Part shown: positions 1-64,000 of the stretch, in pieces | Position numbering within the stretch: the first letter of the stretch is position 1 | How the letters are laid out: each line of letters begins with the position of its first letter | Origin: Rhodobiaceae bacterium | GTDB lineage: Bacteria; Pseudomonadota; Alphaproteobacteria; Parvibaculales; Parvibaculaceae | Direction of reading: 5' to 3' | NCBI GenBank assembly: GCA_021404525.1 | Contig: JAAWWE010000007.1 | Span: forward strand, 62,001 to 126,000 | Length of the DNA stretch: 64,000 bases | Notes under the pieces: model-generated | What the model saw: the letters and a program-made list of their open reading frames with translations, nothing else | The model's database searches: none | What the model was told of the DNA's origin: nothing | Program-made: the position numbers and the translations under genes

Positions 1-728
1 AGACGACCGCGAAGCTCGATGGCAACGAATATGTCATCAACGGATCCAAGACCTTCATCACCAATGGCCAGCAGGCCGGCTTGATTATCGTTGTATGCAA
101 AACGGATCCGTCAGCTGGTGCCAAAGGCACGTCATTGATTGTTGTGGAAACCGACGAAGTGGAAGGCTTCCGCCGAGGACGCAATCTCGACAAAATCGGC
201 CAGAAGAGCCAGGACACGTCTGAGTTATTCTTCGACAATGTCCGGGTACCCACATCCAATCTTCTTGGAACGGAAGAGGGCCAGGGATTCATTCAGCTGA
301 TGCAGCAGCTGGCCTCAGAACGTCTTCAGATCGGCCTTCAAGGTGTGGCGATGATGGAAGCAGCTCTCGAGCAGACCGTCGACTATGTCAAAGAGCGCAA
401 AGCCTTTGGGCAGGCTGTGATGGATTTTCAGAACACGCAGTTCAAACTCGCCGAAGCGAAAACCAAAACAACCGTCGCGCGTGTGTTTACGGACCACTGC
501 ACCGGGTTACTCCTGGAAGGAAAGCTGGACGCATCGACCGCGTCCATGGCCAAATATTGGGTGTCAGACATGCAGTGCGAAGTTGTGGACGAATGTCTTC
601 AGCTGCACGGTGGCTATGGGTACATGAACGAATATCCGATTGCCCGTATGTACCGTGACGCGCGGGTGCAGAAAATTTACGGTGGCACAAACGAAATCAT
701 GAAGGTCTTGATTTCCCGCACGCTATAG
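1..728 (+). CDS. Acyl-CoA dehydrogenase, C-terminal part (5' truncated by window edge)
   Basis: The reading frame is open from base 3, so the start lies outside the window. The visible part covers the middle beta domain (INGSKTFITNG) and the C-terminal helical domain. It oxidises acyl-CoA to trans-2-enoyl-CoA and passes electrons to ETF. The C-terminus has KIYGGTNEIMK, as in long-chain (LCAD-type) enzymes. These lack the Glu of the MCAD YEGT motif and use a Glu in helix G instead; the ASERLQIG segment supplies that residue here. A strong intrinsic terminator follows about 30 bp after the stop, so this is the last gene of its transcript. Confidence 0.93.
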   Translation, partial: TTAKLDGNEYVINGSKTFITNGQQAGLIIVVCKTDPSAGAKGTSLIVVETDEVEGFRRGRNLDKIGQKSQDTSELFFDNVRVPTSNLLGTEEGQGFIQLMQQLASERLQIGLQGVAMMEAALEQTVDYVKERKAFGQAVMDFQNTQFKLAEAKTKTTVARVFTDHCTGLLLEGKLDASTASMAKYWVSDMQCEVVDECLQLHGGYGYMNEYPIARMYRDARVQKIYGGTNEIMKVLISRTL

Positions 729-758
729 CCGCGATCGGACGTATGGCAGAATGCCCGG

Positions 759-794
759 AGCCCCGCCGTATTTTCGGCGGGGCTTTTCTTTTCT
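759..794 (+). terminator. Intrinsic terminator after acyl-CoA dehydrogenase
   Basis: A 10-bp stem (AGCCCCGCCG / CGGCGGGGCT) with a TATTTT loop is followed by a T-rich run. Confidence 0.9.
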
Positions 795-864
795 GGACAG
801 GCGGCAAATCAAATGGGACATTCCTGTTTCAGGGGTACCTATTAACTGGGAAAGGTATTTGGGG

Positions 865-1116
865 ATGAGTGATTGGGTAAAACTATTTGTCGCGGCTCTC
901 GCATTGATGACGCTGCCATTTGTTGGTCTGTCAGGTACAGCGATGGCAGACGAAATCGACGACCTCGAAGCAGAACTCGACGAGATTGAAGCTGAAGAAG
1001 ATCTTGAAGACGAGCTGGATGAGATCGAAGAAGATTTCGAAGATGAAATGGATGAGATCGAGGAAGATTTCGAAGACGAAATGGACGAGATCGAAGACGA
1101 AATGGACGACTATTGA
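865..1116 (+). CDS. Small exported acidic repeat protein
   Basis: 83 aa, family not recognised. Residues 1-27 look like a Sec signal peptide (hydrophobic VKLFVAALALM..., likely cleavage after TAMA). The rest is almost entirely Asp, Glu, Ile, Met and Phe, built on an 11-residue repeat DEIEEDFEDEM occurring about two and a half times, and should form a highly charged helix or coiled coil in the periplasm. Start ATG 865 was chosen because it begins the signal peptide; an upstream in-frame extension would run through the preceding terminator. The gene is monocistronic, with a terminator on each side. Possible cation-binding or periplasmic buffering role is guesswork. Confidence 0.7.
   Translation: MSDWVKLFVAALALMTLPFVGLSGTAMADEIDDLEAELDEIEAEEDLEDELDEIEEDFEDEMDEIEEDFEDEMDEIEDEMDDY
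1018..1110 (+). repeat. 33-bp in-frame tandem repeat
   Basis: Two near-identical 33-bp units (1018-1050 and 1051-1083, differing at a few synonymous bases) plus a shortened third copy encode the DEIEEDFEDEM repeats. The multiple-of-three unit keeps frame through copy-number change. Confidence 0.85.
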
Positions 1117-1151
1117 TCTGACCGCTGAGGTCTAGATCGACTTGATCCAAT

Positions 1152-1186
1152 GGTCTCCGGAGACATCTGTCTTCGGAGACCTTTTT
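1152..1186 (+). terminator. Intrinsic terminator after acidic repeat protein
   Basis: Stem GGTCTCCG / CGGAGACC, extended inward by AGACA/TGTCT, then five T residues. Confidence 0.9.
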
Positions 1187-1290
1187 CATTTCAAGACCCA
1201 AAAGTTTTCATTTCGATCCAAGTGTTGCAAATGCGCACTCGACGAATAGGGTAGCGATAACTATTGATAAAGGACTGAATTAACAGTTGG

Positions 1291-1388
1291 CATACGAAGA
1301 GACCTACTCGGGGGAATGGGTCTTATCGTGTGAGGCGCGCTTCGCAGCAGCGCCAAGAACCCTCGCTAGGAAACTGGCGGGGGTTTTT
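1291..1388 (+). ncRNA. Candidate small RNA, unknown family
   Basis: This lies in the 374-bp space between the acidic repeat gene and the cold-shock gene. After an upstream terminator the + strand can form three successive hairpins: AGACC/GGTCT (1300-1304 with 1319-1323), GGCGC/GCGCC (1333-1337 with 1350-1354), and a 10-bp terminator stem closed by a GAAA tetraloop. A terminator with no upstream gene of its own implies a short transcript. The 5' end is not defined; a weak TTGCAA...TAGGGT pair lies upstream near 1225-1250. An abandoned 5' leader of the cold-shock gene is the main alternative. Confidence 0.4.
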
Positions 1389-1393
1389 CTTTT
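1360..1393 (+). terminator. Intrinsic terminator ending the candidate small RNA
   Basis: Stem CCCTCGCTAG / CTGGCGGGGG (two G-T wobbles), loop GAAA, then TTTTTCTTTT. It lies about 100 bp upstream of the cold-shock gene, so it separates the two transcription units. Confidence 0.85.
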
Positions 1394-1490
1394 CACTTTT
1401 GTTTGCGAGCCATTGTCAAACGTCTGTCACGGTCTAGTTCCATCTTCCAATCCACGCGAATGGAACGGTGATACCGAGAGAGGCGGCCTA

Positions 1491-1700
1491 ATGCCGACGG
1501 GGACTGTAAAATGGTTCAATTCAACAAAGGGTTTTGGTTTCATTGAACCGGATGAGGGCGGCAAGGACGCTTTCGTTCATATTACAGCAGTTCAGAAAGC
1601 CGGGCTCAAAATGCTCAAAGATGGGCAAAAGGTGAGCTACCAGCTTTCGGAAGCCGATAATGGCCGCATGGCTGCTCAGGAAATTGCGTTAGAAGGTTGA
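1491..1700 (+). CDS. cspA: Cold-shock-domain protein (CspA family)
   Basis: 69 aa, the usual single cold-shock-domain length. It has RNP1 (KGFGFIEP) and RNP2 (DAFVHI), the single-stranded nucleic-acid binding motifs, after the family start [11 protein letters not shown]. It should act as a cytoplasmic RNA chaperone. Start ATG 1491 follows a GAGAGGCGG ribosome-binding site. The longer in-frame extension to 1287 is rejected because it would cross a terminator. Which paralogue of the cspA set this is cannot be told here. Confidence 0.93.
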
Positions 1701-1707
1701 CATTGAG

Positions 1708-2139
1708 TCATGCGGCAACCGGCAACGGGCCGCCCTCTGTTCCTTCAGCGGAAGCGATGAGCGCTTTGCGAAACGCGAGCGGGTCGGCGATGACTGGAAG
1801 CCCGAACTGACCGATCTCTTCACCGCGAATGTTCAGCTGACCATAACCGAGCAGCCTTCCCAGCCAGGGCTGTGACAGGGTAATCGCCTGAATGCGGTTT
1901 GCGGTGAACTCATCTGTCTTGATGTTGAGCACACCGCGCTTGAATACAAACCGTTTGTTTGTGACGACCAGCTCTGTCGTCCACTTATGGATCTGCCGCG
2001 CAAAAAACATGTAGATCCCGATCAATGCCCACCCAGCAATGAGCAGCCACATCCAAGACATCAAACTATAAGTCCAGTGAAAATGCCCCCGTGCAAGAAC
2101 GCGTTCGCCGTGGGCCAGGGTCTTATCAATATAGGCCAT
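1708..2139 (-). CDS. Membrane protein with bacterial PH (bPH2-type) domain
   Basis: 143 aa. A hydrophobic stretch at about residues 24-47 (LMSWMWLLIAGWALIGIYMF) should form one or two membrane helices. It is followed by a domain resembling the YdbS/YdbT-type bacterial PH fold (TTELVVTNKRFVFKRG ... IKTDEFTANRIQAI). Such proteins are membrane-associated and of unknown biochemical role. The gene is convergent with the cold-shock gene and has a GGAGG-like site just upstream of ATG 2139. Confidence 0.75.
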   Translation of the reverse strand: MAYIDKTLAHGERVLARGHFHWTYSLMSWMWLLIAGWALIGIYMFFARQIHKWTTELVVTNKRFVFKRGVLNIKTDEFTANRIQAITLSQPWLGRLLGYGQLNIRGEEIGQFGLPVIADPLAFRKALIASAEGTEGGPLPVAA

Positions 2140-2287
2140 TCAAGCCTCCTCTCTTGATCGCCCGGTCGTCGGTGCCGGACGCTGTCGTGCATCATCTATT
2201 TCCCTCTAAATATAAGGACTAATAGCGTCGATTTTGAGGCCTATGCTAGCTTTTCGAAGCGAAAAACAAGGGAGCGGAGGCGCGCAA

Positions 2288-2893
2288 ATGGTGGGCATCG
2301 ACTATTATTTCTCAACGCTCTCTACCTGGAGTTACGTAGGGTCGCGGGCTTTCCGGGATCTCACGAAACGCTATGACATGCAGGTCCATCACAAGCCGAG
2401 CAATCTGCTCACCTTGTTTGAAGCGACCGGTGGTTTGCCCGCCGGTAAGCGTCCGCCGCAGCGTCAGGCCTGGCGCAAGATTGAGATGAAGCGCTGGAGC
2501 AAAAAGCGTGGGCTCCCCATGAATTTCGATCCGGCATTCTGGCCGGTCAATCCGCGGCTGGCAGACGGGGCCGTCATTGTTGCCATCCGGGAGCAGGGTG
2601 AAGTGGCCGCAGGAACATTGGCGGATGCATTGATGCGTGCTGTTTGGGAAGAAGAGCGCAACATTGCCGACCCTGACACTGTTGCGAGCATTGCCAATGA
2701 GGTTGGTTTCGCCGGAGCGGATCTGGTTGACGCAGCGTCCAGCTCAGATGTGTCCGATGTGATAAAGCAAAACACCCAGGACGCAATTGACCGTGGCCTT
2801 TTTGGCGCGCCGTCTTATTGCCTCGGCGAAGAGTTTTTCTGGGGACAGGACAGGCTCAACATGTTGGAAGACGCTCTGAAAGATCGCGTTTGA
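2288..2893 (+). CDS. 2-hydroxychromene-2-carboxylate isomerase-like (DsbA-family) protein
   Basis: 201 aa, the usual length for this thioredoxin-fold, GST-kappa-like family. The N-terminus IDYYFSTLSTWSYVGSRAF is typical, with Ser/Thr in place of the DsbA CxxC. The C-terminal GLFGAPSYCLGEEFFWGQDRL is the conserved family block (GVFGxPxFxxxGExFWGxDRL). Family members isomerise hydroxychromene carboxylates in aromatic degradation or use glutathione in detoxification; the substrate here is unknown. ATG 2288 is preferred over an upstream in-frame start because GGAGCGGAGG lies just before it. Confidence 0.85.
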   Translation: MVGIDYYFSTLSTWSYVGSRAFRDLTKRYDMQVHHKPSNLLTLFEATGGLPAGKRPPQRQAWRKIEMKRWSKKRGLPMNFDPAFWPVNPRLADGAVIVAIREQGEVAAGTLADALMRAVWEEERNIADPDTVASIANEVGFAGADLVDAASSSDVSDVIKQNTQDAIDRGLFGAPSYCLGEEFFWGQDRLNMLEDALKDRV

Positions 2894-2960
2894 CGCGCTC
2901 GCCTTGCTGTTCAACGCCCGCTACACTTCTCCCAAACAAACATATCCTGGGGAGGAGCAG

Positions 2961-3761
2961 ATGGCATACGAACAGATCATCTATGAGACCAAGGGCACCA
3001 TTGCGCTCATCACGCTGAACCGTCCTGACAGGCTGAATGCCTGGACGCCACAGATGATGGAAGAGTTGGCTCATGCGATCGAAACCGCAAACGATGATAA
3101 GAGCGTCGGGTCAATTGTGATGACGGGTGCAGGCCGTGGCTTCTGCGCAGGCGCTGACATTGAGAGCACTTTCAAGACGCGCATCGACGGCAGTGATCCC
3201 GGCAATGACACGGCTGGTGGATCAGGCGGCGTCCCGGCGACCGTTGACTGGATAAAGCTCGTGCGTGAGTCCAAACCGCTTATCGCAGCGGTGAATGGTC
3301 CAGCCGTCGGCATCGGTGTAACCATGATCCTGCCCTTCGATGTCATCGTCACGTCCGACGCCGCAAAGTTTGGCCTGGTGTTTGTGAAGATGGGCATCGT
3401 GCCCGAACTAGCCTCGAGTCACTTCCTCATTTCCCGCATGGGGTGGGGCAAGGCAAGTGAGATGATGCTCTCCGCGCGCCTGTATTCAGGGCAAGAAGCG
3501 GCAGAGTTGGGTCTTGCAGAACATTGTGTTTCTGCAAACGAGCTCCTGGACAAAGCCATTGCCATTGGTGAGCAGATCGCAACCAATCCAGATACGCAGC
3601 TGCGCATGACCAAGAAACTGTTGACTGAAAATGCAGTAACAACCGATCTGGATGCCGCGCAGAAGCTTGAAACCAAATTCCTGCACGAATGTTGGGAAAC
3701 ACCGGAGCACGAGGAAGCGGTAAACGCTTTTCTCGAAAAACGCCCGGCAAACTTTCGATAA
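2961..3761 (+). CDS. Crotonase-fold enzyme, likely delta3,delta2-enoyl-CoA isomerase
   Basis: 266 aa. It has the CoA-binding and oxyanion motifs (AGRGFCAGADI, NGPAVGIGVT). The two hydratase glutamates are absent: the GCE position is GVT and the PEI position is VFV. Instead, Glu149 in MGIVPELASS lies where delta3,delta2-enoyl-CoA isomerases of the ECI2 type carry their catalytic Glu, and the following WGKASEMMLSARLYSGQEA also matches that group. Expected role is moving a 3-double bond to position 2 so that beta-oxidation can proceed. A GGGGAGGAG site precedes ATG 2961. First gene of a + strand run with three more acyl-CoA or hydrolase genes. Confidence 0.85.
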   Translation: MAYEQIIYETKGTIALITLNRPDRLNAWTPQMMEELAHAIETANDDKSVGSIVMTGAGRGFCAGADIESTFKTRIDGSDPGNDTAGGSGGVPATVDWIKLVRESKPLIAAVNGPAVGIGVTMILPFDVIVTSDAAKFGLVFVKMGIVPELASSHFLISRMGWGKASEMMLSARLYSGQEAAELGLAEHCVSANELLDKAIAIGEQIATNPDTQLRMTKKLLTENAVTTDLDAAQKLETKFLHECWETPEHEEAVNAFLEKRPANFR

Positions 3762-3799
3762 GCCGACAAACCAACACCCTTAACCGGAAGGCCGATCCC

Positions 3800-4678
3800 A
3801 TGGCAGATGTCGAGGTAGAGGTTGAACGGGGGCGCATGCGCTTAACGCTCAATCGCCCTGAAAAACGAAACGCGCTCTCCTATGAGGTGCAACGCTTGCT
3901 AAGCGAAGCCCTTTGGGATGCAGACAATGACCGAGAGGTGCATTCCGTGATCCTGCGCGGCGCCGGGCAGGATTTCTGCGCAGGCTATGACTTGGCGGGT
4001 GCCGCTCCCCGCGATCCGGATCGCAATCTTCGGGGCGCATCCAGCATTGACGACGACATCTGGCAGCTGGAGCGTCAGCAGCGCTTTCGTATGGCGATCT
4101 TTGACATGCACAAACCTGTCATCGCGCAGCTTCATGGGCGATGCCTGGCAGGCGGGACGGATATTGCCTTTTTGAGCGACATGGTAATTGCCGCTGATGA
4201 CGCTGTAATTGCCTTTCCGCCGGCGCGCGATCTGGGCTCCTTACCCAATCAGATGTGGCTCTATCATTGCGGGCCCCAATGGGCGAAACGGTTGCTGCTC
4301 ACAGGCGACAGCATTACAGGCAAAGAAGCGCAAGAGATTGGGCTGGTCATGAAGGCGGTCCCCGCGGACATGCTGGAAGCCGAGGTAGAAGGCCTTGCTG
4401 ATCGGCTGGCAATGATCGATCCGGATCTGCTTACAACACAAAAACGGGCGGTCAATTTAGGACTAGAGCTGATGGGTGCCAGGACCCTGCAGCGTCTCGC
4501 GTGTGAGAATGATGCCCGCGGCCATCGCGCTAAAGCCGCTGACACGTTTCGGAAGAACGCCGCCGAAAAAGGCCTCAAAGAAGCATTTCGCGAACGCGAT
4601 GGAAAATTCGGTGACGGGCGCGTCCGGGTGAATGGCCCGGAAGTTCGGGACGCCAACGGAAACCTTGTGGAGGATTGA
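3800..4678 (+). CDS. Enoyl-CoA hydratase/isomerase family protein with C-terminal extension
   Basis: 292 aa. Crotonase fold with GAGQDFCAGYDL (CoA binding) and HGRCLAGGTDIAFLSDMVIA (oxyanion hole; Asp in place of the first hydratase Glu). The segment around AFPPARDLG ... NQMWLYHCG resembles a group of EchA-like proteins of uncertain substrate. About 45 charged residues follow the fold. ATG 3800 starts 38 bp after the previous stop; longer in-frame starts overlap that gene. The stop abuts the next start (TGAATG), so the two are probably translationally coupled. Confidence 0.88.
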   Translation: MADVEVEVERGRMRLTLNRPEKRNALSYEVQRLLSEALWDADNDREVHSVILRGAGQDFCAGYDLAGAAPRDPDRNLRGASSIDDDIWQLERQQRFRMAIFDMHKPVIAQLHGRCLAGGTDIAFLSDMVIAADDAVIAFPPARDLGSLPNQMWLYHCGPQWAKRLLLTGDSITGKEAQEIGLVMKAVPADMLEAEVEGLADRLAMIDPDLLTTQKRAVNLGLELMGARTLQRLACENDARGHRAKAADTFRKNAAEKGLKEAFRERDGKFGDGRVRVNGPEVRDANGNLVED

Positions 4679-5860
4679 ATGACAAACGCAGCACCCCATA
4701 AGGTTGAACGCCTTCCCATCTTCTTGCATTGGCAGGAAAAGTCAGCCTTTAAGGAAACCTATGCCGGGGCTTTGGACACGATTGTGGTCGAAGGGCAATA
4801 TCTGAAACCCAAAGATGTGGACTCCGACACAGTCCTTATCTTCATGCATCCCACGGGAACCATGAATCTGTTGCCCATGCCAAATGCCCTTGCGGCTGCT
4901 GGCGTGCATTGTCTTTGTTGCGGCAGCCGATATCCCCACAATGATACGGCGCTCATCATGGAGAAGGTCATTCTCGATCTAGGGCAATACATCAAATATG
5001 CCAAAGAGAAGCTTGGCTTCAAAAAGGTGATCCTCGCCGGTTGGTCCGGCGGTGGATCGCTGTCCATGTTTTATCAGTCTCAGGCCGAAAAGCCGACCAT
5101 CACTGCAACGCCTGCCGGTGACCCTGTCGACGTTGTAGGTGCGGAGCTGATCCCAGCAGACGCCGTGCTGCAGCTTGCAGCCCACGTCAGTCGCGCGATC
5201 ATCCTGACGGAATGGCTCGACGCGTCGATCATTGATGAAACCGATCTGAGTATACGGGATGTTGAGCTAAACCTTTACGATCCCGACAACCCGAACCAGC
5301 CGTCATACTCAAACGCTTATGTGGACCGCTATCGGGCAGCTCAGGTGGCGCGCTCAAAACGGATTGATGACTTTGTCTGGAACAAATTGGATGATCTAAA
5401 AAAGGCAGGGCTTCCCAATGAGGAGTTCGGCTTTGTGGTTCATGGCACCATGGCTGATCCGCGTTGGCTCGATCTGAATGTTGATCCCAATGATCGTAAA
5501 GGCCCGAACTGGTGTTTCATGGGCGACCCGAAAACCGTCAACATGATGCCGGCGGGGCTGGCTCGTTTTTGTTCTCTACGTGCCTGGCTCTCCCAATGGT
5601 CGATCGAACATTCCCGGGCCAAGGGTCCAGAATGCGCCGGTGACGTTACGGTACCCATTCTCGTCATTGAAAACAGTGCCGATGATGGATGTACACCGAG
5701 CCATGCAAAACGCCTGTTAGCAGGCGTACAGCACGACGACAAAGAGTTTCATGTGATTGACGGCGCGACCCACTATTATATTGGCCAGCCAGACAAGATG
5801 GCGGCTGCGGTAGGTGTCGTCACAGATTGGTTGAAAAGAAAATCCTTGTTGGAAGCCTAG
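4679..5860 (+). CDS. Alpha/beta hydrolase
   Basis: 393 aa. The nucleophile elbow GWSGGGS places the catalytic serine at residue 123, with likely acid and base partners in ENSADDGCTPSHAK and DGATHYYIG. The HPTGT segment near residue 57 is a plausible oxyanion element. It starts directly on the stop of the preceding crotonase gene, so they are probably co-expressed, suggesting hydrolysis of an ester or CoA thioester from the same pathway. Substrate unknown. Confidence 0.88.
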   Translation: MTNAAPHKVERLPIFLHWQEKSAFKETYAGALDTIVVEGQYLKPKDVDSDTVLIFMHPTGTMNLLPMPNALAAAGVHCLCCGSRYPHNDTALIMEKVILDLGQYIKYAKEKLGFKKVILAGWSGGGSLSMFYQSQAEKPTITATPAGDPVDVVGAELIPADAVLQLAAHVSRAIILTEWLDASIIDETDLSIRDVELNLYDPDNPNQPSYSNAYVDRYRAAQVARSKRIDDFVWNKLDDLKKAGLPNEEFGFVVHGTMADPRWLDLNVDPNDRKGPNWCFMGDPKTVNMMPAGLARFCSLRAWLSQWSIEHSRAKGPECAGDVTVPILVIENSADDGCTPSHAKRLLAGVQHDDKEFHVIDGATHYYIGQPDKMAAAVGVVTDWLKRKSLLEA

Positions 5861-5878
5861 AAGAGTCCACACGTGAAC

Positions 5879-6802
5879 ATGTCGAGTCCCCCAATGGTTG
5901 AACCCAGCCGCCTGCAACTTGAGCGGGCAGAAGGCGCGCAGTCTTATCTGGAATGGAAAGCTGGCGAGGACTTGCCGCCGCTGCACTTTGCTCATGCCAA
6001 TGGGTTTAACGGCCAGACCTATCAACGACTCTTGTCGCCGCTTGCCGGCCGGTTTCACATCCGTGCATGGGATGCCCGCGGTCATGGGCAAACCAGCCTG
6101 GCCGCCAATCCGCGGACACAGCGCAGCTGGTATCGCTACAGCGATGATTTGGTCGCACTTCTCGAACACTTTGCCGAGGCGGCTGGCGGTCCTGTCCTGC
6201 TTGCAGGCCATTCGATGGGCGGAACCACCAGCATTCTTGCCGCCGCCCGGCGCCCTGATCTGGTGCGCGGTCTTGTTCTGCTAGATCCCGTCATGATCCG
6301 CCGCAATCAGGGGCGCCTTCTTCAATGGATGCGAAAGCTTGGTATTGGTTTGGGGCCGCATGATCTGGCGACAGGCGCTGAACGTCGCCGGTCCGTTTTT
6401 CCAGATCGCGCAACCATGGTGGAAAAATATACAGGCCGTGGGGCTTTCACCTCCTGGCCGGTGGAAATGATCGCAGATTATGTCGATGGAGGAACCCGCG
6501 ACCTGCCTAGTGGGGAGGTGGAACTTACCTGTGCACCTGCCTGGGAAGCCGCGAACTTTCGCGGCCATGATCACGATACATTTGTCGCGCTGCACAAAGT
6601 GAAATGTCCGATCACGCTCGTTTACGCAGGGGCGGGGTCGACCTGCAGAGGCGACGCCCCCCAAATCATTGGCCGTCAGGACAAGCAAGGCACCATCTTA
6701 CGCCTCGGGACAGCGTCCCACTTCCTGCCAATGGAGTTTCCCGACATTGCGCGCCGGGAAATTGAGGCTCTCGAAGCCAGGCTGGCCGCCCAAAAAACCT
6801 GA
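5879..6802 (+). CDS. Alpha/beta hydrolase (GHSMGG type)
   Basis: 307 aa. Canonical fold: FAHANGFNGQTY oxyanion region, DARGHGQT, nucleophile GHSMGG with Ser112, and a C-terminal GTASHFLPME block holding the catalytic His. Probably a cytoplasmic esterase or lactonase. The ribosome-binding site is weak and the start is uncertain: GTG 5873, ATG 5879 and ATG 5894 are all in frame. Last gene of the run that begins at 2961; a terminator follows at once. Confidence 0.87.
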   Translation: MSSPPMVEPSRLQLERAEGAQSYLEWKAGEDLPPLHFAHANGFNGQTYQRLLSPLAGRFHIRAWDARGHGQTSLAANPRTQRSWYRYSDDLVALLEHFAEAAGGPVLLAGHSMGGTTSILAAARRPDLVRGLVLLDPVMIRRNQGRLLQWMRKLGIGLGPHDLATGAERRRSVFPDRATMVEKYTGRGAFTSWPVEMIADYVDGGTRDLPSGEVELTCAPAWEAANFRGHDHDTFVALHKVKCPITLVYAGAGSTCRGDAPQIIGRQDKQGTILRLGTASHFLPMEFPDIARREIEALEARLAAQKT

Positions 6803-6805
6803 CAG

Positions 6806-6829
6806 AAAACCCAAAAATTTGGGGTTTTT
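6806..6829 (+). terminator. Intrinsic terminator of the 2961-6802 run
   Basis: Stem AAAACCC / GGGTTTT with T-run, starting four bases after the stop codon. Confidence 0.75.
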
Positions 6830-6898
6830 CGGTCGCATTCCTGCCTTAATCCATCGCCATCCTTAACTTGGGTACGTATTTGATCCGAGGGTTTTTAT

Positions 6899-7330
6899 AT
6901 GAACCGGACTGGGCTGGCTCTTGCGTTAAGCACATGCCTCTTTCTGACTGGAACAGCGTTTGCGAATGAGGCACGCTATTCCATGACGGAAACGGGGGAT
7001 GGTTTTCTGCGCCTTGATACGCAAACAGGTGAAGTGTCTCACTGCCGCGAAAAGGCAGGGGGGTTCAGTTGCGAATTGGCTGCCGATGAACGCGCAGCCT
7101 ATGACGCAGAAATCGCATCTTTGACAGAACGTCTCGAGAGACTGGAAGCCAAGACCCCTGCAGAACGGGCCGGTGTGCCGACGGAAGAAGAGCTAGACGA
7201 AGCGTTTGGCTTCTTTGAAGGAATGGTCAAACGCTTTGCGCGCGCGGCCCGCATGTTCGGGGACGAGATGCAGAAAATGGACGAAGAGCTGCAACAAAAC
7301 CCTTTGGGCAGCAATGAAGCGAATCCGTGA
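6899..7330 (+). CDS. Exported hypothetical protein with coiled coil
   Basis: 143 aa, family not recognised. Signal peptide at residues 1-22 (LALALSTCLFLTGTAFA). The mature N-terminus carries a pattern seen in small exported alphaproteobacterial proteins (GFLRLDTQTGEVSHCREK ... CELAADERAAYDAEI), with two cysteines that could form a disulfide. It then has a leucine heptad segment (IASLTERLERLEAK) and a charged helical tail. Terminator upstream; the next small gene follows by 53 bp. Confidence 0.75.
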   Translation: MNRTGLALALSTCLFLTGTAFANEARYSMTETGDGFLRLDTQTGEVSHCREKAGGFSCELAADERAAYDAEIASLTERLERLEAKTPAERAGVPTEEELDEAFGFFEGMVKRFARAARMFGDEMQKMDEELQQNPLGSNEANP

Positions 7331-7383
7331 AACAGGTTTGACGTAAGACTGAGCTGGAACAAGATAATCAGGAGCATGACATC

Positions 7384-7629
7384 ATGATTGTGAAGTTCGA
7401 TGAACCAGATCCGAAACGCGCAGAAAAAGAAGCGGAGATCAAGAAGCTTGATGATCGCAGCCTGCGCAAGCTCTACAATGAGACCCGCGCCGCGGCAAAA
7501 GCAGCACGCCGGGCATTGAACATGGAAGAGCTCTACCGCTTGGTACGAGGAACGAAGACCATTCAGCGCATAGCCGGTGAACGCGGTCTTATCTTTCGCT
7601 CAGTGCTCCCCCGAACCGTTCGTTCCTGA
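7384..7629 (+). CDS. Small basic hypothetical protein
   Basis: 81 aa, rich in Lys, Arg and Ala (KRAEKEAEIKKLDDRSLRKLY), predicted to be mostly helical, with no recognised domain. A CAGGAG site lies nine bases upstream of ATG 7384. It may share a transcript with the exported coiled-coil gene and converges on the acyl-CoA dehydrogenase gene at 7658. Function unknown. Confidence 0.6.
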   Translation: MIVKFDEPDPKRAEKEAEIKKLDDRSLRKLYNETRAAAKAARRALNMEELYRLVRGTKTIQRIAGERGLIFRSVLPRTVRS

Positions 7630-7657
7630 GGTTTTCTTGCGCGAACGATAGGGGCGT

Positions 7658-8788
7658 TCAGGACGCGTAGTCCTTCTGGAGAGCGGCACCAACGCGCTCG
7701 TTCATCATTTCGATGGACCCGTCCGTATAGCCAGCAATCTTTGCCGAGATGAGATGACGGCCGAGGCCATGCTCCTCACGTAGCCCATTCGCACCCATGG
7801 CTTGTATGCAAGCCTCGATGAGCGTTACCGCTCGCTCAGTCGCGAACTTCTTGGCTTGCGCCGCGCGGGTAACAGCATCCCGTTCTTCTTCGATAAGAGT
7901 GCCCGCCCAATGGGTTAGCGCGCGCATGGCTTCTAGCTCTGTTGCCACATCAGCCAGCGACCATTTCAATCCCTGGTGCCCAAGGAGCGGTTCGCCAAAC
8001 GCTTTGCGGATCGCGCCATAGCTCACGGCCTTTTCCAGAGCATCGGCAACGAGCCCGGCGCACATGGCGGCCACATAGACACGTGCACCATTGACGCCAG
8101 ACATGGCGGATTTGAAGCCGTCGCCGGGCCCAGCAAGAACATCTTCGTCGGCCACAAAATAGCGATCAAGCTTGAAGCCTCCGGCGCCAATCCCGTGGCC
8201 GCCGCTGAGCGCATAGGGCTCCACGCGAGTGAAGCCGGGCATGGTCGCATCCACAAGAAAGGAGCCGACCCCCCGCCAGCCCGCATTTGGGTCAGATTGG
8301 GCATAGGTCACAAACAGATTGGCGATGCCTGCATTGGTGATCCAGCCTTTCTCGCCGGTGAGCTCCCACCCGCCGTCCACTTTTGCGGCGTGGGTGGTGA
8401 TGCCGGCAAAATCACTTCCGGCACCTGGCTCTGACAGGGCCGTCGCCGCAAACATGTCGCCGGACAAGATGCGGGGCACATATTCTTCGAGATGACGGAT
8501 GTTTCCGCCAGCAGCGAGACGTGCGGCTACATTCTGCGTATTGATGAGCGCAAAGATGAAAGGCATGTCCGCCCGCGACATGTCTTCGCAAAGCGCTAGC
8601 TTTGTGAGGAACGAAAGCCCGAAGCCACCGGCCTCCACGGGGGTCTCCAGGCGCATGAGCCCTGCGTCGGCCGCCTGTTTTAGGGCAGCAACCGGCTGCT
8701 TCTTCTCTGCCTCCCATCGCGCGGCATTGGGCTCGACCATTTCGCGTCGAAAGCGGGCGGCTGTTTCGAGATATTCCTCGGCATTCAT
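7658..8788 (-). CDS. Acyl-CoA dehydrogenase family protein with altered active site
   Basis: 376 aa, normal length for the family. FAD/substrate motifs: FAATALSEPGAGSDFAGI and GEKGWITNAG. The usual catalytic bases are not plain. The helix-G segment reads GVNGARVYVAA instead of xxERL, and the C-terminal YEGT region reads GYTDGSIEMM, with Asp at the Glu position. The start ATG 8788 has GGAGG just upstream (GGAGGTGTCC); a longer in-frame start would overlap the thioesterase gene. Last gene of the - strand cluster 12569-7658, 13 bp after the thioesterase stop, which implies a shared substrate. Confidence 0.9.
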   Translation of the reverse strand: MNAEEYLETAARFRREMVEPNAARWEAEKKQPVAALKQAADAGLMRLETPVEAGGFGLSFLTKLALCEDMSRADMPFIFALINTQNVAARLAAGGNIRHLEEYVPRILSGDMFAATALSEPGAGSDFAGITTHAAKVDGGWELTGEKGWITNAGIANLFVTYAQSDPNAGWRGVGSFLVDATMPGFTRVEPYALSGGHGIGAGGFKLDRYFVADEDVLAGPGDGFKSAMSGVNGARVYVAAMCAGLVADALEKAVSYGAIRKAFGEPLLGHQGLKWSLADVATELEAMRALTHWAGTLIEEERDAVTRAAQAKKFATERAVTLIEACIQAMGANGLREEHGLGRHLISAKIAGYTDGSIEMMNERVGAALQKDYAS

Positions 8789-8801
8789 GGACACCTCCTG
8801 A

Positions 8802-9719
8802 TCAGACGCCCAATCCTGGCACAACAAACTTCTCAAGGCCCGCTTTCATATCCGGCGGAATGGGTATGGCCTTGCGGGCGACGAGATCAAGCGCGATAGC
8901 GACAGCTTCGGCAGTCGCAACACATTGGCCTGTTTCCACATCAAACAGCCAGTGCGCCCAGGTATAGGTCTTGTCCGTTACTTCTTTGAGGCCACTTCTG
9001 AGCGTCAGAATGTCACCGACTTTCGGTGCATCGCGATAGACGAAGCGGTATTCGAGCGCCGCGCCACCTGTCGTGCTGTCCTTTGAGCGGTCATCTCCGC
9101 GGGTCTGCGCCAGAAGGTTGGGAATGGAATCGGAGACAATGCCCATAAACCGTCGCGTCGCGAGAAAATCACCGGTCACACACCAGTCGCGCATCACCTC
9201 ACCCTGAAAGGTTGTGAGCAGGCCCATTTCTTCGGCGTCGCCCAGACTTGGCGCGGCGCGGGGCGGTGTGAGGTCAAGCCCCCGGGGGCTGCCATGTGGC
9301 GGCACCTCAACTTTGACAGCCTCTGCTTTCGCAATCATCGCATCGGAGATGGGCACTTGCGCGCGGTCTGTGTCTGACCGCAGGCTTGCATGTGCAAAGA
9401 ATGTCGCCGCCACATCGCCGGACACCGTGTTCAGCATTTCAAAATAGCAGGTAAGACGGTTTGCATCGGCCTCCACCACACCACCGCGAATATAGATGGG
9501 AGCACCAGGGCGCTGTTCGCGCAGGAACCGAATGTGGTGGTCCTCGGCCACCAGGCGGGCGCCGGTCCGTTGGATCTCATTGCGCCCGTGGCCCAGGTGA
9601 AGGCTGAGTGCTGCAAGCGCATTGGTGGCCTTCTCGGAATAGAATTGCACATTCATGTGCCCCATCCCGTCGGTTTCCCAGGTCTGAACCGAACTGCGGT
9701 AAAGCTCAACAAAGCTCAT
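8802..9719 (-). CDS. Acyl-CoA thioesterase, double hotdog (copy 1 of 3)
   Basis: 305 aa, two 4HBT-type hotdog domains. The N-terminal domain has the active-site pattern SVQTWETDGMGHMNVQFY. The corresponding C-terminal element is degraded (GEVMRDWCVTGDFLATRRF), so only one active site may work per subunit. Expected reaction is hydrolysis of an acyl-CoA thioester in the cytoplasm. It lies between an acyl-CoA dehydrogenase gene (13 bp) and a paralogue. Confidence 0.85.
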   Translation of the reverse strand: MSFVELYRSSVQTWETDGMGHMNVQFYSEKATNALAALSLHLGHGRNEIQRTGARLVAEDHHIRFLREQRPGAPIYIRGGVVEADANRLTCYFEMLNTVSGDVAATFFAHASLRSDTDRAQVPISDAMIAKAEAVKVEVPPHGSPRGLDLTPPRAAPSLGDAEEMGLLTTFQGEVMRDWCVTGDFLATRRFMGIVSDSIPNLLAQTRGDDRSKDSTTGGAALEYRFVYRDAPKVGDILTLRSGLKEVTDKTYTWAHWLFDVETGQCVATAEAVAIALDLVARKAIPIPPDMKAGLEKFVVPGLGV

Positions 9720-9763
9720 GAAACTCTCCAGTTAATGTGGATAGGTATTTGCGTGTGACAAAC

Positions 9764-10660
9764 TCAACCGAGTCTATCGCGAATTTCGTGTGGCAGATCG
9801 ACGGCCTTGCGGGTCTCCCGCGAGATGAGAAGGGCTGTTCCTTCAGAGGCTGCAGCGGCCTCGCCCGTCTCCGCATCAAACATCCAGTGCCGATAGCGCA
9901 GCGTCTTGGCATCCTGCGCTTCAAGGCCGGTGCGCACAAAGAGCGTCTGTCCTGCCTTCAGTTCTTTGAAATAGGCAAGGCGCATCTCAACAGTGGCGGT
10001 TGCGAGACCTTTGGCTTTCTGTGAATGGCGATCAAGGCCCGCCGCTGCCCACATATGTCCCTGACACTCAGAAAAGCGGGCGAGATAGAAGCGCGAATTC
10101 ATATGATCGTTTGCATCGCATTCCCAGCGATTGACAGCAGACCGGTTTGTTTCATGCATGCCTTTGGCCTTCGCGCGGTCGAGGGACGCATCGCGATCCA
10201 GCGATCCGTCCGGCTGTGAACGCGGCTGCGCAGCATCTGGCCGGTCGACCATGATTTTTTCAGCCTGCCCGCGTGCGAAATCACTCCAGGGAACAAGCTT
10301 CCGCACATTCAAGTCAAAATGTCCCACATCGACGACCAGCGTGGCAGACAGTGTGTCCGTGAGCGCATTGCGAACTTCCTGATAGATCCGCATTGTCTTG
10401 TCATTGAGCGACAGAACGCCTGACCGCACAGCAACCAGATCACTCGCAAACAGTTCTTTGTGAAACCGGATGTGATGTTCAAGCGCAACATAGGTCGTCC
10501 GCTCGGTCTGCTGATGCTCGTAGCCAAGGCCCAGAAAAGCCTGCTGATGAAAGGCCGCATCAGATGTTTTGCCCATATAGAACTGAATGTTCATATGGCC
10601 CATCTCATCGCATTCCCAGGGGTTCACATAGCCGCGATATGTATCAATCATCTCGCCCAT
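9764..10660 (-). CDS. Acyl-CoA thioesterase, double hotdog (copy 2 of 3)
   Basis: 298 aa. Both halves keep the 4HBT motif: NPWECDEMGHMNIQFY in the first and NRWECDANDHMNSRFY in the second, so this copy looks fully competent at both sites. A low-complexity, proline- and aspartate-rich linker separates the halves. It starts one base after the stop of copy 3, so translation is probably coupled. It is related to its two neighbours in domain layout and motif, consistent with tandem duplication. Confidence 0.87.
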   Translation of the reverse strand: MGEMIDTYRGYVNPWECDEMGHMNIQFYMGKTSDAAFHQQAFLGLGYEHQQTERTTYVALEHHIRFHKELFASDLVAVRSGVLSLNDKTMRIYQEVRNALTDTLSATLVVDVGHFDLNVRKLVPWSDFARGQAEKIMVDRPDAAQPRSQPDGSLDRDASLDRAKAKGMHETNRSAVNRWECDANDHMNSRFYLARFSECQGHMWAAAGLDRHSQKAKGLATATVEMRLAYFKELKAGQTLFVRTGLEAQDAKTLRYRHWMFDAETGEAAAASEGTALLISRETRKAVDLPHEIRDRLG

Positions 10661-10661
10661 C

Positions 10662-11513
10662 TCAAGTCACTTTCATGAGGTAGGGCGCGAGCTTGGCGCT
10701 TTCTTCATCGCTAAAGGCGACGGTCTTGCGGGCATCCAGATCAAGCATGACTGCCGCTGCCTCACCCGTCGCCACCAGAGCGCCAGTGGATCCATCAAAC
10801 AGGAAATGTGCAAAACGCAAGACGCGGCCCATCACCTCGACCATGGCACTTTTCCCCACAAGAACCGTCCCGGCGCGTACATCTGCCAGTCGGTCAAGCC
10901 GCATTTCCAGTACCACAGTGCCGCGCCGTGCCTTGATCATCGTGTCGCGATCAAAGCCAACATGCTGCCAAAGGTGCGCGGCCCCATCAGAAAAACGACC
11001 CATAATATGTTGCTGACGCATGAGACCTGTTTCGTCGCAATGCTCTGGATGCACCACACCTTGATAAATAGGGATCAGGCTTGAAGCTGCCTGATCATCA
11101 AGCTGCAAATGAGGCAAAGAAGATGCCCCCGGGACACCACGGGGCAGTGCGCCCTTTGCAAGAGGCTCAAAGGGCCCCTCCTCCAAACCGGACGGAAGGT
11201 CGGTCTGACTGGAAAGCGTTGCGGCGAGAACACCGGTTGCTGAGTTGTGAAGCTCATGGGAGAGAGTGAGCCCACCATCATGCCTGCCAGTCGCGCGGCT
11301 CGTGACGGCAAAAATGTCGCCGGCTCTCAGTTCGCGATGAAAGCGGATATGATCGCGGTGAGATATGACGGATCGGTTGATGCCGCGGGTGACCCCGTAA
11401 GCGCGATTGGCATCGGCTGCCGCTGCCACATAGAACTGAACGTTCATATGGCCCACTTCATCGCAGTTCCATGTGTTGACGATGCTCTGAACGGTTTGGA
11501 TAGCTTCTGTCAT
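10662..11513 (-). CDS. Acyl-CoA thioesterase, double hotdog (copy 3 of 3)
   Basis: 283 aa. First domain has an intact motif (NTWNCDEVGHMNVQFY). The second is eroded (HPEHCDETGLMRQQHI). It is the first of the three in transcription order, 90 bp downstream of the esterase gene. The likely role matches its paralogues; different substrate chain types are possible but not visible in the sequence. Confidence 0.85.
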   Translation of the reverse strand: MTEAIQTVQSIVNTWNCDEVGHMNVQFYVAAAADANRAYGVTRGINRSVISHRDHIRFHRELRAGDIFAVTSRATGRHDGGLTLSHELHNSATGVLAATLSSQTDLPSGLEEGPFEPLAKGALPRGVPGASSLPHLQLDDQAASSLIPIYQGVVHPEHCDETGLMRQQHIMGRFSDGAAHLWQHVGFDRDTMIKARRGTVVLEMRLDRLADVRAGTVLVGKSAMVEVMGRVLRFAHFLFDGSTGALVATGEAAAVMLDLDARKTVAFSDEESAKLAPYLMKVT

Positions 11514-11603
11514 GAATACTCTTGGAAAGACGGGCCGCGCCGCACTTTAGAAAGAGGCGAAGGAAAAGTCATATTGTTGAGGGAGGGCGAGGGTGCCCCA
11601 GCG

Positions 11604-12569
11604 TCACTTCGTGGTTTGGATAAGGAACGCATCCATGCGTTTTACAGCGGATGCGGCCAGTTCGCCGGGGAACGCGACAAAGCCATGTGCGCCGCCAGGA
11701 TAGACAGCAAGCTCTGCCTCATTGCCAGCCGCTGCCCAGCGGGCATGCATGAACAAGCTATCATCCAGCAGCGCATCGGCTGTTCCAACACTGAAGAGGG
11801 CAGGCGGCATACCCTTAAGGTCTGCAAATAGCGGCGAGATATCCGGATCTGAGGCGTCTGCATCTTTCGGAATAAAACACTCATCAAATTTGTGTAGGTC
11901 ATGGGTGCGCAAGATCAGATAGGGCTCATCCCCAAAGGCGCGGGCACTTGGCGTCCAGCGCAGATCAAACGCCCCGAACACAAGATTGGCACCGGCAAAA
12001 TCCGCATAGTCATGACGGTCGCGCATACGGAGCAATGTGACAGCAGCCAAGTGCGCACCGGCGCTCTCGCCGCCGACAGTCAGCACATCCGTTCCAAACT
12101 CAGTTTTGGCATTCTTTATGAGCCAGAGGGCGGCGGTTTCGCAATCATCAGGGCCGGCAGGATAGGGATGCTCCGGCGCGAGGCGGTATTCAACGCTGAC
12201 GCAAGCCAGGCCGCAATTGTCGGCGATCCGCTCAAGCATTGGGTCCTGGCCGTCGGCGGACCCAAATACCCATCCGCCACCATGAAAATGAAGATAGACG
12301 CCTTTGGGGTTGTCTGGCGCGATGATCCGCAGCTCAATATCGCCCCCCTTGCCAGGGATTGTCCGCGTGACGGCGCGGTCGGATTTCGGGACCAGCGGAA
12401 ACGGTCCCTCGCCGCGGTCACGCCGGGCGCGGGCTTCGGCGACCCCAATGTCCCAATTGTCGTCAGAATTTTCTAACAGCTCAATCAGCGCGTCGTTGAT
12501 TGCTTTGGTCTCGGCAGAGACCGCGTCCTCGCCAAACAAAGCCGGATCGAATGGATTGCTGCCTGTCAT
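11604..12569 (-). CDS. Alpha/beta hydrolase, hormone-sensitive-lipase type esterase
   Basis: 321 aa. Shows the HSL-family set: oxyanion motif FHGGGW, nucleophile motif [18 protein letters not shown] between them, and a C-terminal GGAHGF with the catalytic His; the acid Asp is in [10 protein letters not shown]. It hydrolyses short- to medium-chain esters. AGGGGG sits just upstream of ATG 12569; a GTG three bases earlier is an alternative start. Head of the - strand cluster ending at 7658: it could release a carboxylic acid that the following thioesterase and dehydrogenase genes handle. Confidence 0.9.
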
Positions 12570-12711
12570 CACGTCCCCCTCATTTCAATGTCTTTGGCCC
12601 GCAAGATATAGAAGCGGCTCCTTCCCGTCTAATAGGCTGAAACAAAAAGGAAAAATGACTTGAGCCTGGATCAGGATTGGTCGGAAACAACAAAGATTGC
12701 CGCTGTGCGAG

Positions 12712-12725
12712 TTGATCCTGGTCAA
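12712..12725 (+). promoter_or_regulatory. FNR/FixK-type anaerobox
   Basis: TTGATCCTGGTCAA fits TTGA-N6-TCAA. It ends 55 bp upstream of ATG 12781, a distance compatible with class II activation (site centred near -41) and a short leader. Confidence 0.5.
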
Positions 12726-12780
12726 CGCAGGCTTACCGCCAGATGACCATCATGCAGGCTCGCACACAAAGGGAGAGAGT

Positions 12781-12987
12781 ATGGAACCCATATGCCGCGA
12801 TCGGATCGCGTCGGCCCGTCTTATGAAAGAATATGGATTGGATAGCGAAGGGGCGAAGCGTCTCTTTTCGCTGAAGAATTGCGCCATGGCGTCAGACTGC
12901 TGTCACCGTGATGTCTGTCGCGATCTGCTTGAAACAGTCTGGCAGGTGAAAAACCCGCCAGACGGATTCTTGGTCGCACCACTCTAA
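12781..12987 (+). CDS. Small cysteine-rich protein, unknown
   Basis: 68 aa. Five cysteines, with a cluster CAMASDCCHRDVC in the second half, suggest metal or redox chemistry, but no known family is recognised. GGGAGAGAG precedes ATG 12781. An FNR/FixK-like site lies upstream, suggesting expression at low oxygen. Its 3' end contains a strong hairpin (GTCTGGC at 12937 with GCCAGAC at 12957), without a T-run. It converges on the DJ-1/PfpI gene. Confidence 0.65.
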   Translation: MEPICRDRIASARLMKEYGLDSEGAKRLFSLKNCAMASDCCHRDVCRDLLETVWQVKNPPDGFLVAPL

Positions 12988-13022
12988 GAGGTCAACAGGC
13001 GAGACCTATGGGTGGGCGCGTG

Positions 13023-13706
13023 CTAGTGCGCTCTGGGCACCCGGCCAATCCGCTCAGGAAGAGGTCGTGGTGTGGCGTCACCGCTATCCATTGTCGCCGC
13101 GACAAGTTCAATGGTTTCCGGCGCCGCCGTTGCGACGCTGCCGGAGTTAAAGGGCGGCTCAGGTGCATATTCTATCGCCAGCTGCAACGCTTTGGCATAG
13201 TCCTCGCCCGCGATCTGAGCTGAAAGGTGAAGCCCCATGTCGATGCCCGCCGACACCCCGGCCGCGGTGATAATGTCGCCATGATCCACCCAGCGCTCTG
13301 CGACAGGTGTTGCTCCATAGCTTTCAAGAACATCGTAGCGCGCCCAATGGGTCGTTGCCTTTTTCCCATCAAGCAGGCCTGCCGCCGCCAGGATGAGGGA
13401 ACCAGTGCAAACGGACGCGTTGATCTTGGTTGTTTTCGCAATCTTGCGCACCCAGTCCATCTGATGGGGATCGTTCCGCACTGCTTCATCCGCAAACCCG
13501 CCAGGAACAAGGAGAATGTCAGCGCTATCAACTTCATCAATGCTTTTGGGAGCATAGATATCAATAAGGCCATTGTCGTTGGCGACCATGCCGGCTTCTT
13601 TGGCAACAAAGGTTACCTCCGCATCCGGCAAACGGCTGAGAGTCTCAAAAGGGCCGATCGCATCAAGCGTTGTGAACCCATCATAGAGAAAAATCACGAT
13701 GTGCAT
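13023..13706 (-). CDS. DJ-1/PfpI family protein, isonitrile hydratase-like
   Basis: 227 aa. Glutamine-amidotransferase-like fold with the nucleophile elbow SVCTGSLILAAAGLL, then ATTHWARYDVL, and the N-terminus HIVIFLYDGFTTLDAIGPFE; this combination matches the isonitrile-hydratase/ThiJ group. Members hydrate isocyanides or act as protein or small-molecule hydrolases. ATG 13706 was chosen because GGGAG lies eight bases before it; ATG 13721 is also in frame. The extra upstream in-frame stretch overlaps the next gene and lacks family character. Confidence 0.85.
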   Translation of the reverse strand: MHIVIFLYDGFTTLDAIGPFETLSRLPDAEVTFVAKEAGMVANDNGLIDIYAPKSIDEVDSADILLVPGGFADEAVRNDPHQMDWVRKIAKTTKINASVCTGSLILAAAGLLDGKKATTHWARYDVLESYGATPVAERWVDHGDIITAAGVSAGIDMGLHLSAQIAGEDYAKALQLAIEYAPEPPFNSGSVATAAPETIELVAATMDSGDATPRPLPERIGRVPRAH

Positions 13707-13809
13707 GTGGTGCACTCCCATGGTTACTGAGGGGCGTAATCTAGGAGGTACCAGGTTTGGCGGAAATGACATTGAACAGACAGTTTCCGCCAATCCGGAT
13801 GCGTGATGT

Positions 13810-14256
13810 CTAATCGCTGGGTTGTGAAAAGGCGACCAACGCAAGCACAACAAAGGCCGCAATAACGCCAACGATCGCAATAGAGAAGAGCGTGAAGGTG
13901 AGCGTGTTCCAGTCGATGCCGGTGAAAGCGAGGCCGCGGCCACCGGTCATGCCGGACACAAAAGACGCCAGGATATTGCCCCAGCCTGTCGCAATGAGGC
14001 CCCAGGTGATGATGGATGAACGTCCCTCACTCACGGTGAGCTGTTTTGCGGCGGCAGCCACGGCGATCATCATCATGCCGTTCAGCGTGCCTTCAAGATG
14101 TGCCATGCGCCAGGCACGAAGCGCCTCAGCTTCAACCGCGCCACCTCCAGCTGCAACAGCGTCCAGAGCCCACAAAAAGGGGACACCTGCGGCGAGCCCC
14201 AAAATAAACACAAGGGCTCCATGTCCAATCAGCAAACTGTGATGTCGAGTTGGCAT
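13810..14256 (-). CDS. Styrene-oxide-isomerase-like four-helix membrane protein
   Basis: 148 aa with four hydrophobic segments. By my recollection of StyC, the alignment covers the whole length: GHGALVF near the N-terminus, then W-x2-AH-x2-G-x-LNGMM-x-IAVA, then GW-x-N and RGL-F. His53 and Asn59 keep the spacing of the StyC haem ligand (His58) and the epoxide-contacting Asn64; the position of the StyC active-site Tyr appears to be Ser here. StyC is a haem-b membrane enzyme converting epoxides to aldehydes. No styrene monooxygenase or phenylacetaldehyde dehydrogenase is nearby, so the substrate is open. Confidence 0.65.
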   Translation of the reverse strand: MPTRHHSLLIGHGALVFILGLAAGVPFLWALDAVAAGGGAVEAEALRAWRMAHLEGTLNGMMMIAVAAAAKQLTVSEGRSSIITWGLIATGWGNILASFVSGMTGGRGLAFTGIDWNTLTFTLFSIAIVGVIAAFVVLALVAFSQPSD

Positions 14257-14342
14257 TGTATTCCTCCGGTGATTGTCTAACTTGTCGGTCTAAGAATGAA
14301 GGTCGGGGCGCTCGGGACCTCGACCCAATGGGAGATACTCAA

Positions 14343-14711
14343 ATGATCGGATACGCAACACTTGGATCGAACGACCTGGAAAAAGGCGCCAAGTTTTATG
14401 ATGATTTCCTTGGTGCCTTTGGTGGCCAGCGGGCGATCAGCATGGATCGCATTATCTTTTGGAACGATGCTAAGGGTGGCGCCATGCTGTCTTTGTGCAT
14501 TCCCTACGATGAGAAAACCGCGACGCCGGGCAATGGCAACATGCTCGCCCTTGCAGCAGAATCGACCGATGAGGTTGACGCCATGTACAAAAAGGCGATT
14601 GAGCTTGGTGCAACTGACGAAGGCGAGCCCGGCGCGCGTAACGAGCAATTCTACGGCGCTTACTTCCGCGATCTCGACGGCAATAAAGTTTGCTGCTTCA
14701 AGTTCACTTAA
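14343..14711 (+). CDS. VOC (glyoxalase/dioxygenase) superfamily protein
   Basis: 122 aa, one vicinal-oxygen-chelate module pair: MIGYATLGSNDLEKGAKFYDD at the start and YFRDLDGNKVCCFKF at the end. Metal-binding positions are not clear enough to name a reaction. Start ATG 14343 has GGGAG eight bases upstream; ATG 14328 is also in frame. Divergent from the styrene-oxide-isomerase-like gene and ended by a terminator at 14740. Confidence 0.85.
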   Translation: MIGYATLGSNDLEKGAKFYDDFLGAFGGQRAISMDRIIFWNDAKGGAMLSLCIPYDEKTATPGNGNMLALAAESTDEVDAMYKKAIELGATDEGEPGARNEQFYGAYFRDLDGNKVCCFKFT

Positions 14712-14739
14712 GACATCTGTTGTCATATGACAGCAGTCC

Positions 14740-14770
14740 GGCGGGCGCTCTTTGGGTGCCCGCCTATTTT
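14740..14770 (+). terminator. Intrinsic terminator after VOC gene
   Basis: Stem GGCGGGC / GCCCGCC followed by TATTTT. Confidence 0.75.
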
Positions 14771-14781
14771 GTGGGCACACA

Positions 14782-16077
14782 TCAATAGGCGCCTGCCCAC
14801 ATGTCCCAGTCCCGTGAAAGTCCGGGGCCGGCCAGCGCCCAGTTGGGGCGTGCGCCGATGAGTTTTGCAGCAGTCCCTGGGAAATTGGTCATCATCCGAC
14901 ACTGGCTCCAGTTGAGGAATCGGTACCGATTGAGCGCTTTGTTCATCTCAGGCACCGGATCGCGGCCACAAAGCAAGGCCTCCGCAGCTGCCGTCGCAGC
15001 GACGGCAGACCGCACCATGCCGTCTCCCGTGATGATCGGCGCACCACCGGAATATATATAGGAAAGATCAAGCGTGTCTTTCTGACGATTGCGCAGTCCC
15101 CGCCAGCGCAGGCAGGGGACAGCGGCCTGACCCTTTGTCTCTTCCACATCGTGGGCTTCAAGCCCTAGCTGCTCGCCGACACCGATGATTTCGTCGGTCA
15201 GCACCTCATACTCGTGAGCTTTGTCAAAGCTTCCAGCCTTCGCGACACGATAGAAAATCCCGTAGTAACGCGCTTCTGGCGAGAGAGGGTCCTGAAAGGG
15301 ATAGAGGACGGACATATCAAGTCCGCCATCCCGGTGGATGAAGGCGCAGAATGCATCATGTTTGTCGATGACGCCCTTTGAGGTGCGCGCATTGTCGGTA
15401 AAGGTGATTTGCGACGCGAGAACGAACTCTTTGGGGGCAGGCGCCTCCCAGATTGTTTCGGCATTCTCAAGCGGTTTTGGCTTGGCGTTGACAATCAACG
15501 GTCGTTCGCCAGGCGCGAGGGCGCGTAATGCCTGCCAGTCATTCACTTCTTCTTCGACATGTTTGACACCAGCGCGTTTCGCAAGCGCAATGAGCGCTCC
15601 AGCAAGACGCGAATTGCGCACGCCATACGCAAGCGGTTCCCGCACAGAGCGGTCTTTTCGAACACCCTCGCTGGTCATCCATGTGGTTGGCGAGCGAAGC
15701 GAATATTGGCCACCCTCAACATCACAAAGGGAGACGCGTTGGCGATAGGTAATCGCATCGGTCCAGTCCGGCCCATACATTTCTCGGAGTACGTCAGCAC
15801 GATCAATACCCAAGGCGGCGGCATAATAGTCAATACTGCGTGCGCGAAGAGTGACCCCGTTGATGAGCCGACGGCTTTCGGCAACAGGCGGGGCAGCAAT
15901 CACGACGCGTCCCGCAAACTCCGGCGCCCGGTTAAGGCGGGCTGCAAGCACGGCAGCGCCAATCCCGTTGCCGCTAATGACAACGCTGTCATAGGCGCAA
16001 TCTGTTTGCGGACGGGCTAAGCCTTTCCAGGCAGGCAAATAGGCGTCACGCCCCTTAATGGCGAATGTATCGAGCAT
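14782..16077 (-). CDS. FAD-dependent oxidoreductase, unknown substrate
   Basis: 431 aa. A Rossmann dinucleotide-binding element near residues 31-48 (VVISGNGIGAAVLAARL, a relaxed GxGxxG) and a late flavin-contact motif (APIITGDGMVRSAVAATAAAEALL) match flavoprotein monooxygenases and related geranylgeranyl-reductase-fold enzymes. The middle is poorly conserved, so no reaction is assigned. GGGAGGG precedes ATG 16077. It is divergent from a TetR gene, with a duplicated palindrome between them, so it is probably controlled by that regulator. Confidence 0.75.
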   Translation of the reverse strand: MLDTFAIKGRDAYLPAWKGLARPQTDCAYDSVVISGNGIGAAVLAARLNRAPEFAGRVVIAAPPVAESRRLINGVTLRARSIDYYAAALGIDRADVLREMYGPDWTDAITYRQRVSLCDVEGGQYSLRSPTTWMTSEGVRKDRSVREPLAYGVRNSRLAGALIALAKRAGVKHVEEEVNDWQALRALAPGERPLIVNAKPKPLENAETIWEAPAPKEFVLASQITFTDNARTSKGVIDKHDAFCAFIHRDGGLDMSVLYPFQDPLSPEARYYGIFYRVAKAGSFDKAHEYEVLTDEIIGVGEQLGLEAHDVEETKGQAAVPCLRWRGLRNRQKDTLDLSYIYSGGAPIITGDGMVRSAVAATAAAEALLCGRDPVPEMNKALNRYRFLNWSQCRMMTNFPGTAAKLIGARPNWALAGPGLSRDWDMWAGAY

Positions 16078-16096
16078 AAAGCCCTCCCTCCCAAAT

Positions 16097-16134
16097 TAGA
16101 GCTTAAACTCTAAGAAAGTAGAGCTTATACTCAA
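16097..16134. promoter_or_regulatory. Duplicated operator between FAD enzyme and TetR genes
   Basis: TAGAGCTTAAACTCTA (16097-16112) is an inverted repeat with arms TAGAG/CTCTA. A second copy, TAGAGCTTATACTCAA (16119-16134), lies exactly 22 bp on, two helical turns. The site is about 20 bp upstream of ATG 16077 and 54 bp upstream of ATG 16188, fitting control of both genes. Confidence 0.75.
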
Positions 16135-16187
16135 AAAAAATCCCGTCAAGGGGTGACACAGGCGGGCGGGGCAGGTATCCAAAGCAT

Positions 16188-16913
16188 ATGGCCAAAACAG
16201 CAACGAACAGGGTGTCGCCGGGAGAACAGGATGCGCCGTCCAAGGGGGCGGCAACCCGTGCCCTTATTATGGAGACAGCACTTCGTCTCTTTAATGAAGA
16301 GAATGCCAGCGACGTCAGCACCAACCAGATTGCTGCCGAAGCGGGCATAAGTCCTGGAAACCTCTACTATTATTTCCGTAACAAGGAAGAGATCATCCGC
16401 GCTCTCTTCCCCGCCATTCGCGATGGCATAGCAGAACCGCTTACCTATCCAAAGGGAGAGCCAATTTCAGCGGAGCGCATGGCAAACGACTATGTGAGTG
16501 CCATCGAAGTGCTTTGGCGCTACCGCTTCTTCTTCGCGGATCTCATTGGTCTGGGTCAGCGTGACCCCGAATTGGGTAGTATGATCCAGACGCTGCAAGA
16601 CGACACGATCGTGAAGATGGCGGAGATGTATCAGGACATTATGGACCAAGGCGACATGGTGACCGTCGATCAAAAAACGAACGAGCTGCTGGCGCTGAAT
16701 TCGTTTCTTGTCTGGTTCAGCTGGGTCTCATTCATGGACCGCGCGTCTGATCCACGTCGTAAGCGCGAACAGCGGCTCGCGGACGGAGCGCTGGCCTGCC
16801 TGGCGATAATCGACCCTTACCTGAAGCCGGCCTACCGCACGGCAGTGCATGAGGCGCTCGAAGCGCTCATGAACCGACGGCGGAAGAAAAGGCCGAGAAC
16901 TGTAAGGCCTTAA
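16188..16913 (+). CDS. TetR family transcriptional regulator
   Basis: 241 aa. N-terminal helix-turn-helix at about residues 25-72 (ATRALIMETALRLFNEENA ... STNQIAAEAGISPGNLYYYF), typical TetR DNA-binding domain; the ligand-binding part is unassigned and ends in a basic tail (RRRKKRPR). Divergent from the FAD enzyme gene across the duplicated palindrome, its probable operator. The 3' end overlaps the convergent MaoC gene by four bases. Confidence 0.92.
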   Translation: MAKTATNRVSPGEQDAPSKGAATRALIMETALRLFNEENASDVSTNQIAAEAGISPGNLYYYFRNKEEIIRALFPAIRDGIAEPLTYPKGEPISAERMANDYVSAIEVLWRYRFFFADLIGLGQRDPELGSMIQTLQDDTIVKMAEMYQDIMDQGDMVTVDQKTNELLALNSFLVWFSWVSFMDRASDPRRKREQRLADGALACLAIIDPYLKPAYRTAVHEALEALMNRRRKKRPRTVRP

Positions 16914-17764
16914 ACTGCCAGTGTGCACTTGCCGTTATTGATGACCATCACATCGCGTTCTTTCACACGTGCCTGGAAGGAAAGCACATTGCCGTCCCGC
17001 CACGTGTCGACGGTGATGGTTTCACCCGGATAGACCGGCGAAGAAAAGCGCACATCAAAGCCGACAATCTGCTTTGGATCATAGTCGCAAACATTGGTGA
17101 TGATCGCACGGCAACAGGTGCCGTAGGTGCAAAGCCCATGAATGATCGGGGCTGGGAACCCAACAGCCTTCGCAAATTCAGGGTCTGCGTGAAGCGGGTT
17201 TCTGTCGCCGGATAGACGATAGAGAAGCGCCTGGTCCGGCACTGTCGCCGCATCAAAAGACTGATCCGGTGCCCGGTCCGGAATGGCGTGAGGAACAGGT
17301 GCCCCTTCTTTCGGCCCGCCAAAGCCGCCATCGCCCCGGGCGAAGGTGGTGGAGAGCATAGTGCAAAGCGCATCGCCACTCGCTTTTTCGCGAATGCTGG
17401 TTTCACTCGCAATTACAGCCCCTTTGTCCGCGCCCTTGTCCCAAGCACCGACAACTTTTGTATCGACCAGAATGTCGGCTGCAATAGGGAGGGGCTTGTG
17501 CATGGTGAGCTTCTGTTCGCCATGAACAACCATGGCGTAGTTGATACCGCTCTTTGCCATGGCGCCGGCACCCCAGGCGATCACCGTGGACATGGTGGGC
17601 ACGGTTACGAGGTCTTTTTCATAAACAAACGGCAGTTCTTTTGCGTCGAGCGGATCACGGCCAAAGCCAACGCCGAGCGCGTAAAGCATGGTCTCCCGGT
17701 CGCCATAGGAAAATTCCTGGCCCTCTGTCTTGAGCGTCATCAGTTCATCGTAATTGATCGCCAT
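16910..17764 (-). CDS. MaoC-type (R)-specific enoyl-CoA hydratase
   Basis: 284 aa, two hotdog halves as in the hydratase-2 unit of peroxisomal multifunctional enzyme 2. The catalytic block is in the C-terminal half: LSGDRNPLHADPEFAKAVGF followed by IIHGLCTYG (Asp/His pair and glycine). It hydrates trans-2-enoyl-CoA to (R)-3-hydroxyacyl-CoA, for beta-oxidation or PHA supply. The N-terminal half keeps the fold without the catalytic residues. Followed downstream by a convergent TetR gene, so it is probably transcribed alone. Confidence 0.92.
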   Translation of the reverse strand: MAINYDELMTLKTEGQEFSYGDRETMLYALGVGFGRDPLDAKELPFVYEKDLVTVPTMSTVIAWGAGAMAKSGINYAMVVHGEQKLTMHKPLPIAADILVDTKVVGAWDKGADKGAVIASETSIREKASGDALCTMLSTTFARGDGGFGGPKEGAPVPHAIPDRAPDQSFDAATVPDQALLYRLSGDRNPLHADPEFAKAVGFPAPIIHGLCTYGTCCRAIITNVCDYDPKQIVGFDVRFSSPVYPGETITVDTWRDGNVLSFQARVKERDVMVINNGKCTLAV

Positions 17765-17830
17765 TTGCGTCTCCCGGTTTTTACTTTGTTGGGGGTAGCA
17801 AAGCGCGAACAGCGCTGAAGCGCAAGATGA

Positions 17831-18424
17831 TTAGGGGGTAAGGCCTGCGAGCACCGCGTCCACATAAGCGTCGCACTCTTCAGCGCTCAAGGGTTCATGC
17901 GCAATAAGAAGTCGGTACCAGAACGGCGCGATAATCAGATCTTCGATCAGCCGACGGTCAAGCTCTTCGCGAATGTTCCCGCCAGCAATCGCCCTGTCGA
18001 CGATCTGATTGAGCACAATCTGACGAAACTCAGAAAAATGAGCACAAACCTCAATTTTCATGACCGGGTCGCTCTGGACCTCTGCAAACATGCCCGCTGC
18101 CGCTTCGCCCGCAATGGTGCCACTCATCAATTCAAGCAGTGATTTCAGATAGGCTTTGAGGTCTGCCGCGAAGTCCCCGGTTGCAGGGTCTGAAATGCGC
18201 TCATCCCCAATCGCATCAAAAAGATCGAGCAGGATCGCCGCTTTTGATGGCCACCAACGGTAGATCGTTGTTTTTGCCACGCCCGCTTGAGCGGCGATCG
18301 CCTCTATGGTGACGCCGGGATAGCCATCTCCATCGAGCAGCGCTGCGGCGGCCTCAAGCACTTTGCGGCGCGTCGCAACGGGGGTTTCGCGGGGTTTTTC
18401 CTCGAATCGCAGATGTTCTGACAT
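17831..18424 (-). CDS. TetR family transcriptional regulator
   Basis: 197 aa. HTH at residues 18-65 (TRRKVLEAAAALLDGDG ... IAAQAGVAKTTIYRWWPSK), followed by a helical ligand-binding domain of the TetR_C type. Divergent from an Old Yellow Enzyme gene with a perfect 8-bp inverted repeat in between, which is its likely operator. Old Yellow Enzyme substrates or other electrophiles are plausible inducers (inference). Confidence 0.92.
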   Translation of the reverse strand: MSEHLRFEEKPRETPVATRRKVLEAAAALLDGDGYPGVTIEAIAAQAGVAKTTIYRWWPSKAAILLDLFDAIGDERISDPATGDFAADLKAYLKSLLELMSGTIAGEAAAGMFAEVQSDPVMKIEVCAHFSEFRQIVLNQIVDRAIAGGNIREELDRRLIEDLIIAPFWYRLLIAHEPLSAEECDAYVDAVLAGLTP

Positions 18425-18453
18425 TTGCCCTCTATATCATGAGTTGAACAAAA

Positions 18454-18477
18454 CGTATCGTATCTATTGACGATACG
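18454..18477. promoter_or_regulatory. Probable TetR operator for the OYE gene
   Basis: Perfect inverted repeat CGTATCGT - 8 bp - ACGATACG, placed 29 bp upstream of the TetR start and 50 bp upstream of the OYE start. No other palindrome of this quality is in the gap. Confidence 0.8.
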
Positions 18478-18527
18478 CAACGTAGCGATTATCTGTGGGT
18501 AAGAACACAGACTGACAGGAGCTCCTC

Positions 18528-19841
18528 ATGGCTGAAACGACACCTCCAACGATTGCAACGCCCCTTGATCTTCCGTGTGGCGCCCGCCTGTCGAACCGGA
18601 TCGCCAAGGGCGCGATGACCGAAGGTCTGGCAGATCCGCTGAACCAGGCAACCGATGGTCATGTGGCCCTCTACCGGAAATGGTCTGAAGGTGGAGCGGG
18701 CATGTTGCTCACCGGCAATGTGCAGATTGATCGCCGCTATATGGAGCGGCCGGGCAATGTCGCCATTGATGGCCCGCAATCAAATGAAGCCAAGTCCCGG
18801 CTTGCAGCCTTTGCAGAAGCAGGAACCATCGCGGGCAACCATCTCTGGATGCAGATTTCCCATGGCGGCCGTCAAACACCTGTCAGTGTCAACAAAAACC
18901 CGGTCAGCGCGTCGGACCAACAGGTGGCGCTGCCAGGCAAGAATTTCGGCAAGCCACGCGCACTAACACACGATGAAATTCTGGACGTGATCGATCGGTT
19001 TGCCCACGCCGCAACCGTAGCCAAAGAAACCGGCTTCACCGGTGTGCAGCTTCACGGCGCCCATGGGTACCTGCTCTCGCAGTTCCTGTCGCCTGATGTG
19101 AATACACGAACGGATGAGTGGGGCGGGTCATTGGAAAATCGGGCAAAGCTTTTGCTCATGTCTGTGCGCGCAGTTCGCAAGGCTGTCGGGCCGGACTTCC
19201 CGATCAGCGTCAAGCTCAACTCGACTGATTTCCAGAAGGGTGGCTTCTCGACAGAAGATTCCATCACCGTGGCCCAATGGCTGGAACAAGAAGGGCTGGA
19301 CCTGCTGGAGGTTTCCGGCGGTACCTATGAATCGCCGAAAATGTTGGCCGGTGATGGTTTGACACTTGATGCTGAACGCACACAGACCATGCGTCCGAGC
19401 ACCATCGCGCGCGAGGCCTACTTCCTGGACTACGCCAATGAGATCAGAGGCGCCACCAAGCTACCACTCCTGGTAACCGGCGGGTTCAGGTCGATCGAAG
19501 GCATGAATGCAGCCCTTGCATCGGGTGCCGCGGACGCCATCGGCATCGGCCGGCCCATGTGCGTGGACACGGATTTGCCGAACCAGTTGCTGGAAGGAAA
19601 GATCGCAGAAGCTCCGAGGTATGAGGACAATCTGATGCTCGGCAAAGGCTGGCTGCTCGGCCAGAACAGCCCGTCCAAGCTGGTACGTCTCATCAATGGC
19701 ATGGGAGCCGCCAACTGGTTCATGTATCAATTGTTGCTCCAGGGTCGCGAAGGCAAACCGAACCCGGATCTGGGACTCTTCACCGCTTTCCGCCGCCTTC
19801 AGGCCGATGACAATGCGGCAGGAAAAGCACTGCAACGCTAG
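18528..19841 (+). CDS. NADH:flavin oxidoreductase, Old Yellow Enzyme family
   Basis: 437 aa, a TIM-barrel FMN enzyme. Motifs: SNRIAKGAMTEGLAD (FMN contact), LWMQISHGGRQ, and the hallmark HGAHGYLLSQFLSPDVNTR. The phosphate-binding GGFRS and GIGRPM lie near the C-terminus. It lacks the Fe-S/FAD extension of bacterial 2,4-dienoyl-CoA reductase, so it is a stand-alone ene-reductase. CAGGAG precedes ATG 18528. Followed by a dienoyl-CoA isomerase-like gene, so reduction of conjugated acyl or enone intermediates is plausible. Confidence 0.92.
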   Translation: MAETTPPTIATPLDLPCGARLSNRIAKGAMTEGLADPLNQATDGHVALYRKWSEGGAGMLLTGNVQIDRRYMERPGNVAIDGPQSNEAKSRLAAFAEAGTIAGNHLWMQISHGGRQTPVSVNKNPVSASDQQVALPGKNFGKPRALTHDEILDVIDRFAHAATVAKETGFTGVQLHGAHGYLLSQFLSPDVNTRTDEWGGSLENRAKLLLMSVRAVRKAVGPDFPISVKLNSTDFQKGGFSTEDSITVAQWLEQEGLDLLEVSGGTYESPKMLAGDGLTLDAERTQTMRPSTIAREAYFLDYANEIRGATKLPLLVTGGFRSIEGMNAALASGAADAIGIGRPMCVDTDLPNQLLEGKIAEAPRYEDNLMLGKGWLLGQNSPSKLVRLINGMGAANWFMYQLLLQGREGKPNPDLGLFTAFRRLQADDNAAGKALQR

Positions 19842-19893
19842 GTATTTGATGTGATAGGCTCCCGTCAGATTTTGAGAATGACGGGAGCTCCAA

Positions 19894-20766
19894 ATGAGCC
19901 AAGCAGCTGTAAACGAGAACGATCAGGCGCATGAGTGCTTCGACGTAAGCATCGAAAACCACATCGCCCACGTTCAATTGGCACGGCCTGAAGTGGCCAA
20001 TGCCATGAACAAACCCTTCTGGAACGAGCTGCCGGCCATCATCCGCGACATCGATGAAAACGCTCGGGCGCGTGTGATTGTGATCTCTGCTCAGGGCAAG
20101 CATTTCTCCGCGGGGATGGATCTCTCTGTTTTTGCTGGCGGCCCGGACCAAAGCCATATTGAGGCGGGCCGTCGCCGCGAACGCATGATGCAGACCGTGC
20201 TTATGCTGCAAAAAACTTTCTCTTGTCTCGAAGAAGCGCGCATGCCCGTGCTTGCAGCAATCAATGGCGCCTGTGTTGGCGGGGGCATGGATTTCACCAG
20301 CGCAGCCGACATGCGCTATTGCACCAAGGATGCCTTCTTCTGCATCGCCGAAATCAATATCGGCATGACGGCCGATGTGGGCACGTTCCCGCGCATGGGC
20401 TATGTCATGCCCCAAGGGCTTGTGCGAGAAATGGCCTTCACCGGGCGGCGCATGTATGCCGATGAAGCCAAAGCCTGTGGCTTTGTGAATGAAGTGTTTG
20501 AGAACCATGACGACATGATGACAGCAGTCATGGGGCATGCAGCAGACATCGCCTCCAAATCACCGCTCGCGGTCTGGGGCTCGAAAGAAATGCTCAACTA
20601 TGGCCGTGACCATTCTGTGGGTGACGCGCTGAAGCACATCGCTGTCTGGCAGACAGGCATGTTCCAGCCAGGCGATATGACCGAAAGCTTCACGGCGCAG
20701 CAGGAAAAGCGCGATGCTGAGTTCCAGGAACTCATGCCGATCCCCAAGGGCTTCAAAGACCTCTAA
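19894..20766 (+). CDS. Delta3,5-delta2,4-dienoyl-CoA isomerase (ECH1-type crotonase)
   Basis: 290 aa. Beyond the crotonase fold (GKHFSAGMDL, NGACVGGGMDF), it has the acidic set of mammalian ECH1. Asp133 (GGMD), Glu153 (IAEIN) and Asp161 (TADVG) have spacings of 20 and 8 residues, the same as rat Asp176, Glu196 and Asp204. This supports isomerisation of 3,5-dienoyl-CoA to 2,4-dienoyl-CoA in breakdown of odd-position unsaturated fatty acids. GGGAG precedes ATG 19894. It lies 52 bp after the OYE gene and probably shares its transcript. Confidence 0.9.
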   Translation: MSQAAVNENDQAHECFDVSIENHIAHVQLARPEVANAMNKPFWNELPAIIRDIDENARARVIVISAQGKHFSAGMDLSVFAGGPDQSHIEAGRRRERMMQTVLMLQKTFSCLEEARMPVLAAINGACVGGGMDFTSAADMRYCTKDAFFCIAEINIGMTADVGTFPRMGYVMPQGLVREMAFTGRRMYADEAKACGFVNEVFENHDDMMTAVMGHAADIASKSPLAVWGSKEMLNYGRDHSVGDALKHIAVWQTGMFQPGDMTESFTAQQEKRDAEFQELMPIPKGFKDL

Positions 20767-20769
20767 GCC

Positions 20770-21183
20770 TTACTTGGCACCCAATACTTTCCAGAGGCTG
20801 GTGGCGGACATGACCGGTTCGTCGTCAACCGATATGGCGCCTTCCACAAAGAGGATGGATCGGGTCTTGCGCGTAAAGCGGGCACGGCATTCCACCAGCT
20901 CGCCAAGTTTTGGGAAGCGTAAGAAGCTCACCTGTAGGGAAAGCGTTGCGCACGGCGCATGGTCATTGTCCCAATAGGCCGTGCACCCCATCGACGCATC
21001 CGCAAAGGTCATGAGCTGACCTTCATGGGCGTGCACGCCGTCGTGCCCCAGATGTCGTTCGTCGACTCGGAACGCCACAACCCGCTGACCATCTTCGTCT
21101 CGCTCAAAGAGTGGTCCCACGAATTTCTCAAACGGATCAATCAGCTCCTGCGCGAAGAAGCCTTCCGGCACAGCGACAGTCAC
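20770..21183 (-). CDS. Hotdog-fold thioesterase (PaaI-like)
   Basis: 137 aa, single hotdog domain with a substrate-binding region HAHEGQLMTFADASMGCTAYW, replacing the usual HGG by HEG. Likely acyl-CoA thioesterase. Its ATG overlaps the stop of the partner gene by four bases (ATGA), so the two are co-translated and may form a heteromeric or divergent pair. Confidence 0.8.
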   Translation of the reverse strand: MTVAVPEGFFAQELIDPFEKFVGPLFERDEDGQRVVAFRVDERHLGHDGVHAHEGQLMTFADASMGCTAYWDNDHAPCATLSLQVSFLRFPKLGELVECRARFTRKTRSILFVEGAISVDDEPVMSATSLWKVLGAK

Positions 21184-21557
21184 GACGGGTCACCAATCCG
21201 GTAGACACCGGTTGCCGTCATCATCAGCTTGTCGTTGGCTCTGAGCTCCGCAGATGTAAAAAGCACGGTCCGGGTGCGACGGGTGATGGTCGCGGTGCCA
21301 ATAACTGACGCACCCTTTGGTCCGGGTCCGACAAAATCACAATTCACAGAAAGCGGCGCAGTAGGTGCACCATCCGCTGTGGCGCGGGCGAGTTCACCAA
21401 GCACACCGCTTGCCAGCGTCATCATCATGCCGCCGTGAATGTAGCCATCACCGTTCAGATGGTGCTCATCAATCGTGAAAGAAAGCGATGCGCCATCGTC
21501 TGACCGCGTATAGGAAATGGGGCCAACATGACTTTCAAATGCAGACTGGGAACTCAT
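21180..21557 (-). CDS. Hotdog-fold thioesterase (PaaI-like)
   Basis: 125 aa. Standard PaaI motif GYIHGGMMMTLASGVLGELA, then LSVNCDFVGPGPKG and a TRRTRTVLFTSAEL beta-hairpin. It should hydrolyse acyl- or aryl-CoA. First gene of a two-gene - strand unit with a four-base overlap to the next; convergent with the dienoyl-CoA isomerase gene downstream. Confidence 0.85.
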   Translation of the reverse strand: MSSQSAFESHVGPISYTRSDDGASLSFTIDEHHLNGDGYIHGGMMMTLASGVLGELARATADGAPTAPLSVNCDFVGPGPKGASVIGTATITRRTRTVLFTSAELRANDKLMMTATGVYRIGDPS

Positions 21558-21653
21558 ACGCGGGCGTACTCCATCAAAAAGGGACGTTGACGGGCCGGGC
21601 CCGTTGGCGCTCTATCTACCCTTTATCGGGGTGCGGTGAAAGAGGGAGAGCCA

Positions 21654-22085
21654 ATGGGCAGAGCGCTGTGGCAGGCACGGGGCCATATTGAAACCACAAC
21701 CGGCGGATTTTCCGTCCATGATATGACCGGCAAGGTGGCGGCCTGGCTGGTGGAAGAGGGCGCACAAGAAGGGCTTTTGAGTGTTCTTGTCCGCCACACG
21801 TCTGCATCGCTCGTCATTATGGAGAATGCGGACCCGGATGTTATGGCAGACCTGATGGACAGTCTGGCGCATTTGGCACCTGAAGACCCTTCTCGCTACC
21901 GCCATGGAACCGAAGGGCCAGATGATATGCCCGCCCATATACGCACAGCGCTCACCCAAACCCATCTGAGTGTGCCTGTCACAGACGGCCGCATGGATTT
22001 AGGAATTTGGCAGGGCATTTGGTTGCTGGAACACCGAGCACAAGCCCAAAGACGCACTCTGTCATTGCACTATGTGGGGGTGTAG
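21654..22085 (+). CDS. yjbQ: YjbQ / UPF0047 family protein
   Basis: 143 aa, the usual length. Conserved blocks VRHTSASLVIMENADPDV (His and Asn metal/ligand residues), RHGTEGPDDMPAHIRTAL, and the C-terminal LGIWQGIWLLEHR match the secondary thiamine-phosphate-synthase/YjbQ family. ATG 21654 follows GGGAGAG. The true function of the family is not settled. Confidence 0.92.
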   Translation: MGRALWQARGHIETTTGGFSVHDMTGKVAAWLVEEGAQEGLLSVLVRHTSASLVIMENADPDVMADLMDSLAHLAPEDPSRYRHGTEGPDDMPAHIRTALTQTHLSVPVTDGRMDLGIWQGIWLLEHRAQAQRRTLSLHYVGV

Positions 22086-22132
22086 CGCTTAATTGACGTG
22101 GATTTTGTCTCGACCGTGTTGAAGGAGATGCC

Positions 22133-22519
22133 ATGTCTCGGCCAACTGATCTCGTACCGCTTCTCAATGTTGCTGATGTCGGTGCATCCATAGAGTTCTA
22201 TGAAGAACTTGGATTCGAAGTTGAGCAGAAGGTGGAGGAAGAGGGCGCCGTTATCTGGGCCAACCTGCGCCATGAAGGCGGCGGCGCCTTGATGCTCAAT
22301 GCAAAAGACATTATCAGCCCTTCAGATCGCGCAAAACGTCCCCACTATAGTGACACAGTCTTCTATCTCACTTACCCCTCCGCACGCGAAATGCATGGGC
22401 GACTGTCTGGCAGAGGCATGGAAGTCACAGAGGTCGAAAAGCAGCCTTATGGGATCGAGGAGTTTTATGTCCGCGACCCGGACGGCTACGAGATTGCCAT
22501 CGGTAGTCCAATAAGCTGA
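22133..22519 (+). CDS. VOC superfamily protein (glyoxalase/bleomycin-resistance type)
   Basis: 128 aa. VPLLNVADVGASIEFYEELGF at the N-terminus and EEFYVRDPDGYEIAIG at the C-terminus, with a Glu in the usual metal-binding position. GAAGGAG sits well before ATG 22133. Convergent with a TetR gene three bases away. Substrate unknown. Confidence 0.88.
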   Translation: MSRPTDLVPLLNVADVGASIEFYEELGFEVEQKVEEEGAVIWANLRHEGGGALMLNAKDIISPSDRAKRPHYSDTVFYLTYPSAREMHGRLSGRGMEVTEVEKQPYGIEEFYVRDPDGYEIAIGSPIS

Positions 22520-22521
22520 AT

Positions 22522-23190
22522 TCAATCTTGGTCTGACACAGACAGAATGGCGGTGGCCGTCCGCACCAGGTGAGAGAGATAGTGTTCGTCTGGCAAGGTG
22601 GGGGGTGTGCCGCTGCGTCCCAGCACATAGGTGCGCTCGCACAGGCTGCCAATTGAGAAAGTGATCATGTCGCTCACCCGCTGGCGCCAGAGGTCATCGT
22701 CCGTTGCGGGCATATGATCCCGCATCGCCGCGATAATCTTACCGCTGGTCTTGTCATACTTATCGCGCCAGAGATGTTGATGAGGTGCGCCATGGGCGGA
22801 CACGAGTTGCGCCAGCAACAGCACATAATTCCGCCAGGCAGGCTCCGCTAAAGCAGCTTCAGCGAGTGGCAGAACCTGCACTTCAACAAGATCTTGCAAG
22901 CTCAGGTCCTTGTCGCCCCTGGCGCTTTTAACTTCGTCCCACCGTTTGCGACGTTCTTCATCAAGCGGCACCATCCGGCGATCGAGGATGGCTTGCAGCA
23001 GGCCTTCCTTGTTCTGGAAGTAATAGCCAATCGCTGATGTGTTTTTCTGTTTCGCCTTTTGATTGATATCGCGAACCGACGTCGCCTCAATCCCTTTCCA
23101 GCCCATTAATTCTTCCCCGGCAAGCAGCAGCGCTTCCCGTGTTCTCTCGGATTTGCCGGATGTTGGTTTTTTGGCGGCAGACGCAGTCAA
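22522..23190 (-). CDS. TetR family transcriptional regulator
   Basis: 222 aa. HTH at about residues 17-63 (RTREALLLAGEELMGWKGIEATSVRD ... SAIGYYFQNKEG). The first in-frame start is TTG 23190, two bases after the stop of the alkyl-sulfatase gene. No ATG or GTG candidate exists before the HTH, so coupled translation from TTG is likely. It probably regulates its own operon through the palindrome at 24981. Confidence 0.88.
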   Translation of the reverse strand: MTASAAKKPTSGKSERTREALLLAGEELMGWKGIEATSVRDINQKAKQKNTSAIGYYFQNKEGLLQAILDRRMVPLDEERRKRWDEVKSARGDKDLSLQDLVEVQVLPLAEAALAEPAWRNYVLLLAQLVSAHGAPHQHLWRDKYDKTSGKIIAAMRDHMPATDDDLWRQRVSDMITFSIGSLCERTYVLGRSGTPPTLPDEHYLSHLVRTATAILSVSDQD

Positions 23191-23192
23191 TG

Positions 23193-24956
23193 TCAGTCCC
23201 AGTTAAGGTGCTCGAAGAAGGTTTGCAGCTTAGCACGGTCACCACTCACAGATGCCGCATCCCGATCCAAAACTTTCTCCCACGACAGGCGGGCATCGGC
23301 AAGAAGGATGAGGGAACGATGGTCAAGTGTGAGGGTTGCGTCCACTGGCCGCAATGCAGCCCGGTCGTGGATCATCACACCCTTTGTGAGAGTCAGCTGA
23401 AAGCTTTCCTCTCGGTCGGTGACCTGTACCGCAATAGAAATGTCTTCATCCATCGGGCGATCAACATCTGAACGCACCCGCAATTTGCTGATAAAGGACG
23501 AGGAAGGGCCTGCAAGAGCAAGGTCAGGGATTTTTGGCTCAGAGAAGAATTCGGTGACACGCGCAAAGGCCTGGCCGAAGATCACATTCATGCCAATATC
23601 ACCCAGCATCAGGTCTGCCTCGGTGAGAAGATAGTTGCGCTCATTGGCGCTGTCGCTCTGATAGGCAATCCCCCTCAGAGAATTGGCCTTGATGGACAAA
23701 GCTTCTGCATTCTCCTCATCTTGAAGCAGCAGCTCGGTTGCAAGTTCTGCGGCCCATCTGTAGTCACCGTTATTATAGGCAGTCTCTGCTTGTTGCAGGA
23801 CACTGTCGGCGCCGCCCAGCGCGTCAATGAGTTTTGAGGCACGGTCTTTGGGCGCCAAGGCGACAAGTTCCAGCGTATCGCCGCCATACCAGCCCATTTC
23901 CTTGTTATAAACGCCGCGCACGATCCAGTTGAGGCGGTGATAATAGTCATCAAACTCCTCGCCGCTGGTGATTCCCGTAGGAATACGAAGCGCAGCAGCC
24001 GTCTGCTCAGGCGTCGCACCGGCATCAATCTGGCGAAGTGTTTCGTCCATGATGTAGCGGCCCACCAAGAGCGTGCTGTCGATCAATCTGCTGACATTCT
24101 CAGTACCATTAATCGGGAGTCCATGACCTCCCACAAGATGCGTCGCACCGAAATCACGGAAGTGGTTGATGCTTGCGATATAGGCTTCAGCGTCACGACC
24201 CTTTTCATAGCGCGGCGTGGAAAGAATGGGGTGGGTGCGCGTGCCGACAACCGTGTCGCCTGTCGCCAATACGCCATCTTCTTCTACCCAGGCACCGATT
24301 CCGTCATCCAGATCGCCCGGCGCATGGAAAAGTTTAACCGTCGTGCCGCCGAGGTCGATGGTCACTTCATCATCGAAGAGATGGGTCGGCGTGAGATAGC
24401 TGACGGTTCCCCCAAGATTGATGACCGGTCCGCCACCTGAGCCAACTGTGCCTTCCACTCCTTCTGAAAGAATAAGTCCAAGCTGCTGCACAGCCCGCAA
24501 TCGGAACACATCCGCGGTGGGAGAGGTGACATCGCCCAGATAGCGAAGCGCGTTGCGATGCGCATAGAGAGGAACGTCAGCCCCTTCGGGGATGAAGGCA
24601 CGCACACCGCCCGTATGGTCCCCATGTCCATGAGAGTAAGCCACGCCCAGGATGGGTTTGGAGGTCCGGGTTCTGAGCGCTTTCAGTGCCAGTTCAGCTT
24701 TTTCAACCCGCATGCCCGTGTCGAAGATGAAGATCCCCTTGTCACCTTCAATCATCACAATGTTCGACATGGTGTAGCTATAGGCGACGGTCACATGCTC
24801 AGACACATCAATAAGCCGCGGCGGCTGAAAAACCGATTGGTGAGAGAGCAGCTTCTCGTTTGCGCTGGCTTCAGGCCTTTCAACAGCGGCTGCGGGAAGA
24901 AAACCAGAGCCCATCAGGGCAGCAAGGCTGAGCGATAGTACGGCGCGGAAGGACAT
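23193..24956 (-). CDS. Exported alkyl-sulfatase-like metallo-beta-lactamase hydrolase
   Basis: 587 aa with a signal peptide (residues 1-23, LSLSLAALMGSGFLPAAA). Zn motif SHGHGDHTGG corresponds to the HxHxDH of SdsA1/BDS1-type sulfatases, followed by ATGDTVVGTR and GGHGLPING with further ligands, an alkyl-sulfatase dimerisation domain (about 330-450), and a C-terminal SCP2-like domain. Such enzymes release sulfate from alkyl sulfates such as surfactants. SCP2 domains bind lipid chains. ATG 24956 is the start that gives the signal peptide. It forms an operon with the TetR gene. Confidence 0.9.
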   Translation of the reverse strand: MSFRAVLSLSLAALMGSGFLPAAAVERPEASANEKLLSHQSVFQPPRLIDVSEHVTVAYSYTMSNIVMIEGDKGIFIFDTGMRVEKAELALKALRTRTSKPILGVAYSHGHGDHTGGVRAFIPEGADVPLYAHRNALRYLGDVTSPTADVFRLRAVQQLGLILSEGVEGTVGSGGGPVINLGGTVSYLTPTHLFDDEVTIDLGGTTVKLFHAPGDLDDGIGAWVEEDGVLATGDTVVGTRTHPILSTPRYEKGRDAEAYIASINHFRDFGATHLVGGHGLPINGTENVSRLIDSTLLVGRYIMDETLRQIDAGATPEQTAAALRIPTGITSGEEFDDYYHRLNWIVRGVYNKEMGWYGGDTLELVALAPKDRASKLIDALGGADSVLQQAETAYNNGDYRWAAELATELLLQDEENAEALSIKANSLRGIAYQSDSANERNYLLTEADLMLGDIGMNVIFGQAFARVTEFFSEPKIPDLALAGPSSSFISKLRVRSDVDRPMDEDISIAVQVTDREESFQLTLTKGVMIHDRAALRPVDATLTLDHRSLILLADARLSWEKVLDRDAASVSGDRAKLQTFFEHLNWD

Positions 24957-24980
24957 GGGTTTTCTCTCTCGATCCAAAAA

Positions 24981-24994
24981 AATACAAACGTATT
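24981..24994. promoter_or_regulatory. Candidate operator upstream of alkyl-sulfatase operon
   Basis: AATACAAACGTATT has 5-bp arms AATAC/GTATT and lies 25 bp before ATG 24956. A TetR gene is in the same operon. Confidence 0.5.
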
Positions 24995-25070
24995 AAACTG
25001 AAGCCAAGGAAAAATGTCAAGCACTTCGGGGGGGAGGTGCCTGACATCTGCTTTTCAGTGAGTTTTGGGC

Positions 25071-25505
25071 TTATATCGCGGAGGCAAGAACGTCAGTATC
25101 TCCCTCGCCTACGACATCTTCGTCAAGTTCCAGCGCCATCACGCGGGAGGGAATCCCATATTCATAGAGCGCGTCATAAACAGCGACGGCCTGATCATCA
25201 TCACCCTGGCTTCTGACTGTGACGGCTACCGCTGAATAAGTTGCGGCTTCGTCAGCCAAAGCGCCGAGCGCTAGGTCGGCTTCTTCCGTCAACACGGTGG
25301 CTTCGCGAGAGAAATAGACGGGCATCGTGAACCGGCCCGCTTCGTCAGCATAAGCCTGCGACAGCGGTGAGTATTCTACCAGCACGGTGACGGCATCCGG
25401 ACCAGCCGTCTCATTGGCTTGCGCGGAAGTGATTCCCAAAATCGCCGGAACCATCAGTGCCGCTGCGCCGATGGATGCCAGTGTTGAGATGTGCCGTTTT
25501 GTCAT
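25071..25505 (-). CDS. Exported hypothetical protein
   Basis: 144 aa. Signal peptide at residues 1-30 (STLASIGAAALMVPAILGI, cleavage after SAQA). The mature part (VYFSREATVLTEEADLALGALA ... AVAVTVRSQGDDDQAVAVYDAL) resembles a minimal OmpA-C-like peptidoglycan-associated fold, but the binding residues are not clear. GGAGAGCGAC precedes ATG 25505; the upstream in-frame extension is not signal-like and is rejected. Confidence 0.7.
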   Translation of the reverse strand: MTKRHISTLASIGAAALMVPAILGITSAQANETAGPDAVTVLVEYSPLSQAYADEAGRFTMPVYFSREATVLTEEADLALGALADEAATYSAVAVTVRSQGDDDQAVAVYDALYEYGIPSRVMALELDEDVVGEGDTDVLASAI

Positions 25506-25898
25506 GTCGCTCTCCAGATTCGTTTTCAGCCGCATGAACAATCTGGCCGATGAATGGGGCTGACCAAGGGAGAGGGCAGGGCAATGCGGGGGCCGAAATG
25601 AGGTTTCTTTGCGACGAGTATCCAAAAAACGGCAGAAATCCAGGGAAAATGAGTGCGGAAAAGCATGGATCGTAGAACTCAATTTCCGATGTTCAGGTGT
25701 GAAACACTGCCGTTCGAAATTGATTCCCATTTGCCCCCAAGGGCGGGTATGGTGCCGCCCAATTGGTCCTTTGGTGGCGTATTCCGTAGCGACATAGATG
25801 CGGTTGCTGGCTTTTTGGCATGAGACATGTCAAATCAGCGGATGCTAAATGGGACAAAACAAAGTTGCTAAACAGGTTTGCAAAGCAGGGAGACCTAT
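25506..25898. other. 393-bp intergenic region before the thiolase gene
   Basis: Divergent promoter region of the exported protein gene and the thiolase gene. A near-repeat, GATGCTAAATGGG (about 25841) and GTTGCTAAACAGG (about 25864), lies close to the thiolase start and may be a regulator site, but is not strong. The + strand ORF across 25609-25797 has no coding support. Confidence 0.5.
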
Positions 25899-27101
25899 AT
25901 GTCTAGAGAAGCAGTAATCGTATCAACCGCCCGTACGGGCCTGGCAAAGGCCGGTCGCGGTGGTTTCAACATCACACATGGTTCTGCCATGGGCGGCCAC
26001 GCCATCAAGCACGCCGTTGAGCGCGCTGGCATTGAGCCAGGTGACGTTGAAGACGTCATCATGGGCTGTGGTAACCCAGAAGGCGCAACCGGCATGAACG
26101 TTGGCCGTCTGTCAGCTCTCGCAGCTGGTTGCCCGGTCACCACATCCGGCACAACCGTGAACCGGTTCTGCTCTTCCGGTCTTCAGACCATTGCCATGGC
26201 AGCAAACACTGTTGTGAACAATGATGTGCCGATCGCTGTTGGTGCAGGTGTTGAAAGCATTTCGCTCGTTTCCATGGGTGGCATGAACACCAACAACATC
26301 ACTGAAGAAAGCCTGATGCAGCAGTATCCAGCTCTTTGGATGCCAATGATCGAAACAGCTGACATCGTAGCGCAGCGCTATGACGTGAAGCGCGATTATC
26401 AGGACGAATATGCCCTTCGCTCGCAGCAGCGCATTGCAGCAGCTCAGGAAGCTGGCAAATTCGATGACGAAATCGTTCCTATGAAAACCAAAATGAAAGT
26501 GGTTGACCGGGAAACGAAGGAAGAAAGCATCGTTGACTACGAAGTCACCAAAGACGAATGCAACCGTCCACAGACAAACCTCGAAGGTCTGCAGAGCCTG
26601 CAGCCAGTCCGCGGCGAAGGCAACTTCGTAACCGCTGGTAACGCCTCTCAGCTCTCTGATGGCGCAGCAGCTGTTGTTGTCATGGAAGCGGCTGAAGCAG
26701 CCAAGCGTGGAGCAGAGCCTCTCGGTGCCTTCCGCGGTTTCGCCGTCGCTGGTTGTGAGCCAGATGAAATGGGCATCGGTCCTGTTTTCGCTGTACCACG
26801 CCTTCTCGAACGCGCAGGCCTCAAGGTTGACGACATCGATCTTTGGGAGCTGAACGAAGCGTTCGCATCACAGTGCCTCTACTCACGTGATCGTCTCGGC
26901 ATTGATCCTGAGAAGTACAACGTCAATGGCGGTTCTATCGCTATTGGTCACCCATTCGGCATGACAGGCGCGCGTTGCGTTGGTCACATTCTGCTCGAAG
27001 GCCGTCGTCGTAAGGCCGAAGGCCAGAACGTCAAATGGGGCGTTGTCACCATGTGCATCGGTGGCGGCATGGGCGCAGCAGGTCTCTTCGAGATCTTCTA
27101 A
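25899..27101 (+). CDS. Acetyl-CoA C-acyltransferase (3-ketoacyl-CoA thiolase)
   Basis: 400 aa. Nucleophile Cys in [11 protein letters not shown], base His in [13 protein letters not shown], second Cys in [11 protein letters not shown]. It cleaves 3-ketoacyl-CoA to acetyl-CoA plus a shortened acyl-CoA, the last step of beta-oxidation. GGGAG precedes ATG 25899. Codon choice appears more uniform and biased than in its neighbours (many GGC, GTT, GCT and CTC codons), suggesting high expression. Ended by a perfect terminator. Confidence 0.95.
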
Positions 27102-27124
27102 GCCTTTCCAGCCTCTGAAATTTG

Positions 27125-27152
27125 AAAGGCCGGGCTTCATGCCCGGCCTTTT
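27125..27152 (+). terminator. Intrinsic terminator after thiolase
   Basis: An 11-bp perfect stem AAAGGCCGGGC / GCCCGGCCTTT with TTCAT loop and T-run. Confidence 0.92.
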
Positions 27153-27187
27153 GCTATGGTGCAACGAGTAAATGAGAAGGTAGCTGC

Positions 27188-27628
27188 ATGCGATATTTTG
27201 ACGATTTTGAAGTGGGCGAGCGCTGGCCGATAGAAGCCACCTATACGATGAGCGAACAGGAAATCGTCTCCTTTGCGGAAAAGTGGGACCCGCAGCCCTT
27301 TCATATCGACAAGCACGCCGCCGCGAAGTCCATCTATGGCACGCTCACGGCTTGTGGTTCGCATATTCAAAGTGTGGTGTTGCGCTTAGCGCAGGGCTTG
27401 CCGCATGAAACAGCTGTGCTGGGCGCACTTGGCTATGACGAGGTGCGCTTCCACAAAGCGGCAAAGCTGGGGGACGTGCTTTCCCTCACGATTGAATGCA
27501 TCGACACCAAACCAAGTGCGTCAAAGCCTGATCGGGGCGTTGTGAAGAACCGCCACATTCTGGAAAATCAGGACGGCGAAACAGTCTTCACCCAGACAAC
27601 GACGCTTCTCATCTCACGCAAAACTTAG
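27188..27628 (+). CDS. MaoC-like dehydratase, single hotdog
   Basis: 146 aa. RYFDDFEVGERW start and FAEKWDPQPFHIDKHAAAKS, then YGTLTACGSHIQSV. This matches the short MaoC/R-hydratase type, though the usual D-x4-H is seen as D-PQPFH. Probably hydrates an enoyl-CoA. GAAGGTAGCTGC precedes ATG 27188. Its stop overlaps the convergent acyl-CoA dehydrogenase gene by four bases. Confidence 0.87.
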   Translation: MRYFDDFEVGERWPIEATYTMSEQEIVSFAEKWDPQPFHIDKHAAAKSIYGTLTACGSHIQSVVLRLAQGLPHETAVLGALGYDEVRFHKAAKLGDVLSLTIECIDTKPSASKPDRGVVKNRHILENQDGETVFTQTTTLLISRKT

Positions 27629-28827
27629 AGGCCCAGAACGAGCTTCGCCATGATGTTGCGCTGAACCTCATTGGACCCGCCATAGATGGAGCCTGCGCGA
27701 TTATTGAGATAGGCGGGCACCGCCGTCATGGCATCCGCGGGGCCGATAGGTTCCACGTTGGAGCCGGTCATGCGCGCATCTTTCTGATCCGGCGTCGCAT
27801 AATATTGAATGGCTTCAACCGCGAGTTCATCCACCCGCTGGCGCATCTCTGTGCCGCAGGTCTTCAACATGGATGAAGCAGGGCCCGGGTTTTGTCCCGA
27901 CGACATGGCCGACAGGATGCGGTGTTCGGTGATCTCCAGCGCTTTGATGGCGATCTCGGTGTTGGCAAGCTTGGCGGCGAAAGCCGGATCATCCATGAGT
28001 GCAGCGCCCTTGCCACTCGCTTCTTTGGAGGCAAGCGCGCGGACTTTTTGAGCACCAATCTCAAGTCCCGGCGCAGAGGATCCACCGCGCTCAAATTCAA
28101 GCAGATATTTGGCGACCGTCCAGCCGTCATTTTCTTCACCAACCCGGTTGGCAACAGGCACGCGGACATCATCAAAGAAAACCTGGTTCACCTCATGATC
28201 GCCGGCCATCGTGATGATGGGCTCCACCTTGATGCCTGGTGTATCCATGTCGATCAGGATGAACGTAATGCCTTGCTGCGGCTTGCCGGAGCCGTCGGTG
28301 CGCACCAGACAGAACATTCGGTTCGCAAACTGGGCATGGGTCGTCCAGATCTTCGTGCCATTGATGACATACTCATCTCCGTCACGCACCGCCTTGCATT
28401 GCAGGCTGGCAAGGTCGGACCCTGATCCCGGTTCGGAATATCCCTGACACCAATAGTCTTCACCTGAAAGCATGCGCGGCAGATAGAAATCCTTCTGTTC
28501 CTGCGTGCCATACTTCATCAAGACCGGGCCGCACATGCGCAAACCCATGGGCGCAATGTGAGGTGTTTCCGCACGCGCGCATTCAGATGCAAAGATGTAT
28601 TTCTGCATGTCGGTCCAGCCGGTGCCGCCATATTCCTTCGGCCAGCTAGGTGCCACCCAGCCTTTGGCATGAAGCGCTTTATGCCAGGGCATATTGTCAT
28701 GATAGTCGGTGAAGACAGAAGTGGTGAGCCGTCCAGCTTCTCGCATGCTCTCCGTCAGCGTTTCATCCAGAAACGCACGAACCTCATCACGAAAAGCGGC
28801 ATCCTCAGGCGCGAGCGCAAGGTCCAT
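27625..28827 (-). CDS. Acyl-CoA dehydrogenase (copy 1 of tandem pair)
   Basis: 400 aa. QGYSEPGSGSDLASLQ and INGTKIWTTHAQFAN for flavin and substrate binding; candidate catalytic Glu in YLLEFERGG; C-terminal GSIYGGSNEVQRNIMAK. The N-terminus (MDLALAPEDAAFRDEVRAFL) is shared with its neighbour. It oxidises acyl-CoA, with ETF as electron acceptor. GGAGAGTTCTG precedes ATG 28827. Second gene of a - strand pair. Confidence 0.94.
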   Translation of the reverse strand: MDLALAPEDAAFRDEVRAFLDETLTESMREAGRLTTSVFTDYHDNMPWHKALHAKGWVAPSWPKEYGGTGWTDMQKYIFASECARAETPHIAPMGLRMCGPVLMKYGTQEQKDFYLPRMLSGEDYWCQGYSEPGSGSDLASLQCKAVRDGDEYVINGTKIWTTHAQFANRMFCLVRTDGSGKPQQGITFILIDMDTPGIKVEPIITMAGDHEVNQVFFDDVRVPVANRVGEENDGWTVAKYLLEFERGGSSAPGLEIGAQKVRALASKEASGKGAALMDDPAFAAKLANTEIAIKALEITEHRILSAMSSGQNPGPASSMLKTCGTEMRQRVDELAVEAIQYYATPDQKDARMTGSNVEPIGPADAMTAVPAYLNNRAGSIYGGSNEVQRNIMAKLVLGL

Positions 28828-28850
28828 CAGAACTCTCCTGGATCGATCAG

Positions 28851-30056
28851 TTAAAGGCCAAGAACGGCCTTCGCCATAATGTTGCGCTGAACTTCATTCG
28901 ATCCACCAAAGATCGTGTTGGCGCGCCCATTCATATACTTCGGCACCACCATCAGCGTGTGATCAGGTCCGACCGGCGCAACATTGGATCCCCATGTTCG
29001 CGCTTCCATGACGTGAGGCCCGATATAGTGGGAAATCGCTTCGACACCGAGCTCTGTGATGGTCTGCGTCATGGTCGAGCCCCGCAGTTTGATCATGGAC
29101 GCAGCTGCACCCGGGTTCTGGCCGGACGACAGAGACGACATGATGCGGTGCTCTGTAAACTCAACAGCGGTCACTTCGACTTCCGCTTCGTCAATTTTTC
29201 GACGGAAGGCAGGATCATCAATAAGTGGGCTGCCCTCATCAGAGACTTCCTGTGAGGCAATGCTTTTCAGGCGGTTGAGCGCATTGCGCAGGTTCGCGCC
29301 ATGGGCAGATCCGCCCCGCTCAAACTCCAGCAGATATTTCGCGACCGTCCAGCCATTATTCTCTTCACCAATGCGGTTGGCTTTCGGCACCCGCACGTCA
29401 TCGAAGAAAACCTGGTTCACTTCATGATCGCCGGAGATAGTGATGATGGGTTCGACAGAGATGCCAGGCAGGTCCATCGGGAAGACGATGAACGAAATGC
29501 CTTCCTGTTTTTTGCCTTCCGTGCTGGTGCGCACAAGGCAGAACATATGGTTGGCGAAATGTGCACCTGTGGTCCAGATTTTTGTGCCATTGATAATATA
29601 GTCATCGCCGTCGGAAACCGCTTTGGTTTGAAGAGACGCAAGGTCCGATCCGGAACCTGGCTCCGAATAGCCCTGACACCACCAATGGGTCCCGTCCAGA
29701 ATTTTGGGAAGATATTTCGCGCGCTGTTCATCGGTGCCGTGGCCCATAAGCGTTGGGCCGACCATGGACAGACCCATTGAGCTCAGGCCCGGCGCGCCCG
29801 CTGCGGCGCATTCGGAGGCAAAGATGAACTTCTGCATGACACTCCAGCCGGTGCCGCCAAATTCTTTTGGCCAGCTGGGCGCTGCCCATCCGCGTTCATT
29901 CAGTGTCTTCAGCCATTCTACCCGCAAAGGATGATCCGTCAGGATGCCGCTGGTGAGCCGTGCATGCGCCTTCAACTGATCAGTGAGCTTCTCATCAAGA
30001 AACGCACGCACTTCATCGCGAAAGGCAGCTTCTTCGGGTTTCATTGCCAGATCCAT
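28851..30056 (-). CDS. Acyl-CoA dehydrogenase (copy 2 of tandem pair)
   Basis: 401 aa, colinear with the neighbouring copy, and sharing QGYSEPGSGSDLASLQ, INGTKIWTT, LLEFERGG and YGGSNEVQRNIMAKAVLGL. Tandem duplication is the obvious origin. The two may have different chain preferences, or form a heteromer as described for steroid-type enzymes; both keep the probable catalytic Glu, which argues against an active/inactive pair. GGAGGAG precedes ATG 30056. Divergent from the SDR gene. Confidence 0.94.
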   Translation of the reverse strand: MDLAMKPEEAAFRDEVRAFLDEKLTDQLKAHARLTSGILTDHPLRVEWLKTLNERGWAAPSWPKEFGGTGWSVMQKFIFASECAAAGAPGLSSMGLSMVGPTLMGHGTDEQRAKYLPKILDGTHWWCQGYSEPGSGSDLASLQTKAVSDGDDYIINGTKIWTTGAHFANHMFCLVRTSTEGKKQEGISFIVFPMDLPGISVEPIITISGDHEVNQVFFDDVRVPKANRIGEENNGWTVAKYLLEFERGGSAHGANLRNALNRLKSIASQEVSDEGSPLIDDPAFRRKIDEAEVEVTAVEFTEHRIMSSLSSGQNPGAAASMIKLRGSTMTQTITELGVEAISHYIGPHVMEARTWGSNVAPVGPDHTLMVVPKYMNGRANTIFGGSNEVQRNIMAKAVLGL

Positions 30057-30225
30057 GGATCTTATCTCCTCCAGTTGCGTCGGGGCGCTTTGGCCTCTTT
30101 TGTCGCAAGTCTAGCGCACAAGGAGCAAGACGCCAAAGAAGCTGTATGCACCCGTGCTTTCGCCTTTCTGCCCTTGCGTCAAACAGATAGAGTGCCGACA
30201 ACTGGAAATCAGAGGAGACGTCAAA

Positions 30226-30996
30226 ATGGATCTAGGACTTAAAGGTAAGCGCGCAGTGATTTTGGGCGGCACGCGCGGTATCGGCCGGGCGATCACTGAC
30301 CTGTTGGCAGACGAGGGCGCCAATGTTGCCATTTGCGCCCGCAATCAGGAACAGATCGATGAGGCCGTATCTGCGCTAAAAAGCAAAGGCATCAACGCCT
30401 TTGGCAAGTCTGTCGACATTGCAGATGGGCCGGCACTTCAGGCCTGGGTCGGCGAAGCCGCAAAGGATCTCGGCGGGATCGACATTCTCATCTCCAACGC
30501 CAGTGCCTTGAGTGCTGGCAATGAAGAAGCCAACTGGCAGGCGGGCTTTGATGTAGATGTCATGGGTGCACAGCGCTCCATCACAGCAGCACTTCCTCAT
30601 CTCGAAAAATCAGCAGCCGATGGCGGCGATGCATCCATCGTCATCATCTCATCGGTATCGGCGGCTGAGACAAGTCATCCCAACGCCTATGGCGCAATGA
30701 AGGCAGCGCTCATCCATGTGGCGAAGGGTTTTGCGAAGCAATATGCGGACAAACATGTGCGCTGCAATGTTGTGTCACCCGGCACGGTCTATTTCAAAGG
30801 CGGTGTCTGGCACATGATCGAAGAAAACATGCCCGATGTGTACAAAGACGCGATGTCAAACAACCCGATGGGTCGAATGGCATCGCCCGAAGACATTGCC
30901 AATGCAACCGTCTTTCTCTCATCGCCGCGGTCGAGTTTCACCACGGGGATCAACATGGTCGTCGATGGTGCTTACACCACCCGGGTGAATTTCTAG
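30226..30996 (+). CDS. SDR family oxidoreductase
   Basis: 256 aa, classical SDR. Cofactor motif LGGTRGIGRA near residue 13, ISNASAL (NAG-like), catalytic Tyr155 and Lys159 (YGAMK), and Ser in IISSVSAA. An Arg after the first helix (ARN) may favour NADP. AGAGGAG precedes ATG 30226. Surrounding beta-oxidation genes suggest a 3-hydroxyacyl-CoA or alcohol substrate. Convergent with the DUF2336 gene. Confidence 0.93.
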   Translation: MDLGLKGKRAVILGGTRGIGRAITDLLADEGANVAICARNQEQIDEAVSALKSKGINAFGKSVDIADGPALQAWVGEAAKDLGGIDILISNASALSAGNEEANWQAGFDVDVMGAQRSITAALPHLEKSAADGGDASIVIISSVSAAETSHPNAYGAMKAALIHVAKGFAKQYADKHVRCNVVSPGTVYFKGGVWHMIEENMPDVYKDAMSNNPMGRMASPEDIANATVFLSSPRSSFTTGINMVVDGAYTTRVNF

Positions 30997-31007
30997 GGTT
31001 TTGGCAT

Positions 31008-32198
31008 TCAGGCTGAAGACGGGGCGGCGCTATCGTCTTCAGACCATCGTGCCGCCTCGTGGCAAAGACGGGCGATCACCTGGTCAAGGCTGGTTGGCGC
31101 AATGCCTCTGTAGAAGCCGACAATTTCGCGGATGATGTCCTGAACAGGTTTGTCAGGCGTGCCGTGAGTAGGCTTCTGCTGTTCTTCAGCAATGCGTTTT
31201 ATCGCAGCGACAAGGGCAAAGCGAAAATAGGGGGGCAGGCCACTCTCTCGATAAAGTTCACCGAGGACTTCGGTTCCAGCGCCATGAAAAGCACGTAATA
31301 CCTCGTGGTAGGTACGATCGGTGAGGACGTGGAACGCGGCCATCGGAAAGTCCAGCGACCCACCACAGGTCATGCGCAGGAGGAGAGAGGGTGTTAGGTC
31401 ATTGTGGCTATTGAGTGTAGCTGCCAGACTGATCAATTCTTCAGCGGAGGCATCCGCATTTGACGCCGAGCGAGACAAAGCATCTTCCATCGCCGCATTG
31501 ACGATGGCATCTGCCATTTGCGGCGGCAGCGCATGAGCTTCGATGAGCGTTTGTCGAACCGTCATCCCAATCGCGCGATCAAAGCGATCGGTCAGGATGA
31601 TCTTGTGGCATTGTGCCACCACAGGAGCGCTCAGCCCCTGTCTGGCGGACACCAGCGTCAGCATGCGTCCGTCCAGATCATCCCGCGCAAAGAGATCGCC
31701 ATATCCTTCGTCGCTAATCTTGGCGCTGGTATTAGAAAGCACCGTCTCAACGGCGCGGCGTTTGCCGGTTTTTAACAAAGGGCCAGACACGGCTTCCGCG
31801 AGATCGTGTCGCGTCGCAATGCTGATTTGAGCTTGCTCGTCGGCCGCACCGCTTTCAATGAGATCAACCAGAAACGCGTCGGTTAGAACCGGCGATTTCT
31901 CCAGAATCGGTCCGGCTACCGCTGAAACATCGGCGGCCAGTTGCTCTGCGACGGAGGGAGGCAGAAATGGATAGTCGGCGATGGTGCGCGCAACAGACGC
32001 TCTAACCTGTTGCTCTGCATCTGAACTGAGAATAGCAAGTATATCGTGCGCTTGGCGTCGGTCTTCCTCAGCCAGTTCCGCACCTTCCGTAAGCTCTCCA
32101 AGGGCGGTTGCAGCGGCCAGCTTGTCATCCAAGCTGGCAGTGGCATCTGCACCTAGTGGTGCAGCGTTGGTGGCTGCTGATTTGTCATCTTTACCCAT
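31008..32198 (-). CDS. DUF2336 domain-containing protein
   Basis: 396 aa, all helical, HEAT-like pattern (SSDAEQQVRASVARTIADYPFLP ... AISIATRHDLAEAV type repeats), matching DUF2336, a family found mainly in alphaproteobacteria. Both ends are low-complexity Ala/Ser/Asp. Function not established. A perfect CtrA-type box lies 42 bp upstream of its ATG, suggesting cell-cycle control. GGAGAGCCGC precedes ATG 32198. Confidence 0.8.
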   Translation of the reverse strand: MGKDDKSAATNAAPLGADATASLDDKLAAATALGELTEGAELAEEDRRQAHDILAILSSDAEQQVRASVARTIADYPFLPPSVAEQLAADVSAVAGPILEKSPVLTDAFLVDLIESGAADEQAQISIATRHDLAEAVSGPLLKTGKRRAVETVLSNTSAKISDEGYGDLFARDDLDGRMLTLVSARQGLSAPVVAQCHKIILTDRFDRAIGMTVRQTLIEAHALPPQMADAIVNAAMEDALSRSASNADASAEELISLAATLNSHNDLTPSLLLRMTCGGSLDFPMAAFHVLTDRTYHEVLRAFHGAGTEVLGELYRESGLPPYFRFALVAAIKRIAEEQQKPTHGTPDKPVQDIIREIVGFYRGIAPTSLDQVIARLCHEAARWSEDDSAAPSSA

Positions 32199-32239
32199 GC
32201 GGCTCTCCAGATAGGAACATCTAGACTGCCAAGGGGATA

Positions 32240-32255
32240 TTAAGGCCCGTTTAAC
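32240..32255. promoter_or_regulatory. CtrA-type box upstream of DUF2336 gene
   Basis: TTAAGGCCCGTTTAAC is an exact TTAA-N7-TTAAC. It lies between the divergent DUF2336 gene (42 bp away) and the beta-propeller gene (120 bp away), so the former is the likelier target. Confidence 0.6.
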
Positions 32256-32375
32256 GTTTCACCGGTCTCGCTGATCTTGCGCCCCACCGTCACATAAGTT
32301 TCGCACGCAGGGTTAATAAACTTGCCTAGGTTCCGCTAAGCGACAGTCAAAGACCAAAAGACGAGGATTTTTCGA

Positions 32376-33905
32376 ATGCGTGCATTTTCATTGGCAGCCC
32401 TGCTCGCAGGCTCAGTACTGATGAACAGCCCTGCCTGGGGGGACGACAAGCTAACCTTCAACCATCTTTCCACCTATGAAACCGGTGTGTTTGATGAAGG
32501 TGCTGCGGAGATTGTTGCCTATGCACCTTCGGTCCAGCGGCTCTATGTCGTCAACGCGGATGCGGGCGAAGTGGAAGTTCTGGATATTTCCGATCCGACA
32601 CTGCCGACCAAACTCAGCACATTGTCTACGCGTGGGCACGGCAATGGGGTGAATTCTGTCGCCGTGCAGGGTGACCTTGTCGCCGTCGCTGTGGTGGGGC
32701 AATCAAAACAGGACCCGGGCAAGGTCGTGTTCTTCGATCTCGACGGCAACGAAAAAGGATCTGTGCTGGTCGGAGCCAATCCCGACATGGTGACGTTTAC
32801 GCCCGACGGTGCTTATGCATTGGTAGCGAATGAAGGCGAGCCATCAAAGGACTACAGCAATGACCCTGATGGGACGGTGAGTGTGATCTCTGTTGCTGAT
32901 ATGACTGTCCGCACCGCGGACTTCGCAGATTTTGATACGGTGCCTGAAGGCATGCGAATTGTGAAGCCGGGAAGCTCTGTCGCAGCGGATGTGGAGCCGG
33001 AATACATTGCTGTCTCGGACGACGGGTCGACGGCCTACGTCACCCTGCAGGAAAATAACGGCATCGCCGTGGTCGATATTGCAAAGGCAGAAGTCATCAA
33101 CCTTCTGGGTCTGGGGTACAAAGACCATTCGCAGGTGCCCCTTGATGCATCGAACAAGGACGGCGGTACGAATATCAAAACCTGGCCTGTAATGGGCATG
33201 TACCAGCCAGACTCCATCGTCACTTTCCAATCGGATGGCAAGACCTACCTCATCACCGCCAATGAAGGCGACGCGAAGGACTATGATGGCTGGTCTGAAG
33301 AAACCCGGGTGGCGAAGCTCACGCTGGACCCGACTGCCTTTCCAAATGCAGCCACGTTGCAGCAAAATGGAAACCTTGGGCGTCTGAAAACAACCACAAG
33401 CATGGGTGACACCGATGGGGATGGCGACCATGATGTCATCTACTCTTACGGTGCCAGGTCTTTTTCGATCTGGTCGACATCTGGTGAGCGGGTGTTTGAT
33501 TCCGCAGATCAGTTTGAGCGCACTACGGCTGCGCGTTTGGGGCGCGATTTCAACTCCACCAATGATGAGAATGATAAGGGTGATAATCGCTCAGACGACA
33601 AGGGGCCCGAACCAGAAGCGCTGACAGTCGGAGATATTGATGGCAGGACTATTGCCTTTATCGGTCTTGAACGGGTTGGCGGTGTCATGGCCTATGATGT
33701 GACTGAGCCTGCCAACTCAGAATTTCTCGGCTATCACAATAACCGGGACTTCTCCGGGAATGCTGAGGCCGGTAAGGCCGGTGACCTCGGTCCTGAAGGC
33801 ATGGCCTTCATCCCTGCAGCGCAATCCCCGAACGGGAAGGACCTGCTTGCGGTCGCAAATGAGGTCAGCGGAACCACATCTATTTTCGAGATTGTGATGA
33901 ACTAA
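32376..33905 (+). CDS. Exported choice-of-anchor-I type beta-propeller protein
   Basis: 509 aa. Signal peptide at residues 1-22 (FSLAALLAGSVLMNSPAWG). The rest is built of YVTN-like propeller blades: FTPDGAYALVANEGEPSKDY, VSDDGSTAYVTLQENNGIAVVDI and LITANEGDAKDYDGW. A DTDGDGDHD loop and acidic loops suggest Ca binding. The family is annotated as choice-of-anchor I or mesenchyme-surface-glycoprotein-like; phosphatase activity is sometimes assigned to relatives but is not shown here. Ended by a strong terminator. Confidence 0.85.
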   Translation: MRAFSLAALLAGSVLMNSPAWGDDKLTFNHLSTYETGVFDEGAAEIVAYAPSVQRLYVVNADAGEVEVLDISDPTLPTKLSTLSTRGHGNGVNSVAVQGDLVAVAVVGQSKQDPGKVVFFDLDGNEKGSVLVGANPDMVTFTPDGAYALVANEGEPSKDYSNDPDGTVSVISVADMTVRTADFADFDTVPEGMRIVKPGSSVAADVEPEYIAVSDDGSTAYVTLQENNGIAVVDIAKAEVINLLGLGYKDHSQVPLDASNKDGGTNIKTWPVMGMYQPDSIVTFQSDGKTYLITANEGDAKDYDGWSEETRVAKLTLDPTAFPNAATLQQNGNLGRLKTTTSMGDTDGDGDHDVIYSYGARSFSIWSTSGERVFDSADQFERTTAARLGRDFNSTNDENDKGDNRSDDKGPEPEALTVGDIDGRTIAFIGLERVGGVMAYDVTEPANSEFLGYHNNRDFSGNAEAGKAGDLGPEGMAFIPAAQSPNGKDLLAVANEVSGTTSIFEIVMN

Positions 33906-33938
33906 CGGCCCATGAAACCTGGCTGTCTGTTGAGTATG

Positions 33939-33970
33939 AGCGGGGTGGTGCGTATTACCGCCCCGCTTTT
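33939..33970 (+). terminator. Intrinsic terminator after propeller gene, overlapping the convergent gene
   Basis: An 11-bp stem (AGCGGGGTGGT / ACCGCCCCGCT, one wobble) plus TTTT. The 3' arm lies within the last codons of the amidotransferase gene on the other strand. Confidence 0.85.
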
Positions 33971-34698
33971 GCGTTGAGGCTGACGTCAAGCCATCGGCGC
34001 ATCACCCTGCGCGCAAAATCTGCTTGGGAGGCGTGATAGGTCGCTATATCGGTCTCCATCTGCGCGACATGAGGCGCTGGAGCTTCCTTGAGTTCCCCAG
34101 CATGGAGACGGGCCCAGTTCAAGAGAGTCGGCTGATCCAGCTCCAGATGAAACTGCAATCCCCAGTTAAGCTCGCCAATCCGGAATGCCTGACCGGGACA
34201 ATCCCGCCGTGTGGAAAGTGGAATGGCATGGGCTGGCAGTTCAAACGTATCCCCGTGCCATTGCATGAGGGGAAGGTTCGGTGGGCTTCCGGCCAACAAA
34301 GGGTCATCCTCTGCAGCAGGCAGCCAGGTTTGGGGAAGGAACCCCCATTCTGTGTGACCGAGAGGCTTCACTCGCCCGCCATGTGCATCAGCCATAAGCT
34401 GAGCGCCAAAACAAACGCCCATCACAGGTTTGTCGGCAGCGTCAAACGCGCGCATCAATTGTCGCGTTGGATCAATAAAGGAATGGTCAGCTTCATCCAG
34501 AATGCTCATGGCGCCGCCCAGGACGACAAGCCCGTCAAATCCATCGGGTGTTCTCGGCACAGCGCCCGGTAGATCAGGGTCATGGCTGATGTTTTTGTAG
34601 GGCACGAGTACGCTCGGGCGGTGACCTTGCGCTTCGGTCTCTTCCAAGAGGACGCCTGGTGGCGATCCTTCATCGTTCATGAGGAAGAGGATGCGCAT
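33955..34698 (-). CDS. Class I glutamine amidotransferase-like protein
   Basis: 247 aa. Catalytic Cys in MGVCFGAQLMADAHGG, His and Glu in GLQFHLELDQ; LVVLGGAMSILDE is the oxyanion region. The length fits the GMP-synthase-like amidotransferase group, many of which hydrolyse gamma-glutamyl compounds. AAAGGAG precedes ATG 34698. Its last codons double as the terminator arm of the convergent propeller gene. Confidence 0.9.
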   Translation of the reverse strand: MRILFLMNDEGSPPGVLLEETEAQGHRPSVLVPYKNISHDPDLPGAVPRTPDGFDGLVVLGGAMSILDEADHSFIDPTRQLMRAFDAADKPVMGVCFGAQLMADAHGGRVKPLGHTEWGFLPQTWLPAAEDDPLLAGSPPNLPLMQWHGDTFELPAHAIPLSTRRDCPGQAFRIGELNWGLQFHLELDQPTLLNWARLHAGELKEAPAPHVAQMETDIATYHASQADFARRVMRRWLDVSLNAKAGR

Positions 34699-34822
34699 GG
34701 GTGAGGTCTCCTTTGCCAGAATTTTGATGGACAGGCGCTCTTTGATGAATTTCCAACATTGAGTGTGGCAGCGGCAAGAACTAACTTTTCCCTTATGGGG
34801 GTCGTTGAGTAAGGAAGAAGCA

Positions 34823-35281
34823 ATGCATCGCCGAACCACCGCCCATTCAATCTCCACGAAATATTTGCGCCATGCGATTGCGACCGCTCTCTGCGTCGTT
34901 TTGTTGGTCGCCCTGCAGGCAGAAAACAGCCCCGCATTGAGTGCGGCACTGGCACCTGCTTCAGAAGAGCAGCGTGAACAGCGTTTTCAGGAACTCTCGT
35001 CCCGCCTGGACCTGACAGAAGACCAGGAGCCTCAGGTTCGCTCGATCCTGGCCGATGACCGTGAGACCCGCCTGTCCCTCTTGCGCGAGAACGGTGTGGA
35101 CCTTGAGGCGGGCGACAAGCCGAGCATGTTCACCATGATGGGCATGCGCTCTGACATGATGGCCATAAACGAGCAAACACGCGGTGAGCTCTCCACAATA
35201 CTCTCTGACGATCAGATGGACACCTACGATACGATCGCCAGCGAACGCCGTGCCCAGATGCGGGCAAGTATGGGCTTCTAG
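34823..35281 (+). CDS. Spy/CpxP-like periplasmic protein
   Basis: 152 aa. One N-terminal hydrophobic segment (residues 17-34, ATALCVVLLVALQA) acts as signal peptide or anchor. The rest is charged helix with two LTxxQ-like elements: RLDLTEDQEPQVRSIL and ILSDDQMDTYDTIASERR. This resembles Spy/CpxP stress chaperones. AAGGAAG precedes ATG 34823. Divergent from the amidotransferase gene. Confidence 0.7.
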   Translation: MHRRTTAHSISTKYLRHAIATALCVVLLVALQAENSPALSAALAPASEEQREQRFQELSSRLDLTEDQEPQVRSILADDRETRLSLLRENGVDLEAGDKPSMFTMMGMRSDMMAINEQTRGELSTILSDDQMDTYDTIASERRAQMRASMGF

Positions 35282-35309
35282 AAAACGCAGGCGCGCGGAC
35301 GTTAGCTGA

Positions 35310-35918
35310 TCAATCCGAGCGGCGCTCAGCCAACAATTCTTTTAGAACGCCATTCTGCAGGCTGTAGACAATGCCATGCACACAGAGTTCTTCGCCGCGT
35401 GCCCAGGCGTCTCTGACAATCGTGGTGTTGCAGACATTGTGGGTCTGTTCGACCACGTTGAGTTCGCAAAGCCGGTCAAGAAGAGCCTGTTTGTCCTCAA
35501 TCTTGGAAAGTTCATCCGCATTCAAGCGATAGACATCGCGGATGTGCTGCAGCCAATTATCAATCAGCCCGTGGGGTTGGTCTTCCAGTGACGCCGCAAC
35601 ACCGCCGCACCCATAGTGGCCGCAGACAATGATGTGCTTCACCTTCAGCACTTCCACCGCATATTGAATGACCGACAGGCAGTTCAGGTCGGAATGCACG
35701 ACCACATTGGCAATGTTCCGGTGAACAAAGACCTCACCAGGCGGCAGATCAATAATCTGATTGGCGGGAACACGGCTGTCGGCGCAGCCGATCCACAAAA
35801 ACTCTGGCGTCTGCTGATGCGAGAGGTTTTCGAAATAGTCCGGATCAATCTCCCGGATGCCATCTGCCCATTTCTTGTTGCGCTCGAGCAGGCTGCTAAT
35901 GTCCGTGACGTCATTCAT
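35310..35918 (-). CDS. can: Beta-carbonic anhydrase
   Basis: 202 aa. Zn ligands Cys45 (GCADSRV, with Asp47 and Arg49), His101 and Cys104 (CGHYGCGG), the full beta-class set. It interconverts CO2 and bicarbonate in the cytoplasm, supplying bicarbonate to carboxylases. The N-terminus (LLERNKKWAD) matches E. coli Can type. No neighbour in an operon is apparent. Confidence 0.96.
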   Translation of the reverse strand: MNDVTDISSLLERNKKWADGIREIDPDYFENLSHQQTPEFLWIGCADSRVPANQIIDLPPGEVFVHRNIANVVVHSDLNCLSVIQYAVEVLKVKHIIVCGHYGCGGVAASLEDQPHGLIDNWLQHIRDVYRLNADELSKIEDKQALLDRLCELNVVEQTHNVCNTTIVRDAWARGEELCVHGIVYSLQNGVLKELLAERRSD

Positions 35919-36021
35919 GTGCCGCGTATATCCCTTGGCCGACCAGTTGCTGGAAGCCCAAGTCTATACAGCCATTGGGGGTATTTGGAAAAGACCCTTG
36001 GCCAAGTGCGATATTTGAATT

Positions 36022-37002
36022 TTAGACTCCAGCGAACCGGTCTGTTGCCCGGATCATGACATCAACAATGCCCGGTTCTGTCGCAGTATGGCCGGCGTCG
36101 GGCACAATATTGAGCTCACCGGTTTCCCAGCCCTTGGCCAGCTCCCAGGCCGTAAACATGGGCGTCACAACATCATAGCGACCCTGGGCGATGACTCCCG
36201 GGATGCCGTTGAGCTTGTTGGCGTTCCGGATCAGTTGGTCCTGCGGTTCGAAAAAACCTTTGTTTACAAAGTAGTGGCACTCGATCCGCGCAAACGCCAA
36301 GGCGAAATGAGGATCATCAAACCGCGCGGCGCGTTCCGGGTCCTCCAGGAGGGAAAGCGTCGTTCCTTCCCAGACCGACCAGGCCCGCGCACAGGCAAGC
36401 TTGGCCTCTTCATCATCCCCTGTGAGGCGCTTGTAATAGGCGGCCATCAGGTCGCCGCGCTCTGCTTCGGGGATAGGCGCAATGAAGTTTTCCCAGGCGT
36501 CAGGATAGAGGGCGTCTGTCCCTTCTTGGTAAAACCAGTGAAGCTCCCTGGGGCGCAACGTGAAAATCCCGCGCATCACAAGCTCCGTGACCCTTGTCGG
36601 GTGGGTCTCCGCATAAGCAAGCGCAAGACAGGAGCCCCAGGAGCCACCACATACCTGCCAGGCCTCAATTCCCAGATGTTCGCGCAGGCGCTCAATGTCG
36701 GCAACCAGGTCCCAGGTCGTATTGCCCTCAAGCTCCGCATAGGGGCTCGAGCGGCCACAACCGCGTTGGTCGAACAAAATGATTCGGTACGCGTCAGGGT
36801 TGTGGGAGCGCCTCATGGTCGGGTTGCATCCGCCACCTGGACCCCCATGAAGGATGACCACCGGTTTGCCGTCCGGGTTGCCGCACTCTTCATAGAACAG
36901 CGTATGGACGGGCGATACGGCGAGCATGCCGGAATTGTAGGCGTCGATTTCAGGGTAAAGAGGGCGCCGTTTAGCACCGGTGACCGGGTCGGTAAGAGAC
37001 AT
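36022..37002 (-). CDS. pip: Proline iminopeptidase
   Basis: 326 aa, alpha/beta hydrolase. HGGPGGG (oxyanion), FDQRGCGRS, nucleophile GGSWGSCLALAYAETHP, and a C-terminal IVPDAGHTATEP with the catalytic His; the acid Asp is in QGRYDVVTP. It removes N-terminal proline from peptides. It starts about 90 bp from a CtrA box, on the side away from nrdA. Confidence 0.94.
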   Translation of the reverse strand: MSLTDPVTGAKRRPLYPEIDAYNSGMLAVSPVHTLFYEECGNPDGKPVVILHGGPGGGCNPTMRRSHNPDAYRIILFDQRGCGRSSPYAELEGNTTWDLVADIERLREHLGIEAWQVCGGSWGSCLALAYAETHPTRVTELVMRGIFTLRPRELHWFYQEGTDALYPDAWENFIAPIPEAERGDLMAAYYKRLTGDDEEAKLACARAWSVWEGTTLSLLEDPERAARFDDPHFALAFARIECHYFVNKGFFEPQDQLIRNANKLNGIPGVIAQGRYDVVTPMFTAWELAKGWETGELNIVPDAGHTATEPGIVDVMIRATDRFAGV

Positions 37003-37094
37003 TTTGAACGAGTGTCCTTTATACGGTTAGGGGCACCCACAATGTGCGCCATGGAAACTTTGTGCACCAAAAAACACACAGTGAAAACAGTGCG

Positions 37095-37110
37095 TTAACC
37101 TTTCATTAAC
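37095..37110. promoter_or_regulatory. CtrA-type box upstream of nrdA
   Basis: TTAACCTTTCATTAAC is an exact TTAA-N7-TTAAC. It sits about 30 bp upstream of the predicted nrdA -35 element and about 90 bp from the divergent iminopeptidase start. Confidence 0.65.
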
Positions 37111-37131
37111 CAAAAAAATTCGAAACCGTGA

Positions 37132-37178
37132 ACACTACCTGTTGACGCGCGGTTCGCAGCGGATACTATATCTGGACG
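37132..37178 (+). promoter_or_regulatory. Two NrdR-like boxes over the nrdA promoter
   Basis: Box A ACACTACCTGTTGACG (37132-37147) and box B ATACTATATCTGGACG (37163-37178) both resemble the NrdR consensus acaCwAtATaTwGtgt and are offset by exactly 31 bp, the usual three-turn spacing of NrdR box pairs. A sigma70-like promoter lies across them: TTGACG (37142-37147), 16-bp spacer, TACTAT (37164-37169). The remaining ~190 bp to the start codon is a long leader with one small hairpin (CTGCTC/GAGCAG, 37238-37258). Confidence 0.65.
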
Positions 37179-37364
37179 CGCTGCCCACCGCTGGGGCGAC
37201 CTTCAAGGCGCAGCGTAATCACAGGATTGAATGCGTTCTGCTCATGTAAAAAGAGCAGCGAGGATTGTGCACATGGGTGCGCGAGCCGGGGACTTTGTGT
37301 CTCGAATGTGGGGTTTTGAATCTGTTTTCGGCGGCGGGAACGGGTCAATTTGGGGGCAGAATAT

Positions 37365-39407
37365 ATGTTCAACGATACGTCCAAATCGGTCGATCTGTCA
37401 GAGATCGAGGCCACCGTTTCGGCGATTATTACAGGCGAACGTCAGGCTGTTCGCCGGACTAAGGGCGCGGAGACCGCGGAACCAGAAATGCCATTCGAAG
37501 CCGCAGATCAGACGGTCCAGTATGAAGGCCGTCCATCAGTAAAAGTCGATCGCTCTCGCGATGCGCTGCTGACCGAGTTCGGCAAGGCGACCTTGACCGA
37601 CCGCTATCTGATGCCTGGTGAGAGCTTCCAGGACCTGTTTGCCCGTGTCGCGAGCTACTACGCCGACAAGGACGATCCAGACCACGCCCAGCGTCTTTAT
37701 GACTACATTTCCAAGCTGTGGTTCATGCCAGCGACCCCCGTTCTTTCAAACGGCGGCACCGAGCGCGGCCTGCCCATTTCCTGCTTCCTGAACGAAGCCA
37801 ATGACACGCTGGAAGGCATTGTTGGTCTCTGGAACGAAAATGTCTGGCTCGCAGCCAAAGGCGGCGGCATCGGCTCCTACTGGGGCAACCTGCGCTCCAT
37901 CGGCGAAAAAGTCGGCGGCAACGGTAAAACGAGCGGCATCGTTCCTTTCATCCGCGTGATGGACTCGCTTACCTTAGCGATCAGCCAGGGCTCGCTCCGT
38001 CGTGGCTCGGCAGCTTGCTATCTGCCAATCGATCACCCGGAAGTCGAAGAGTTCATCGAGATCCGCCGTCCAACCGGGGGCGATCCGAACCGCAAGGCGC
38101 TCAACCTGCACCACGGCATTCTGATTTCTGATGCGTTCATGCGCGCCGTGGAGAATGACGAGGACTGGGCGCTTCTCTCGCCAAAAGACAAATCGGTTCA
38201 GAAGACCGTCTCAGCACGCTCGCTTTGGATCCGCATGCTCACCGCACGCATCGAAACCGGCGAGCCTTACATGATCTTCAAGGACACAGTGAACAATGCG
38301 CGCCCTGAGCAGCAAAAGCTTGCAGGCCTTGAGGTAAAGACCTCAAACCTCTGCGCTGAAATTACCCTGCCAACCGGCATTGACCATCACGGCAAGGCAC
38401 GCACCGCGGTCTGCTGTCTCTCGTCCTTGAATGTTGAGAAGTTCCAGGAATGGGAAAGCCATCCGCAATTCATCGAAGATGTGATGCGCTTCCTCGACAA
38501 TGTCATCCAGGACTTTATCGACCGCGCGCCCGATGAAATGGCGCAAGCGAAATATTCCGCGATGCGCGAACGCTCTGTCGGCCTCGGCGTCATGGGCTTC
38601 CACTCTTTCATGCAAGCCAACATGATCCCATTTGAGGGCGTGATGGCGAAGGTCTGGAACAAGAAGATCTTCAATCATATTGACGGTCAGGCATCAGCCG
38701 CCTCAAAGAAACTGGCTGAAGAGCGCGGCGCCTGCCCCGATGCCGAAGATTACGGCATCATGGAACGCTTCTCCAACAAGTCAGCTGTCGCACCGACCGC
38801 ATCGATTTCCATCATTTGCGGTGGCACGTCGGCGGGCATTGAGCCCATCGCGGCAAACAGCTTCACCCATAAAACGCTGTCGGGCTCCCACAATGTGCGG
38901 AACCGTCACCTGACGAAGCTCTTGGAAGAAAAAGGCCGCAATGATGATGAGACCTGGTCGTCCATTGTCACCAATGGCGGCTCTGTCGCCCATCTTGATT
39001 TCCTGGATGACCTGGAAAAAGACGTCTTCAAGACAGCCTTTGAAATCGATCAGCGCTGGGTCATCGAGCATGCTGGCGACCGTGCGCCCATGATCGACCA
39101 GGCGCAAAGCGTGAACCTCTTCGTGCCTGCCAATGTGCATAAGCGCGAGCTGCACCAGCTGCACTTCCAGGCCTGGAAGCAGGGCGTGAAATCGCTCTAC
39201 TACTGCCGCTCGCTCTCAATCCAGCGCGCAGAAAGCGACAGCTCCCATCAGGCGAAGGAAGCCGAAAAGGCAAGCGGCGCGGCGGATATTCCACTCAAGA
39301 CCCTCACCGAGGTTGCCGTGGAAACCCGTCTCTCTCAGAACGAGCCTGCGCAGAAGATCAACCCGGCTGAGATGAACGATTATGACGAGTGTCTCGCCTG
39401 CCAGTAG
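37365..39407 (+). CDS. nrdA: Ribonucleoside-diphosphate reductase, alpha subunit
   Basis: 680 aa. It reduces ribonucleotides to deoxyribonucleotides. Redox cysteines Cys140 (PISCFLNE) and Cys350 (AVCCLSS), thiyl-radical Cys330 (NLCAEI), radical-transfer tyrosines in SLYYCRS, and the C-terminal shuttle pair DECLACQ are all present. The N-terminal ~55 residues are short and acidic, with no ATP-cone, so overall-activity control by dATP is probably missing. GGGGGCAG precedes ATG 37365. nrdB follows after a 133-bp gap holding a palindrome. Confidence 0.96.
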   Translation: MFNDTSKSVDLSEIEATVSAIITGERQAVRRTKGAETAEPEMPFEAADQTVQYEGRPSVKVDRSRDALLTEFGKATLTDRYLMPGESFQDLFARVASYYADKDDPDHAQRLYDYISKLWFMPATPVLSNGGTERGLPISCFLNEANDTLEGIVGLWNENVWLAAKGGGIGSYWGNLRSIGEKVGGNGKTSGIVPFIRVMDSLTLAISQGSLRRGSAACYLPIDHPEVEEFIEIRRPTGGDPNRKALNLHHGILISDAFMRAVENDEDWALLSPKDKSVQKTVSARSLWIRMLTARIETGEPYMIFKDTVNNARPEQQKLAGLEVKTSNLCAEITLPTGIDHHGKARTAVCCLSSLNVEKFQEWESHPQFIEDVMRFLDNVIQDFIDRAPDEMAQAKYSAMRERSVGLGVMGFHSFMQANMIPFEGVMAKVWNKKIFNHIDGQASAASKKLAEERGACPDAEDYGIMERFSNKSAVAPTASISIICGGTSAGIEPIAANSFTHKTLSGSHNVRNRHLTKLLEEKGRNDDETWSSIVTNGGSVAHLDFLDDLEKDVFKTAFEIDQRWVIEHAGDRAPMIDQAQSVNLFVPANVHKRELHQLHFQAWKQGVKSLYYCRSLSIQRAESDSSHQAKEAEKASGAADIPLKTLTEVAVETRLSQNEPAQKINPAEMNDYDECLACQ

Positions 39408-39414
39408 AACATAA

Positions 39415-39444
39415 TGTCATTGCCCGACTTGTTCGGGCAATCCA
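39415..39444. repeat. Solo palindromic repeat between nrdA and nrdB
   Basis: 30 bp with ends TGTCAT...ATCCA, arms TTGCCCGA/TCGGGCAA and loop CTTGT. It shares the ends and loop (CTTGW) with the pair flanking the GIY-YIG gene but has different, self-complementary arms. No T-run follows, so it is not a terminator. Confidence 0.75.
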
Positions 39445-39540
39445 GGGGCGGCGGGCAGGAGCCTTTGCCGCCCTCTTTGCCCCAGAAGGAATGTGCTGAG
39501 GCAAAGGAGAACGAAGCGATAAGAGCAGAAAGCGGAAAAC

Positions 39541-40500
39541 ATGTCCCTTCTTGAAGAACGCGCAACCTACAAGCCCTTCCGCTACCCTTGGGCCTATGAC
39601 GCCTGGCTGACCCAGCAGCGCATTCACTGGTTGCCGGAAGAAGTGCCGCTGGCAGATGATGTGAAGGACTGGGCGAAGGTCATGACCGAGCCCGAGCGCA
39701 ATCTGCTGACGCAAATTTTCCGCTTCTTCGTGCAGGCCGACGTGGAAGTGAACAATTGCTACATGCGTCACTATTCCCGTGTCTTTAAGCCGACCGAAGT
39801 GCAGATGATGCTGGCCGCTTTCTCCAATATCGAGACAGTCCACATCTCCGCCTATTCCCACCTGCTCGATACGATCGGCATGCCGGAAGTGGAGTACGAA
39901 GCCTTCCTCAAATATGAGGAGATGAAGGACAAGTACGACTATATGCAGGAATGGGGCGTGGAGACGAAAGAAGACATCGCGAAAACCCTCGCGGTCTTCG
40001 GCGCCTTCACCGAAGGTGTGCAGCTCTTTGCAAGCTTCGCGATCCTCATGAACTTCCCGCGCTTCAACAAGATGAAGGGCATGGGCCAGATCGTCACCTG
40101 GTCCGCCCGCGATGAAACGCTGCACACGGAAAGTGCCATTAAGCTCTTCCGGACCTTTGTGGATGAGAACCCGGAACTTTGGAACGAGAAGCTCCAGAAG
40201 GATATCTACAAGGCCTGCGAAACCATCATCACCCATGAGGATGCGTTCATCGATCTGGCGTTCGAGATGGGCGCGGTCGAAGGCCTAAGCGCGGAAGAGG
40301 TGAAAAGCTATATCCGCTGGATCGCCAATCGTCGCCTGACGCAGCTGGGCCTCTTGCCCATCTACCGGGTTGATAAAAACCCGCTGCCCTGGATGGACGA
40401 AATGCTGAACGGCATTGAGCACACCAACTTCTTTGAGAACCGCGCGACGGAATATTCCAAAGCCTCCACCGAAGGCAGCTGGGAAGAAGCGTTTGATTGA
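39541..40500 (+). CDS. nrdB: Ribonucleoside-diphosphate reductase, beta subunit
   Basis: 319 aa. Di-iron site: Asp in VQADVEVNN, Glu98 and His101 (IETVHISAYSH), Glu in FTEGVQLF, Glu and His in ARDETLHTESA. Tyr105 is at the spacing of the E. coli radical Tyr122, so it is a class I, tyrosyl-radical type. No ATP-cone is fused to it either. It pairs with nrdA just upstream. Confidence 0.96.
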   Translation: MSLLEERATYKPFRYPWAYDAWLTQQRIHWLPEEVPLADDVKDWAKVMTEPERNLLTQIFRFFVQADVEVNNCYMRHYSRVFKPTEVQMMLAAFSNIETVHISAYSHLLDTIGMPEVEYEAFLKYEEMKDKYDYMQEWGVETKEDIAKTLAVFGAFTEGVQLFASFAILMNFPRFNKMKGMGQIVTWSARDETLHTESAIKLFRTFVDENPELWNEKLQKDIYKACETIITHEDAFIDLAFEMGAVEGLSAEEVKSYIRWIANRRLTQLGLLPIYRVDKNPLPWMDEMLNGIEHTNFFENRATEYSKASTEGSWEEAFD

Positions 40501-40570
40501 GGGGCATTGCCCTTAATCTCTACGCCTGTCGTTGCTCTAACTTGTTCCGTGAGTTACTCCAAAAAAACAC

Positions 40571-40600
40571 TGTCATCCTCGGGCTTGACCCGAGGATCCA
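40571..40600 (+). repeat. Left palindromic end of the GIY-YIG element
   Basis: Begins TGTCATCCTCGGG, loop CTTGA, ends CCCGAGGATCCA. Arms ATCCTCGGG/CCCGAGGAT. Confidence 0.85.
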
Positions 40601-40621
40601 TTGGGCCGTCCTTCAAAACAC

Positions 40622-40915
40622 TCAGCTAACGATCTCCTCGTACAAATCCCGCCAGTCCGGATTGTCTTTCTCAATCAGATCAATCTTCCACTGACGTACC
40701 CAGTGCTTGAGGTTTTTCTCCCGCTGGATGGCACTTTCGATGCTGCCATGGGTTTCAAACCATACGAGCCGCTTCACGCCATGTGTTTTCGTGAAGCCAT
40801 CAACAAGACCTTTCTTGTGTTCATGGACACGGCGCACAAGATTGTTGGTGACGCCTATGTAAAGCGTCCCATTCCTTTTGTTCGTCAGCATGTAGACATA
40901 GTAGCTCTTGTCCAT
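40622..40915 (-). CDS. GIY-YIG nuclease domain protein
   Basis: 97 aa, a lone GIY-YIG domain: YYVYMLTNK and TLYIGVTNNLVRRVHEHK carry the two tyrosines and the Arg, and SAIQREKNLKHW the Glu. The basic C-terminal WKIDLIEKDNPDWRDLYEEI is typical of a small GIY-YIG group that occurs in several copies in many bacterial genomes. The gene lies wholly between inverted palindromes. Expected activity is DNA strand cleavage; possible roles are repair or movement of the flanking repeats. The AGGAG upstream is rather far (15 bases) from ATG 40915. Confidence 0.92.
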   Translation of the reverse strand: MDKSYYVYMLTNKRNGTLYIGVTNNLVRRVHEHKKGLVDGFTKTHGVKRLVWFETHGSIESAIQREKNLKHWVRQWKIDLIEKDNPDWRDLYEEIVS

Positions 40916-40934
40916 GGGTTGAGCGTTCCGCTCC

Positions 40935-40964
40935 TGGACCCTCGGGTCAAGCCCGAGGGTGACA
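40935..40964 (-). repeat. Right palindromic end of the GIY-YIG element (inverted)
   Basis: On the - strand begins TGTCACCCTCGGG, loop CTTGA, ends CCCGAGGGTCCA. On this strand the next bases (GGAGCGG) resemble those after the solo repeat (GGGGCGG). Confidence 0.85.
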
Positions 40965-41104
40965 ATAAGTAGGGGGCGTCATACTCGGTGACCCCCCTGC
41001 AGTTGCGTCTCTCGCATGGGAACCCTATCGTCAGTCTAGGGAATGTTGCATTGCGCTGAACCGCGGCGCGGGCGCAAAGATAAAATCCAAATGGGGGCAC
41101 GAAC

Positions 41105-41497
41105 ATGGCCGACGTCACTTTGACCACAAGCTTATTCTGGGCAGCAAGTTTGCTTTCGCTTGTCGGTTTCGGCATTCACACGATTGCCGGGCAAAGACTT
41201 GTGATGACGCCGCTCATGGGAAATGAACATCTGGAGCTGCAGCAGAGGTGGTTTCACTTTGTCGCCTGGCACGGGGTCTCTATTTCATTCGCGGCCTATA
41301 CGGCGGCCTTCGCCTATGCCGCACTAAGCCCAGGCGGTCTGGATGTGGCGATTTTGATGACGATCATGAACGCGGCAATCGCGCTCATGTTCATCGGCGT
41401 TGGCGTCAAAGGCGACCCGATGGTTTTCAAATTCCCGGGGCTTTATCTCGCCCTTGGAACGACCGCCCTTGGCGCCGCAGGCGCGCTCACCGCTTAG
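41105..41497 (+). CDS. Small integral membrane protein, unknown
   Basis: 130 aa, four predicted membrane helices (about 8-30, 48-72, 78-98, 105-128) with a short charged loop around residues 34-48. No family recognised with confidence. GGGGGCAC precedes ATG 41105. It converges on the DUF3604 gene. Confidence 0.7.
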   Translation: MADVTLTTSLFWAASLLSLVGFGIHTIAGQRLVMTPLMGNEHLELQQRWFHFVAWHGVSISFAAYTAAFAYAALSPGGLDVAILMTIMNAAIALMFIGVGVKGDPMVFKFPGLYLALGTTALGAAGALTA

Positions 41498-41513
41498 ACG
41501 GAAGCCCAGAGCC

Positions 41514-43445
41514 TCACGGCGTGTACCAGATGGGTGAGGAGTAAGCGCGTTCCTGGATCGTGGCCGGACCCTCATATGGTGTAGGCTGGCCGAGCGCGAT
41601 GGCGTCCAGCTGCGAATGCCGGATGGTCGGGATCTGCAACACCCGCACATAATAGAACGCGCGCTGACTGGCATCGAATTCCGGGTCCGTCCAGACGCTG
41701 GAGAATTCCGCCGCCCCGATGGAGTTTTCAACCGCACCGGTTTCAAGGTCCACCGTATTGCCCACGGGTGGCAGTTTGCCGTCAGCCCCTGGTACGCGGT
41801 CATCAGACCACGCCACATCAAACACTTTCTCATGGGAGGTGCCGTCTGCGTCCACCCAGCCCTTGATGACCTGGACTCGGTCAAGATTCGCGTCCAATGG
41901 GTCTTTGGTGGCACGGATCAGAAGCTGTACACCCGTGTCCGATGGGGCGGTAGTGAGATTGCCCCCCATGGGCACACCGCCTGCATAACCCACACTTGCA
42001 AGGTCATCTGCGTCTGCGGCGCCCGCCTCATAGTTCCAGCCGCCAAACACGCGGAGCGACATGCGCGGGCCTGTTGTGGCATAGGTTTCCCGTCGAGCGA
42101 AGGCTTCGAAAATGCTTTCGCGGGTGTTCTCTTCGGCCCAGACAGCAGCCAGCCCTTGAGCGGAATAGTTCCAGCCGTCAAACGTATCGACGCCCGGCGT
42201 ATATTCGTTTTCCGCATCCGTTTCATCGGCGGCACGTTTGTTTTCAGGGATGGAGTCCTTCCCCATTTTGCCCCAGAAATTTGGTTCTTCGGCTGAGGCA
42301 ATGCTGGTATGCGCATCTGTCGAGCCAATGACACCGAACTGATAGGGGTTCACCCCGATCTCCTGTTCGATCTCCATGCCACGGCGGAGTCCGGACCGCA
42401 TGAAATCGCCCACAGCTGCCTGGAAGCCGGGCCCTTGTGGCTTTGGCTGCAGATAAAAGTTAAAGGGCTCAAAATCGGCAAACTCATCATCCGGCGACAG
42501 CGTCGGGTCGGTTTCCGAGTCGCCCTTCACCTGAGTGACTTCCACAATCGGTTCCCACTCCATCCGGGTGCGGGCAAACTCTGCTGTGATGGGCTCGCCA
42601 TTCAAGCGTGTGGTACTGAACATGTAGCCCTTAGAGAGATTGGGATTGTGGGGGATCGCCATGAAGCGCGCGCCGGTCTCTTCTTGAAGGGCAGCCAGAC
42701 CCTCCCAAAGCTGATGCGGGTAGGGCGCTTCGCCAGAGCCGACCGGGTCAATGCCCGCTGCCTGTTCACCGTTCAAAGTGGACATGACAACACGGTGGAG
42801 GTTCACGCCATTGTTGGTCTGGGTCCATTCCCACCCAATCATGGGCGAGAAGACGCCGGGTTCGTAATGCGCTTCCGCGGCCGCAACGGACTTGCCCCAC
42901 ATGTCCGCGCTGATGGCGTTCGCCACGTCTCTTGGAATGCCGACAACATCGCTGACGGCAATGTTCTGCATGCCGCCTGCAACGACGGGATCTTCCGTAT
43001 CTCCCGGTTCGATCACAGGAGGCGCAAAGCCGGTACTCACCACACTGTTAAGGTGTGTGGGCTGATCAATCGTGTCGCGCAGGCGGCCGAGCGCAAAAGT
43101 CGTGAACCAGCGCTGCCAGAACCAGGCCTCGTCCATTTCGGGATTGGTGCGGAAGATTTCGCCGATCACCCCAAGCGATTCCGCATGATCTGCCACCACC
43201 AGAAAATCAAGCGGCCGCTGCAACTGCACGCGGACCCGGTTGAACGGATGCACCACCGGCTCGCCCTTTGCGAGGCGGTAGGCTGTGTCCGGGTCGGCGG
43301 TGCGGTTCCCCGCGATAAAGGCATCGGTGGAATAGGAAGAGTGCAGATGCGTGTCCCCCCACAGCAATTGTGTCTCTGTTGCAGTGGCAGCGGTCGACAA
43401 GCTTGTGCTTGCTAGCAGGGCCGCGATCAGAATTGGTTTGCGCAT
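41514..43445 (-). CDS. Exported DUF3604 domain protein
   Basis: 643 aa. Signal peptide at residues 1-23 (ILIAALLASTSLSTAATA). The mature part opens with LLWGDTHLHSSYSTDAF and DFLVVADHAESLG, followed by IGWEWTQ, IPHNPNLSKG and GSTDAHTSIA: a PHP-like set of metal-binding His and Asp residues spread through the chain, as in DUF3604. Probably a periplasmic metal-dependent hydrolase of unknown substrate. ATG 43445 has GGGAG seven bases upstream; GTG 43448 is possible. Confidence 0.9.
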   Translation of the reverse strand: MRKPILIAALLASTSLSTAATATETQLLWGDTHLHSSYSTDAFIAGNRTADPDTAYRLAKGEPVVHPFNRVRVQLQRPLDFLVVADHAESLGVIGEIFRTNPEMDEAWFWQRWFTTFALGRLRDTIDQPTHLNSVVSTGFAPPVIEPGDTEDPVVAGGMQNIAVSDVVGIPRDVANAISADMWGKSVAAAEAHYEPGVFSPMIGWEWTQTNNGVNLHRVVMSTLNGEQAAGIDPVGSGEAPYPHQLWEGLAALQEETGARFMAIPHNPNLSKGYMFSTTRLNGEPITAEFARTRMEWEPIVEVTQVKGDSETDPTLSPDDEFADFEPFNFYLQPKPQGPGFQAAVGDFMRSGLRRGMEIEQEIGVNPYQFGVIGSTDAHTSIASAEEPNFWGKMGKDSIPENKRAADETDAENEYTPGVDTFDGWNYSAQGLAAVWAEENTRESIFEAFARRETYATTGPRMSLRVFGGWNYEAGAADADDLASVGYAGGVPMGGNLTTAPSDTGVQLLIRATKDPLDANLDRVQVIKGWVDADGTSHEKVFDVAWSDDRVPGADGKLPPVGNTVDLETGAVENSIGAAEFSSVWTDPEFDASQRAFYYVRVLQIPTIRHSQLDAIALGQPTPYEGPATIQERAYSSPIWYTP

Positions 43446-43571
43446 CACAAATCTCCCAGTCTTCTTTTCTTGGAGCAGTGTATAGGAAAGGTTGTGGCAT
43501 TAGTCATGCCATAATTATCTTATTCCTCAGAGTGGAATAGTTGATATTGGAGATTGATCGGCGCGCGAGGA

Positions 43572-44150
43572 TTACCGGCGGTAAATCGACATTACGGCGC
43601 CATTTCCTGTCGCCTCTGACTTCTTGAGCGACAGAGAAGAAGGCGGCACGCCCTCCTCAAAGAGCCGCCTGCCGGACCCAACCACCACCGGAAAGGTCCA
43701 GAGACGAAACTCATCAATAAGATCTTGTTTGAGCAGGGTCTGGATCAGATGGCCGCTGCCATGCACTTGCAGCAGAGGACCGTCCTCCTGCTTCAGGGCT
43801 GCAATCTGCTTGGCCACATCGCCAGAGAGCACGGTCGTGTTCTGCCAGGAGGGACTGGTGAGCGTGGAGGAGGCCACATATTTCGCAGCCCCATTCATGC
43901 GCGCGGCGGCTGGATCTTTCGGGTCTGCCTCCGGCCAATGCCCGGCAAAGAGGTCGTAGGTTTTGCGCCCGAAGAGCATGTCATAGGGAACGACCATGGC
44001 CTCGCGGCCAACCTGTTCCATCACGCCGTCCCAGCAGGGCTGTGCCCACCCACCTGCAGTGAATCCGTCGGATGGGTCCTCTTCCGGGGACGTCGGTCCC
44101 TGCATCACGCCGTCAAGACTGAGGAAGGTCAGGATCGCAAGCTCTCGCAT
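43572..44150 (-). CDS. RibD C-terminal/dihydrofolate-reductase-like protein
   Basis: 192 aa. AILTFLSLDGVMQGP start, GRKTYDLFAGHWP and GSGHLIQTLLKQDLIDEFRLWTFPVVVGSGRRLF match the dihydrofolate-reductase-fold family (YyaP/RibD C-terminal), NADPH-dependent reductases of unknown substrate. GGAGAGG precedes ATG 44150. Second gene after the DUF3237 gene on the same strand. Confidence 0.88.
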   Translation of the reverse strand: MRELAILTFLSLDGVMQGPTSPEEDPSDGFTAGGWAQPCWDGVMEQVGREAMVVPYDMLFGRKTYDLFAGHWPEADPKDPAAARMNGAAKYVASSTLTSPSWQNTTVLSGDVAKQIAALKQEDGPLLQVHGSGHLIQTLLKQDLIDEFRLWTFPVVVGSGRRLFEEGVPPSSLSLKKSEATGNGAVMSIYRR

Positions 44151-44188
44151 GGGGCCTCTCCGTGATGTGGGGGATGGTTGGCTGATTT

Positions 44189-44662
44189 TTACTTCAGCGC
44201 ATAGACCTTGTAGGCAACGCCTTTGGCGGTCAGGCGTCCAATGCCGACAGCCACCACATGATTGAGCCAGGCATAGGGCCCGTCCATGGCCGCCTCAAAA
44301 AGCGGATTGGTGCGGAAATAATAGGTTGAAGGATCGAGGGCCTCGCGGGCGTCCCGGTCGCCAAGCGCACCCATCTGTTCCGGCGGCAGGATGATCCGGC
44401 CTCCATAGTAGACATAGATATTGTGCCCATCGTCTGTGGTGAGCGCTGCGCGCACGTCAATCTTGAGGGACCCATCAGCGCGGGCAAGCACCCAGTCCCC
44501 GCCAGACGCTGGCATGGTGCCTTTGACTTTCGGTCCTTCAAATGTGCCCCCTTCTACATGCGCGATCATGCGCATGCCCTCGGGCACCCCACCGATCACG
44601 AGGTTAGGCTCGCGAAGGACCGCATCAATCTCAAAAAGAAACTCAGTTTCCAGCGTGCTCAT
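44189..44662 (-). CDS. DUF3237 domain protein
   Basis: 157 aa. The conserved GGTFEGPKVKGTMPASGGDW and YYFRTNPLFEAA with WLNHVVAVGIGR match DUF3237 (YfnB-like beta-barrel), function unknown. CAGGAG precedes ATG 44662; a longer in-frame start reads into the efflux gene and is rejected. Confidence 0.88.
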   Translation of the reverse strand: MSTLETEFLFEIDAVLREPNLVIGGVPEGMRMIAHVEGGTFEGPKVKGTMPASGGDWVLARADGSLKIDVRAALTTDDGHNIYVYYGGRIILPPEQMGALGDRDAREALDPSTYYFRTNPLFEAAMDGPYAWLNHVVAVGIGRLTAKGVAYKVYALK

Positions 44663-44726
44663 ATTTTTTCTCCTGGGCGGGTGTCGAATGTCGTTATTGC
44701 CTGACCTTAAGCGGCACTGTCTCCTC

Positions 44727-45899
44727 CTACAACCGTCGCGCGAGAGCCAGAAGAGCAAGACTGCCGGAGCCAAGCAGGAAGGTCGCCAGAGCCACCGGCA
44801 TCAACCCATAGGGTGCGAGAAACGGCGCAACACTTGCGGCCCCCGCGCCAGCAAGGGCGACGCAAAGAAAATTGAGCAGTGACGAGGCGCGTGCGCCATG
44901 AGTAGGCACAATGTCCATGGCCTTTGTGAAACCGGCCCCGCTCCGGATGCCATGTCCCGCGTCAAACACTGCAACGAGAAAGGCCACCGCGAGCCAGCCT
45001 GGAGCGTTCGCCCATCCCGCATACGCCAGCAGAGCAGTACCCCCAATGAGCTGGGTGACTGAGCCGGTTAGAATGAAGTCATCTGTCTTGAAGTGATGCA
45101 CCAACAATCCAGTTCCGTTGGCGCCCGCAATATAGGCGGAGATGATGATCACCTGTGTGAGCAGAAAGGCGGTCGTGTCTCCACCCAGATGCGCCGTGAT
45201 GAGATAAGGCGAACTCAAGACAAAGGTGAGTAGACCCGCAAATCCCATCGCCTGACTGCCCACATAGGCGAGATATTTGCCATGGGTGAGCAACCGTCCA
45301 TAGCCGCGCACCACCGGCCAAAGGTCCGTCTCGTGACTTTCCGGCCTGTCGTTCGGTATCGTGAAACCCACAGCGGGCACCAGCAGCAGGCCGACGCCTG
45401 CGATGAGCCAGAAAATGGACTGCCAGCCCCAGGCGGCCATCATGAGCGCACCGAGCGCAGGGGCAATGACCGGGATCAAGCCGAAGAGCGAGGAGAAAAT
45501 CGACATGGCACGCACACTCCGGGCTTCATCGTAGAGCGAGCGAATGAGCGCAGGCGCAACAGAATTGCCGGACGCTGCCGCGCACCCTTGCAGCACCCGC
45601 CCTGCGATCAGCACCTCAGGCGTGGTGGCCATGGCACAAAGCACGGACGCTGGCACAAAAATCGCGAGCCCCCCCAACAGCACCGCGCGGCGCGAATAGA
45701 GATCCGCGAGTGCCCCGAACAACAGCATCGAGGTAGCAAAGCCAAACGAAAATCCGGCAAGCGTCCATTGAGCTTCGACCACTGTTGCGCCCAGCTGTTC
45801 AGGGAGGAGTGGAATGGCCGGCAGGTGAAAGTCAAATGCAGACCCACCAAGCATTGCCGTCGCCAGAACAATCGTGACGATCCATCCTGTATGGGTCAC
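44727..45899 (-). CDS. Bcr/CflA-type MFS efflux transporter (copy 2)
   Basis: 390 aa, 12 membrane segments. After helix 1, FDFHLPAIPLLPEQLGA and the loop-2 motif GALADLYSRRAVLLGG match drug:H+ antiporters of the Bcr/CflA group. Start GTG 45899 overlaps the previous stop by four bases (GTGA), which couples the two transporters. They are clearly paralogous (DARSVRAMS/DEARAVHAIS; NDRPESH/DDRPESH). They may work alone or as a pair. Confidence 0.9.
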   Translation of the reverse strand: MTHTGWIVTIVLATAMLGGSAFDFHLPAIPLLPEQLGATVVEAQWTLAGFSFGFATSMLLFGALADLYSRRAVLLGGLAIFVPASVLCAMATTPEVLIAGRVLQGCAAASGNSVAPALIRSLYDEARSVRAMSIFSSLFGLIPVIAPALGALMMAAWGWQSIFWLIAGVGLLLVPAVGFTIPNDRPESHETDLWPVVRGYGRLLTHGKYLAYVGSQAMGFAGLLTFVLSSPYLITAHLGGDTTAFLLTQVIIISAYIAGANGTGLLVHHFKTDDFILTGSVTQLIGGTALLAYAGWANAPGWLAVAFLVAVFDAGHGIRSGAGFTKAMDIVPTHGARASSLLNFLCVALAGAGAASVAPFLAPYGLMPVALATFLLGSGSLALLALARRL

Positions 45900-47107
45900 G
45901 ATCCCCCCGCTTTCTCCTTGATGAGCGGTAGCACCGCGAGGGCTGCAAGGCTCATGATCAGCATGGCGGCCCCGGCACTCCATACACCGTCATCCAGGAA
46001 CGGCGCGACTGCGCCGGTGCCAACAGCTGAGAGCCCCATCGAAAAGAAAATGATGAGTGAAGACGCCCGCGCGCCATAAGCGGGCACCGCATCAATCGCG
46101 CGGGAAAACCCTGCGCCACCACGCAGCCCCAAACCTATGCAATAGGGCACTCCACCAAGTGCGAAGCCCAACCAATGAACAGGGAAGAGGAATGCATAGA
46201 TGAGCAAAGCAAGCGCGCTCGCGATCTGGATCCAGTTCCCAATCCAGATAAGCTGGTCGGCGGTGACGCGGCGCATCAATCGCCCGGTTGTGTTGGCCGC
46301 GATCAGAAAGACACTCACCCACATGATCTGGGAATAGACATATTCAGCTGGTCCCCCTTCCATATGGGTAACGATGAGTGTCGGCGTGGAAAAGACGACC
46401 GCGAGCAAACCCCCGAGTGAGAATCCATGACTCACCGCATAGCCCATAAAACGCTTGTGTTTGAGCAGGGTGAAGAAACCCATGAGCACCGGCCAGATGC
46501 TGGTATGGTGGCTCTCAGGACGATCATCAGGCACCACAATTACGGCGGCGATGAGCAAGGGTACACCCGCAATGACGATCACCCAGAAGTTCGCCTCCCA
46601 GCCAAACTGAGAGAAGATCCACGCACCCAGAATCGGCGCGAAAGCCGGAATGATGGCGTCAATCCCACCAATGACGGAGATGGCATGTACGGCGCGTGCC
46701 TCATCGAATAAAGGCTTGATCATCGGCACAGTAAGGGCGGCCGAAGCACTTGCTGAGAAGCCTTGTGCAAAGCGGGCCAGCGCGAGGCTTTCGGCTGTGC
46801 CGGACACCGCACACCAGAGCGATGCGGGAACGAACACAAAGAGCGATCCAACAAGAACCCATCGACGGTTCCAGAGATCCCCAGCGGCGCCGAACAAGAT
46901 CTGCGAGATAGCAAACCCGGCACTGAAAGTCACAAGCGTGAACTGTACGGCTTCAATTGAGGTGCCGAAAATTTCCGGCATATAGGGGACGGAGGGCAAA
47001 TAGAGGTCGGTCGCTGCAAGTGCCAGCATGTTGGCGGCAACGATGGTGATGATAATCGCAAGGCGGGTCGTAGGTGAGACCTGGGATGACTTCTCTGACT
47101 GAGACAT
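45896..47107 (-). CDS. Bcr/CflA-type MFS efflux transporter (copy 1)
   Basis: 403 aa, 12 membrane segments, ATDLYLPSVPYMPEIFG after helix 1 and GAAGDLWNRRWVLVGS in loop 2-3. ATG 47107 begins the family-like N-terminus; the in-frame extension to 47257 crosses a terminator and is not protein-like. Upstream on the same strand lie a promoter, a 27-codon leader ORF and an intrinsic terminator, so expression is probably set by transcription attenuation, perhaps sensing ribosome stalling by a drug. Confidence 0.9.
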   Translation of the reverse strand: MSQSEKSSQVSPTTRLAIIITIVAANMLALAATDLYLPSVPYMPEIFGTSIEAVQFTLVTFSAGFAISQILFGAAGDLWNRRWVLVGSLFVFVPASLWCAVSGTAESLALARFAQGFSASASAALTVPMIKPLFDEARAVHAISVIGGIDAIIPAFAPILGAWIFSQFGWEANFWVIVIAGVPLLIAAVIVVPDDRPESHHTSIWPVLMGFFTLLKHKRFMGYAVSHGFSLGGLLAVVFSTPTLIVTHMEGGPAEYVYSQIMWVSVFLIAANTTGRLMRRVTADQLIWIGNWIQIASALALLIYAFLFPVHWLGFALGGVPYCIGLGLRGGAGFSRAIDAVPAYGARASSLIIFFSMGLSAVGTGAVAPFLDDGVWSAGAAMLIMSLAALAVLPLIKEKAGGS

Positions 47108-47124
47108 AAGGCTAGTCCTGAAAC

Positions 47125-47149
47125 GAAAAAAGCCCGGCAAAACCGGGCT
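47125..47149 (-). terminator. Attenuator-type terminator in the leader of the efflux operon
   Basis: On the - strand: AGCCCGG, loop TTTTG, CCGGGCT, then six T residues, ending 18 bases before ATG 47107 and after the leader ORF. A terminator directly before a start codon has little other use than attenuation. Confidence 0.75.
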
Positions 47150-47177
47150 CTGACTGAATAGAAGAGGGTGTGGTTTG

Positions 47178-47261
47178 CTACTTAGGAGGCGCGCACGAAC
47201 GTACGACCGGCTTGCATGCGCCGACCGCGGATTCGAGATACATATTTTGAAAACCACACAT
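47178..47261 (-). CDS. Putative 27-residue leader peptide of the efflux operon
   Basis: MCGFQNMYLESAVG then ACKPVVRSCAPPK and TAG. An internal ATG at 47243 would give 21 residues. Inside it the RNA can form GCGCATG / CGTGCGC, a pause-type hairpin, before the terminator. Short, ahead of an attenuator and behind a promoter, it looks like a regulatory uORF for antibiotic-induced efflux. Translation is not proven: the upstream AGGTG is a weak, distant ribosome-binding site. Confidence 0.45.
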   Translation of the reverse strand: MCGFQNMYLESAVGACKPVVRSCAPPK

Positions 47262-47296
47262 GTGAGGTCTCACACCTATTCGTTTGACTGCGTGCG

Positions 47297-47325
47297 ACTA
47301 TGACGAGCACGTCGAAGCAAGTCAA
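47297..47325 (-). promoter_or_regulatory. Sigma70-type promoter for the leader/efflux transcript
   Basis: On the - strand TTGACT (47320-47325), 17-bp spacer, CATAGT (47297-47302), about 36 bp before the leader ATG. It overlaps the end of the thioesterase gene. Confidence 0.55.
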
Positions 47326-47744
47326 CTGGCCATAAGATAGACACCACGTCCAGAAGCGAGAAGTCTCCCACGCCCGTCAAAGACTTTGGTCTCCGCGGTC
47401 GAGACTTTGGAACCCAGCTTGATGACGGACGCTTCTGCAGTCATGTCCCCCGGTCCTGCGGGGCGGTGATAGTCCACCCGAAGATCCACCGTTGCGATGG
47501 AGATGCTTCCCGTCGTCAGAACAGAATAGAGACCGAGAAGGTCAATGACGGAGGCGAGAATGCCACCATGCACTGTTGGCGGATTGGGGTTGGAAACAAG
47601 CTCCTCTTTCCAGGGCAGCGAAATGCACATACGCCCCTCCTCAACCTCAGTAACCCGAATGCCGAGCCAGCGCTGGAACGGCGACACATCTATGCGCTCC
47701 TGCCATGTTTCGAGTATTGCTTGTTCTGTTGATTGATCCGCCAT
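47322..47744 (-). CDS. PaaI-type thioesterase
   Basis: 140 aa, hotdog fold. The active-site block PTVHGGILASVIDLLGLYSV and the following VDLRVDYHRPAGPGDM are canonical. It hydrolyses acyl- or aryl-CoA in the cytoplasm. Third gene of a - strand series after the Gfo/Idh/MocA and glycosyltransferase genes (27-bp gap to the latter). Confidence 0.9.
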   Translation of the reverse strand: MADQSTEQAILETWQERIDVSPFQRWLGIRVTEVEEGRMCISLPWKEELVSNPNPPTVHGGILASVIDLLGLYSVLTTGSISIATVDLRVDYHRPAGPGDMTAEASVIKLGSKVSTAETKVFDGRGRLLASGRGVYLMAS

Positions 47745-47771
47745 CCGTCATCCCCCATTTCGGGGAGGAGC

Positions 47772-49037
47772 TTAGACCGGCCTGTCACCCCTGGCCAATC
47801 GGTCAATCAGATCAACAGCAGTCGAAACACCGTCTTCTTTCGCAAGCTCATGTGCGATTGTCTCCGCATGGGAGGCGAAGGACTTGTCTTTCACTATTCC
47901 GCGCAGTGCATGGGCGAGCTTGTCGGACGTCATCTTTTTCTGCGGCAGGGGCGGCAAGCCAGCGCCCAGATCAGCGACCCGGTGTCCCCAAAAAGGTTGA
48001 TCACCAAAATAGGGAGCAACAAGCTGCGGTTTCCCCGCTTTAAAAGCAGCCGCTGTCGTGCCCGCACCACCATGATGCACAATGGCACTCATGAGTGGGA
48101 ACAGCTTGTCGTGGGGGGCGCCATCAATCGCAAAGACCGTTTCGGGCAGGTCCTCAGCTGTAAGGCCTCCCCAGCCGGTGGCGATCACGCCGCGATATTC
48201 GGCTTTGCTTAGCGCTTCTATCACCAGTCGGGCTTTCGCTTCCGGGTCTTTGTCCGTCATGCTGCCAAAACCCACATAGACGGGCGGTGGACCGGCGTCG
48301 AGGAACGCCTGCAGATCGTCCGGTGGTATCCAGCCTGACGTGTCATCAAGGAACCAGTAGCCGGTGACATAGGCTGACTCCGGCCAGTCAGTCGGTCGCG
48401 GCACCACATGTTCTGAAAAAGCATGCAGAACCGGGAGTGTCTTGCCTTTGATCTCTCCACCACGGGCGAAGCGAGGCAGCGGCGGCAGACCAAGTGTGCC
48501 GGTCCGCCAGGCATTCAACTGTTTGTAGAACATGGCCCGCTGTGCCCGGATCGCCCCATAGGTCCATCGGTTAAGACGCCTTCCCAGAATGCCATTGCCA
48601 AGACCCGCGATGGCAAAATCACCGGTCGGCACAATAATCGGTTGCAAAGCCGTTTGAATGACAGGAATGCCCAGCGCTTCGCCAAGGTCCGTCGCGACGG
48701 GTACTTTCGGATGATAGAGAATGAGGTCTGCGCCTTTGGTGGCCTGCGTGCTGCCCTCAATAATCTCAGCTGTAACTTTCTGGCTGATATCGCGGAAGTT
48801 TCGAAGGATGGCAAAGAGAGAGCCGGAGATCAGGTCGCGCCCTTCTGGGGATTGCAAGAGCGCCTGAAGATCCAGCCCGCCTGAGACATAGCCGAAACCA
48901 AAGCCTTGCACCCAGTCGGCGAAATTCTCCGGGCCACTGATGACAACATCATGTCCTGCAGCGCGCAGACCAAGGGCCAGCGCGACATAGGGTTGCATGT
49001 CGCCTCGTGTCCCAAGGGTGAGGATCGCAATCCGCAT
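47772..49037 (-). CDS. Glycosyltransferase, UGT/sterol glucosyltransferase type
   Basis: 421 aa. GT-B fold, N-terminus RIAILTLGTRGDMQPYVALA as in GT1/GT28 sterol glucosyltransferases; the C-terminal nucleotide-sugar signature HHGGAGTTAAAFKAGKPQLV, PYFGDQPFWGHRV follows. It transfers a sugar from a UDP- or TDP-sugar to a lipid or small hydrophobic acceptor. GGGAGG precedes ATG 49037. Confidence 0.9.
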   Translation of the reverse strand: MRIAILTLGTRGDMQPYVALALGLRAAGHDVVISGPENFADWVQGFGFGYVSGGLDLQALLQSPEGRDLISGSLFAILRNFRDISQKVTAEIIEGSTQATKGADLILYHPKVPVATDLGEALGIPVIQTALQPIIVPTGDFAIAGLGNGILGRRLNRWTYGAIRAQRAMFYKQLNAWRTGTLGLPPLPRFARGGEIKGKTLPVLHAFSEHVVPRPTDWPESAYVTGYWFLDDTSGWIPPDDLQAFLDAGPPPVYVGFGSMTDKDPEAKARLVIEALSKAEYRGVIATGWGGLTAEDLPETVFAIDGAPHDKLFPLMSAIVHHGGAGTTAAAFKAGKPQLVAPYFGDQPFWGHRVADLGAGLPPLPQKKMTSDKLAHALRGIVKDKSFASHAETIAHELAKEDGVSTAVDLIDRLARGDRPV

Positions 49038-49101
49038 GGTGGCCTCCCGGTTCGCCAATCTTATGGCGCCTGAAAGTCTGCCATCAACTTGGGGCTTTTG
49101 A

Positions 49102-50169
49102 CTAGAGGCCGAACTCACTCATAAGCACGGGACGGCCTTCATCGATGGAGCGGTGTGCGGCGAGCCCCATGGCGACCGCTTTGAGGCCATCTTCAGCGCT
49201 GACCTTGGGCGCAGACCCTTCGGTAATTGCTTTCTGGAAATCGAGATGTTGAAAATAGCTGGCACCGTGATGATATCCCGCTTTCAAGACCGCCTCATCA
49301 ACCGGCACGTGAATGGTTTGAACATCTTTTGGGTCCCTGGGCGCCAGCGTCACGTTCCCATCGGGAATATGACATTCCGCCTTTCCGACATGGCCAACGG
49401 CGCTCAACTCTTCCTGATGGCGGGAGCCTTCCGCAAACATGCAGAGGTCATGCATCGCCCGCACCCCATTGTCGAAATCCACGATGACAAAGGCATTGTC
49501 GAGAATATCGGGTGTCTCGCCACCATAGGTTTCATCCAGATGATTCACGTCCTGGGCCCCGCTCGCATAGACGCGCACTGGCTCCGCCTGCACCACATGA
49601 CGCATCATATCGAAATAGTGGCAACTTTTTTCGACCAGGGTCCCACCTGTGTTTCGGCTGAACCGGTTCCAGTCACCGACCTTCGGCAGAAAAGGGAAGC
49701 GGTGCTCACGAATGGCGAACATTTTGAGTGTCCCGACGGTACCGCCATGCACTTCCTCCACAAACCGCGTCACCGGGGGCATGTAACGATACTCCATCCC
49801 AACCCAGAACACGCCTTTGTGGGACGCCGCTCGCCGTGTCACTTCCTGGGCATCTTCCAGAGTGGTGCAGAGCGGCTTCTCGCACAGAACATGCAGATCT
49901 GTTGCCCAGATGTCCTCCAGCACGCTTGCATGGGTAAAATTGGGGCTTGCGATGACGAGCGCATCAACCCTGTCTGAGGCCAGCAGGTCCCGATGATCGG
50001 TGAAAACATCCACATCATGTGTGAGTGTTGAGGTGGCCCAGTCTCGTGATCCCTCGTGAGGGTCCGAGATCGCTGTCACCACTGCATCATCTGTAATGGC
50101 GATATTCATGATGTGCTCAATGCCCATCATGCCTGTCCCGATGATTCCATACCGCAGGGGGTTCACCAT
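49102..50169 (-). CDS. Gfo/Idh/MocA family oxidoreductase
   Basis: 355 aa. N-terminal Rossmann fold GIIGTGMMGIEH, then LVIASPNFTHASV and the family hallmark HVLCEKPLC. The C-terminal domain holds GGTLVEKSCHYFDMMRHV with the usual catalytic-type His. NAD(P)-dependent oxidoreductase, probably on a sugar or cyclitol. First gene of the series with the glycosyltransferase 64 bp downstream, so a role in sugar-acceptor synthesis is possible. Confidence 0.92.
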   Translation of the reverse strand: MVNPLRYGIIGTGMMGIEHIMNIAITDDAVVTAISDPHEGSRDWATSTLTHDVDVFTDHRDLLASDRVDALVIASPNFTHASVLEDIWATDLHVLCEKPLCTTLEDAQEVTRRAASHKGVFWVGMEYRYMPPVTRFVEEVHGGTVGTLKMFAIREHRFPFLPKVGDWNRFSRNTGGTLVEKSCHYFDMMRHVVQAEPVRVYASGAQDVNHLDETYGGETPDILDNAFVIVDFDNGVRAMHDLCMFAEGSRHQEELSAVGHVGKAECHIPDGNVTLAPRDPKDVQTIHVPVDEAVLKAGYHHGASYFQHLDFQKAITEGSAPKVSAEDGLKAVAMGLAAHRSIDEGRPVLMSEFGL

Positions 50170-50235
50170 ATTGAAAGACCTTTTCTGACCAAATCGTCCC
50201 GTGACAGCGGGGGCAGAGTAGATACACTCAGGCCC

Positions 50236-51168
50236 ATGACTGACTTATCCATTACCCCAGAATTCCGTCCGCTCGGCAAGAGCGGTCTGTCCGTTTTCCC
50301 CATTGCTTATGGCATGTGGCGCTTCGCTGGCACCAGCACGAAAGAGGCGCATGCCAAAATTGACGCTGCACTCGGCGCAGGCATGACCCTGTTCGATACG
50401 GCCGACATTTATGGCGTCGATGGGGAAGGTGCCTTCGGTGACGCCGAGAAACTGTTTGGTGCGGTGCTGAAAGAAACACCGGCCTTACGCGAGAAGATGG
50501 TGATTGCGAGTAAAGGGGGCATTGTTCTAGGCCTGCCCTATGACTCCAGCTCGGATTATCTTACCGCTGCCTGCGACAAGTCGCTGTCGCGAATGGGCGT
50601 TGAACAGATCGATCTCTATCAGATCCATCGCCCGGATATCCTGACGCATCCGCAGGAAGTGGCTGCTGCACTCACCAAGCTGCGTGAACAGGGCAAGATC
50701 GCCCATGTCGGTATCTCCAATCACACCCCGGCACAGTTTGACGCGCTGCAGGCGCATCTGGATTTCCCGATTGTTGCCAACCAGCCGGAGATTTCTTGCT
50801 GGGCACTCGATCCCTTCTTTGACGGGACGCTGGATCAGTGCATGAAACATGGCGTGACGCCACTGGCCTGGTCTCCTTTGGCCGGTGGTCGCCTCGCTTT
50901 GGCAAAGAAAGAGGCCTTGAAGGAAGAAGACGGGGATTGCCTGGTTGCGACCCAGGCCCTGCTGGACAGTAAGGCGGGTGAGACAGGCGTTACCCGTGAG
51001 GCCGTCGCACTGGCTTGGTTGCTTGCGCATCCTTCAGGCATCATTCCCATCATAGGGACACAGAACCTGAAACGTATTGCGGCTGCGACCGATGCTTTCA
51101 AAGTCTCGTTTGATCGACAGAGCTGGTATGCAATTTTACAGGCATCCATGGGGGAGCAACTGCCATGA
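50236..51168 (+). CDS. Aldo/keto reductase
   Basis: 310 aa. Catalytic tetrad: Asp and Tyr in FDTADIYG, Lys in VIASKGG, His in DLYQIHRPD. The C-terminal IIPIIGTQNLKRIAAA binds NADP. It reduces an aldehyde or ketone. ATG 50236 follows the gap from the divergent Gfo/Idh/MocA gene; the longer ORF overlapping that gene is rejected. Its stop overlaps the next start (ATGA). Confidence 0.92.
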   Translation: MTDLSITPEFRPLGKSGLSVFPIAYGMWRFAGTSTKEAHAKIDAALGAGMTLFDTADIYGVDGEGAFGDAEKLFGAVLKETPALREKMVIASKGGIVLGLPYDSSSDYLTAACDKSLSRMGVEQIDLYQIHRPDILTHPQEVAAALTKLREQGKIAHVGISNHTPAQFDALQAHLDFPIVANQPEISCWALDPFFDGTLDQCMKHGVTPLAWSPLAGGRLALAKKEALKEEDGDCLVATQALLDSKAGETGVTREAVALAWLLAHPSGIIPIIGTQNLKRIAAATDAFKVSFDRQSWYAILQASMGEQLP

Positions 51169-52235
51169 CAGGTCCGATGGAAGTCTCCTGGTTTTCAGCC
51201 CTGTGCGACGACGATTATGAATATCTGGGCGTGCCTGAAGATCGCTTGAAAAGCTCACTGGCTCATTGCGGTGAGATCACCCAAGCCGCCGAGAAGGGGG
51301 GCTTTGATAATATTCTGCTGCCAAGCGGTTATCAGCTCGGAATGGATTCGGTCGCTTTCGCCGGCGCTATGGCGGCACTGACGAGCAGGATCAATCTTCT
51401 GCTCGCGGTCCGCTGCGGCGAAATGTGGCCACCCCAACTGGCCCGTCAAATTGCAACGCTTGATCAGATGCTCGGCGGCCGCCTCACCATCAATATCATT
51501 TCAAGTGATATGCCGGGGCAGGTGATGGCGTCTCCAGAACGCTATGGGCGCACACTGGAAGTGATGCAGCTTCTGAAGGCCCTGCTTGATGGAAAGCCGG
51601 TCAATCATCAAGGGGAACACTACCAACTGGAGATGGACCCACCGCGTATGGGGACAGTGTCTGGAAAATGCCCGCCCTTCTATTTTGGTGGCCTCTCTCC
51701 TGCAGCTAGAGATGTCGCGGCGAAGGCCGCTGATGTGTTTCTTATGTGGCCGGATGAAGAGCCCAACGTCACGGCCATTCTGGATGACATGAAACAGCGG
51801 GCGGATGAAGCGGGGCGAAGCCTGCGCTTTGGCTACCGTGTTCATGTCATTGTCCGCGAGACGGAGGCAGAAGCCCTCGATTATACCCGCACGCTTATGA
51901 GCAAACTGGATGATGCGGAAGGTGAGGCCATTCGGAAAAAGTCTCTCGATGCAGCATCAGAAGGCGTGCGGCGCCAGGCAGAGATGCGTGATCGGGCAGA
52001 TGATGACGGTTTTGCGGAAGATCATCTATGGACCGGCATCGGCCGGGCGCGGTCTGGGTGCGGCGCGGCAATCGTGGGTGATCCAGATCAGGTGCTGAAG
52101 AAATTGCAGCGCTATCAGACCCTGGGGCTCGATGCCTTTATCTTGTCCGGTTACCCCCATGCGGCGGAGTGTGACCTCTTCGCCCGTTATGTGCTGCCAA
52201 ACCTAAATCACAAGCCGCTTGAGTTTGCTGCATGA
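51165..52235 (+). CDS. LLM-class flavin-dependent oxidoreductase (SsuD-like)
   Basis: 356 aa. TIM-barrel FMNH2-dependent monooxygenase of the luciferase/alkanesulfonate type: LLPSGYQLGMDSVAFAGAMA, LDQMLGGRLTINIISSD, and GLDAFILSGYPHAAEC at the C-terminus resembles SsuD (LSGYPHxEE). Probably desulfonates or oxidises a small organic molecule. It overlaps the aldo/keto reductase gene and the DUF1028 gene by four bases each. A partner flavin reductase is not seen nearby. Confidence 0.92.
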   Translation: MTGPMEVSWFSALCDDDYEYLGVPEDRLKSSLAHCGEITQAAEKGGFDNILLPSGYQLGMDSVAFAGAMAALTSRINLLLAVRCGEMWPPQLARQIATLDQMLGGRLTINIISSDMPGQVMASPERYGRTLEVMQLLKALLDGKPVNHQGEHYQLEMDPPRMGTVSGKCPPFYFGGLSPAARDVAAKAADVFLMWPDEEPNVTAILDDMKQRADEAGRSLRFGYRVHVIVRETEAEALDYTRTLMSKLDDAEGEAIRKKSLDAASEGVRRQAEMRDRADDDGFAEDHLWTGIGRARSGCGAAIVGDPDQVLKKLQRYQTLGLDAFILSGYPHAAECDLFARYVLPNLNHKPLEFAA

Positions 52236-53032
52236 AACACCTTCGAACCTGCTTCTTTCTTGCGCTTGCAATGGTGGTATCGTCCCCTGCATGGGCGACC
52301 TGGTCGATCGTTGCGGTCGATCCGGACACTGGTGAGGTAGGCATAGCAGCAGCAAGCTGTTCCACGGGCGTTCGGTTGATCGCCGGACTGGTTCCCGGGA
52401 AGGGTGCTGTGGCGGCGCAAGCGGCGACAAGCTTTTTGGGCCGAGACGTTGCGATGGACATGATCGCTGGCGGAGACCGTGCAGATATCATTGTCCAGAA
52501 ACTCGCCGATGAAGATCTCTATGCAAGCCCTATTAGAATTGGGTTGCAGTGGCTTCAATATGGTCTGGTGACGCTCAAGCCCTCACCAAAGGCTGGCACG
52601 GTCACCGGCTATTCCGTGCCGGATGACTGGGGTGCGGTTCATGGGGACGACTATTCGGTGCAAGGCAACACGCTCCGGCCCGGTGTGGTTGATGCCATCG
52701 CGACGGCGTGGCAATTGGATACAGTGGGAAGTTGCCGTAAACCGCTGGCGGAGCGACTGTTGCGCTCCCTTGAAGCCGGACGAGATGCGGGGGGCGATAA
52801 TCGCTGCCCGATTGAAGCTTCCTCTTATGCAGCCTTTCTATTTGTCGCAAAGCCAGAGGATGATGCAGACGCACCATCGATAATGCTGGAGGCCCCAAGA
52901 CATTTTTCCGGGCTCGAAATGACCTGGCAGATCCCCCTGGGCTTCACGCCGGACCCAGGCCTGCCCGAGCCGGTTGCACATCTGCGGCAACTCTATGACG
53001 CTGAAGCAGCCGAGCCGCTGTGTGAAAAGTGA
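52232..53032 (+). CDS. Exported DUF1028 (Ntn-hydrolase-like) protein
   Basis: 266 aa. Signal peptide at residues 1-23 (TCFFLALAMVVSSPAWA); the mature N-terminus TWSIVAVDPDTGEVGIAAAS is the DUF1028 signature, with an N-terminal Thr/Ser able to act as nucleophile, as in Ntn hydrolases. Mid-protein GYSVPDDWGAVHGDDYSVQGN also fits. Biochemical role unproven. Third gene of the operon; four-base overlap with the LLM gene. Confidence 0.88.
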   Translation: MKHLRTCFFLALAMVVSSPAWATWSIVAVDPDTGEVGIAAASCSTGVRLIAGLVPGKGAVAAQAATSFLGRDVAMDMIAGGDRADIIVQKLADEDLYASPIRIGLQWLQYGLVTLKPSPKAGTVTGYSVPDDWGAVHGDDYSVQGNTLRPGVVDAIATAWQLDTVGSCRKPLAERLLRSLEAGRDAGGDNRCPIEASSYAAFLFVAKPEDDADAPSIMLEAPRHFSGLEMTWQIPLGFTPDPGLPEPVAHLRQLYDAEAAEPLCEK

Positions 53033-53047
53033 AGAAGAGGCGCTGAT

Positions 53048-53932
53048 ATGAATAAAGATGAAAAGGCGTCGTCCGTTCCCCCGACGCCTCAGACACAATC
53101 CTCGTCCTTTGTATTGGGTTTTGAAGATCAAGATCTGCTGAAGCGTGATGATCTGCGGCCTGTAAGGTTGCAGCTCGAGCTGTTAAAGCCAGACCTTATT
53201 CTTGAGGAACACCAGGTGCGCTCAACTATTGTGGTGTTTGGCTCTGCCCGTGTGCCAGACCCTGAAACGGTCGAGCGTGAATGCAAAGCCGCACAAAAAA
53301 GAGTAGATGAGGCGCCGACCGACCCGGATTCTGTAAAGGAACTCAGGCGGGCGGAACGAAAACGTGAGCATTGTCGCTACTACACCGAAGCTCGGAAGTT
53401 TGCGGAGATTGTGTCGAAGGAAGCGCAATCCAACACTCACCTTGACTATGTCATCGCCACCGGTGGTGGACCCGGGATCATGGAAGCGGCAAATCGCGGT
53501 GCGACTGACGCAGGGGCCATGTCAGTGGGGTTTAATATCGCATTGCCCCACGAGCAATTTCCGAACCCCTATATCTCACCAGAGCTTTGCTTTCAGTTCC
53601 ACTATTTTGCACTCCGCAAAATGCATTTCCTGATGCGCGCCAAAGCGCTGGTCATATTTCCGGGTGGTTTCGGAACGCTGGATGAATTGTTTGAGACCCT
53701 TACGCTGATCCAGACCGGCAAGATCGATCCCATGCCGGTGCTCTTGTTTGGCGAGTCTTATTGGCGGCGGATCGTCAATTTCGAAGCGATGGCTGAAGAA
53801 GGGATGATTTCGGAAGAAGATTTGAACATCTTCACCTTTGTCGAAAGTGCTGATCAGGCATGGTCCCACATCAATGCCTTTTATGGCGAAGGGGACACGC
53901 CGCCACCCCTCATGCGTTCATCTCCTCTTTAG
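53048..53932 (+). CDS. LOG/TIGR00730-type Rossmann protein
   Basis: 294 aa. Signature motifs GGGPGIMEAANRGA and PGGFGTLDELFETLTLIQTGK of the cytokinin-riboside 5'-monophosphate phosphoribohydrolase (LOG) or lysine-decarboxylase-like family. An N-terminal extension of about 55 residues and a charged helix (residues 80-115) precede the fold, as in the longer bacterial type. GAAGAGG precedes ATG 53048. Last gene of the four-gene run; convergent with the LysR gene. Confidence 0.92.
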   Translation: MNKDEKASSVPPTPQTQSSSFVLGFEDQDLLKRDDLRPVRLQLELLKPDLILEEHQVRSTIVVFGSARVPDPETVERECKAAQKRVDEAPTDPDSVKELRRAERKREHCRYYTEARKFAEIVSKEAQSNTHLDYVIATGGGPGIMEAANRGATDAGAMSVGFNIALPHEQFPNPYISPELCFQFHYFALRKMHFLMRAKALVIFPGGFGTLDELFETLTLIQTGKIDPMPVLLFGESYWRRIVNFEAMAEEGMISEEDLNIFTFVESADQAWSHINAFYGEGDTPPPLMRSSPL

Positions 53933-53939
53933 CGCGCGC

Positions 53940-54848
53940 CTAAAAGTCTTTGGCCATTTCAACAAGACGGCCCCGCAACCAGGTGAGCGCCGGATCATCA
54001 TCTCTTGAACTGTGCCAGCTTTGGTAAAAGGGAGAGCCTGGAAGATCTAGAGGCACTTCTTTGATTGCAAGTGGAAGAAACCGGGCGAATTTCTTAGCCA
54101 TGCGGTTTGGGACCGTTGCTACATGGTGTGTCTCTGCGACAATGAAGGCCATGGGAACAATGCGCGTCAGCTCAACAGCAAACTGGCGATGGATGCCGAG
54201 ATTGCGCACAAATCGGTCGTAGTTGTGAACATAGGTATGGCCAGGGTCCAGTCGGACGTGGTTGGCAGAGGCATAATCATCAAGTGTCGGACGTTTCTTT
54301 CCCGCCAGTGGGTGGGAGGCGCTCATGATCCAGACAATCGTGTCGTCAAACAGCATTTCTGATCTGAAGCCTGGTCCGTCCAATGGGGCTGCATCCCAAA
54401 CCAGGTCGACGCTATTGTCTTTCAGCTCTTTCTGTCGCGTGGCACCGGCAGCAGATTGAAGCGATAGGCTGACGCCAGGTGCTTCCGCCTCTAGGGCGGC
54501 CAAAACATGAGGCAGAAACAGGACTTCGCAATAGTCACCAATTGCAAGTGTGAAGGACCGGTCGCTGCTCGTGGGATCGAACGCCGCCTTTTCAGTGAGA
54601 CCGGCTTGCACCAGTTCAAGAGCACGCCGCACGGGAACAGCCAGTGCCGTTGCCCGTGGTGTAGGTGTCATGCCTCTGCCGGTGCGAACGAACAACGGAT
54701 CGCCAGTCAGATCTCTAAGCCGCGCGAGGGCGTTTGACATGGCAGGCTGGGTCATGCCAACCCGCGCCGCCGCGCGGGTCATATGTTTCTCAACCATGAT
54801 CGCATCAAAAATGGTGAGCAGATTGAGGTCAACAGATCGCAGGTTCAC
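53940..54848 (-). CDS. LysR family transcriptional regulator
   Basis: 302 aa. Winged HTH at residues 6-65 (NLLTIFDAIMVEKHMTRAAARVG then MTQPAMSNALARLRDLTGDP) and a periplasmic-binding-like effector domain (about 95-295). GTG start at 54848, no strong ribosome-binding site. Divergent from the TauD gene across a perfect LysR-type palindrome, so it is probably the activator of that gene. Confidence 0.93.
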   Translation of the reverse strand: MNLRSVDLNLLTIFDAIMVEKHMTRAAARVGMTQPAMSNALARLRDLTGDPLFVRTGRGMTPTPRATALAVPVRRALELVQAGLTEKAAFDPTSSDRSFTLAIGDYCEVLFLPHVLAALEAEAPGVSLSLQSAAGATRQKELKDNSVDLVWDAAPLDGPGFRSEMLFDDTIVWIMSASHPLAGKKRPTLDDYASANHVRLDPGHTYVHNYDRFVRNLGIHRQFAVELTRIVPMAFIVAETHHVATVPNRMAKKFARFLPLAIKEVPLDLPGSPFYQSWHSSRDDDPALTWLRGRLVEMAKDF

Positions 54849-54862
54849 CAGTCAGGCCCTTA

Positions 54863-54881
54863 TTATTCATGAGATGAATAA
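54863..54881. promoter_or_regulatory. LysR-type binding site
   Basis: TTATTCAT-GAG-ATGAATAA, a 19-bp perfect inverted repeat containing T-N11-A, 14 bp upstream of the LysR start and 75 bp upstream of the TauD start, the classical LTTR arrangement. Confidence 0.8.
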
Positions 54882-54956
54882 CATATTATCATCGAATTAA
54901 ATTTGGAAACATGACTTGAGGGACGTAGCCTCACCCTATTCAGAGGGAGGAAGCTG

Positions 54957-55799
54957 ATGAAATATGATCTGATCCATGTGACACCGCTCAATCCGGTCAT
55001 CGGTGCGGAGATTCACGGTGTAGATCTGTCTAAGCCTTTGGGCGACGCGACTTTCAAGGAAATTGAAGCAGCGCTACACGAACATTTAGTCATCTTCTTC
55101 CGCGATCAGGATCTGAACCCAGACGCCCACATGGCTTTCGCCTCGCAGTTTGGCGAGCTTGAACCTCCGCATCCTTTCTTTCCAAAGATTGAAAGCCATC
55201 CTCAGATTTCCGTCCTTGAGAATGATGAGGAGCGGCCGCCTGAAACCAACTATTGGCACACTGACGTCACGTGGCGAGACAAACCCCCAATGGGATCCGT
55301 TCTTTATGGGGCTGACATTCCGCCTTCTGGCGGGGACACGCTTTGGGCGAACATGTATGCCGCCTATGACCAGCTGCCTGATGAGTTAAAGGAGAAGCTC
55401 GAAGGCATGCGGGCTGTGCACTCTATTGAAGTGTTCGACGTTTCCCAAAACTATGAGAACGCGAAAGACAAAGCAGCGCTTTCAGAGATTCTGAAAAAAT
55501 ACCCGCCACAATCTCACCCGATCATTCGCACGCATCCGGTCACCGGTCGCAAAGCACTGTTCGTCAATGCCACTTTCACTCAGCACATAGAAGGTATGGA
55601 GCCCACAGAAAGTGATGCGCTTCTACAAACTCTCTACGATGTGGTGAAACTGCCAGAAGTTCAGGTTCGCTTTTCGTGGACAAAGGGGGCGGTCGCCGTC
55701 TGGGATAATCGGGCAACGCAGCATTACGCTGTGGCGGATTATTGGCCGCAATATCGCCGCATGCACCGCATCACCATCAATGGCGACAAGCCGGTCTAA
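54957..55799 (+). CDS. TauD/TfdA-family dioxygenase
   Basis: 280 aa. Fe(II)/2-oxoglutarate-dependent. Facial triad His101 and Asp103 (WHTDVTW), His256 (ATQHYAVADY), with Arg in YRRMHRIT binding 2-oxoglutarate. The length and the N-terminal IGAEIHGVDLSKPL match taurine dioxygenase (TauD) relatives. It hydroxylates a sulfonate, aryloxy acid or similar, releasing sulfite in the first case. GGGAGG precedes ATG 54957. Confidence 0.92.
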   Translation: MKYDLIHVTPLNPVIGAEIHGVDLSKPLGDATFKEIEAALHEHLVIFFRDQDLNPDAHMAFASQFGELEPPHPFFPKIESHPQISVLENDEERPPETNYWHTDVTWRDKPPMGSVLYGADIPPSGGDTLWANMYAAYDQLPDELKEKLEGMRAVHSIEVFDVSQNYENAKDKAALSEILKKYPPQSHPIIRTHPVTGRKALFVNATFTQHIEGMEPTESDALLQTLYDVVKLPEVQVRFSWTKGAVAVWDNRATQHYAVADYWPQYRRMHRITINGDKPV

Positions 55800-55807
55800 G
55801 CCGTAAG

Positions 55808-56158
55808 TCAGGCACCTGGGTCGATGACGGCGCCTGTAGCTGGATCCAATGTAATGACTGGAAGGCCGGCCTGCTTCCACGCGGCGATGCCCCCGGCCAG
55901 ATGCTTTGTCTCACCACCCAGAAGAGCTGCTGCCTTGTCGGCGGCCATGGCGGAACGTTTCCCGGAACCGCATTGAAACACCACTTTTGACGGATCATCG
56001 AGAGGCAGGAAAGCCGGATCAAACGTCGAGAGCGGCATATTGAGCGCACCGTGAATTCGCTCTACCGCAAATTCTCGGGGCTCACGCACATCAATCAAGA
56101 GCGCTTTGTGGTCTTTAAGAAGGGCGTGGGTTTCGTCTGGGCTTAGGTCGGATAACAT
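55808..56158 (-). CDS. Rhodanese-like sulfurtransferase
   Basis: 116 aa, single rhodanese domain. Active-site loop CGSGKRS with Cys63; LIDVREPREFAVERIHGALNMP is typical. It transfers sulfane sulfur, e.g. from persulfide to a thiol. GGGAGACG precedes ATG 56158. Divergent from the BigR-like repressor gene, so it is probably induced by sulfide or persulfide. Confidence 0.93.
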   Translation of the reverse strand: MLSDLSPDETHALLKDHKALLIDVREPREFAVERIHGALNMPLSTFDPAFLPLDDPSKVVFQCGSGKRSAMAADKAAALLGGETKHLAGGIAAWKQAGLPVITLDPATGAVIDPGA

Positions 56159-56227
56159 CAATCGTCTCCCTGGGGGATGGGTGAGGTAGAGCTTGCACAT
56201 ATATGCGTTTTTGATAAATTAGTAATT

Positions 56228-56530
56228 ATGAATATAAATGTAAACCCTGCGCAGGCTGATAAAGCGGCCTCTCTTCTGGCATCGATGAGCAATCCTCATC
56301 GGTTGCGTGTTTTGTGTGAATTGCATGAAGCAGAACTGACCGTGGGCGAGCTGCAGGAGCGCATCGGCATCAGCCAATCGAACCTGTCTCAGCAACTGGC
56401 AAAGCTGAGAGAAGCGAAACTTGTGAAGACGCGGCGTGACAGCCAGAAGATATTTTACACACTTGCCAGTGATGAAGTGGTGCAAGTTATCCACGTCCTG
56501 CACGATTTATTCTGCAGCGATACAGACTAA
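56228..56530 (+). CDS. bigR: BigR/SqrR-like ArsR-family sulfide/persulfide sensor
   Basis: 100 aa, winged HTH. The pattern LASMSNPHRLRVLCELHEAE, TVGELQERIGISQSNLSQQL, TRRDSQKIFYTL and a C-terminal LFCSD matches BigR of Xylella and Agrobacterium. Cys30 and Cys96 correspond to the two cysteines that form the persulfide-sensing bridge. ATG 56228 lacks a visible ribosome-binding site; ATG 56177 (GGGGG upstream) would extend into the AT-rich operator-like gap. Pairing with a rhodanese fits sulfide detoxification. Confidence 0.88.
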   Translation: MNINVNPAQADKAASLLASMSNPHRLRVLCELHEAELTVGELQERIGISQSNLSQQLAKLREAKLVKTRRDSQKIFYTLASDEVVQVIHVLHDLFCSDTD

Positions 56531-56651
56531 ACAAACAACGCACACAAGAAACACTCCCTACTTATCCTCACCCTCCTGAGGCAGACCTATCCTGATCTCT
56601 AGTCAGCCCGTTGCGTGACACCGACCGGGTTGTTTGCATCAGGAGGTTCCT

Positions 56652-57188
56652 ATGGATTGGAAACAGATTGTCAGCACTGTTGCGCCTGGATTGGCGACAG
56701 CACTTGGCGGACCGATGGCCGGCGTAGCGGTACGTGGCATCGCCTCGGCTCTTTTGGGGGATGAGGATGTCCCATCTACAGATGTTGAAACTGCAGTGCT
56801 TCGGGCATCTCCCTCAGATCTCAGGAAGCTTAAACAGGCAGAACTCGTCTTCCGCCAACAGATGAAGGAACTCGAGATAGATTTGGAGGCCTTGCATGCG
56901 GCTGATCGGGAGAGTGCACGGGAGCGCCAGGTGGTGACCGGGGATCAAATGCCTGCCTTCATCGCATTTGCGGCTCTCGCAGGTTTCTTCGGCATTTTGA
57001 TTTCGATGATCTTTGTTGATCTGCCAGCCGGGAGCGAAGCACCTCTCAACGTGATGTTGGGAGCACTTGGCTCCCTAGTTGTCGCCATCGGCAATTACTA
57101 CTTCGGGTCGTCTGCAGGATCTTCGGCCAAAAACCAACTGATCGAGCAACTGATCGGTTCCCAACACTTCGTGTCATCTAAAATTTAG
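56652..57188 (+). CDS. GTA/phage-type holin (3TM family)
   Basis: 178 aa. The N-terminal block IVSTVAPGLATALGGPMAGVAV, then an amphipathic coil (residues 55-95), then two membrane helices (about 101-121 and 130-150), with GNYYFGSSAGSSAKN after the last. This matches the GTA_holin_3TM family, membrane proteins implicated in release of gene transfer agents or phage. A perfect AGGAGG precedes ATG 56652. No endolysin gene is adjacent. It heads a three-gene module, next to tRNA-Thr. Confidence 0.75.
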   Translation: MDWKQIVSTVAPGLATALGGPMAGVAVRGIASALLGDEDVPSTDVETAVLRASPSDLRKLKQAELVFRQQMKELEIDLEALHAADRESARERQVVTGDQMPAFIAFAALAGFFGILISMIFVDLPAGSEAPLNVMLGALGSLVVAIGNYYFGSSAGSSAKNQLIEQLIGSQHFVSSKI

Positions 57189-57198
57189 GAGAAAGAAG

Positions 57199-57459
57199 AT
57201 GGATGAGTTCAATTCCCATGTGCCTGGTCTTGAAAGCCCAGCAACATACGCAGAAACAGTTACGCCATCAGACAGTGTCGAGCTGGCGCATATCTCTAGG
57301 GCAATCTACGTGGGAGGGACGGGCGACCTGGCCGTGACGATGAAAGAGGGTGGGAGTGTTACGTTCAAGAATGTGATTGGGGGCACCGTGCTTGCGATCC
57401 GCGTTGGCCGGGTGTTGTCGTCAGGCACAACGGCAACTGACATTGTGGGGATGTATTGA
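57199..57459 (+). CDS. Spike-base-like protein (RCAP_rcc01079 type)
   Basis: 86 aa. YAETVTPSDSVELAHISRAIYVG and MKEGGSVTFKNVIGGTVLAIRV with VLSSGTTATDIVGMY match my recollection of the spike base protein family of Rhodobacter gene transfer agents (rcc01079), which anchors head spikes. It is 10 bp after the holin gene and overlaps the next gene by one base, so the three are one transcript. Confidence 0.72.
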   Translation: MDEFNSHVPGLESPATYAETVTPSDSVELAHISRAIYVGGTGDLAVTMKEGGSVTFKNVIGGTVLAIRVGRVLSSGTTATDIVGMY

Positions 57460-57962
57460 TGATTGGACCTTCGATCTCGCTATCGCACTCTGTGGGCTCT
57501 CAATTGGTTCAGCTCTCGGGTCTTGGACCTGAACTAATTCCTGATGGCAGTTTTGATGTTGGCGTTGATGGATGGATACCAGGGCTCACGTCAATTGTTG
57601 CGCATGTGGATGGGCGACTGCGGATCACCAACCCAGGAGGCCCTGGGGTTTACGCCAAGGCTCAAAGGTCGGTGGGCGTTTTAGAGGCGGGCGTCCCCTA
57701 TCGCTTGGTGGTCGGGGAGAGCGTGTTTGTGTCCGGCAATAAGCATCGAGTGGGAATTGGGCCAGTGCCCAGCCCCGAAGACGACGTTTACCCGGTTTCT
57801 ATCCTTTTACAGGCGCCATACCAGTCGGGCTTTAATGATGCAGAGGCAGATTTTGTCCCAACTTCAAGCGTTGAGCATTTCCTTTTTCTCTGGGCACAGG
57901 ATCATGCTCAAAACACGGAAGTTCACTACGACAACATTTCCCTTCGCCGCATTTTGGCCTAG
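57459..57962 (+). CDS. Putative lectin-like/spike fibre protein
   Basis: 167 aa. PDGSFDVGVDGWIPGL, then LRITNPGGPGVYAKAQRSV and VHYDNISLRRI at the end are typical of carbohydrate-binding beta-sandwich modules (the pattern of a CBM-type galactose-binding domain). ATG 57459 overlaps the previous stop. Its position after the spike base protein gene suggests a receptor-binding head fibre, like rcc01080. Not recognised at family level. Confidence 0.55.
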   Translation: MIGPSISLSHSVGSQLVQLSGLGPELIPDGSFDVGVDGWIPGLTSIVAHVDGRLRITNPGGPGVYAKAQRSVGVLEAGVPYRLVVGESVFVSGNKHRVGIGPVPSPEDDVYPVSILLQAPYQSGFNDAEADFVPTSSVEHFLFLWAQDHAQNTEVHYDNISLRRILA

Positions 57963-58049
57963 GCAAAAATGCGGCCGATGAGAGACGGCATATTCGTTCA
58001 CAAGGCGAGACCGCCTACTGTCGAAACAGGAAACTGGTAGGGACTTTGA

Positions 58050-58124
58050 TGGTGCTGCCGGGTGGAATTGAACCACCGGCCTCTCCCTTACCAAGGGAGT
58101 GCTCTACCCCTGAGCTACGGCAGC
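58050..58124 (-). tRNA. tRNA-Thr (anticodon GGT)
   Basis: 75 nt on the - strand with encoded CCA. Acceptor GCTGCCG/CGGCAGC, discriminator A, anticodon stem CTCCC/GGGAG with loop TTGGTAA giving anticodon GGT, T-arm GGTGG/CCACC with TTCAATT loop. The GTA-like module lies on its 3' side. Confidence 0.96.
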
Positions 58125-58415
58125 ATCTGGTCGTGCCATCGCCCCAATTCAAATACAAAAGGGGCAAGGTGCGAAATCGCGGGGAAAGTGCCACAGCGCC
58201 CCCCGTGGCGCAAGCGTTCAAAACAGGTCTTTTCAATGGCTGCGCCCAAACCAAAAAACGCCTTTCTCCATGGTTGACGGAGCCTCCGACGCCATGCGAC
58301 ATGAGCAGGATAGATATCAGATCTGGCCTTAAGCCCCAGTAAACTGGCGGCTGGGTTTCTAGGAGCCGTTTCGATTGCCAGTGGCCTCCAGGCCGCCGAC
58401 CAGGGTGTTTAGAAG

Positions 58416-58595
58416 ATGGATGACACAAAGGCCGAGAAAACGGGCCCCTCCAAATCGACAAAGCCAGACGAATCACGCGAAGACCGGCTCAGCGCCGCAC
58501 TTCGTGCGAACCTAAAACGCCGCAAAGCTCAAGCTCGGAGCCGAAAGTCTGACGGCGGAGCCGATGGGCCGAATAATTCTGGTGAGAGCTCTTAA
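58416..58595 (+). CDS. Small conserved protein upstream of murA
   Basis: 59 aa: MDDTKAEKTGPSK then ESREDRLSAALRANLKRRKA and a basic tail. Short and highly charged. I recall similar 50-70 aa reading frames with an RLxAALRANLxRRKxQ motif beside murA in other alphaproteobacteria. AGAAG precedes ATG 58416. Function unknown; the basic helix could bind nucleic acid. Confidence 0.65.
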   Translation: MDDTKAEKTGPSKSTKPDESREDRLSAALRANLKRRKAQARSRKSDGGADGPNNSGESS

Positions 58596-58718
58596 CCAAC
58601 CCCTCATTTCAGCCTTCCCTTTGCCGTATTCCTGAGAGAGGCTCCGCGAGTTGGGTGCAAAGCCAGGACGCACCATTGTCAGGAGCATTTAAGAGCTCTA
58701 GGGGAACAAGAGACCTTC

Positions 58719-59999
58719 ATGGACACACTTCACATCAAGGGCGGCAAACCGCTCACAGGCACAATCCCAATCTCAGGTGCAAAGAATGCGGCCCTACCGC
58801 TGATGACCGCCGCACTTCTGACCGATGGAGAGATGCATTTTGAGAATGTGCCCCAGCTCACAGATGTGCGCACCCTTGTTCGTCTGCTGACCGAATTGGG
58901 CTGTGAAGCAGAGCTCAGCGATGGCAGCGAAGAGACATTTGGCAAAAGGCTGCGTCTGAAGGCGAAAACAATAACCTCCACGACAGCACCTTATGAACTT
59001 GTGAGCCAGATGCGGGCGAGCTTCTGGGTGCTCGGCCCTCTTCTTGGTCGTTTTGGCGAGGCGCGGGTCTCTCTGCCGGGCGGCTGTGCCATCGGCGCGC
59101 GCCCCGTCGACATCTATATAAAGGGCCTGCAGGCCATGGGTGCCGACATCGAAATCGTCGATGGTTATGTCCATGCAACCACCAAGGGTGGTCTTAGAGG
59201 CGCAAACTTTCGGTCTTCCCTCGTCTCGGTGGGTGCCACCCACACGCTCATGATGGCGGCAACTCTTGCAGAAGGCGAGACAGTGCTCGAAAACTCTGCC
59301 CGGGAACCGGAGGTCGGCGACCTTGCCAAGTGCCTTAATGCCATGGGCGCGAAGATTGAGGGCGCAGGAACGGAAACGATCCGCGTTCAAGGCGTTGCCA
59401 AACTGAAGGGTGCGAAGCACCCAGTTCTGGCAGATCGTATTGAAGCGGGAACCTTCGCCATCGTTGCCGCCATGATGGGCGGGCCCATCACGCTCACGGG
59501 CCTGGTTCCTGAAACCATTGAGGCAGCGCTATCTGCCTTGCGGGCAGCAGGCGCCGAGATTGAGGTAGGAGAAGACTGGGTCACCGTGAAGCGGGAGGGG
59601 GAACGCCTTCGTCCCGTCAATGTCGTGACAGAGGTCTATCCAGGCTTCCCGACAGACCTTCAGGCTCAATTTATGAGCCTGATGACTCTGGCGGACGGAC
59701 CATCGGAGATTGTGGAACGCATCTTTGAGAACCGCTTCATGCATGTGCAGGAACTCGCGCGCTTTGGGGCCGATATCTCACTGCATGGTGACATGGCTCT
59801 GGTCCACGGTGTCGACCGGCTGACGGCAGCGCCTGTGATGGCGAGCGATCTTCGGGCATCTGCGGCGCTGATAATTGCGGCGCTGGCAGCGGAAGGTGAA
59901 ACCGTGGTCAACCGGGTTTATCATCTAGACCGCGGATTTGAGCGGATTGAGGAAAAACTGAGCGCTTGTGGTGCCGAGATCTGGCGGGAAAAAGCCTGA
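58719..59999 (+). CDS. murA: UDP-N-acetylglucosamine 1-carboxyvinyltransferase
   Basis: 426 aa. First committed step of peptidoglycan synthesis: transfers enolpyruvate from PEP to UDP-GlcNAc. Catalytic Cys123 in [12 protein letters not shown], the residue attacked by fosfomycin, is present, and [11 protein letters not shown] near the N-terminus and [13 protein letters not shown] near the C-terminus are conserved. Begins the conserved run through maf. Confidence 0.97.
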
Positions 60000-60103
60000 T
60001 TGGTCGCACCGCTCGGGGGTGCCATTGTCCGACGTTTCAGTGTAAGAACCGGCCTATACTAAACCGTCCTGAATAAGAAACACTGCGACCAAGAGCATCC
60101 TTG

Positions 60104-60562
60104 ATGAGCACTCTCAGACTGAAAGCAGAAGACACCGAAGACCTGCAGGTAATTGCAGCCTATCTTCAGGACGCTGTCTTGCTCGTGCAGGACATTGCCT
60201 ATCTGCCGGGCACGCGCCGTCTTGCATTGGTCGCCAACAGATTCTGCTGGGAAGATGAGTTGGGGCCAGTTCCTGCTGGCCGGACACACAGGCGAGCGCG
60301 TACTGGCTTTCATTTCGACAATGTGGAAAAGGTTCAGTCCCGCAACATTGATCAGGACCGGCAGGACGGGGTGTTGAACCTGCTCACCATCAGTTTTGAG
60401 GAGAGTCTTGCGCCGTCAGGCTCAATCGTTCTCACATTCTCCGGAGACGGTGAAATTCGCATTGATGTTGAGGCGTTGGAAGCCCATCTGGCAGATATGG
60501 GCGGTACCTGGGAAACCCCTAACCTGCCCACGCACGACCAAACCACAGATCCTGAAAGTTAA
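60104..60562 (+). CDS. DUF2948 family protein
   Basis: 152 aa. LKAEDTEDLQVIAAYLQDAVL, FCWEDE and RRARTGFHFDNVEKVQSRNI match DUF2948, a family found almost only between murA and hisD in alphaproteobacteria. Function unknown. ATG 60104 was chosen; the hisD start follows four bases after its stop. Confidence 0.93.
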   Translation: MSTLRLKAEDTEDLQVIAAYLQDAVLLVQDIAYLPGTRRLALVANRFCWEDELGPVPAGRTHRRARTGFHFDNVEKVQSRNIDQDRQDGVLNLLTISFEESLAPSGSIVLTFSGDGEIRIDVEALEAHLADMGGTWETPNLPTHDQTTDPES

Positions 60563-60566
60563 AACC

Positions 60567-61859
60567 ATGACCTATCGGTTGAACACACGCGATACCGATT
60601 TCGAACCGTCCTTCCAGACCTTCTTGTCCTCAAAGCGCGAAGTGTCGGAAGACGTCAACACAACCGTTGCGGCGATCATCAAAGATGTGCAGGTGCGCGG
60701 TGATGATGCGGTTATTGAATTGACGTCAAAGTTTGATCGTCAAGATCTGACGGCGGAGACACTGCGCTTTACCCAGGCTGAAATCGACGCCGCCATGACA
60801 GAGTGCGATACGGAGACAGTGGAGGCGCTGAAGCTGGCAGCGACTCGGATCGAAGCGTTCCACAAAGGTCAATTGCCCGAAGATCGGCGCTATACAGATG
60901 ATGCAGGCGTCGAGCTGGGCGAAAAGTGGACCAGCGTGGGCGCCGTGGGGCTTTATGTTCCTGGTGGCACAGCGGCCTATCCGAGTTCCGTCTTGATGAA
61001 CGCCATCCCGGCAAAAGTCGCGGGTGTGGAGCGCATCGTGATCACGGTGCCAACCCCCAACGGTGTGATCAACCCGCTGGTGCTCGCCGCCGCGAAAATC
61101 GCCGGTGTCTCAGAAGTCTACCGGATCGGTGGGGCGCAGGCGGTTGCAGCGCTGGCCTATGGAACAGAAACAATTGCGCCGGTCGACAAGATTGTGGGGC
61201 CAGGCAATGCCTATGTAGCCGCTGCCAAACGTCAGGTGTTTGGCACGGTTGGCATCGACATGATTGCTGGACCATCGGAAATTCTGGTGCTGGCCGATGG
61301 TGAGAACAACCCGGATTGGATTGCTGCCGACCTGTTGAGCCAGGCAGAACATGATGCCGTCGCCCAGAGCATTCTGGTCACCGATGATGCCGCCTTTGCG
61401 GACCGTGTCATCGATGCGGTTGAAGCGCAGCTCAGCATTCTTGATCGCAGCGACATGGCGCGCGCAAGCTGGGAGGAGTTTGGTGCGGTGATCCTGACAG
61501 AGAGTCTGGACGCCGCCGTCCCGTTGGTGGACCGCATCGCGGCGGAACATCTGGAAATCGCGGTCGCGGATCCAGAACCCTTGGCGAGAAAAATTCGCAA
61601 CGCGGGCGCCATGTTCCTCGGCCGCTACACGCCTGAAGCCATTGGCGATTATGTCGCTGGCACCAACCATGTGCTGCCGACGGCGCGCTCAGCCCGATTC
61701 TCATCTGGTCTTTCGGTGCATGATTTCGTGAAACGGACGTCCATCGTGAAATGTTCACCAGATGCCCTGGCCGCCATTGGCCCGGCAGCGGTAAAACTCT
61801 CGACGGCAGAAGGGCTTGACGCCCACGGGCGGTCCGTGTCAATTCGCCTAAATCGATGA
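60567..61859 (+). CDS. hisD: Histidinol dehydrogenase
   Basis: 430 aa. Oxidises L-histidinol to L-histidine in two NAD-dependent steps. Conserved blocks: GLYVPGGTAAYPSSVLMNAIPAK region, IVGPGNAYVAAAKRQVFG, GPSEILVLAD, AEHDAVAQ (with Zn-type Glu and His) and NHVLPTARSARFSSGLSVHDF. ATG 60567 gives the family N-terminus; the longer in-frame ORF overlaps the DUF2948 gene. Confidence 0.97.
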   Translation: MTYRLNTRDTDFEPSFQTFLSSKREVSEDVNTTVAAIIKDVQVRGDDAVIELTSKFDRQDLTAETLRFTQAEIDAAMTECDTETVEALKLAATRIEAFHKGQLPEDRRYTDDAGVELGEKWTSVGAVGLYVPGGTAAYPSSVLMNAIPAKVAGVERIVITVPTPNGVINPLVLAAAKIAGVSEVYRIGGAQAVAALAYGTETIAPVDKIVGPGNAYVAAAKRQVFGTVGIDMIAGPSEILVLADGENNPDWIAADLLSQAEHDAVAQSILVTDDAAFADRVIDAVEAQLSILDRSDMARASWEEFGAVILTESLDAAVPLVDRIAAEHLEIAVADPEPLARKIRNAGAMFLGRYTPEAIGDYVAGTNHVLPTARSARFSSGLSVHDFVKRTSIVKCSPDALAAIGPAAVKLSTAEGLDAHGRSVSIRLNR

Positions 61860-61954
61860 TCTTAACCTTGACGAGGCAGGGCTCGCATCCGATCCCTGTT
61901 TTAGCTTAGACTAGATCCATGGCACATGGATCCGACAGGCAAGGAGCGGCGCAG

Positions 61955-62461
61955 GTGGCTCATTCGGACGATACGCCCGGCTCTGCCGGAGGCGATCCTT
62001 ACCGTCTGATCGACATTACCCTCGATGAGACGACAGTGGTGCGCCGGTCGCCGGACATTGAGCATGAGCGCAAAGTCGCGATCTATGATCTGTTGGAAGA
62101 AAACTCCTTCCGACCAAACGGCTCCGACGGCGGGCCATACAAACTTCATCTATCCGTGCAGGAAAACCGTCTTGTCTTTGATGTGCGCATCGAAGAAGAC
62201 GAGGAGCATGGCAAGGTCATGCTCTCGCTTGCCCCCTTCCGCAAGATTGTGAAGGACTACTTCCTGATCTGCGAAAGCTATTACGACGCGATCAAGACGG
62301 CAGCGCCCGCACAGATTGAAGCCATCGATATGGGGCGTCGGGGGCTGCACAATGAGGGTTCTGAGCTGTTAAAGGCGCGGCTCGATGGGAAGATCGCGGT
62401 GGACTTTGATACCGCCCGCAGGCTCTTCACCCTCATCTGCGTTCTTCACATTAAAGGCTAA
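61955..62461 (+). CDS. UPF0262 family protein
   Basis: 168 aa from GTG 61955, which has AAGGAG eight bases upstream; ATG 61919 would add 12 unconserved residues. [45 protein letters not shown] and [17 protein letters not shown] are the UPF0262 blocks. Unknown function, in its standard place between hisD and the phosphatase gene. Confidence 0.92.
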
Positions 62462-62464
62462 GCG

Positions 62465-62923
62465 ATGGCCCGGCGCGGACAACTCACGCGCCCGGGCGCG
62501 GTCCTCTTTGCATGTACATTAAACTCTGTCCGCTCGCCCATGGCCGAAGCCCTGATGAAGCATCTGCTCGGCACAACCATCTTTGTCGACAGCGCGGGCG
62601 TGGAGTCAGCGGAACTTGATCCTTTCGTGCTCGAAGCGCTGAGCGAAGTCGGATATGAGCGCAAGGAACATCATGCCAAGCGGCTGGACGATCTGCAGGA
62701 CCATGCGTTTGATCTGATCATCGCGCTGACGCCGGAAGCAAAGGAAAAGGCAGAAGACGTTGTGCGGGGCGAGGCAGTGGATGTTGAGTTCTGGTCTGTG
62801 GAAGACCCAACGCTGGAAGGCGGATCGCGGGCGCAGCGCCTTGATGCGTATCGTCGGCTCCGTGACGATCTGATCCGCCGCATAAAGCAACGATTTGGCT
62901 CAAACGTCGCTGAAGCAAGCTGA
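62465..62923 (+). CDS. Low-molecular-weight phosphatase family protein
   Basis: 152 aa. P-loop CTLNSVRS (Cys17, Arg23; CX5R) of LMW tyrosine phosphatase/arsenate reductase type, with a general-acid-type Asp in VEDPTLEG. Arsenate reductase cysteines are absent, so a phosphatase role is more likely. It starts three bases after the UPF0262 stop. Confidence 0.92.
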   Translation: MARRGQLTRPGAVLFACTLNSVRSPMAEALMKHLLGTTIFVDSAGVESAELDPFVLEALSEVGYERKEHHAKRLDDLQDHAFDLIIALTPEAKEKAEDVVRGEAVDVEFWSVEDPTLEGGSRAQRLDAYRRLRDDLIRRIKQRFGSNVAEAS

Positions 62924-63044
62924 GAAGCCACATCAGACGCTCAAAATCTGCAAAAAAGGCGCGATATGCGTCCCAAATGCCGCTCAGGTCTTGATTTCCG
63001 GGGCGCTCTTGCGCATTCTCCCGCGAAATTAACAAAGGGCGACT

Positions 63045-63263
63045 ATGGCCAAGGAAGAACTTCTCGAATTCCCAGGGACAGTGGTGGAACTGCTGCCCAA
63101 CGCGACGTTTCGGGTACAGCTCGAAAACGATCACGAGATCATTGCGCACACAGCAGGCAAGATGCGGAAAAACCGCATCCGCGTGCTGGCAGGTGACAAG
63201 GTGTTGGTTGAAATGACGCCGTACGATCTCACCAAAGGCCGCATCACCTACCGCTACAAATAA
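63045..63263 (+). CDS. infA: Translation initiation factor IF-1
   Basis: 72 aa, the normal length. S1-type OB fold; [21 protein letters not shown] and [19 protein letters not shown] are highly conserved. It occupies the ribosomal A site during initiation. GGGCGAC precedes ATG 63045. The position before maf is the alphaproteobacterial norm. Confidence 0.98.
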
Positions 63264-63287
63264 TGTAGTGGGTGGGCAGGGCCGCTC

Positions 63288-63902
63288 ATGACAAACTCAG
63301 ACACACCTCTTGGTCGCCCGCTGCTTGTGCTGGCGAGTGCGAGCCCGCGCCGCCTTGACCTGTTGGCGCAGGTGGGGATCGTGCCTGATGTGGTGGCACC
63401 CGCTGATCTTGATGAAACACCGGGAGCGACAGAGTTGCCCCGTGTCTACGCCGAGCGGCTAGCCGAAGAGAAGGCAGCAACGCTCGCGGCAAAACACAAA
63501 GATGCATTTATCCTAGCCGCCGACACCGTGGTTGCCTGCGGACGCAGAATTTTACCTAAGGCAGAGACGGAAGAGCAGGCACGCACCTGTCTGAAGCTTC
63601 TCTCAGGTCGTGCCCATAGAGTTTATACGGGCATTTCGCTTTTCAAAGACGGTAAGCCGAAGACCAAGTCAGTCATGACCCGTGTTCAGTTTGCGCGGCT
63701 GAGTGACGCAGAATTAAATGCCTATGTCGAATGTGGTGAATGGCAGGGCAAGGCAGGTGGCTACGCCATACAAGGACATGCCGCAGCGTTTATCAGGGGT
63801 CTGAATGGCTCCTATTCCAATGTTGTAGGCCTGCCCCTCCACGAGACGGTTAACCTCCTTAAAGGAAGCGGTTTCCCGGTCTACCAAGCACCGACATCTT
63901 AA
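63288..63902 (+). CDS. maf: Maf-family nucleoside-triphosphate pyrophosphatase
   Basis: 204 aa. LASASPRRLDLLAQVGI signature, FILAADTVVACGRRILPK, GRAHRVYTGISL and GGYAIQGHAAAFI are the Maf (YhdE/YceF) blocks. It hydrolyses non-canonical or modified NTPs such as dTTP/UTP analogues. It starts 24 bases after infA. Confidence 0.96.
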   Translation: MTNSDTPLGRPLLVLASASPRRLDLLAQVGIVPDVVAPADLDETPGATELPRVYAERLAEEKAATLAAKHKDAFILAADTVVACGRRILPKAETEEQARTCLKLLSGRAHRVYTGISLFKDGKPKTKSVMTRVQFARLSDAELNAYVECGEWQGKAGGYAIQGHAAAFIRGLNGSYSNVVGLPLHETVNLLKGSGFPVYQAPTS

Positions 63903-63990
63903 GTTAGGATTGGCCCGGTTCGGGGGAACAACCAATGCACGGCGTCCATGCGGCAGCTGTGCAGTCATGCCAGGGGGCAGGTCGGAGTCG

Positions 63991-64000
63991 ATGACCGAAG
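63991..64000 (+). CDS. Start of next gene (truncated by window edge)
   Basis: ATGACCGAAG follows GGAG by a few bases. In related genomes a ribonuclease E/G gene usually follows maf; only three codons are visible, so the product is not identifiable. Confidence 0.3.

Follow-up and report, generated by a model that had tools for sequence, protein, structure and literature searches.

The window, a stretch of 64,000 nucleotides on contig C4 of a 4.16-Mb Rhodobiaceae genome (G000), contains a gene for a 97-aa GIY-YIG protein between a gene that we take to be nrdB and a small ORF at 41105 (the names nrdA and nrdB were assigned by our reading of the window ORFs). This gene is framed by two inverted palindromic units, and a third, related unit stands by itself in the presumed nrdA-nrdB gap (Table 1).

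Table 1. Positions of the nuclease gene and its associated repeat units in the window
Feature	Position	Strand	Basis
Solo CGTC-type REP unit, nrdA-nrdB gap, no adjoining nuclease gene	39415..39444	+	Motif read
CGTC-type REP unit, 3' side of nuclease gene	40571..40600	+	Inverted-repeat search, read directly
GIY-YIG nuclease gene, 97 aa	40622..40915	-	ORF list, Pfam
CGTC-type REP unit, 5' side of nuclease gene	40935..40964	-	Inverted-repeat search
Complete REP-gene-REP unit (394 bp; head-head pair with outward tags), gap 3' of nrdB	40571..40964	.	Direct reading

The two 30-nt arms are 93% complementary, are separated by 334 nt, and are longer than those of the other 3 inverted pairs detected between positions 39400 and 41000. 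The 3' unit consists of a TGTC tag, a 9-bp stem, a 5-nt loop, and a CCA tail that faces the nuclease gene; the CCA tail of the 5' unit stops 19 nt short of the nuclease ATG. A T run lies 3' of the 3' unit when read on the strand of the gene. The two differences between the arms are compensatory, because they amount to a single T-A to C-G exchange within the stem. The initial annotation of this DNA had described a GIY-YIG gene framed by inverted 30-bp palindromes, compensatory differences between them, and a third related repeat without a gene, and all of these descriptions hold. In the window genome as a whole, a unit pattern with fixed spacing has 4 matches and a looser pattern has 9, each vs 0 in the backward control, and the REP-gene-REP arrangement is therefore real and not due to chance. 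The same genome has an inverted gene-less pair of units on another contig (C58:132589-132679).

The window palindromes fit the CGTC-type REPs described by Di Nocera, De Gregorio, and Rocco in 2013 (PMC3733652), based on their TGTC tag, 9-bp stem whose first pair is A-T, 5-nt loop, and CCA tail, and hence the repeats themselves are not new. According to the parts of that paper available to us, CGTC REPs have a CGTC or TGTC tag, a stem of 8 to 9 bp that nearly always begins with A-T pairs, a loop of 4 to 5 nt, and a CCA tail; most come from Alphaproteobacteria, the usual arrangement is a head-head pair with external tags, and dRS3 of Neisseria is counted among them. Table 1 of the same source gives the superfamily a minus for an associated transposase gene.

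The 97-aa protein matches the Pfam GIY-YIG family at 62 bits (cut-off, 22.6), and GIY-YIG and T5orf172 are its only Pfam matches. The AlphaFold2 model has a pLDDT of 92.9. The best PDB sequence match is the UPF0213 protein 1zg2 (E = 1e-10), which is also the only entry at E ≤0.001 in a fold search, followed by Slx1 entries at 0.003 to 0.03; the small GIY-YIG proteins of UPF0213 and Slx1 have this fold in common with the window nuclease. Residues Y19, G21, R29, H33, E66, and N85, which we take to be the GIY-YIG catalytic positions, are invariant in 35 sequences. They fit a GIY-YIG active site, and the protein is thus a predicted endonuclease. Among 16 gene pairs for which dN/dS was computed, 13 have dS >0.1, and 11 of these have dN/dS values of 0.01 to 0.11 (the exceptions are 0.61 in L013/L020 and 0.24 in L156/L157), so that the gene is under purifying selection in most of the pairs compared.

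Two candidate assignments of the enzyme were rejected. RAYTs are the HUH/Y1 tyrosine enzymes of GTAG REPs, and membership in that group is contradicted by the Pfam matches and by the GIY-YIG fold. A group I intron homing endonuclease is likewise a GIY-YIG enzyme bound to a selfish element, but the protein scores only 23.2 bits against TIGR01453 (cut-off, 56.05), and an Rfam scan of the window found tRNA only and no intron. Unlike intron homing endonucleases, the nuclease subgroup occupies many different gaps.

A scan of named genomes found at least 588 relatives of the nuclease, and we kept the 80 best of these loci. We scored 185 distinct nuclease copies for units (GTC, stem, short loop, and CCA) within 150 bp. 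This set excludes L001 to L007, matches spanning <76 residues, and matches with E above 1e-8, and copies with an identical gene and 60 bp upstream were counted once. A CGTC-type unit lies within 150 bp of 156 of the 185 copies: 100 copies have units on both sides with the tags outwards, 47 have a unit on one side, and 9 have units in the opposite orientation only. In control windows more than 600 bp away at the same loci, units were found in 21 and 23 of 2843, or about 0.8% per orientation. The flanking palindromes that the initial annotation had proposed to look for at other copies of the gene are thus the rule, and the GIY-YIG nuclease gene is a regular associate of a REP class that, in the available parts of PMC3733652, is without a transposase gene. 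As a negative control, we used 14 more distant GIY-YIG loci from genomes of the window's family, comprising UvrC and small proteins (12 of 14 weak family matches, with two fragments left out, plus L002 and L003). Unlike the nuclease subgroup, none of these has a unit within about 230 bp.

The copies with units on both sides include representatives from Alphaproteobacteria, from Caenimonas soli, Gallionella, and Propionivibrio (presumably all Betaproteobacteria), and from the Flavobacteriaceae Mariniflexile and Flavivirga, as well as from metagenome-assembled genomes (MAGs) labelled Moranbacteriota (one MAG), UBP14, and Deltaproteobacteria, although MAG labels may be wrong. In two of the Flavivirga matches, the called open frame is interrupted by a stop.

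No unit was detected within 150 bp of the remaining 29 copies. The detector refuses most stems with a mismatch, in copies and controls equally, and it missed the downstream unit of L017, which has one. Since this unit was missed, and since the reading frames of L012, L023, and L027 enter the downstream unit, some of the 29 copies are probably detector misses. In L012, L023, L027, L177, and L183, the C-terminus of the nuclease seems to be translated from the downstream REP unit (e.g., PLGPGTRPG). Another 8 copies from the window's family (L048, L056 to L059, L065, L066, and L080) have a PAVYI motif near the start and no unit nearby, and several of them have conserved flanks in common; these may represent a domesticated branch. 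The PAVYI motif is also present in two named copies that do carry a unit (L139 and L148).

The geometry of the framed genes is nearly constant. In genes flanked at both ends by units with outward tags, GTC is preceded by C or T without exception in the 98 left units and in 99% of the right ones; GTC and the CCA tail were demanded by the detector, but in the window they were read directly, and CCA is present in all three units. The distance from CCA to the start codon has a median of 19, with quartiles of 18 and 21.5 (98 copies). Unit body lengths are 20, 21, or 23 in 134 of 139 labelled copies, and the window unit has a 9-bp stem and a 5-nt loop. The head-head orientation is that of the 100 copies framed with tags outwards vs the 9 with the opposite orientation only (the 20 gene-less pairs L281 to L300 were chosen as plus-then-minus neighbours and are not a test of it). 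The compact form of the unit is YGTC-hairpin-CCA, gene, TGG-hairpin-GACR. Outside the YGTC tag, the stretch from -4 to -13 is poor in G (0.098 vs 0.31 farther out). This bias is strand-asymmetric and occurs at both ends, in the 98 framed genes and in the gene-less pairs L281 to L300; it may reflect a target preference, belong to the element itself, or be connected with a terminator.

Hairpins of 8 to 9 bp near both ends of a gene could be merely its transcription terminators or insulators, and the T run after the 3' unit in the window and an outer flank that is G-poor on the inward strand, hence C-poor when read outwards, would suit that function. We nevertheless consider this explanation very improbable. 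One of the two units is upstream of the start codon, the unpaired YGTC and CCA are conserved, other GIY-YIG genes do without units, and the window genome has units and inverted pairs elsewhere without any gene.

Comparisons of orthologous gaps show occupied, empty, and gene-less states. In the Shinella plasmids WSC3-e and HZN7, a block of units and nuclease lies between two genes, and in three Shinella relatives the same gap has no unit, although the edges are not base-exact (L261, from Shinella zoogloeoides, with another gene in the gap, was left out). In the Bradyrhizobium gap that we take to be dnaN-recF, 29 of 30 loci were readable (L246 was excluded). A nuclease element of ~364 bp is present in 5 of these, with the gene confirmed in 5/5; a gene-less pair is present in 5, of which 2 have both arms intact and 3 have at least one degenerate arm; a 74- to 77-bp short form without intact units is present in 10; and 9 have other nuclease-free sequence. 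The gene-less Bradyrhizobium pairs and the nuclease element of L178 have common inner ends, CCACGTCTT at one end and ACGTGG at the other, which are slightly altered in the degenerate pairs. At the presumed nrdB gap, 22 of 30 family loci have no intact unit within 700 bp and 8 are in varied states, including a different nuclease element 3' of nrdB in G011 and a gene-less pair in G029; here the flanks are too diverged for exact edges. L039 and L081 each have their own nuclease element in a common gap, and these differ in sequence type and orientation, again with blurred edges. Gap edges are not base-exact because the compared genomes have diverged.

The initial annotation had called the locus a possible mobile element. 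Of this, the occupied and empty states of one orthologous gap stand, since the block is missing from the Shinella relatives, and these are also the empty sites that it had proposed to compare; a base-exact insertion of the 394-bp unit was not caught. A search for a base-exact empty site with the joined flanks of gene copies gave one poor match, in a set of loci that are all gene-bearing. For the Rhizobium plasmid L222, none but its own record had both flanks among the 40 of 50 matches listed. On the same plasmid, a regularly spaced array of gene-less head-head pairs follows the nuclease element (L222:2492-3400). No target-site duplication is evident outside the ends, where direct repeats occur in 4 of 98 copies vs ~6 expected by shuffling. 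The nuclease is carried by 32 of 72,556 plasmid records and by 1 of 50,697 phage records, the latter a distant match, and based on this near-absence, horizontal spread of the element is not evident. The element looks chromosomal, selected, and slow to move. RAYTs are likewise chromosomal, under selection, and slow-moving.

The repeats co-vary with the nuclease that they frame. The two units of one gene have the same length in 93 of 95 cases and a mean identity of 0.865 vs 0.277 when shuffled, with 0 of 2000 shuffles reaching an equally high identity. On the nuclease tree, the unit length class of 134 copies changes 19 times, vs a shuffled mean of 53 and minimum of 45 (trees keep 176 proteins, excluding those with stops or outside 80 to 130 aa, and 5 of the 139 labelled copies were excluded for their rare unit lengths). 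Within the window's family, 59 unit-bearing copies in 29 genomes require 5 changes, whereas 200 shuffles that exchanged labels only inside a genome gave 16 on average and never fewer than 11. Because there are fewer length-class changes than in these within-genome shuffles, we conclude that within one cell, different nucleases have different, matching repeats. Since the co-variation survives within-genome shuffling, an effect of the host is ruled out as its cause.

These results bear on whether the nuclease arrived by chance, as a passenger, between existing REPs in insertion-tolerant, REP-rich gaps. Such capture would account for the observation that the same gaps contain different nucleases or gene-less pairs across species. 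However, it would not be expected to give a repeat type that tracks the nuclease lineage even inside one genome, two units of a gene that match each other, nearly fixed spacing, and a pairing that recurs across phyla, and we regard this explanation as scarcely credible and close to refuted.

The distribution of the nuclease is patchy. In the window's family, it is found in 34 of 40 genomes at E ≤0.001 and in 30 of 40 at <1e-20, and in the window's class in 83 of 289 genomes at E ≤1e-10, with 1 to 10 copies each. Units were counted across the class as the sum of two strict patterns, the first with 0 backward-control matches in 289 genomes and the second with scattered control matches, mostly one per genome. 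At least 3 units are present in 44 of 83 nuclease-bearing genomes vs 20 of 206 others (Fisher odds ratio, 10.5; p = 1.8e-14, with kinship ignored). Among the 31 families with both states, nuclease genomes are richer in units in 17, the opposite holds in 5, and 9 are ties (p = 0.017, ties omitted). Within the window's family, where nuclease-bearing was defined by matches <1e-20 and the control count is 4, the median is 34.5 units in 30 nuclease-bearing genomes vs 11.5 in 10 nuclease-less genomes (p = 0.0006; for units per Mb, p = 0.008). There are 28 of the 83 nuclease-bearing genomes with no match to either strict pattern, and some of these zero counts need not be real, because the strict patterns miss the common TTCCCGC-type stem. 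Conversely, 13 nuclease-negative genomes contain at least 5 units and up to 123. A profile search of these 13 genomes found distant relatives of the nuclease in 6 and none in 7, and the 7 distant-relative loci have no unit at any. Based on these unit-rich genomes that lack a unit-associated nuclease, units can outlive the nuclease, manage without it, or be served by another enzyme. Five genomes (G131, G143, G273, G304, and G313) have 53 to 123 CGTC-type units with no nuclease of the subgroup detected.

The persistence of units in nuclease-free genomes would also be expected if the enzyme were a housekeeping nuclease that trims or resolves REP cruciforms, with the REPs spreading by other means and selection holding the enzyme close to the DNA on which it acts. 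The purifying selection seen in most gene pairs, the place of the structure-specific nuclease Slx1 as the next fold match after UPF0213, and the domesticated look of the 8 unit-less family copies are consistent with this as well. We consider it unlikely, since a trans-acting enzyme needs no framing by two units at a near-fixed distance of 19 nt, and such a role would predict neither that one genome has several divergent copies with a matching repeat for each nor that the nuclease is present in only 83 of 289 class genomes.

Based on the pairing of genes and units, their geometry, the nuclease-specific co-variation of the repeats, the gene-less pairs, the presence and absence in gaps, and purifying selection, we think it likely that the small GIY-YIG nuclease is a dedicated partner of CGTC-type REPs and that gene-less head-head pairs are non-autonomous derivatives. 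In the mechanism that we propose, the nuclease would recognise the hairpin, either as single strand at the replication fork or as a cruciform, and would nick beside the unpaired YGTC and CCA bases of the folded unit, after which host repair would copy the unit pair to a new place. The nuclease gene would act in trans on gene-less pairs. GIY-YIG enzymes are not known to carry out strand joining, and the host would therefore have to supply this step, in keeping with the lack of target duplications. We also lean, with somewhat less assurance, toward the broader proposal that CGTC REPs and their GIY-YIG nuclease constitute a second REP mobilisation system of independent evolutionary origin in Alphaproteobacteria and other phyla, in which an enzyme of unrelated fold would have assumed the part played by RAYT for GTAG REPs, and in which cutting at the hairpin tags and host repair would seed gene-less pairs.

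REP/RAYT systems and REPINs, the subject of PMC2817692, PMC3116915, and PMC8266576, resemble the present system in that REPs of the matching type flank the gene for a small nuclease, enzyme and repeat co-vary, gene-less pairs are numerous, and transmission is mainly chromosomal and vertical. Such a relation, with a GIY-YIG enzyme in the place of the RAYT, had been suggested by the initial annotation and is supported by the units at 156 of 185 copies and by the Shinella relatives without the block. The difference lies in the enzyme, which in RAYTs is of the HUH/Y1 type and here has the GIY-YIG fold, to which the former is unrelated and for which no strand-joining step is known. By analogy, the nuclease may work like a RAYT without being one.

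The initial annotation had also remarked that it knew of no such system in the literature. This has to be divided: the repeats are known, and the pairing of nuclease and REP is apparently undescribed in the open-access literature, where we found no paper linking GIY-YIG with REP or dRS3 and, among the matches listed in broader searches, none with a title or opening of the abstract that points to the pairing (preprints and most subscription journals were outside this scope, and a description may already exist). The available portions of a 2025 REP survey (PMC12306157) and of a paper on Bradyrhizobium REPs (PMC5082802) contain no word beginning with "nuclease." The route by which CGTC REPs spread had been open, because no associated transposase gene was reported in 2013 in the available parts of PMC3733652, and our results suggest that the nuclease is the long-missing partner enzyme of this known family of scattered repeats. 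The spread of CGTC REPs becomes directly testable, given a named enzyme with its active site, a substrate that is defined, and enzyme-repeat pairs that match within single genomes. If the proposal is true, REP systems driven by an enzyme had two or more origins in folds that are unrelated, and a population of repeats throughout a genome can be run by a GIY-YIG nuclease without a strand-joining transposase.

Two further arrangements were observed among the relatives. Two or three nuclease copies occur in tandem in L180, L189, and L113, with own units for each copy in L180 and L189, and the Neisseria gonorrhoeae relative L224 adjoins dRS3-type units whose tags point inwards.
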